Part shown: positions 1-25,151 of the stretch, in pieces
Layout: every line of letters starts with the position of its first letter
How positions within the stretch are numbered: the stretch's first letter is position 1
DNA from: a virus
Reading direction: 5' to 3' (one strand)
Length of the DNA: 25,151 bases
IMG/VR virus record: IMGVR_UViG_3300024999_000367
Location: 1 to 25,151 of that record
The notes under the pieces: generated by a model
The model's input: only the letters and a program-made list of their open reading frames with translations
What the model was told of the DNA's origin: nothing
Databases searched by the model: none
Made by a program: the position numbers and the translations under genes

Positions 1-690
1 GAAATCTAAGGGTAAGACTACACTAAACAAATTAGGAGATATATCATTTATTGAAACTGGATATCCTAAAAGTATGCGGAGATATTCCTCCATAGCGATA
101 TTGTTGGTCTTAGGATTTATGAAATACAGAAATAATTTACGGATATAACTACTATCTGATTCATTGTATTCTCTAAGAATATTTAAAAAAGTTCCCCAAT
201 AATCTACCCACTGACCAGAAGAAGACGATAGGAATAATTGTTTTAACGATAATGTCATATCTTCTTTAACCCTACTTAGATAAATTGCTATAGGATATAA
301 TACCTGCCAATTTATAGACTTATACAATCTAAGAGGAATAATAGAAATAATGAAATTTCCATTCAAAAAATACATACTCTTAATATTAAGAGCATTTAAT
401 TCATTTAAAATCAAAGCAGATTTATTGAGATTTAAATCATAAGTAGAATAAGTTACTAAACCATAGGAACCTAGGATACCTATCAAATCACCTACCGTAT
501 ATATAGTAAGATCTAGTTGTATAGAATCCTTGAGATTGTCAATTTCATTATGAAGGTATAAATACCCATCCACAATAGATAGATAACTATAGTCACATGA
601 TAAGTCATTTAGAATAACTAAGTCCTCTTCTAAGGGGTCTTTGTTCCATACCTTGGGTAATGAGGACATCAACTTGGAAATATAACTCAT
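1..690 (-). CDS. Baseplate wedge / gpI-like tail protein, partial (C-terminus beyond window)
   Basis: An open frame starts at ATG 690 and reads 230 codons without a stop to the left edge, so the C-terminus is missing. The start has a strong ribosome binding site (AGAAGGTGAT, 4 bases before ATG) that overlaps the end of the baseplate J gene. Residues 161-179 read WVDYWGTFLNILREYNESD, followed by YIRKLF and by INPKTNNIAMEEYLRILLG. The pattern W-x-x-x-W/Y-G with R-x-x-x-ESD and then NP-x-x-NN is one I associate with proteins encoded directly after baseplate J genes in Gram-positive myophages (P2 gpI / XkdU position). The inferred role is a wedge component linking the baseplate to fibres. Position and motif support this; the exact family is not certain. 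Confidence 0.7.
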   Translation of the reverse strand, partial: MSYISKLMSSLPKVWNKDPLEEDLVILNDLSCDYSYLSIVDGYLYLHNEIDNLKDSIQLDLTIYTVGDLIGILGSYGLVTYSTYDLNLNKSALILNELNALNIKSMYFLNGNFIISIIPLRLYKSINWQVLYPIAIYLSRVKEDMTLSLKQLFLSSSSGQWVDYWGTFLNILREYNESDSSYIRKLFLYFINPKTNNIAMEEYLRILLGYPVSINDISPNLFSVVLPLDF

Positions 691-701
691 TAAATCACCT
701 T

Positions 702-1853
702 CTAGATATAGATTGTTGGTTTAAATTGGCTTAGCATCTGTTCGGGTAGATCTGCTTCAAAGTTATCTGTAGTGAATGTAATACCATCTGAACTTAATCC
801 TAATTTAACATCTTTAACTCCATATACTAATTTTATATTAGATTCTAAGGCTGTCTGTATTAAAGTGCCCCCAATTAACAGAGAGTTAAAATACATATCT
901 ATTTCAGACTGTATATTACTTTTTAGGTCCTCTACTGCAGTAAAAGACTCAGGAGTGATCTCTAGTTGGACATAAATATATTTTACAGGAGTAGTAAAGA
1001 TATTAACCTTAATCCCGGCAGACTTGTATCCATATACCGGGACATTATTGGAATCATAATACCCATAGATTATTTTTGATACACTATTTAATAAATCAAT
1101 ACTTGCATCCCCTACCCCATTCCATACAAATAAGTTTACCTCTCCTAATGGTATAGAAGGATCTTGGACATATTCGAATGCCTTAGACTGTATTACCCTT
1201 TCTATTACATTATCATTAATATCTAAGACATTGGCAGTTAAGGCCCCATATTCAATAGCCTCCCTAGTTCCTCTCATCCTAGAAGCCATAAATTTCTGAA
1301 ACCTATATTTCTGCTCCTCTTTAGTCTCAGTGTCCCTTCCGGTTACTAAAGAACTATTATTTATCACTGATTCTATTCCTGTTGGTTTTGATATAAGATT
1401 AGTTATAGTCCCAGATTCTACATTCCCTATCTTTCCTGATTGAGCGCATATAATTGGTGCTGATATGGAGGTTTCCCCAGTTAGTAAGGTGACTTCTGAA
1501 GTAGTATAAAATTTTATAGGTGCTAGAGTAGTAGTTGCAGAAGTAGCTATTATAGTACCTGAAGGTATAATATAATCTTGACTCGCCTGAGTTAATCTGC
1601 CAAAAGTTGCAGTTCCAGTAGCATTTACAGAAGGCAATTTTTCAAAGGAAAAAATAGAATATAGGTTATCCTCCATAAGTTGTTTCATAGCCTTAAAGAG
1701 GTCATCATACATCTCTTCTAGTACTATCGCTACAGATTCATAAATAGTTCTTATTTTTGAACCCACCCGGTAGTCAGTTATCTTAGTTGATACCCCTTGT
1801 GACCAGGATAACATTTTACCTAGTATTTGTTCAAAAGATTTTCGCTCAAACAT
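702..1853 (-). CDS. Baseplate J-like wedge protein (P2 gpJ / T4 gp6 type)
   Basis: This 383-residue protein has the layout of the baseplate J family. An N-terminal helical region has VGSKIRTIYESVA near residues 30-42. A beta-rich domain follows at about 94-172 with IPSGTIIA and GKIGNVESGTI, and then GRDTETKEEQKYRF and SRMRGTREAIEYGAL. The GRDxETxEExxxR and GTxxAIE motifs are typical of J proteins, which form the wedge arms around the central hub of contractile tails. The start at ATG 1853 has AGGAGGG six bases upstream. The gene lies 10 bases downstream of the gp25-like wedge gene and just ahead of the gpI-like gene, the usual wedge order. The beta domain also occurs in the preceding gene product (see findings). 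Confidence 0.9.
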   Translation of the reverse strand: MFERKSFEQILGKMLSWSQGVSTKITDYRVGSKIRTIYESVAIVLEEMYDDLFKAMKQLMEDNLYSIFSFEKLPSVNATGTATFGRLTQASQDYIIPSGTIIATSATTTLAPIKFYTTSEVTLLTGETSISAPIICAQSGKIGNVESGTITNLISKPTGIESVINNSSLVTGRDTETKEEQKYRFQKFMASRMRGTREAIEYGALTANVLDINDNVIERVIQSKAFEYVQDPSIPLGEVNLFVWNGVGDASIDLLNSVSKIIYGYYDSNNVPVYGYKSAGIKVNIFTTPVKYIYVQLEITPESFTAVEDLKSNIQSEIDMYFNSLLIGGTLIQTALESNIKLVYGVKDVKLGLSSDGITFTTDNFEADLPEQMLSQFKPTIYI

Positions 1854-1863
1854 TATATCCCTC

Positions 1864-2805
1864 CTAATAAGGAAGTTTTACTTGCAAACTATTAATAATA
1901 CCACTGTTTATTATCTTGACATCAATTGTTATATATAAGGCAGTCTTATCTGGGTGTATTGATATACTAGAAATTTCTTCTATCCTATCCTCATAACTAA
2001 GAGATTCCCGTATCGCTAACTCCATCAACTTATTGACATAGGACTGAGGTCTACCCACCAAATCCGATAGGGAAGTCCCATATTCAGGATGTCTAGGTAT
2101 CTCATCTATATCCACTATTAGTCTGTGATTGACCGCCTGCTGAATATTAAAAATTCCAGAAACATTACATATATCTCCATAATTGTCTACTATCATATCT
2201 CCATTAGACCCTAATTCAATATCAGAACCCCCCACTTGGTTTAAGTACTCATCAGTTGTTATGAATCCGACAGGGTTGGTGTATATTGTCCCATTATCCG
2301 GAATTAATAATGTATCTCCTATAGTTTTAACATTCAGAATAACACCGTTTGTAAAGGGGTAGGTATTAGATATCTTAGAAAAAGTACCTATATACTCGGT
2401 GGTTATAATTTTATTAATGGAATTTTGAAGAGTGTTCCCTATAAACCCTGGATAGGTACATTGAACTGGTACAACAGCTTCCAGTGTGCCAGGGGATATT
2501 ATTACGTCCTTAGTTGACTCATAATATTTATATTCAGGAAATATATCCGTGGGAGGAGAAGCAAATAAAGTTCCCTTCTTGATAAGTAACTCATTTGTAT
2601 CTAGATATCTAGTTAACTGGAGTAAACCACTAGCCTTTATAGAGTACTGGAAATTAGGATCTGTTGTTATGTAGGGATAATTCAGGTTATTATAATCAGT
2701 GATTACTTTCCATAGGGAAGCATCCCCTAAATATTTTAAGGCTAAGTGGGGCAGTTCATCTGTTCCAGTAATGAGATGTTGAATTATAGTAGTATTTTGG
2801 GACAT
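1864..2805 (-). CDS. Mosaic baseplate wedge protein: LysM/gp53-like + J-like domain + gp25 (GPW) domain
   Basis: This 313-residue protein looks like three modules. Residues 12-48 resemble the LysM-like start of T4 gp53 wedge proteins (LALKYLGDASLWKVITDYN). Residues 72-156 resemble the beta domain of baseplate J proteins (IKKGTLFAS, KYYES, YPGFIGNTLQNSI). Residues 195-313 are a GPW/gp25 domain (DIELGSNGDMIVDNYGD, NIQQAVNHRLI, HPEYGTSLSDLVGR, then a beta C-terminus). gp25-type proteins join wedges to the sheath ring. The usual gp25 length is about 100-150 residues, so the N-terminal 190 residues are extra. The start ATG 2805 overlaps the upstream stop (TAATG) and has GGGGTGAT as binding site. 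The gp25 call is firm. The other two modules are inferred from pattern alone. Confidence 0.85.
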   Translation of the reverse strand: MSQNTTIIQHLITGTDELPHLALKYLGDASLWKVITDYNNLNYPYITTDPNFQYSIKASGLLQLTRYLDTNELLIKKGTLFASPPTDIFPEYKYYESTKDVIISPGTLEAVVPVQCTYPGFIGNTLQNSINKIITTEYIGTFSKISNTYPFTNGVILNVKTIGDTLLIPDNGTIYTNPVGFITTDEYLNQVGGSDIELGSNGDMIVDNYGDICNVSGIFNIQQAVNHRLIVDIDEIPRHPEYGTSLSDLVGRPQSYVNKLMELAIRESLSYEDRIEEISSISIHPDKTALYITIDVKIINSGIINSLQVKLPY

Positions 2806-3161
2806 TAGATATCACCCCTAATAGTGTCGCTAGAAGAACTCACTATACTATTTTGTAGGGTACTGAGATAATAAACATTTTGTAGAATATATTGTATTTC
2901 TCGTATATTTCTTAATACATCAATACAGATAGCCCCAGAATTCAGCCTTTCACATACAGTCCGGCATTTAGTTATATATAGCTGTAAGGTATTAAGATTA
3001 ACTATTATTTTTGAGGTAACCCCTTTTTGATAATTGGAAATAGATGAGTTAATCTCAAGGGCGTAGTTGCCTATATCCTGTATATCAGATGAATAAATTT
3101 GTAATACGGGATAATTAACAGATGTTATTTGTTCTTTAGGTAAATACTGATAATTACTCAT
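2805..3161 (-). CDS. Small baseplate-region protein of unknown function
   Basis: This 118-residue protein is one I do not recognise. It has no signal peptide or membrane segment and looks mostly helical (ALEINSSISNYQKGVTSKI, LRNIREIQYILQNVYYL), with two cysteines near the middle. It has a GGGGG binding site before ATG 3161 and its stop codon overlaps the start of the gp25-like gene (TAATG), so the two are probably translationally coupled. Its place among the baseplate genes suggests a structural or assembly role in the wedge or hub. This is inference from position only. Confidence 0.6.
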   Translation of the reverse strand: MSNYQYLPKEQITSVNYPVLQIYSSDIQDIGNYALEINSSISNYQKGVTSKIIVNLNTLQLYITKCRTVCERLNSGAICIDVLRNIREIQYILQNVYYLSTLQNSIVSSSSDTIRGDI

Positions 3162-3170
3162 GTTTACCCC

Positions 3171-3818
3171 CTAAAGTAATATTCTTAATAGAGCAGATGC
3201 GGCATTTAATAAATTTTGTTGGGTATTGTTTCCGTATACTAAATTATTTAAACTTGGTAGATCTACTGTAAGGTAGCTTATGCTTGATTCGGATATGACG
3301 GGATTTGTTACAGTAGTACTATCTATAGAAGTTTTACCATAAGTGGTTTGTTTGCTTAGGCATATAAATGAGAATTCATATTTATAAAGGAGAGGTGCCT
3401 GTTTGCTACGCATTAGCCTAAAAGATCTAGGCTGAATTTTATAGTGCTCATTATCTTCCCAATTATGCCAATACAGAAACATATCGGGGTCTTTTGAGGT
3501 AATAAAATTACGGTATATCTTTTCCCTAAAATTAACAAATTCTTGGTATCCATCTAAAACACCATTTTCTTTACTAGGTCTAGATTTATAGCCAGTAGTT
3601 CCTGAAATAGTAACCTCTATTAAGCCTTGACCAAAATCTACTACAAATGCCCCACCTAATGTTTGAACTGTGTTTGACCTAGAAGGTTCAGCTTGACTCA
3701 TATCTTCAGGGTTAACTATCAGAGTGTGCATTTCAACAGAAATACCGCTCTTTTTTATTTCAAAAGATTGGTGATAATTCTGTTTAAGCCTATATGTGGA
3801 ATCATTAACTAATGTCAT
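3171..3818 (-). CDS. Probable baseplate / tail-tube-initiator-like protein
   Basis: This 215-residue protein carries NPEDMSQAEPSR, TLGGAFVVDFGQGL and IEVTISGTTGYK at residues 36-82, and RSFRLMRSKQAPLLYKYEFSF at about 132-152. The run of NPE, a Gly-rich VDFGQG turn and ISGTTG, ending in a beta segment that describes length or units of tail protein, is familiar from small baseplate proteins that cap or start the tail tube in Gram-positive phages (distal tail or XkdP-like N-terminal domain). It lies between the spike and the wedge genes. It has AAGGTGA before ATG 3818. The assignment to a named family is tentative; a structural baseplate role is likely. Confidence 0.6.
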   Translation of the reverse strand: MTLVNDSTYRLKQNYHQSFEIKKSGISVEMHTLIVNPEDMSQAEPSRSNTVQTLGGAFVVDFGQGLIEVTISGTTGYKSRPSKENGVLDGYQEFVNFREKIYRNFITSKDPDMFLYWHNWEDNEHYKIQPRSFRLMRSKQAPLLYKYEFSFICLSKQTTYGKTSIDSTTVTNPVISESSISYLTVDLPSLNNLVYGNNTQQNLLNAASALLRILL

Positions 3819-3840
3819 TATTTCACCTTCTTCATATTAT

Positions 3841-4404
3841 CTAGGACACTGGGTGAGTAACATTAAGATCCCCTAAGGGAAGTTGTACTTCCACATTCCC
3901 AGTGGGGTGGTATATATTTATACCCCCTGCAGTTATTTCTATATAGGCTGGGGGAGTGCTACCATCTGAAGAGGTAGGAAAATTAAACCTAGAATGAGTT
4001 GGGGTAAGTTCCATATATGCTCGTTGATCTTGTTTAGAGTCGTCTAATAAATTTTCTGAAACATCTTGTTCTATCTGATGAATAGGAAGTTGTACCCTTA
4101 TTAAATCCTTTTTGACTTGTATAAAGTTGGTGCTATAACTACTATTTTTCATATATCCTATTAAATATGGCCTATCCCCTCTACCCTCCATATATCCTAT
4201 TAATACCATATCACCTTCCACAGGTTCTCTATCAATATCTCCTATAACCCAAACTGGACAAGGAACTCCATAATCTAGGAATACCACTTCTATCCTTCCA
4301 TATTTAGAGTAGTCTCTGGTACTAGTAACTCTACCCATCTTAGGTTCTGTAAAATTAGGTAATCTATGAATTTTAAGTGGACCTAAATTACTTTGAAGTG
4401 TCAT
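3841..4404 (-). CDS. Baseplate spike / OB-fold protein (gpV / gp5 N-terminal type)
   Basis: This 187-residue protein has the OB-fold signature of contractile-tail spike proteins: MGRVTSTRDYSKYGRIEVVF at residues 23-42, then PCPVWVIGD, PVEGDMVLIGYMEGRGDRP and YLIGYM. This is the pattern of P2 gpV / T4 gp5 N-terminal domains, which sit at the tip of the tube under the hub. The C-terminal part (YMELTPTHSRFNF, IEITAGGINIYHPTGNVEV) reads as short beta strands, consistent with the start of a trimeric spike. There is no lysozyme domain and the needle region is short. The gene lies ten bases after the hub gene, with GAGGTGAT before ATG 4404. The OB-fold call is firm. Whether a separate tip protein exists is unknown. 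Confidence 0.8.
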   Translation of the reverse strand: MTLQSNLGPLKIHRLPNFTEPKMGRVTSTRDYSKYGRIEVVFLDYGVPCPVWVIGDIDREPVEGDMVLIGYMEGRGDRPYLIGYMKNSSYSTNFIQVKKDLIRVQLPIHQIEQDVSENLLDDSKQDQRAYMELTPTHSRFNFPTSSDGSTPPAYIEITAGGINIYHPTGNVEVQLPLGDLNVTHPVS

Positions 4405-4414
4405 ATAATCACCT

Positions 4415-6097
4415 CTATTTTTTCAGTATCATACCAACTTGTATAACATTTGCGTTTGTTATGTGAGGATTGTTTTCTATAATTGTATTATATAAATTTC
4501 CATTCCCATACCACTGCGTTGATAATCCCCACAATGTATCCCCCTTCTTAACTGTATAATATTCACTGGGGGAAGGGGTTGCGGGTTCTATAGTAACATC
4601 AGACGCAGTGATGGTGACTACAGGTAAAGTAGTAGGAGTTTTACCTCTAGTAACTGATAGAGTAGTAGACCATCCTTGATATAACTGAAAATTCTGATGA
4701 ACTGCTTCTATATAGAACTCATGTTCTATTCCAGGGCAAGATAATACTTGACCTACTTTATAGCTACCTTTTCCTCTACATTCTATAGTGCCAGACCAGT
4801 ATTTATTATTATTTTGGTACCAGGATTTTAAAGTAGAACTTAATGATCCCACCATAGTTTGTAAGTTTTGAGCATCACTGCTAGCATTAGATAAAGAAAA
4901 ATCTAATCCTTGTAGAGTTACTTCTAATGGGGATAACCCATATCTGTCCATATTTTCTGAATTATATACCGGGGCTATAAGCATTTTTAGATCTGTAACT
5001 ATTCCACTGAGCATATCCCCTGCCCAGAATAGGTTAAAATTCTGATCATCACTAGTCTCTAATTCTTCCGTTATTATATCTTCGGCTAATAACTCATGCT
5101 TTTTTAACCTATTCCACATATATGGGTCAAATGGGGTAGTTCTCAATGCTAATACTACTTTGGAATTATCGTCTCCAAAGGTTTGAGCCGGAGAAGGATA
5201 GTAATTATTACTTGTAGGATCATTAAGGGCTTTCTCAGGTCCACTAGATTGCCCTATTGTTTCATTAACAATCATAGGGCTGGAGATGTCGTTCCAAGAT
5301 TCAATATTGTCTCTAGTATCAATAAATAATTCCATGAAAGGTTTCATACATAATTTTTCTAATAAGTTCCATAGACTTCCCTCGTAAGATTGTAAAGTTA
5401 GTATAGAAGGTATTAAAAAATTAAATTTTGCTAGCACATATCTTATTATCTGTTGTGGATTTATTTTTTTAGGTACCGGGGATTGTAGAGTTTCATCCCA
5501 TACTGTCCAGGTTATATTAGCCATTTTAGTAAATATCCTACACATTATACTGTCTATTAAGTCTGCAGGAGTACCTGTTGAAGAGCTAACATTTTTACTA
5601 GAAAAGAAGGTTTCTAATAAGGCAAAATATCCCTCTTGGGCTATAGTACCAACTTCAGAATTTAATTGGGGATAGAACTTTAACATAGGTTTAATCAGCA
5701 TTTTCCCCATATCCCTACCTGAAATAGTTGTGTTGACATCTGGAATGCCTTCATTATTCATCGTTCTGGTACGTTTAACTCTATCCACCAATCCTACCAT
5801 AACAGTATCCAGGACATCTTGTCCCTGATATCCCATGCTTATAACAACTAGATCATTGGAGGTTACTTTATAAATCCATTCATCTCCCACTAGGTTTATA
5901 ACAAAGTACCCAGCGGGACTATCAAGTGACTTATTAGTGACTACAGATAAAAGCTGGTAGCTGGGGTCTAATTTTTCATTAAAATCTCTTTTAGTACCAT
6001 ATATTTGATAACAATCATAAGGAGTATGAATACTTACCCTTATTAGGGGTAAGTATCTTTTTCCATTTATAGTTAATCGGTGTAAATAAGAACCCAT
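4415..6097 (-). CDS. Baseplate hub protein with C-terminal LysM domain (XkdQ / gpD / gp27 type)
   Basis: From ATG 6097 this is a 560-residue protein. The body resembles the late-control-D / XkdQ hub family: LNEKL-type strands early, ISGRDMGKMLIKPML near residue 125, and GSYKVGQVLSCPGIEHEFYI and VHQNFQLYQGWSTTLSVTRG near the end. Such proteins form the trimeric hub that carries the spike. Residues 510-560 are a LysM domain (YYTVKKGDTLWGLSTQWYG, then IIENNPHI and IQVGMILKK), which could bind peptidoglycan or pack within the hub. I chose ATG 6097, with GGGTGG seven bases upstream, over an in-frame GTG at 6130 that overlaps the tape measure gene and has no good binding site. In many relatives the LysM is on a separate protein. 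Confidence 0.85.
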   Translation of the reverse strand: MGSYLHRLTINGKRYLPLIRVSIHTPYDCYQIYGTKRDFNEKLDPSYQLLSVVTNKSLDSPAGYFVINLVGDEWIYKVTSNDLVVISMGYQGQDVLDTVMVGLVDRVKRTRTMNNEGIPDVNTTISGRDMGKMLIKPMLKFYPQLNSEVGTIAQEGYFALLETFFSSKNVSSSTGTPADLIDSIMCRIFTKMANITWTVWDETLQSPVPKKINPQQIIRYVLAKFNFLIPSILTLQSYEGSLWNLLEKLCMKPFMELFIDTRDNIESWNDISSPMIVNETIGQSSGPEKALNDPTSNNYYPSPAQTFGDDNSKVVLALRTTPFDPYMWNRLKKHELLAEDIITEELETSDDQNFNLFWAGDMLSGIVTDLKMLIAPVYNSENMDRYGLSPLEVTLQGLDFSLSNASSDAQNLQTMVGSLSSTLKSWYQNNNKYWSGTIECRGKGSYKVGQVLSCPGIEHEFYIEAVHQNFQLYQGWSTTLSVTRGKTPTTLPVVTITASDVTIEPATPSPSEYYTVKKGDTLWGLSTQWYGNGNLYNTIIENNPHITNANVIQVGMILKK

Positions 6098-6101
6098 TAT
6101 T

Positions 6102-9100
6102 TTACCACCCCAATACTGTAGGATTGACACTGTTCATAGTATCTAGATACCCCTTGACAGCTTTATTAGTAATGTTAGCAATTAAATCCTTTATAGTGGC
6201 TAAATCCATATTAGACAAATTATTAGCCCCCTCTCCTCCTAGGTTAACATTGACATCTAGAGAGTGTTGAACAGCATTGCTGTATAATCCACCTGAAAAT
6301 GCCGGCCCTAGCTTAGGAAGTGGGGAATTTGCAGGGGTGTTAGAGGGGGTGCTAGTTGGGTTACGATTAAATTTTTCTAGGAACGGGTACGGATTAATCC
6401 AACCCTCTGTCCCATTATTTCTGTTGGGGGTTTGTATTCCATAGTGTAAATGGTAAGGAGTACCTTTGGCATCCCCAGTATCCCCTACATAGCCTATCGT
6501 TTGCCCTGCCTCTACTCGTTGGCCTTTTTGTAGGAATTTACTAGGATCATTCATCATATGAGCATAATAATGATAATTGCCCTCAGCATCAGTTATACCT
6601 GCACGCCACCCACCAATTTTATTCCACCCTACATTACTTACAGTACCCGCTGTTGTAGATTGTATAGGAGTTCCCTGATTAGCAAATAAGTCTATGCCAT
6701 AATGTCTACCAGTACTAGCTCTTCCAGCAAGCCATTGACCATCAGGTATTTTAGCCCCTGACACTGGATTAAGTAATTGACCATTAAGTACCGAAGAGTT
6801 GCCTACAGGAAAGCTAGCACTTCCAGCATTGTAATTAGACAATATACCATTTACATATTTTTTAGTTTCACTAAAAGCATTACCCTGGGCTTGTGACCAA
6901 GTTTTACCCCACTTAGAAGCATTACCAGGTCCAGCATTATATGCAGCTAGGGCCATACCTACATCTCCACCAAAGGCATCTAATTGTTGACGTAAGTATT
7001 TAGACCCGCCCATGATATTTTGTTCAGGGTCATAAGCATTAGTTACTCCCAAACTCTTAGCAGTGCCGGGCATCAATTGCATTAACCCCATAGCCCCAGC
7101 ATGACTTGTAGCGGATGGGTTAAAACTACTTTCTGCCTGTATAACTTGGGCTATTAGATTGGGGTCTATATTAAATTGATTCCCATATTTCTCTATTAGT
7201 GAACTGTACTTACCGTAGTTTTTATTTAGGGTTCTGTTTCCAGATCCGATATTACTACCCGAGATACTGGGGGTTCCATCCACTCTACCCCACAAATCCC
7301 CAATATATTCCTTAATACCCCTATGCTCATTATATACTTTGTCCATTATTGTAGAGACATTATCTTTTAGTTTAGTAAAGGAGTTATCTCCAGAGTCACT
7401 AAGCTTTTTCATACTCTCCGAGGAGTACTCTTGGAACCTTTTTAACTCCTCAGTACCTTTTTGCTTAAATCTACTTAAAGTGTCAGTATTTTCAGAACGG
7501 AATTTCTGTATCTCCCTTTTAGGACTGTCTAACTCGGCGGCATGAGCCGGAGAAGCACCAAAAAAGTCACCTATTTTATTAGCAACCCATTTTCCTGCGT
7601 CATATACTCCTCCACCTACTTTGTTACCAATATAGGCCCCGCCCATTGAAGCAGCTAAATTAAATCCAGGTACGGGGACCATAGCCCCAGCATATCCACC
7701 TACCGCGGTTCCAGCACCTCTCATTAGAGATCTCCCGGTAGAGTCGCCTTCCAATTTAGCTATGCCGGTACTTAGCAATCCACCTAAACCAGGTGCCCAA
7801 CCTAGCATTCTTGATACACTAGATCCACCCACATTACCTGCCTTAAGTGCTGAAATTCCCTTAGTTGCTAGTTTCTTCACACCATAAAACGCCCCTATAC
7901 CTAAACCAGTAGCTAAAAAAGGATGTTGTTCAGCAAATCCAGTAGCTTTTCCTGCTGCTTGAGCCATTAAGCCACCCTCAGGAGTGTTTATATCTACTCC
8001 TAGATTAGATGCGGCTAATTTACCAAAGGCTTCCTCTAGAGTATTTGAGGATATAACTAACCCAGCAAATGCTGTTTTTATTCCAGTCACGGTCTCTAAT
8101 AGAGGTTCTCCGGCTTTACCTAAGGCATCTTTAAAATCTGCATCCGTGTTTAATACTTGCTGTCCAAAATCAGATTTACGGTTTTCCTCAAACTTAGACC
8201 CGGAGTCCGCACTTTCTATCTGTTTGGTAACAGACGATATCTTAGTGAAATCCTGTAATCCATTAGTGGAATCATATAGCTGTTCAGTCTGACCTAAAGT
8301 ATAATTTTTCCCACCTTGTTGTAACCAAGACCTAAGAGCCACCATTCTGGTGCCCTTATCTTTAATATTGTTATTAAGATGACTAGCCAACCCAGATACA
8401 TTATCTGGATTACTTAACCCTTCTTCACTAGCTTTTAATATAGAGTATATATCCATTTTTCCGTATTTCTCTGGATTCATACTCATCATGCCACGTATTC
8501 CCATCCACTTCCAAGGGCTATTATAATTACCTGCCTGAAATGGTCCTGCTAGACCAGCTACTACACTTGCACCTTGTGCCCCAGTCAGTCCTGGCATGTT
8601 ATTTTCGGTACCAACTTTATCTAAAATAGTTTGATACCCCAGGATACTTCTATTATCTCCAGCCTTAAGAGAAGTACTTAAATTAGTCAATAGTCCTACA
8701 GAGGCGTCCATTACTTCCAATATACGTGGAGACATACCCGACTTTTCTACGGAACCTGCTATCATATCAGCAAACTGTCTAGGTGTAACAGTAGCCCCAA
8801 CTTGCATAGCCTGACCCATAATAGCGGCAGTCTGATCTCCTTGTAACCCATAAGATCTAGAAAACTTTTGCATCCTATATTGTTGCTCATCTGACAAGAT
8901 ACCGGCTCTCATAGTATATGATTGCTGCATAGCCCAAGACTCTTGAGGAGTATACCCTAGACCACCTATTCTACCAGTAGCAGAGACCTTGTCATAGATT
9001 TTAGCTGCTGAACCCCCATATTGAGATCCACGTATTCTTTGTGCTAGATCTAAAGAGCCAACCTGTCTATTATAGGCATTAGAATATCCAGCATGCAAAA

Positions 9101-9722
9101 CTCCCCCTATGCCAGTTATTCCAGCTAAACCCAGGGTAGTATTACCTGCACCAATTAACATTTGAGTTAGCAATGAGGAGATGTTAGCAGAACCATTACC
9201 AAAAAAACCAGCACTGGGGGGTCTATTAGGATTATTATAATTATGATAAGGATTAGGACCACCAGAACTACTACGATATCTAACTGAACCCCCTTGGGTT
9301 CTATAGAAACTTCCACCAGAGGAACCAGCATTAATTCTGCTATATTGACTAGCTTCCTGTGTTCTTAAATCAAATAACTTCCTAGCCTCAAAAAACTCTC
9401 TATATAACAGGTTTATATTTTGTTGTCTAAGGGCAATTTCCTTAGATATTTTATTCTGATATTGTTGTGAAGCATTATTCATCCTTTGGTATAGTTGGTC
9501 CACTGCATCCTCTTGGTTCTTAAACTCATGACTAACATCTCTAGAGAGATCCTTGAATCTCTTTTTAAATAACTCAAGAGCACGAACTTGGGAATCATCA
9601 AAGATACCCCCTTTACGTGCTCCTGAGTTAATAACTCCCATTATATTAGTCATTTCTTTCTTAACTTGATTTAAACCTTCTAACAGTGGACCAAACTCAC
9701 CACGGGCAGATAAATTAGCCAT
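6102..9722 (-). CDS. Tail tape measure protein with lytic transglycosylase and M23 endopeptidase domains
   Basis: This is the longest gene in the window (1206 residues). The N-terminal third is helical and Gly/Ser/Asn-rich; the middle has Gly/Ala hydrophobic segments (about 605-725) as in tape measure proteins. Residues 839-934 form a soluble lytic transglycosylase domain: catalytic Glu864 in VIQAESSFNP, then GAMGLMQLMPGTAKSLG and AYNAGPGN. Residues 1000-1100 form an M23 metallopeptidase: His1007 and Asp1011 (HYGID), His1055 (YYAH) and HLH at 1091-1093. All expected residues are present in both. The protein sets tail length and probably opens the cell wall during DNA entry. I place the start at ATG 9722, with AGGGGG seven bases upstream, instead of an in-frame ATG at 9773 inside the preceding gene. 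Confidence 0.93.
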   Translation of the reverse strand: MANLSARGEFGPLLEGLNQVKKEMTNIMGVINSGARKGGIFDDSQVRALELFKKRFKDLSRDVSHEFKNQEDAVDQLYQRMNNASQQYQNKISKEIALRQQNINLLYREFFEARKLFDLRTQEASQYSRINAGSSGGSFYRTQGGSVRYRSSSGGPNPYHNYNNPNRPPSAGFFGNGSANISSLLTQMLIGAGNTTLGLAGITGIGGVLHAGYSNAYNRQVGSLDLAQRIRGSQYGGSAAKIYDKVSATGRIGGLGYTPQESWAMQQSYTMRAGILSDEQQYRMQKFSRSYGLQGDQTAAIMGQAMQVGATVTPRQFADMIAGSVEKSGMSPRILEVMDASVGLLTNLSTSLKAGDNRSILGYQTILDKVGTENNMPGLTGAQGASVVAGLAGPFQAGNYNSPWKWMGIRGMMSMNPEKYGKMDIYSILKASEEGLSNPDNVSGLASHLNNNIKDKGTRMVALRSWLQQGGKNYTLGQTEQLYDSTNGLQDFTKISSVTKQIESADSGSKFEENRKSDFGQQVLNTDADFKDALGKAGEPLLETVTGIKTAFAGLVISSNTLEEAFGKLAASNLGVDINTPEGGLMAQAAGKATGFAEQHPFLATGLGIGAFYGVKKLATKGISALKAGNVGGSSVSRMLGWAPGLGGLLSTGIAKLEGDSTGRSLMRGAGTAVGGYAGAMVPVPGFNLAASMGGAYIGNKVGGGVYDAGKWVANKIGDFFGASPAHAAELDSPKREIQKFRSENTDTLSRFKQKGTEELKRFQEYSSESMKKLSDSGDNSFTKLKDNVSTIMDKVYNEHRGIKEYIGDLWGRVDGTPSISGSNIGSGNRTLNKNYGKYSSLIEKYGNQFNIDPNLIAQVIQAESSFNPSATSHAGAMGLMQLMPGTAKSLGVTNAYDPEQNIMGGSKYLRQQLDAFGGDVGMALAAYNAGPGNASKWGKTWSQAQGNAFSETKKYVNGILSNYNAGSASFPVGNSSVLNGQLLNPVSGAKIPDGQWLAGRASTGRHYGIDLFANQGTPIQSTTAGTVSNVGWNKIGGWRAGITDAEGNYHYYAHMMNDPSKFLQKGQRVEAGQTIGYVGDTGDAKGTPYHLHYGIQTPNRNNGTEGWINPYPFLEKFNRNPTSTPSNTPANSPLPKLGPAFSGGLYSNAVQHSLDVNVNLGGEGANNLSNMDLATIKDLIANITNKAVKGYLDTMNSVNPTVLGW

Positions 9723-9733
9723 ACTTATACCCC

Positions 9734-10105
9734 CTATGGTGTCATATCTTCTGGGAATGTTATTTCTTCCCAATCCTCTTTTTTATATTTAGGTAAGTAT
9801 CTCTCCGATAATTTAGCGTCTTTAGCATCCATTTCTTCTTCATATTCTTCATAATTATCATCAACAAATACTTCTTTTTTACCCTCACGTTCCTCCAAAT
9901 CTAAATTATAATGCTCTATATCAAGATTTATTTGTTCCCAAGTAAGATCTAAGATTCTAGGATCAGTAGGGGGTAAATTGCCGTATAGCTTTCTTATCCA
10001 CCAAAGCCTACGTTGTTTGGGTTGCTTGGCTATCTCCCTCAGATTTCTGTTTGATATCTTTGCGAAAGGAGTCCTGCCATACCTCGTACTTCTCATACAC
10101 TTCAT
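9734..10105 (-). CDS. Tail assembly chaperone, second frame (probable frameshift extension)
   Basis: This reading frame overlaps the 3' end of the upstream chaperone gene by 98 bases and is shifted +1 (equivalently -2) relative to it. Its first ATG (10105) has no ribosome binding site, and the frame is closed by TAA a short way upstream, so a shift must occur between about 10120 and 10008. The protein part has RRLWWIRKLYGNLPPTDPRI and LTWEQINLDIEHYNLD, then an acidic tail (YEEYEEEMDAKDAK). The PPTDPR..LT.EQ pattern is typical of the C-terminal extension of tail assembly chaperones (lambda gpT-like role). It would be made as a minor fusion to the upstream protein and help fold or wrap the tape measure protein. 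It ends 11 bases before the tape measure start. Confidence 0.7.
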   Translation of the reverse strand: MKCMRSTRYGRTPFAKISNRNLREIAKQPKQRRLWWIRKLYGNLPPTDPRILDLTWEQINLDIEHYNLDLEEREGKKEVFVDDNYEEYEEEMDAKDAKLSERYLPKYKKEDWEEITFPEDMTP

Positions 10106-10457
10106 ATAACAAGTCAGTATCTGTTATAGCTTCTAGATTCAACAGCCACTCAGGGCATTTTACCATACAAACCTGTAAGGTAGCTAATACATGGGCCATA
10201 AATTTTATAGTACTATCTACTAACTCAATGTTTATGACTCCTGCTTCTCTGAGTATCTCAGATTTAATGGCACCCATTCTCATATAATCCTTAACACTAG
10301 GTCTCTTAAATTCTACTAAACCTTTGTATACGTATCCACTTGTAGAGGTATAATCAATAGGAACTTGCTCACGTTTTAGTGTACCTAAATTAATTTCGTC
10401 TGATTGCTCCATTAGTTTTTGAACCATAGCTAAATTTTCTTTATTCTGTACGGCCAC
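10008..10457 (-). CDS. Tail assembly chaperone (lambda gpG / XkdN-like role)
   Basis: This 149-residue protein starts at GTG 10457 with GGGTGGAT six bases upstream. It has LVEFKRPSVKDYMRMGAIKS in the middle and CPEWLLNLEAITDTDLLYEV and YEKYEVWQDSF near the end. The pattern of FxRP, WL, D-x-DLLxEVYxxY-x-x-W marks tail assembly chaperones that lie between tube and tape measure genes in myo- and siphophages. It is not part of the virion in known cases and acts on the tape measure protein. A second frame overlaps the 3' end (see next gene upstream in coordinates) and the two are probably joined by ribosomal frameshifting. Expression relative to the tube gene is probably reduced by the hairpin just upstream. 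Confidence 0.85.
   Translation of the reverse strand: MAVQNKENLAMVQKLMEQSDEINLGTLKREQVPIDYTSTSGYVYKGLVEFKRPSVKDYMRMGAIKSEILREAGVINIELVDSTIKFMAHVLATLQVCMVKCPEWLLNLEAITDTDLLYEVYEKYEVWQDSFRKDIKQKSEGDSQATQTT
10064..10067 (-). promoter_or_regulatory. Candidate +1 frameshift site (UUU C before a CGC codon)
   Basis: In the chaperone overlap the upstream frame reads TCC TTT CGC AAA GAT. A Phe tRNA on TTT can re-pair with TTC after sliding one base forward, entering the second frame, and CGC may be decoded slowly in this AGA-rich genome. A nearby AAA G at 10061-10058 could also permit a +1 slide. I cannot tell which site is used. Confidence 0.35.
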
Positions 10458-10478
10458 CTAAATCCACCCTTTCTCTTT

Positions 10479-10530
10479 TTTATATCAAATAGGCTCTTCT
10501 ATTAAAATAGAAGAGCCTATTTGATATAAA
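10479..10530. other. 25-bp perfect inverted repeat between tube and chaperone genes
   Basis: Arms 10479-10503 and 10506-10530 pair without a mismatch; the core is AGGCTCTTCTA with its complement. In the direction of transcription the 3' arm is followed by A-rich sequence, not by U residues, so it is not a standard rho-independent terminator. It ends about 15 bases before the chaperone ribosome binding site. Likely roles are an RNase III processing site or an mRNA attenuator or stabiliser that separates the abundant tube message from the chaperone message. Confidence 0.75.
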
Positions 10531-10561
10531 TAAATTCAATTGTTCAAAACATTCGCTTATT

Positions 10562-10993
10562 TTAGTCTTCAGTAGATCCTATATAGGAATCAAGATAAAC
10601 CCAGGTGGCATTCTCTCCTGAGATTGAGTTAACTCTGAAGTGCTCACTGTATTCTTGTAAAGAACACCCAGAATAGGTCATAATGGTAGCACCGGATTGC
10701 TTATCTGATATTACAATATTTATAACATCTAGATTTAGAATACCTTTACCTAATGCTGCCAGACCCAGTTCTTTTAGAGACTTGGTACGTATTCTAAATT
10801 TATCCAGAGTTATAGAACCCTCATATCGTAATGCTACATGCTCTTGAGGCATTATACTACCAATCTCGTATATACCGTCCTGATTAAATGACCTACGTGC
10901 GTCAATAGATTGAGCACGTCCTATTTCTCTACCTCCAATCATCAACTTTATAATATGACCAGAGACTACAGTTTGGGTAGCTTGAGTGGACAT
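10562..10993 (-). CDS. Tail tube protein
   Basis: This 143-residue protein follows the sheath gene by 12 bases and has the size and layout of contractile-tail tube proteins. It has a GHIIKLMIGGREIGRAQSID start, a central VALRYEGSITLDKFRI strand region, and a C-terminal GENATWVYLDSYIG. The early G-x-x-IGR-x-QS-x-x and YEGSI strands fit the tube fold of XkdM-type proteins in Gram-positive myophages. It forms the inner tube through which DNA passes. The start ATG 10993 has AAGGAGGTG upstream, among the strongest binding sites in the window, consistent with high expression. A long hairpin follows the gene. Confidence 0.88.
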   Translation of the reverse strand: MSTQATQTVVSGHIIKLMIGGREIGRAQSIDARRSFNQDGIYEIGSIMPQEHVALRYEGSITLDKFRIRTKSLKELGLAALGKGILNLDVINIVISDKQSGATIMTYSGCSLQEYSEHFRVNSISGENATWVYLDSYIGSTED

Positions 10994-11005
10994 TTAAGCA
11001 CCTCC

Positions 11006-12112
11006 TTATAAGGTAAAGTGAGAAGTAATTAAAAAGTTATTAATTGGTAATGTAGGTGACCCTTCCCAGTCTAAAGAAAATTGAGTACCATATTTGGTGA
11101 TTCTGACAGATTCTTTAATGTAGGAGGATATCCACCCCAGTTTTAGAAATCCTTCAATCATGGCTATAGCATCAGCATACATGGAAATTTCTATATTTGC
11201 TACGCCCGCTTTGCCAATATATTTTTCCTCAAAGAAATCTCTTAAGTTCCTGGACATCGTAACTTTTAAAGTAGAAACTGATAATTCGTTTTGGGTTAAG
11301 TCCTCACTAGTGGAACAAGTCACCCCTTGTACTATTCTATAACCTTTTCCACGCACAACCTCTACAGGGGCAATACCAGACTCTAATAAAGTTTCAATAT
11401 CTGTATCACTATATATTTTTTCTATATTAGAAAATCTGACATATTTATATGTTAAAGGTTCTTCAGGATTCTGACCAGCCCACATTCCTGCGTATGCTGC
11501 TGCTAAGTAAGTAGAGGATTGTAACACTTGAGCACCAGTAGCATCCGGATAATACACCCCAGGAGTAGCCAGCATTGCGTACTCAGTATTGATAGCTGTT
11601 TGTAAGGCCACCACCGCTGAAGTAGCTAATCCCGTAGTATGCCCATAGAATGCACGTCTTTCTCTCCTGGATTTAGTAGTAGACATTGCCGTAATATGAG
11701 TCTGGACTTTAGTTTGTATTGCAGCAGTATCCGTTGCCAATATAATACCATCTATAAACTCTTTCTCCAATAGATCGATAGCTGCTTGCCATTGAACATC
11801 AGTAGGTACTACTGGAGTTACCTCGTCATCTACCGCCACTACAGACACCCCAATAAGATCAGCACCGTGTGCCCAAGCAATATTCATATGATCTAATAAA
11901 GCATTACTACCCAAAGCAGCTTTAGCATCAGCGGGTGAATTAAAATACACCACTGTACCAGGACTCACCGTGGACGAAGGTGAAGCTACTCCTATAGCTG
12001 CTAAGACATTAAAGGCTCCCAAGGATATAGGAATCATATTTGATGTATCTACAGTAGAATAGGAACCCGGTCTTTTAATAGATGCCCCACCAAAACTTAT
12101 ATTAATAGACAT
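11006..12112 (-). CDS. Tail sheath protein
   Basis: This 368-residue protein is a contractile-tail sheath. It opens with SFGGASIKRPGSYSTVDTS and VLAAIGVAS, continues with NSPADAKAALG, IAWAHGADLIGVSVVAVDD, and EFIDGIILATDTAAIQTKVQ, and has CTSEDLTQNELSVSTLKV and MSRNLRDFFEEKYIG toward the C-terminus. These match the order of the sheath family (N-terminal RPG..S, AAI-x-G, then a DNRxVxDxIRxFF-like C-terminal region). It is short compared with T4 gp18 (about 660 residues) and close to compact sheaths of Gram-positive phages. Sheath contraction drives the tube through the envelope. The start ATG 12112 has GGGGGG six bases upstream. Confidence 0.93.
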   Translation of the reverse strand: MSINISFGGASIKRPGSYSTVDTSNMIPISLGAFNVLAAIGVASPSSTVSPGTVVYFNSPADAKAALGSNALLDHMNIAWAHGADLIGVSVVAVDDEVTPVVPTDVQWQAAIDLLEKEFIDGIILATDTAAIQTKVQTHITAMSTTKSRRERRAFYGHTTGLATSAVVALQTAINTEYAMLATPGVYYPDATGAQVLQSSTYLAAAYAGMWAGQNPEEPLTYKYVRFSNIEKIYSDTDIETLLESGIAPVEVVRGKGYRIVQGVTCSTSEDLTQNELSVSTLKVTMSRNLRDFFEEKYIGKAGVANIEISMYADAIAMIEGFLKLGWISSYIKESVRITKYGTQFSLDWEGSPTLPINNFLITSHFTL

Positions 12113-12125
12113 TTATATCCCCCCA

Positions 12126-12314
12126 TTACTTATATCTCTTATTAGATTGAAACCGTAAACACTCTAACCAGTTTTCCACACTTTTTTCAGATAATAATTC
12201 CGGGTCTTGGGTAGTTTCATATTTAAAACTTGCGATAAGACCGGGATTAATATCCTTAATTATATCTAATTGTAAAAATTCTTCTAAAGAAATATCTTCT
12301 ATTGACTCTTTCAT
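12126..12314 (-). CDS. Small acidic protein between tail terminator and sheath genes, unknown
   Basis: This is a 62-residue, mostly helical protein (SLEEFLQLDIIKDI, SVENWLECLRFQSNKRYK) that I do not recognise. Its ATG 12314 directly follows the stop codon of the tail terminator gene (TAA ATG), and its strong binding site AAGGAGGA lies inside the last codons of that gene, so the two are translationally coupled. The good binding site and tight packing support a real gene. Its position suggests a tail-completion or assembly role, which is only inference. Confidence 0.65.
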   Translation of the reverse strand: MKESIEDISLEEFLQLDIIKDINPGLIASFKYETTQDPELLSEKSVENWLECLRFQSNKRYK

Positions 12315-13151
12315 TTATAATCCTCCTTCCTCTATAAATTCTTCAACAAATTGAACCGTATTTTCTGTAATAGATTGCGAATTGATACAAGACAAGGTTA
12401 AAGCCCTGCGATACACAAATTCAGGAAAATATTTAGGTAAATGTTCTAAATCCATGCCACCTAAAACTTGTTTTGTTAATCCCTGACTATATAAAAATAA
12501 TCTGCCTGACATAAACATCCACTTTAGTAGATGATAAAGTTGGACAGTTAAATCTGCATTATTAGAAATAGCTTCCACTCGGTACCTAGAAGAAAAACTA
12601 GTAGTAAACATCTCATCTGCAGTACTGTAATAAGTGTAAGATACATCCAGGACTGTCTCACATTCAGTAACGGTAAAATTACCATTTAGAAAAAAATCAT
12701 TACAAGTAATACCAACTATACCTTTTTCGTGATTTTGTATCTCATAATCGACATAGGGTAATATTTGAGTTACATCCTCTAGGGGTTTATGTGTAGTTTG
12801 TATATAGGGATAAGGACATATTCTCGGATTATACAGAACAGGTAGGGTTTCAGTATGCGAATCTACTTCATAATTATCTAGTCCCCCGTAATCCCCTAAA
12901 GACTCCTCCATTTCATCCTCATTTCCTAAAAATATACAGAAACAAGGGATATCTAGAGGATTTCTAGGAAACCCTATCTTTACTGGGATCTTGTTGTCTG
13001 ATATAAAAGTTATAAGATTAGATATATCTTGAGGAGCCATTCGTAATATCTTACTTATTAATGTAGTATTGGACCTCAACTCCGTCAATTTATTGTGTAT
13101 TAAGGTTGATAATATGTTCTCGATTATAGGAATCACTCTATTGGCCCCCAT
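12315..13151 (-). CDS. Probable tail terminator / neck protein
   Basis: This 278-residue protein has an N-terminal helical region (IPIIENILSTLIHNKLTELR), a central region rich in short strands (FPRNPLDIPCFCIFLGNEDE), and a later mixed region with LTVQLYHLLKWMFMSG. In this position, between head closure and sheath, contractile phages encode the tail terminator that caps the tube and sheath. The LP-x-x-IP-x-x-x-I-x-LGxE pattern fits proteins of that role in Gram-positive phages. Start choice is open: ATG 13151 has no binding site, while an in-frame GTG at 13136 has GGGGG eight bases upstream and overlaps the upstream stop as GTGA, which would give 273 residues. I favour the GTG but list the longer frame. 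Function is inferred mainly from gene order. Confidence 0.65.
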   Translation of the reverse strand: MGANRVIPIIENILSTLIHNKLTELRSNTTLISKILRMAPQDISNLITFISDNKIPVKIGFPRNPLDIPCFCIFLGNEDEMEESLGDYGGLDNYEVDSHTETLPVLYNPRICPYPYIQTTHKPLEDVTQILPYVDYEIQNHEKGIVGITCNDFFLNGNFTVTECETVLDVSYTYYSTADEMFTTSFSSRYRVEAISNNADLTVQLYHLLKWMFMSGRLFLYSQGLTKQVLGGMDLEHLPKYFPEFVYRRALTLSCINSQSITENTVQFVEEFIEEGGL

Positions 13152-13315
13152 TTCGGGAAGTTTTTCTTGGTCATATTATTTACGGGTTTACTGTCTAAAT
13201 GCTCTGACATATCCTTAAATATGTCCACATCATCTTCTTTTTCTCCTGAGTTGTATAGTGATTGAGTAAGATGCTCTATCAATTCATCTAGACCTGTTAA
13301 TTTAAATTCTATCAT
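13133..13315 (-). CDS. Mini-protein in the neck region, possible remnant of an HK97 gp10-like protein
   Basis: This is a 60-residue open frame starting at ATG 13315, which overlaps the stop of the head closure gene (ATGA). It begins MIEFKLTGLDELIEHL, the kind of start seen in HK97 gp10-like neck proteins, but ends after a charged linker where full-length relatives continue to about 120-150 residues. It overlaps the tail terminator gene at its 3' end. The ribosome binding site is weak (GGATAAC), so translation probably depends on coupling. It may be a shortened, still useful protein or a decayed one. Identification by first residues and position only. Confidence 0.5.
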   Translation of the reverse strand: MIEFKLTGLDELIEHLTQSLYNSGEKEDDVDIFKDMSEHLDSKPVNNMTKKNFPKWGPIE

Positions 13316-13974
13316 GTTGTAAAGTTATCCCGTTTTATTTTAAATTGCTTAGGAAGAGGTGCGAAATAGTCCAGACCCCCAGCCCCTCTAATATATGTAC
13401 CTCTAATTTCGTGTATTACATTTGTTACTATATACACTGGATAAGTTATATACAAAACTGAATAATTGACTCCCTCCTGGGGATCTGCTGAGTTCCATAT
13501 AACTTGTTTATTATCTTCTGGTTTAACTAGAACATCTTCTTCTATTTTATACAGATTGTTTATCTGGCGGACGACCAGTAATTGTTTGCAGGAAAACTTT
13601 AATCTATCTTCCCCACGTACCAGTATTTCTGAAAATTTAGTGTTAAAGTCTAAAAAGGTAAATTTATCTCTATAACCTATCTCATGGATAGTTTTAGATG
13701 TGAGATATGCATGCCCTGTTTCTAATAAACCTTGACGCTCTTGCTCTTTCTGCCCAGAGATACCAGCAACTGCAACCTTTATCTTAGTGGGGTTTAGATA
13801 TATATAACCCTTCCCATAACAAGCCGGACAGTCGAATTGTGGCTGACCAGATTCTAGGTTATAACAAGAACAAAACATAGCTTGCTCCCAGATGGCAGTA
13901 TACCCTTTAGACTCAATAAACTCATCAAATTGAGCAGGTTTAAAATCTACCCTTGGGGTAAAATCCATTCCCAT
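13312..13974 (-). CDS. Head closure / head-tail joining protein with Cys4 zinc-knuckle-like motif
   Basis: This 220-residue protein carries CSC at residues 35-37 and CPACYGKGY at 49-57, giving four cysteines spaced C-x-C-x11-C-x2-C that could bind zinc. The CPxCxGxG part resembles DnaJ-type zinc knuckles, and I associate this motif near the N-terminus with head closure or head-tail joining proteins in phages of Gram-positive bacteria. The remainder is beta-rich (FTFLDFNTKFSEILVRGEDRL). It sits between the connector and the tail terminator, where such a stopper would be expected. ATG 13974 has GGGGG six bases upstream. Zinc binding and the closure role are inferred. Confidence 0.6.
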   Translation of the reverse strand: MGMDFTPRVDFKPAQFDEFIESKGYTAIWEQAMFCSCYNLESGQPQFDCPACYGKGYIYLNPTKIKVAVAGISGQKEQERQGLLETGHAYLTSKTIHEIGYRDKFTFLDFNTKFSEILVRGEDRLKFSCKQLLVVRQINNLYKIEEDVLVKPEDNKQVIWNSADPQEGVNYSVLYITYPVYIVTNVIHEIRGTYIRGAGGLDYFAPLPKQFKIKRDNFTT

Positions 13975-13985
13975 ATTTATACCCC

Positions 13986-14726
13986 CTATACAACTACCAT
14001 ATTAAGACCAAGATAGGTGTCTTTTAAGGTTTTCTCTAGTTCACGCAAATCATCAGTATAGGTCTTGATACGGGCACCTGCACCAGTGAATTCAGGGGAT
14101 TGTGTAGTACCAATAGATTGTGATAAACCATCTAGGCTAATAGTCTGGTTAGCAATACCTGCACCTATGATAAGGTCACCCCAGACTTGTAATACACCTA
14201 CAGAAGCCCTTTTCATAATATACTCCCCTAAATCATCTGGTATTTCTGATTCCATACCAGCTTTATATGAAACATTCCACATTTGAGGAGCATGATTATA
14301 TAATCCAAGTATCATTGGCATAAATGAACCCGATTGAGTAAGTACCATGCCTCCAGTAGACCCTGAAGTAGGAAATATCTGCAGTTGGCCGGATATATCA
14401 GTCGTTCTAAACCATTCTTTAGGAATATCCAACATCTTCTGTTCTCCAAAGTACATGCTGAGATTAGTAACTTCTATTATGGGCTTCTTATATAATTGAA
14501 TATATCCCCAATTCATAAATTCATTAGCATAGTAGTCATGCTTTTCTTTTTCTATATCTATGGGATTAATAACTATTTGAAGCATCCTTTGGGTTTTTTG
14601 TATAGCAGCATCTACATAATGCTGTAATAGACCCTCTTTCATTTTATTTCCGTATATATCTTGAAGAGGAATACCAAATAAGTAATTATCCCTAAGGAAA
14701 TCGGTGTTTAAATCTGTAGCCTTCAT
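13986..14726 (-). CDS. Head-tail connector / adaptor protein
   Basis: This 246-residue protein begins with an extended start and then the helix LLQHYVDAAIQKTQRMLQIV at residues 33-52, followed by NPIDIEKEKHDYY and YIQLYKKPIIEVTNLSMYFG. Its second half has IPDDLGEYIMKRASVGVLQV and an amphipathic C-terminal helix (DDLRELEKTLKD). A helix rich in A/Q followed by KKPIIEV-type strands is typical of adaptors that dock on the portal underside in phages with HK97-like or SPO1-like heads. It is the second gene after the capsid gene, the usual place. ATG 14726 has AGGGTGAT upstream. Adaptor is the best reading, not proved. Confidence 0.65.
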   Translation of the reverse strand: MKATDLNTDFLRDNYLFGIPLQDIYGNKMKEGLLQHYVDAAIQKTQRMLQIVINPIDIEKEKHDYYANEFMNWGYIQLYKKPIIEVTNLSMYFGEQKMLDIPKEWFRTTDISGQLQIFPTSGSTGGMVLTQSGSFMPMILGLYNHAPQMWNVSYKAGMESEIPDDLGEYIMKRASVGVLQVWGDLIIGAGIANQTISLDGLSQSIGTTQSPEFTGAGARIKTYTDDLRELEKTLKDTYLGLNMVVV

Positions 14727-14730
14727 ATTA

Positions 14731-14961
14731 TCACCCTAATTCTATAGGTTTTCTTATAGTTTCAATTTCTACTTTAGTTTCAGTACTATCCTCAGGCTCA
14801 CTCTCTTCAATTTTTACTTCACAGAACCCAGGTAGCTTTAATATTTCCCTATATAATTCTCCAGACTCTATAGTACCTATCCCTTCAATGTCAAACAGCA
14901 CTATTTCACTAGATATAACTACCTTATGCCCGGCGAAACTTTCATTTTTAATTACAGGCAC
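14731..14961 (-). CDS. Small protein downstream of the capsid gene, unknown
   Basis: This 76-residue protein starts at GTG 14961 with a strong AAGGAGG seven bases upstream; the binding site lies just past the capsid-gene terminator, so it is served by read-through. Predicted strands (HKVVISSEIVLFDIEGIGTI) and an acidic C-terminal half (KIEESEPEDSTETKVEIETI). In many phages a short protein of this sort follows the capsid gene and acts as a head decoration or completion protein, but I see no family motif that says so here. Confidence 0.6.
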   Translation of the reverse strand: MPVIKNESFAGHKVVISSEIVLFDIEGIGTIESGELYREILKLPGFCEVKIEESEPEDSTETKVEIETIRKPIELG

Positions 14962-14980
14962 TATAATACCTCCTTATAGT

Positions 14981-15023
14981 AAAAAGAGGTGTATAAAGAG
15001 TATTACTCTCTGTACACCTCTTT
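14981..15023 (-). terminator. Rho-independent terminator after the major capsid gene
   Basis: On the transcribed strand the arms AAAGAGGTGTA and TACACCTCTTT pair fully, an inner stem of five more base pairs (AGAGT/ACTCT at the centre) extends it with a small internal mismatch, and the stem is followed by TT, giving a run of five U residues. It lies 18 bases after the capsid stop codon and directly before the ribosome binding site of the next gene. It probably lowers expression of the neck and tail genes relative to the capsid protein. Confidence 0.88.
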
Positions 15024-15040
15024 AGTAGTTTCAATTTTAA

Positions 15041-16480
15041 TTAAATTGCAGGTAAGAAACCGGGGATAGTGGCTTGAATATTAGTAAACCGTACCCATTT
15101 CCTCGGAGCGTAGATAACGGGTACTCCATACAGCAAGATCATCCAACGAATAACCGGACCAAGAGTAGCTAGATCCATCTTCATCATAGGAGCCAACTGC
15201 TTAAAGGAAATAACTTCTGGTGACATCTCACCCATAAATGCAGTATAACTGTTCGGCATAGTGGTATTAACATCATTCCAAGTAGTATCAGCACTGGCAT
15301 TGGAGGAAGTTACCGCAAATTTAGCAATTTCATAATACTTACTGCCACCGGCCTCAGTACGATATACTCGAACAAATTCTACTGGGAATGCCGAACTAGC
15401 AGGGTTAGTAATAGTCAACGGAACATGCTTTTTCACATCTGCAGAAGCAAATGTTACAGTAGCAGCAGCAGAAGGTACGGATTCCCCATACTTATTACAG
15501 AAGGTGACAGCGTATTTAAATACCCCTCCAGTAGGAGCAGATTTGGCAAAATCGCCATCAGTGCCAGCTAATGCACCAGCAGCCAGAGTACCTACAGCAG
15601 GAGCCTGAGGACTAGAAGCATTACTACCCATAGGTCTGGTCTTAGACAGGAAGATATCTGGGTTAAACTCAACCTCACCACCATGAGTCATAAACTTGTT
15701 AACTACTACACCAGCTTGATACCCACCAGTTTGAGTAGGAACAATAACACGCTCTTTCGGGAAGAATTGCTCACTAAACTCAGCCATTACTTCAAACGGT
15801 ACAAAGATGTCTGTTGGGGTACCATAGTTTTGCAGAATGATCTGAGCACCCCAGTTAATGTGCTTTTCTTCCATATAGGAACCCTTAAGGTCGATAGTAT
15901 TAGCAGAGTCAATAAGTTTATTAATACCATCAAACTCCACACCTTCATTACCACCAGGGGCTAACTTACTATCGCCCCAGAACAGTCCCAACTCTAACTG
16001 TTTTAACAGCCAAAGGATACCGTCTTGGTTCTGACGAGTGATTACATTACCAAATGCACTATTAACTAATGTCATCGGGTGGGTGACTTCACGAGTTGTA
16101 CCAAGAAACTTGACAAATGCTGCCTTACGAGCATAAGTGGAGTCTTGGGTATTAGGCAATGCACCCTCACCGACAAACGCCCCTGCACCTACCGAACCAT
16201 ATTCTTGCAGTTGTGCGTATTGTTCCACAGTGTTGTATGCAGGCATTTTAGGAATTTTTTTCCAGAACTTAATATGCTGATCTGTATATGTTACGACCTT
16301 CAAACTATTTTCTAAAGATTCTACCCGGAATACAGAACCACCTTGAAATTGTAGGGGGTCCGTAGTATATCCTGCTTGTAACGCTTTATTAAGGTTGTCC
16401 ATTTCACCTTCGCTGGATAACCCAAAACCCTGGAATCCAGGTACGCCCTGGTAATCCCCAATTCCTACCATATTGTACAT
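15041..16480 (-). CDS. Major capsid protein (SPO1/A511-like type) with inserted Ig-like domain
   Basis: This 479-residue protein has the features of the SPO1/Listeria A511 type of capsid protein: GY.TDP and GGSVFRVESL near residues 37-56, YTDQHIKFWKKIPKMPAYNTVEQY, GLFWGDSKL with GVEFDGINKLIDS (165-192), NYGTPTDIFVPFEVMAEF (218-235), and a closing GEMSPEVISFKQLAPMMKMDL and APRKWVRFTN. Residues about 290-412 form an added beta-rich region (GGVFKYAVTFCNKYGESVPS, VEFVRVYRTEAGG) that reads like an Ig/FnIII-type domain, as also occurs in related capsids. It assembles into the icosahedral shell after cleavage by the protease. ATG 16480 has GGGAGGTG eight bases upstream. Residues 33-65 are copied in the protease C-terminus (see findings). 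Confidence 0.95.
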   Translation of the reverse strand: MYNMVGIGDYQGVPGFQGFGLSSEGEMDNLNKALQAGYTTDPLQFQGGSVFRVESLENSLKVVTYTDQHIKFWKKIPKMPAYNTVEQYAQLQEYGSVGAGAFVGEGALPNTQDSTYARKAAFVKFLGTTREVTHPMTLVNSAFGNVITRQNQDGILWLLKQLELGLFWGDSKLAPGGNEGVEFDGINKLIDSANTIDLKGSYMEEKHINWGAQIILQNYGTPTDIFVPFEVMAEFSEQFFPKERVIVPTQTGGYQAGVVVNKFMTHGGEVEFNPDIFLSKTRPMGSNASSPQAPAVGTLAAGALAGTDGDFAKSAPTGGVFKYAVTFCNKYGESVPSAAATVTFASADVKKHVPLTITNPASSAFPVEFVRVYRTEAGGSKYYEIAKFAVTSSNASADTTWNDVNTTMPNSYTAFMGEMSPEVISFKQLAPMMKMDLATLGPVIRWMILLYGVPVIYAPRKWVRFTNIQATIPGFLPAI

Positions 16481-16503
16481 TTATAGTACACCTCCCAAAT
16501 TAA

Positions 16504-17253
16504 TTAACCTTTTAATAGTGCTTGCGCTGAAGGAGATAAATATCTAGGGTCTCCTAAGGACTCATAGGAAACAATATCTTGAGCAGTTACACCCTTATTA
16601 CCATATAGGCCATCAGTAAGGATAGTCATAGCTTGGGATTTAGTAAGAGTTTTAGGTTCATTTTTACTTTCCCCAGCACCAATGCTATCCTTAAATGATT
16701 TTTCTACTACACTAAGAGCAGCCTTACGTCCAGTAGGCTGAGACTCTAGGTTTGAAATACGCTTGTTTAGTTTGCCTAAAGATTTGGCCAACTCACCCTG
16801 AGTCTCTAGAATGGCTCTCTGTGATTTCATCATGATATTAAGGGACTTATTAAGAGTATCCGAATATTGGTTAGAAGCTTCCATAGATTTACCTAAATCC
16901 GCCCTTTGAGCATCAATGAGGGTAGAAATACCATTTACCAATTCACTGAGAAACTCGCTGACTTCCAGGGCCTTACGTACATTATCTTTACTCTCCAACT
17001 CTTCTACTAGAGATTTTTCTACTGGCTCATCTTCCTCTTCATTTTCCCTATCATACTCATCACCATCTGGCTCTTCATGCTGTTGATCCTCATCTTCTCT
17101 ATCGTCCTCTTTGTCATCTACTTCATCGGATACTTCACTGGGCATGGGGTCTCTGTCATTCATGGCTTTTTTAACATCTTGCTCATTAGTATCCTCAAGG
17201 ATAGAATCAATTTGTTCTAAAGACTTACTAATAATTTCATCAATTTTAGCCAT
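16504..17253 (-). CDS. Capsid scaffold / prohead core protein
   Basis: This 249-residue protein lies between protease and capsid genes, where scaffolds lie. It has a very acidic stretch at about 35-80 (SDEVDDKEDDREDEDQQHEE), then a long helical region likely to form coiled coil (SKSMEASNQYSDTLNKSL-like heptads, LGKLNKRISNLESQ) and a C-terminal segment (LTKSQAMTILTDGLYG). Acidic, helical composition and position are the evidence; scaffolds rarely have strong sequence motifs. It would fill the procapsid interior and be cleaved or released during maturation. ATG 17253 has GGAGGTG nine bases upstream. Confidence 0.8.
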   Translation of the reverse strand: MAKIDEIISKSLEQIDSILEDTNEQDVKKAMNDRDPMPSEVSDEVDDKEDDREDEDQQHEEPDGDEYDRENEEEDEPVEKSLVEELESKDNVRKALEVSEFLSELVNGISTLIDAQRADLGKSMEASNQYSDTLNKSLNIMMKSQRAILETQGELAKSLGKLNKRISNLESQPTGRKAALSVVEKSFKDSIGAGESKNEPKTLTKSQAMTILTDGLYGNKGVTAQDIVSYESLGDPRYLSPSAQALLKG

Positions 17254-17267
17254 TAAATAGGCACCTC

Positions 17268-18008
17268 CTATAAGTGTTTGCTGATGAAGTCCATAGACTT
17301 ATCATAAGACCATCCCTTAATTAATTGCAAGTAAAGAACTAGCTCTTTAGTGGAAAAAGATTTTTTAGTACTTAATTTATCTTGTAGTATCTTTTTCTTA
17401 CCATCATCCCCTATTACATAAGAGAGGTTATGTAAAGCATGTTCTAAGGATTCTTGTCTGAATACTCCACCACCCTCTAGCTCTAAAGGATTAGTTTCGT
17501 ATCCCGCTTCCAATGTTTTTAATAAAGTGGAAGTGTTGAATGATTTCACTACTACATCCCAAGTACACTTAGTATTAACAGGATTGGAGGTAATGGCGAC
17601 ATTATATATTTTAGCTTTCAAAATACGACCTTTTTCTCTTTCTAAAACTTTACCTTCCACTGAAAAACCTAACCTTCTAGGGGCATCTGACTTCTTTAAG
17701 GCCACTGCTAATTCCCAGATATCATCAGCAGGTTTTATACCTTTTAATAATTCACCCTCTACAAAGAATCCCTTATCATCTACTTTACAAGTAGGATATG
17801 GATAACCCAAAATAACTGAATTATCGTGATCGTGGTTAAAATACCCGTAATTAATAAAATCCGTGATATCTAACCCTTTTTGAAGTAAGCTTTCATCTTG
17901 TCTATCTTCGTGAGGGGTGGATGCGTAACCCCTAATAGTACGTTTTCCGTCGTATTTAGATTTTTCTAAGTCTATATCTGCTGTTATAGAAAAAGTAAAA
18001 TCAGACAT
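17268..18008 (-). CDS. HK97-type prohead protease with capsid-arm-like C-terminal extension
   Basis: This 246-residue protein has the U35/HK97 prohead protease core: RTIRGYAS at 23-30, His59 in YFNHDHD, LGYPY, Ser116 in RRLGFSVEGKV, and YNVAITSNPVN (135-145), where the family has a conserved E/S-x-V-x-x-P-x-N. His59 and Ser116 are the expected catalytic residues. The core ends near residue 157. After it comes a segment (165-197) that matches the major capsid protein arm at 18 of 33 positions, including AGY, GG, VFR and ESLE, and then a helical tail (STKELVLYLQLIKGWSYDK). It processes scaffold and capsid proteins. ATG 18008 has AGGGGGTG upstream. The tail is unusual and is discussed in the findings. 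Confidence 0.93.
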   Translation of the reverse strand: MSDFTFSITADIDLEKSKYDGKRTIRGYASTPHEDRQDESLLQKGLDITDFINYGYFNHDHDNSVILGYPYPTCKVDDKGFFVEGELLKGIKPADDIWELAVALKKSDAPRRLGFSVEGKVLEREKGRILKAKIYNVAITSNPVNTKCTWDVVVKSFNTSTLLKTLEAGYETNPLELEGGGVFRQESLEHALHNLSYVIGDDGKKKILQDKLSTKKSFSTKELVLYLQLIKGWSYDKSMDFISKHL

Positions 18009-18061
18009 ATATGTTCACCCCCTGACAATAAATGTAATAAATTGATATAATATGCTCTTAT

Positions 18062-19654
18062 TTAAGAATATTTCTGTTGGATAGAATCACTTAACTGGTT
18101 ATCTTGTTGCTGTTCAGATGCTTCTTCTTCATTCAAGGGCTTGCCATCTTGCCCAGTGGGATTTCCATCTTCATCTAAGGGATTTCCATATTCATCTACC
18201 TGTTGCTGCCCTTCTCCATCCCCTTCTTCCCCCATACCCTGCTGTTGCTGTTGTTCCATTTGTTCGGCTTGTTCTTTCTGTAAAATATAATTAGTGTATG
18301 TGGGATCGAGTATAATATCCCCACCGTCAATAGGAGGATCATCATTTTCCTTACGTATTTCATTTATAGTTTTACGGGTACGTACTAACTTTTCATTCAA
18401 TTCTGCCCTATCATGCTCAGTCTCTTGATCAAGTCCTATAAAATTAAATACATATTCCTTAGAAAATCTGTATATAATATAGTTGTTGATAGTGTCTTCT
18501 ATAAATCTGAGGAGTGGGCGTAAACCTTTATCCTTAGAGTTCTTTAATCTGGATTCCATACCGCCCTCCATAATACCTCCACCACTACCCCCACTACCAC
18601 CACGGTTCGGGAAGTTTATCTCAGCAGGATCTATTTGAAATACTGCCGAGCTAATGTTTATAAGATAATTCATCCAGACTTCATATTCCATATCTCTATT
18701 GGATTGACTTACATTTAAATATTCTAAACCCTCAACTGATACCACTGGAGTCTTCCATGCTCCAGTCATACCAGATACTTGAGCAGTCCATTGTCTACGA
18801 AAAGAGTCTAATTGTTCTTTCTGTAAATTGGCCCCCTTTAAGTTTAGAATACCTTTAGTAGTACCTCCTTGAGAGAAAAACTTAGAGTTATACTCCTCAG
18901 CCCACAAATGGGCAGTTATCTGGTGTATTAATTGTTCCAGTTCACTAAACCCATAAGGTTGTATAAGAATATCAGTACGGGGGTTACGTACTGCAAAAGC
19001 TAGTTCTTTGCCATCAAATTCTGCAGTAACGGCTCCATTAATCAACTGTACCCATTTAATCTTTGCGGCATTGACTCTAGATTGAGTGAGTTTCTTATTG
19101 TCTGGTATCTCTTCCGATACATCTGCTGCTCTAATGGTAGCAGCATCTACCGCATAAAACTCTGCAGGTCTGTCTAATCTATCGGGTACAATCTCGAAGG
19201 TTAATTGATCATACGTTAACGAATCTCTAACAATTTTACGTAAAAAAGAATCAAAAGAATCCCTACTAGGATCGTATTTATACCCACAATTTTCTAAAAA
19301 AAGTTCCATAGCTAAAATAATTTTACGTTGCTTATCATCAGGACTCTTTTTAGGGTCACGTAGCCTTATCTCATAGCCCACATTATCCTTAGAGAATCTA
19401 GCTGGTCTAGAAAAAGCGGATATCTGATTAACTCTAGTAGTAATGATAGAGGCTACCACTGCATTTCTAGCAGCCATCCGTTTTAAAGTATCATAAGATA
19501 ATGAAAAAGGTCTGTCTTTATACCCCATAGAGGAAATTATAGTTAAAGGATCTTCCACTATAGATCTAGAAGGGCTTACTGCTTCTGATTTTCGTAAATC
19601 AGTATCTGGGGTATTATTTCTGCTTTTATTAAACCAATTGCTCCAGAATGCCAT
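18062..19654 (-). CDS. Portal protein
   Basis: This 530-residue protein has the order of portal motifs: [20 protein letters not shown] at about 63-82, [52 protein letters not shown] and [19 protein letters not shown]. It forms the dodecameric ring at one capsid vertex through which DNA is packed and released. A Gly-rich loop ([13 protein letters not shown]) and a long Gln/Glu-rich C-terminal tail ([13 protein letters not shown] and three DxGxPx units) follow; the tail looks disordered and is beyond the usual portal core. The gene is 11 bases after the Lys-rich gene with AGGGGG upstream and is followed by the protease, the standard order. Confidence 0.93.
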
Positions 19655-19665
19655 TAAAATACCCC

Positions 19666-20229
19666 CTACTCCTTAGGATTATTATGAGAAATTTGATGTC
19701 TATCTGTACTGTTGCTGTACTCCTTCTTAGACTTGCTTGAGTCAGTCTGGGTATCCTGTATCTCCTGTTTAAGCTCATCCTTACCCTTATCCTTCTTATT
19801 ACCTTTATTTTTAATTTCTTGTCTCTCTTTCTGTTTTATACCTTCATCATCTTCCTTGCGTTTAGTTACAGAAGTTTTAGCTTCGACCTTATGAGGGCGT
19901 GAACGGTGCATTTTCTCTTGCTCTCTCTCCTCATATGACTTTTTAGCTTTCTTGGCGGCTCTCTCATCTAAATGAGCCTGTTTAAGCTGTTCTTCTAGTA
20001 TTTTCTTCTCATTTTTCTTGCGTTGTCTCTCCTGCTGTTTTAGCATAGTTTCTTTTTTCTCTTGTTCATCCTTTTTAGCATGTTTCTCAAATTCACTACG
20101 TACCCACTGTTTACGTACCACCGTTTTACCATTTCTAGTATAGGTAACTATTTGTTGCACTAAACCTTGGCGGTTGGGTTTACCTTTTGTATTAGATTTA
20201 GCTTTTTCTAGATCTATATAGTAAAACAC
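19666..20229 (-). CDS. Lys/Glu-rich coiled-coil protein with N-terminal module shared with the 1064-residue protein
   Basis: This 187-residue protein starts at GTG 20229 (binding site GGGGGTG). It has no known family. Residues 1-43 match the start of the long protein at 20691-23885: YIDLEKA, then [21 protein letters not shown] against YIDLSKV and LIQRRVAVRHSDGRTTYRMQWV. Its last residues [10 protein letters not shown] also match HYISNDNPYE at residues 72-81 of that protein. Between these ends lies a lysine/glutamate-rich stretch of about 120 residues that should form a coiled coil or bind nucleic acid. Its place just ahead of the portal gene suggests a head-associated or ejected protein. The function is unknown. 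Confidence 0.7.
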
Positions 20230-20242
20230 ATTTACACCCCCT

Positions 20243-20277
20243 AAAATATAGAGGACAATAATATTGTCCTCTATATT
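20243..20277 (-). terminator. Hairpin terminator after the 135-residue gene
   Basis: Arms 20245-20260 and 20262-20277 pair over 16 bases without a mismatch, with a single-base centre; the core is GAGGACAAT with its complement. On the transcribed strand the stem is followed by TTTT. It overlaps the stop codon at 20271 and lies ahead of the Lys-rich gene. It is a short U-run, so partial termination is likely. Confidence 0.7.
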
Positions 20278-20678
20278 AACTCATATTTAATTCCCGAATC
20301 TATAGATTTTACTACATCCTTAATTAATTGCCCATCAGATATATTAAGGGGTACCCCTGTATCATTAGGTATATTATTATCTTCATTACCCCAGTCAACT
20401 GTGATATCGACGTACGTACTGATAAATGTTAAAGCTAATTTAAATAATTCTGGGTGGTCTACTGGTTTAGCATAAAGACGTTGTCTACTTCCTAATATCT
20501 TACCATCACCTTTATCATCATCCCCAGGTAGGGTAAATTCTTGGTCATTATTAAAAAATGATAAAATCAACCGTTTTTTAAATGTATCCGGAAAGGTTAC
20601 TAAGACCTCTAACCTTTTCTGGTCATAAGCTATAAAACCACTATTACCTTCATCATCAAAAATAGCTACCTTCATCAT
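20271..20678 (-). CDS. Small acidic protein, unknown
   Basis: This 135-residue protein is not one I recognise. It has a strand-rich first half (VAIFDDEGNSGFIAY, RLEVLVTFPDTFKKRLILSFF) and acidic stretches (LPGDDDKGDGK, DWGNEDNN). It starts with two Met codons: GGAGGG is only two bases before ATG 20678 but five before ATG 20675, so translation probably begins at the second and gives 134 residues. The gene ends within a hairpin terminator. It lies between two genes whose proteins share an N-terminal module, so it may act with them in the head, but that is only context. Confidence 0.6.
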   Translation of the reverse strand: MMKVAIFDDEGNSGFIAYDQKRLEVLVTFPDTFKKRLILSFFNNDQEFTLPGDDDKGDGKILGSRQRLYAKPVDHPELFKLALTFISTYVDITVDWGNEDNNIPNDTGVPLNISDGQLIKDVVKSIDSGIKYELI

Positions 20679-20690
20679 ATCCCTCCATAA

Positions 20691-23600
20691 CTAAAAATAA
20701 AGGAGTAAATCTAATTCATTCTCGGATTTACGGGTGGTTATTTCTTTCTGGATCTGATTAACATGAGTAAGAGTGTCCTTATCCACGTAATCCCCTCTAT
20801 TAAATAGACGCTGAACTATAGATGAAGTAACTGGATTATTCTTTAGATTGTGATAGTGAAATTCAGCATATTTATGTTCATCCGAGAGGGGTTTATAGGA
20901 ACCAGGGCTAAATCCATTTGCTATATGCTGCTCCTTGTGGTCTAAAGATTCCTTGTACATACCCTTTACCCATTTATTAAAGGATAAGGGTTTATCTGGC
21001 TTATCTTCTCTATATTTTTTATAGGCATTTATTGTATTAGCATAATATTCTGTAGTAGTAGAAAATAGTTCCGCCCCATGACCAGATTCCTTACCAGGGG
21101 TTCCATAAATTCTCCCTTGATAGCTATCCGCCCATTTATCTACATAATAGAGTCTTTGCTCCCCGTTAATAGTATGAATCTGTAGTTTTCTATTCCCATG
21201 CTCATCCACTGCCGCCCAATAAGCCTTAGTCAAGGAGTCCCCGGATAACCTAGGCGGTAGGTATTTATTTTCTTTTATATTCCAAGTATTAGAAGATAAG
21301 TAGTGACCCGACAAAAAGTGGTGAACGGCATGGGCAAATTCATGCGATAAATTACTACCTAAAGACCAATGCTTGTATCCTCCCATAGCATTCATTGGAC
21401 CCTTTACATGTTGACTATGATCCTTGAAAATATCACTACCTTCTAAATAGTGACCAGGTAAATATACACTTCTGCTGTAAGGATTATAGTGAGCACCATT
21501 TTTAGTCTGAAACTTAAATGCAGAACCCTTGCCTATAACATCAGTAAATAAATCAAATGGTACAAAATCTAAAGATTGATGTATATGTCTAGCCAATTCT
21601 GGTGTCTTGTTATTCATATTGTGTATCTTGTCAGCATCTTGTACAGATATTCTAGTAGATATTAAATCCCTACGTGCTTCAGACCTTTGTTCTGGAGTCC
21701 ACAATCTGCCTGATTGTTGTAATACCCAGGGATTATGCTCAATTACATGATGCGTGGTATTTTTATCCTGAACTATATAATGATCCCTTGAATGAATCAT
21801 ATAATCATTAGCATTTTTCTGCTTACTTTTTTCAATTAGGTGTCCATACCTAAATCTGTTAAAATTATCGTCCACCCTAATATTTCCATGATCATCTACT
21901 TGTATATCGGATCTAGCCATCATTTCATCTAGAATAGAGGAAGGTATATTAGATAAATGACTTAGTCCCATTAGATTAGTTACAGCATCATTATCGGTCC
22001 CTATAGCATTCCTTGTCTCATCCCTTAATCTACGGGCCACAGCTGGAGTGTATAACTTGTCGAACTCATCAGTATTTAAATTATCATTATTAAGAGCCTT
22101 TTCTAATTTACTAGTAATTCTACCTAAACTCTGTTCATGTAAGGGGTTCTTAAGATGATCTATCAATTTATTTACCCTATCCGTGGTATACTCTTTTCCA
22201 GCAGATTTACCTGTTTCCAAGTTTTTAATATGAACCTTGAATTTTTCTTCCTTATTATCATCTAGATACAATTCAGCATTTAATTCAGCATCAGCACCAT
22301 TCCTAATGACCTTTCCTGAATATTTTACTCTATTACCTGTATATTCCTCCTGTAGACCCCCGGTAAAACTTAACTTACCTACGTCCTCTAAAAATGACTT
22401 AATGTCTTTATTTTTATATCTTTTAGAGAAATGACCCCAAGTTTCGTTACGTTTTTTCTCTTTCCCTATAAAATCTACGACATCCTCCATAGGTATTGTT
22501 TTTTCTTCAAATTGCCCTTCCTCATCATTCACTATAGATAACATATGTTTTCCATTTTTCTCCACAATAGATGCCATGGATGCAATGCCCCAGGACCATC
22601 CATTAGGGATATCCGGGTCTTTAACAGCTCTAGAGTCACTATTACCCCATCCAGTAAAATGACGTATAACAGACTCTAGATCATTAGTACTTATCTTAAC
22701 ACTACCCAATTTCTGTTTCTTAAGCATATCCTGTATTTCGGGTATTTTATCTGGGTTCTTTATAAAGAAATCCTTAAGAGCAGTTACCTTATTTTTGTGT
22801 AAAATAGCTGGATGGTCGTTATGCTCCCAGGTTAATTGTTTTCCATATTTCTCAAGTAGTCTTAATTTATTCTCCTTGGAGATTGGTACCATAATCTCAT
22901 TGACTCTTCTTTGTGTTTCTTCACGTTCCCCTTCCGTCTTAGACTTCTCCAGTCCTAGTATTTCCGGATTTTTAACTAAATGTCTAGCTAATGCTGAAAA
23001 GGCACGCATTCTAGTAATAGCATGCTCTTTTTCATGAGGAACATAATCTATATTATGCTCTTTAACCATTTGCCATTTTTGATCTTCAGTTTTACCCTTT
23101 AATACATCATCTACATCTTTAGCTAATCCAGTCTTATTAGATTTCCCAGTAGGTTTTTGAGTAGATTTTTCGGATACCAAATCCTCCGGTTTATGTCCTG
23201 TCGTTGGTTTATCTTCCCCAGTCATTAAATGTGGATTCTTGCCTAAATGATCCTGCATTTTCTTGTATCTGGACATGTGGTCAATCAGTTCATGGTCTTT
23301 GTGTTCATATTGTAAGCCATGTTTCTGAACAAATTCCCGTACATGCTGTTTAAACTCCTCTTTGCCTAACTTTTTCTTAAGAAAATCCATATAATCTTTA
23401 GCGTTAGTATGAACTTTGTCTTCCTGAGGGACACTTTCTTTAGGTAAATGCTCAAATCCTTTACCCAAAACATGAGGATTATCATGTAAAAACTGAGTGA
23501 GTGCCATGATAGCATTAATCCTATCCTTTTGAGGACTTTCATGCTTATCCCACTCAACACCATGTTTTTCCAGTAATTCAGTTTTCTGCCTAGGTTTTAA

Positions 23601-23885
23601 GGAGTTCATATACTTCTTTATTGCTTCTTTTTGTGATAATCCTTCATAAGGATTATCATTAGATATATAATGATGGGTAGGGGAATTATTAGAAAGCATT
23701 CTAGGTTTATTACCAACAGGAATCTGTTTTCTAGGCTTTATACTACTGACTGGCTTACCATTAGGCAATACCCACTGCATGCGATAAGTAGTTCTACCAT
23801 CACTATGACGTACTGCTACCCTGCGTTGGATAAGTCTTTCTTTATGTAAAACATGCACTTTTGATAGGTCTATGTATAATGACAT
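20691..23885 (-). CDS. Large virion-type protein: four tandem repeats and C-terminal HEXXH metallopeptidase
   Basis: This 1064-residue protein has several parts. Residues 1-39 are a module shared with the Lys-rich protein. Residues about 95-384 hold four repeats of 48-58 residues (hallmarks KHG-x-x-W-x-x-H and FL-x-x-NP-x-x-LG). Residues 400-700 are of unknown fold, with FTGWGNSDSRAV and WSWGIASMAS. The C-terminal part has HEFAHAVHH at 848-856, a zincin HEXXH motif, with Glu939 and Glu946 (AELFSTTTEYYAN) as candidate third zinc ligands. There is no signal peptide. Its position ahead of the portal gene suggests a head-packaged protein that could be ejected into the host, or a factor acting in head maturation. 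Start ATG 23885 has GGCGGTGA upstream. Family unknown; the metallopeptidase reading is good. Confidence 0.75.
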   Translation of the reverse strand: MSLYIDLSKVHVLHKERLIQRRVAVRHSDGRTTYRMQWVLPNGKPVSSIKPRKQIPVGNKPRMLSNNSPTHHYISNDNPYEGLSQKEAIKKYMNSLKPRQKTELLEKHGVEWDKHESPQKDRINAIMALTQFLHDNPHVLGKGFEHLPKESVPQEDKVHTNAKDYMDFLKKKLGKEEFKQHVREFVQKHGLQYEHKDHELIDHMSRYKKMQDHLGKNPHLMTGEDKPTTGHKPEDLVSEKSTQKPTGKSNKTGLAKDVDDVLKGKTEDQKWQMVKEHNIDYVPHEKEHAITRMRAFSALARHLVKNPEILGLEKSKTEGEREETQRRVNEIMVPISKENKLRLLEKYGKQLTWEHNDHPAILHKNKVTALKDFFIKNPDKIPEIQDMLKKQKLGSVKISTNDLESVIRHFTGWGNSDSRAVKDPDIPNGWSWGIASMASIVEKNGKHMLSIVNDEEGQFEEKTIPMEDVVDFIGKEKKRNETWGHFSKRYKNKDIKSFLEDVGKLSFTGGLQEEYTGNRVKYSGKVIRNGADAELNAELYLDDNKEEKFKVHIKNLETGKSAGKEYTTDRVNKLIDHLKNPLHEQSLGRITSKLEKALNNDNLNTDEFDKLYTPAVARRLRDETRNAIGTDNDAVTNLMGLSHLSNIPSSILDEMMARSDIQVDDHGNIRVDDNFNRFRYGHLIEKSKQKNANDYMIHSRDHYIVQDKNTTHHVIEHNPWVLQQSGRLWTPEQRSEARRDLISTRISVQDADKIHNMNNKTPELARHIHQSLDFVPFDLFTDVIGKGSAFKFQTKNGAHYNPYSRSVYLPGHYLEGSDIFKDHSQHVKGPMNAMGGYKHWSLGSNLSHEFAHAVHHFLSGHYLSSNTWNIKENKYLPPRLSGDSLTKAYWAAVDEHGNRKLQIHTINGEQRLYYVDKWADSYQGRIYGTPGKESGHGAELFSTTTEYYANTINAYKKYREDKPDKPLSFNKWVKGMYKESLDHKEQHIANGFSPGSYKPLSDEHKYAEFHYHNLKNNPVTSSIVQRLFNRGDYVDKDTLTHVNQIQKEITTRKSENELDLLLYF
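22734..23603 (-). repeat. Four tandem protein repeats inside the 1064-residue gene
   Basis: The repeats cover residues 95-142, 168-222, 258-312 and 327-384. Matching cores are LLEKHGVEWDKH, VQKHGLQYEHKDH, VKEHNIDYVPHEKEH and LLEKYGKQLTWEHNDH, each followed by a helix with A-x-x-AL-like residues and by FLHDNPHVLG, HLGKNPHL, HLVKNPEILG or FFIKNPDKIPEI. Linkers between repeats vary in length and are charged. The repeats are diverged at the DNA level, so they are old. Confidence 0.75.
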
Positions 23886-23912
23886 ATTTTCACCGCCTGA
23901 TTAAAGTTCATT

Positions 23913-23955
23913 AAAATAAAAAATAGACTAAGGATATTATTCCCTTAGCCTATTT
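23913..23955 (-). terminator. Rho-independent terminator between the first small gene group and the 1064-residue gene
   Basis: On the transcribed strand AAATAGGCTAAGG pairs with CCTTAGTCTATTT through 13 positions including one G-U pair, with a nine-base loop, and is followed by the U-rich tract TTTATTTTAA. It lies about 70 bases after the stop codon of the 75-residue gene and about 30 bases before ATG 23885. It would separate the small-gene group from the head genes. Confidence 0.85.
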
Positions 23956-24025
23956 AATAGGTAGCTTTGTATTAAATTATTTTATAATTTATATAGACAA
24001 CTCCAAAGATTCCAGATTTCATTAC
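23956..24025. other. Short AT-rich gap with no recognisable promoter
   Basis: This gap between the 75-residue gene and the terminator is very AT-rich. A TTGTCT sequence on the minus strand near 23995 is not followed by a -10 box at a normal distance, so I do not call a promoter. Confidence 0.4.
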
Positions 24026-24253
24026 TTAGAAGCAGACATCCTCTAGGTTATCTACTGTCTCTTGCCCAAATTCCTGCCATCCTTGAATCTCAGGGTCTTC
24101 TACTAAGTTTGATTTAGTCCACACTATATCATGTGTCCTCCCCGGAGTGAACATAGCCTGCTTACCAGAATCATTATCCCTTACTACAAACTTAGACTCA
24201 TCACCGTATTCCCCATTCCACTTTAGAAAAGTATATCCAGCACTCTGATCCAT
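24026..24253 (-). CDS. Small protein of unknown function
   Basis: This 75-residue protein has strands and turns (YTFLKWNGEYGDESKFVVRD, SGKQAMFTPGRTHDIVW) and an acidic C-terminus ending in a single cysteine. I do not recognise it. Its ATG 24253 overlaps the stop of the P-loop gene (TAATG), with GGGAGGA upstream, so the two are coupled. A terminator follows after a short gap. The last of three overlapping small genes. Confidence 0.6.
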   Translation of the reverse strand: MDQSAGYTFLKWNGEYGDESKFVVRDNDSGKQAMFTPGRTHDIVWTKSNLVEDPEIQGWQEFGQETVDNLEDVCF

Positions 24254-24816
24254 TATGCTATTCCTCCCACTATTTGTGCTTTTATATATTCTGCCTTCTC
24301 TTGTACAGTTCCGGCAACTGTATGAAAATCAATGTCGTGAAGATATAAGAAACCTAATATCTTCTTTTGTAGAAGATCCCTAGCATTATCATCTTGTTCC
24401 CTTACTCCATCTTTTACTACAGATTCTTGTACTGGCATAAAAAAGGTCTTGTTATAGGACTTAAGCTGGTCTAAGGCACCGGAGTATATCTCCTTTAGTA
24501 ACTTACGATTTTTGGTACTATACCCAAAGGAGGATTCACTAATCAGCATAGTAGAATAGATATATCCCAGCCAGCTAGCACTATCACAAATAACAATTTT
24601 ATGCACTTTAGATAGTTCTGCTTCCCTTTCAGTCTGTTTTAACAGGATGAGTAACTGTTCAAATGGATCTTTAATCTGCCCGTACTTCATAATATAATGT
24701 CTGGCGTACTCTTCGCAAACATTAGAATTATGCCCTTCCACCTTTAGCATAGAATTGAGTAGATGAGCAGTGGTACTCTTACGGCAACTAGGAGCACCAA
24801 CTATACATATTTTCAT
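24253..24816 (-). CDS. P-loop NTPase / NadR-like AAA protein with altered Walker A motif
   Basis: This 187-residue protein begins with a strand and a P-loop, MKICIVGAPSCRKSTTAHLL. Later there is NVCEEYARHYIMKYG, which resembles the E-x-AR-x-x-I-x-x-x-G segment of NadR/Ttd14-type AAA proteins, and KIVICDSASWLGYIYSTM, a Walker B-like strand ending in Asp. Such proteins phosphorylate small molecules or act as phage-encoded kinases. The Walker A has Arg where the Gly before Lys is usual (CRKST against xGKST), coded by CGT, one base from GGT. It might still bind nucleotide weakly or might have lost activity. ATG 24816 overlaps the stop of the preceding gene (ATGA) and has AAGGGGAT upstream. The substrate is unknown. 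Confidence 0.75.
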   Translation of the reverse strand: MKICIVGAPSCRKSTTAHLLNSMLKVEGHNSNVCEEYARHYIMKYGQIKDPFEQLLILLKQTEREAELSKVHKIVICDSASWLGYIYSTMLISESSFGYSTKNRKLLKEIYSGALDQLKSYNKTFFMPVQESVVKDGVREQDDNARDLLQKKILGFLYLHDIDFHTVAGTVQEKAEYIKAQIVGGIA

Positions 24817-25124
24817 ATTAAAGAATCCCCTTTCTCAACATTATGCTCAAATGTCTTACCCCAGTTATCTTTAATTGCTTGCAATTGTTCAATTAACACC
24901 ACAAGTGAGTCAACCTTATCAAACATCATTACAACTCTAGTATCTACTTCATCTGCTATTTTATCATATAAATCCTTAGTATACCGACCAATTTCCCCAG
25001 GCACATGTTGTACAAAACCCACACAATCGCAGGGCATATCTTTTTCCTTAAACATTGGGGCAATAGAAATATCTCCGGTGCCAAATTCTAAAACTCTTAT
25101 TTTTCCTTCATCCCGTACTGGCAT
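24813..25124 (-). CDS. Small protein of unknown function upstream of the P-loop gene
   Basis: This 103-residue protein has strands near the start (KIRVLEFGTGDISIAPMF), two cysteines close together (CDCVGFVQHVPGEIGRY) and a helical C-terminal half (DSLVVLIEQLQAIKDNWGK). I do not recognise the family. ATG 25124 has the strong binding site AAAAGGAGGA seven bases upstream. Its stop overlaps the start of the P-loop gene (ATGA), so the two are translated together and may act together. Confidence 0.65.
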   Translation of the reverse strand: MPVRDEGKIRVLEFGTGDISIAPMFKEKDMPCDCVGFVQHVPGEIGRYTKDLYDKIADEVDTRVVMMFDKVDSLVVLIEQLQAIKDNWGKTFEHNVEKGDSLI

Positions 25125-25151
25125 TAATATTCCTCCTTTTCCGATTTAACT

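Follow-up and report, generated by a model that had tools for sequence, protein, structure and literature searches.

A copy of the major capsid protein N-terminal arm in the head maturation protease of SPO1-type and other phages, and its possible role as a docking tag

The DNA analysed here, which we call the window, is a stretch of 25,151 bases that constitutes the record of an SPO1-type virus. Its minus strand, which carries all the head genes and features described below, encodes in the order of transcription a portal protein, a prohead protease, a scaffold protein and the major capsid protein, as identified by comparison with Pfam, PHROGs and solved structures. The portal gene (18062–19654; Pfam Phage_portal, E = 1.9e-22) is the upstream neighbour of the protease gene (17268–18008), whose 246-residue product belongs to the head maturation protease family PHROG 1028 (E = 1.2e-93). 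The scaffold gene (16504–17253) encodes 249 residues that match the head scaffolding family PHROG 15087 (E = 8.7e-45). The last gene (15041–16480) encodes a 479-residue major capsid protein (PHROG 752, E = 1.5e-142), which is related to the solved SPO1 capsid protein Gp6.1 (9vel) both in sequence (phmmer, E = 3.7e-216) and in fold (Foldseek, E = 8.5e-61, 69% identity); it is a Herelleviridae (SPO1-type) capsid protein with the HK97 fold. Upstream of the head genes, an open reading frame of 1064 residues (20691–23885) had as its sole match PHROG 23829, a family of unknown function, with six matched stretches.

The two proteins were modelled with AlphaFold (five models), using alignments drawn from the window and viral-contig sequences only. 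In the protease model, the catalytic core (residues ~21–145; 17574–17948) was mostly well predicted (pLDDT ~70–96 by blocks), and its best Foldseek match was the T4 gp21 protease (5jbl, E = 8.8e-4, probability 1.00), followed by herpesvirus assemblins (E between 0.04 and 0.2), so the model predicts an assemblin-like fold. H61 and S116, which are invariant in 15 and in 42 sequences, are candidate catalytic residues. After the core, residues 148–172 were modelled with low confidence or as disordered, a stretch that includes Lys164 (17517–17519) and the start of the segment that concerns us here; the second half of this segment was modelled as a helix (185–199). The C-terminal tail (residues 200–246; 17271–17411) was predicted to be helical (202–213, 220–230 and 235–245, pLDDT 77–89), in agreement with an earlier reading of this DNA made from the sequence alone (hereafter the sequence-only reading). 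The capsid monomer model was HK97-like, with low confidence at residues 31–62 (arm pLDDT ~40) and a helix at the corresponding ESLE segment (55–63). Low confidence for both arms is what would be expected in single-chain models if their ordering needs a partner, and the models suggest that both are probably short linear segments of this kind.

The sequence-only reading had proposed that the end of the protease copies the N-terminal arm of the capsid protein, and the coordinates and counts that it gave were exact: residues 165–197 of the protease (17418–17516) and residues 33–65 of the capsid protein (16286–16384) align without gaps and are identical at 18 of 33 positions, with AGY, P-L, GG, VFR and ESLE as shared blocks. 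BLASTP widened the match to residues 162–197 and 30–65, respectively (20 of 36 identical, E = 4e-10), and a comparison of the profiles of 42 proteases and 39 capsid proteins placed it at the same site (E = 7e-13). The observed local score of 103 was far above the maximum of 53 reached among 200 shuffles. The likeness was also detected with family profiles: the capsid family PHROG 752 matches the tail of the protease, the protease family PHROG 1028 matches the capsid arm, and the protease of the window matched the solved Gp6.1 of SPO1 (E = 2e-9). When the 37-residue protease tail was compared with 2.3 Gb of phage DNA, capsid proteins of the SPO1 group were recovered at about 6e-9, and most of the matches with E ≤ 10 were proteases and capsid proteins of the same families. 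The two matches outside head genes (E between 2 and 7), a hypothetical protein of Salmonella phage FSLSP004 and an unannotated stretch of Variovorax phage VCLv21, are probably due to chance. This search rules out chance or a common helical motif as the source of the likeness; the occurrence of such a motif in unrelated phage proteins, which would have removed the proposed link, was not observed. The conserved arm pattern in these families is K-[SATG]-[FLM]-x-[TA]-G-[YH]...[DG][AG]-x-A-[LF]-R-x-E-x-L; pattern scans with a single protein or with the whole family proved too strict. The arm profile matched only two places in the whole window, and neither lies in the scaffold, which carries no copy. 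Mimicry of the scaffold by the helical tail of the protease, which has an LTKS-like start, was also considered and was ruled out by hhalign, which gave a probability below 1% for similarity between protease tails and scaffold.

The distribution of this feature was evaluated in head operons drawn from 20 phage records and from uncultivated viral contigs, which provided 103 distinct protease/capsid pairs, including that of the window, from Herelleviridae, Phabquatrovirus-like, Thermus and uncultivated phages. In 99 of these pairs the best local alignment joined the C-terminal half of the protease with the N-terminus of the capsid protein. Two of the four exceptions (L072 and L085) have truncated proteases, yet match at the same arm, and in a third (L125) the match again falls on the arm, within a long fusion protein, leaving L123 as the sole true miss. 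Among the Herelleviridae, the copy was found in SPO1-, A511-, K-, phiEF24C-, LP65- and Bastille-type phages; it was also found in the group of Bordetella PHB04, Aeromonas ST4 and Pseudomonas Dolphis, in Thermus phages (with a weak match in Lalka27b), and in uncultivated clades such as L136–L161. A separate uncultivated clade repeats the within-phage likeness, for example GLQAGVSTAGIANEGTTGGAAIRKQDLE in comparison with GLAGGVSTAGIAIDGTTGGAALRVQSLD. Weak or degraded matches were observed in Mecenats66, in CM1-like phages and in some relatives of L146–L152. In 12 complete genomes, the arm profile matched exactly two places each, the protease and the capsid protein, and a third copy, sought in these genomes in portal, scaffold and decoration proteins, was not found. 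The Thermus phage Cumys is too divergent for the arm profile, but its protease and capsid protein align directly. In contrast, the proteases of HK97, D3 and T5, which have the same protease–capsid gene order, did not score against their capsid proteins above shuffled sequences (20, 349 and 57 of 500 shuffles, respectively, reached the score). Hence, the likeness is not a general property of protease/capsid pairs, and its presence sets the pair of the window apart from HK97-like pairs that lack the copy. A protease that ends in a copy of the capsid arm is real and is general in SPO1-like phages (Herelleviridae) and in several other phage groups.

Some of the operons showed particular arrangements. 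In CM1/Bastille-type phages (L088–L091 and L095–L103), the R-x-E of R-x-E-S-L has been lost from the protease arm and kept in the capsid arm, which indicates for the CM1/L088–L091 clade that a full match is not required everywhere. In L125 (IMGVR_UViG_3300032069_000347), a 502-residue open reading frame (3754–5259) comprises the protease core, the arm (AMAKSLCAGYETDTAKKTDGGALRKESLEG) and a scaffold-like helical domain; this protease–scaffold fusion resembles the herpes arrangement and has the arm where the two parts join. The capsid reading frame of the same contig (5315–8413) continues into helicase-like sequence for a total of 1033 residues and is open at the contig end; it may be a genuine fusion or the product of a faulty assembly. 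The 534-residue protease gene of L123 (4004–5605) has a catalytic domain that seems to be interrupted by an intein-like insert (NCFPGDVRVS...VHNC). For the phages Eldridge (L006:3501–4214) and Bp8p-C (L005:3501–4208), the annotated protease begins ~200 bases after the beginning of the homologous reading frame, and the true start codon is therefore probably upstream of the deposited one. In the Thermus phage Lalka27b (L130:8716–9085), an annotated CRISPR repeat array and a TnpB-family transposase adjoin the head genes.

If the copies had evolved separately after a single ancient duplication, the protease arm should be no closer to the capsid arm of its own phage than to those of others. We observed that, among 37 representatives, the mean identity between both arms was 0.497 within the same phage and 0.323 across phages, and none of 20,000 permutations reached the observed excess (p < 5e-5). 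A four-point comparison gave 631 for the own-phage pairing versus 29. This co-variation is visible in private signatures shared by the two arms of one phage, such as TAGDPHALD in the Thermus phage Cumys (TAGDPHALDPKSGLTGVPAIRRESLE and TAGDPHALDFKAGLSGVPAIRLESLE) and HGGTDQ in L100 (SMTTGYEHGGTDQ and SMTTGYNHGGTDQ); the arms of L122 have a private signature likewise (HGEGFPLRAESLE and ASGEGFPLRIESLE). In addition, the conservation profiles of the two arms are correlated (Spearman 0.83). The natural reading of the co-variation would be that a shared binding partner selects on both arms, and the fact that the two copies change together over evolution suggests that the arm is an address tag for building the protease into the shell that it cuts. 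The copy is family-wide, is confined in complete genomes to these two proteins and has co-evolved at the protein level; the mimicry of the capsid arm put forward in the sequence-only reading is therefore well supported.

To define the boundaries of the shared unit, the own-phage excess was followed along the alignment of the 37 lineages. The seven columns on the N-terminal side of the Lys that lies before the arm (P10–P2) had no excess (z = 0.6), whereas it was high from +1 to +24 after this Lys (z = 7.6–9.3) and weakened by +33 (z = 3.7). Thus, the abrupt end of the similarity described in the sequence-only reading holds upstream, apart from the Lys itself, but downstream the likeness fades over ~9 residues. 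This Lys is found directly before the arm in 100 of 100 capsid proteins and in 97 of 100 proteases, with a small residue after it and a hydrophobic one next; the protease residue next to the Lys position is S, A, G or T in 99 of 100. In the capsid protein of the window, it corresponds to Lys32, invariant in 15, 39 and 100 sequences, which ends a predicted propeptide (residues 1–32; 16385–16480) with cleavage predicted after it; in the protease, Lys164 is the predicted P1 residue of a self-cleavage site. The solved structures agree with this assignment. The mature chain of phage 812 (9row) contains 439 of 463 residues and lacks the first 24, so it begins just after the equivalent Lys24. Chain B of SPO1 9vel has 445 residues, the length that remains after Lys23 of 468, an agreement of lengths only. 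The A511 capsid protein presumably loses 23 residues, in agreement with the Lys boundary. Judging from the lengths in solved structures, the Lys before the arm is probably the capsid maturation site. Our literature search found no Herelleviridae capsid protein with a directly sequenced N-terminus; the sequencing reported for phiEF24C concerned a different protein. Since the own-phage excess occurs only after the Lys, the shared unit consists of the Lys at the presumed cleavage site and the arm that the mature shell retains.

From these results, we consider it fairly probable that the capsid arm copy of the protease is functional and serves as a docking tag, and that the protease cuts at the Lys in both the capsid protein and itself. 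The protease arm would fill the site of a capsid arm in the precursor shell, contacting a neighbouring capsid subunit and/or the scaffold, and this docking would admit protease molecules to the interior of the assembling shell in limited numbers. Once active, the protease would cut the capsid protein after Lys32, releasing the 32-residue propeptide, and would cut itself after Lys164, which would detach the catalytic core from its anchor. We infer both the docking partner and the self-cleavage at Lys164. Docking accounts for the data better than self-cleavage alone because what the two proteins share is the mature arm, over 24 or more prime-side residues, and not the propeptide. Self-cleavage is also plausible given that the same Lys precedes both arms at the apparent capsid maturation site, and a single mechanism could comprise both. 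In procapsids of 80alpha, the N-arm of the capsid protein contributes a strand beneath the P-domain, and the helix of this arm is located within the shell, touching the C-terminal helix of the scaffold (PMC5744158); a protease that bears the arm could be accommodated likewise. The report on D3 extends this N-arm/scaffold arrangement to P22 and phi29, and gives ~90 protease copies per procapsid for D3 and ~60 for HK97 (PMC12749128). Virion proteomics detected the protease in two arm-bearing phages, at the level of the protein and not of the part of it that is present (PMC5618024, PMC3601020). Whether this represents a widespread principle in tailed phages with separate scaffolds, by which the protease would be admitted as a pseudo-capsid subunit and would release itself with the cut that matures the shell, seems to us an evenly balanced question.

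Other processes might account for the likeness between the arms. A single gene separates the two genes within their operon, and the arms of one phage resemble each other more than they do those of other phages, as would be expected if repeated DNA copying between neighbouring genes held them alike. However, the codons at identical residues agreed in 281 of 593 cases, in comparison with 266.6 expected from codon usage, with no clear case of excess, and there were no near-identical DNA tracts among the 37 representatives. The absence of an excess of shared codons indicates that the arms are kept alike by selection and not by copying of DNA; the codon test rules out gene conversion in these representatives, and we regard it as scarcely credible. 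Accordingly, duplication within one operon, as advanced in the sequence-only reading, fits as the origin of the copy, but recent copying is not supported. It is very improbable that the segment is an inert relic, that is, a capsid N-terminus that was duplicated long ago, was joined to the protease and is kept as a linker with no selected function. Its position between two folded parts, its modelled flexibility and its degeneration in some clades would fit a relic, but conservation of the arm extends to very distant phages, and its co-variation with the capsid arm is seen at the protein level without gene conversion, which is not expected of one.

A different target for the arm might be the protease itself, through an exosite or autoinhibition. 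Both arms would then be parts of an extended substrate fitting the same groove or exosite on the catalytic domain, and the arm in the protease would serve for self-cleavage or as a pro-segment for temporary self-inhibition. This explanation predicts the same lineage co-variation as docking and is consistent with the presence of the same Lys followed by a small residue before both arms. Related proteases of the clan, such as T4 gp21, HK97 gp4 and herpes assemblin, also process themselves. Nevertheless, the likeness covers 24 or more prime-side residues, far past the usual footprint of an active site, there is no likeness in P10–P2 apart from the Lys, and the scaffold, also an expected substrate, has no copy; as weaker evidence, AlphaFold leaves residues 148–172 unstructured and not confidently packed on the core. 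We favour docking over this explanation, which we judge unlikely, because the shared part is long and entirely on the prime side, but both may be true at once. Somewhat doubtful, rather than unlikely to the same degree, is a narrower form of docking, whose probability therefore overlaps with that of the general one, in which the arm binds only the C-terminal helix of the scaffold and the protease is brought in with the scaffold core rather than on the capsid lattice. The contact between the N-arm and the C-terminal scaffold helix in 80alpha (PMC5744158) and the natural protease–arm–scaffold fusion of L125 are in line with this form; on the other hand, the scaffold C-termini differ strongly between subgroups while the core of the arm is conserved.

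For the questions of how many protease molecules enter each prohead and how they are restrained elsewhere, which concern most phages, a co-evolving arm offers a concrete, mutable address tag in well-studied phages such as SPO1, A511 and phage K/812. The copy predicts the location of the protease, provides a ready-made peptide for cargo loading into large HK97-fold shells, and, as a segment of 37 residues, also predicts the pairing of capsid proteins and proteases in metagenomic contigs.

Several known systems resemble this one in part. Encapsulin cargo-loading peptides are C-terminal tags that direct enzymes to an HK97-fold shell, a likeness drawn from the general description only; to our knowledge, the known ones are short and are not copies of a shell segment. 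The HK97 gp4 protease reportedly has encapsidation domains. It is similar to the protease of the window in gene order and function, being encapsidated in limited numbers and acting inside the prohead (PMC12749128), but, like those of D3 and T5, it has no similarity to its own capsid protein. The motif recognized by Prp in the 80alpha capsid protein, the scaffold and ribosomal protein L27 is also a short sequence shared around a processing site (PMC5744158). With Prp, the shared sequence is centred on the scissile bond, lies mostly in the removed part and is cut by a host protease, a pattern not found here, where the shared arm is retained and one of its bearers is the protease. A limited search of the literature found no earlier report of a similarity between a protease and a capsid arm, although one may exist. 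The closest parallels are lambda gpC/Nu3 and herpesvirus UL26/UL26.5, in which a C-terminal segment of the protease is shared with the scaffold and is used for incorporation into the shell; in HSV, the C-terminal 25 residues are said to be required. As in these systems, the segment described here is shared with an assembly partner and lies C-terminal to the catalytic domain. Unlike them, the protease tail is not homologous to the scaffold: in lambda and herpesviruses the shared part is the scaffold, produced from a nested gene or transcript, whereas here it is the mature arm of the capsid protein, encoded separately. A protease that shares a scaffold domain was thus already known, and the sharing of the capsid arm itself appears to be new.
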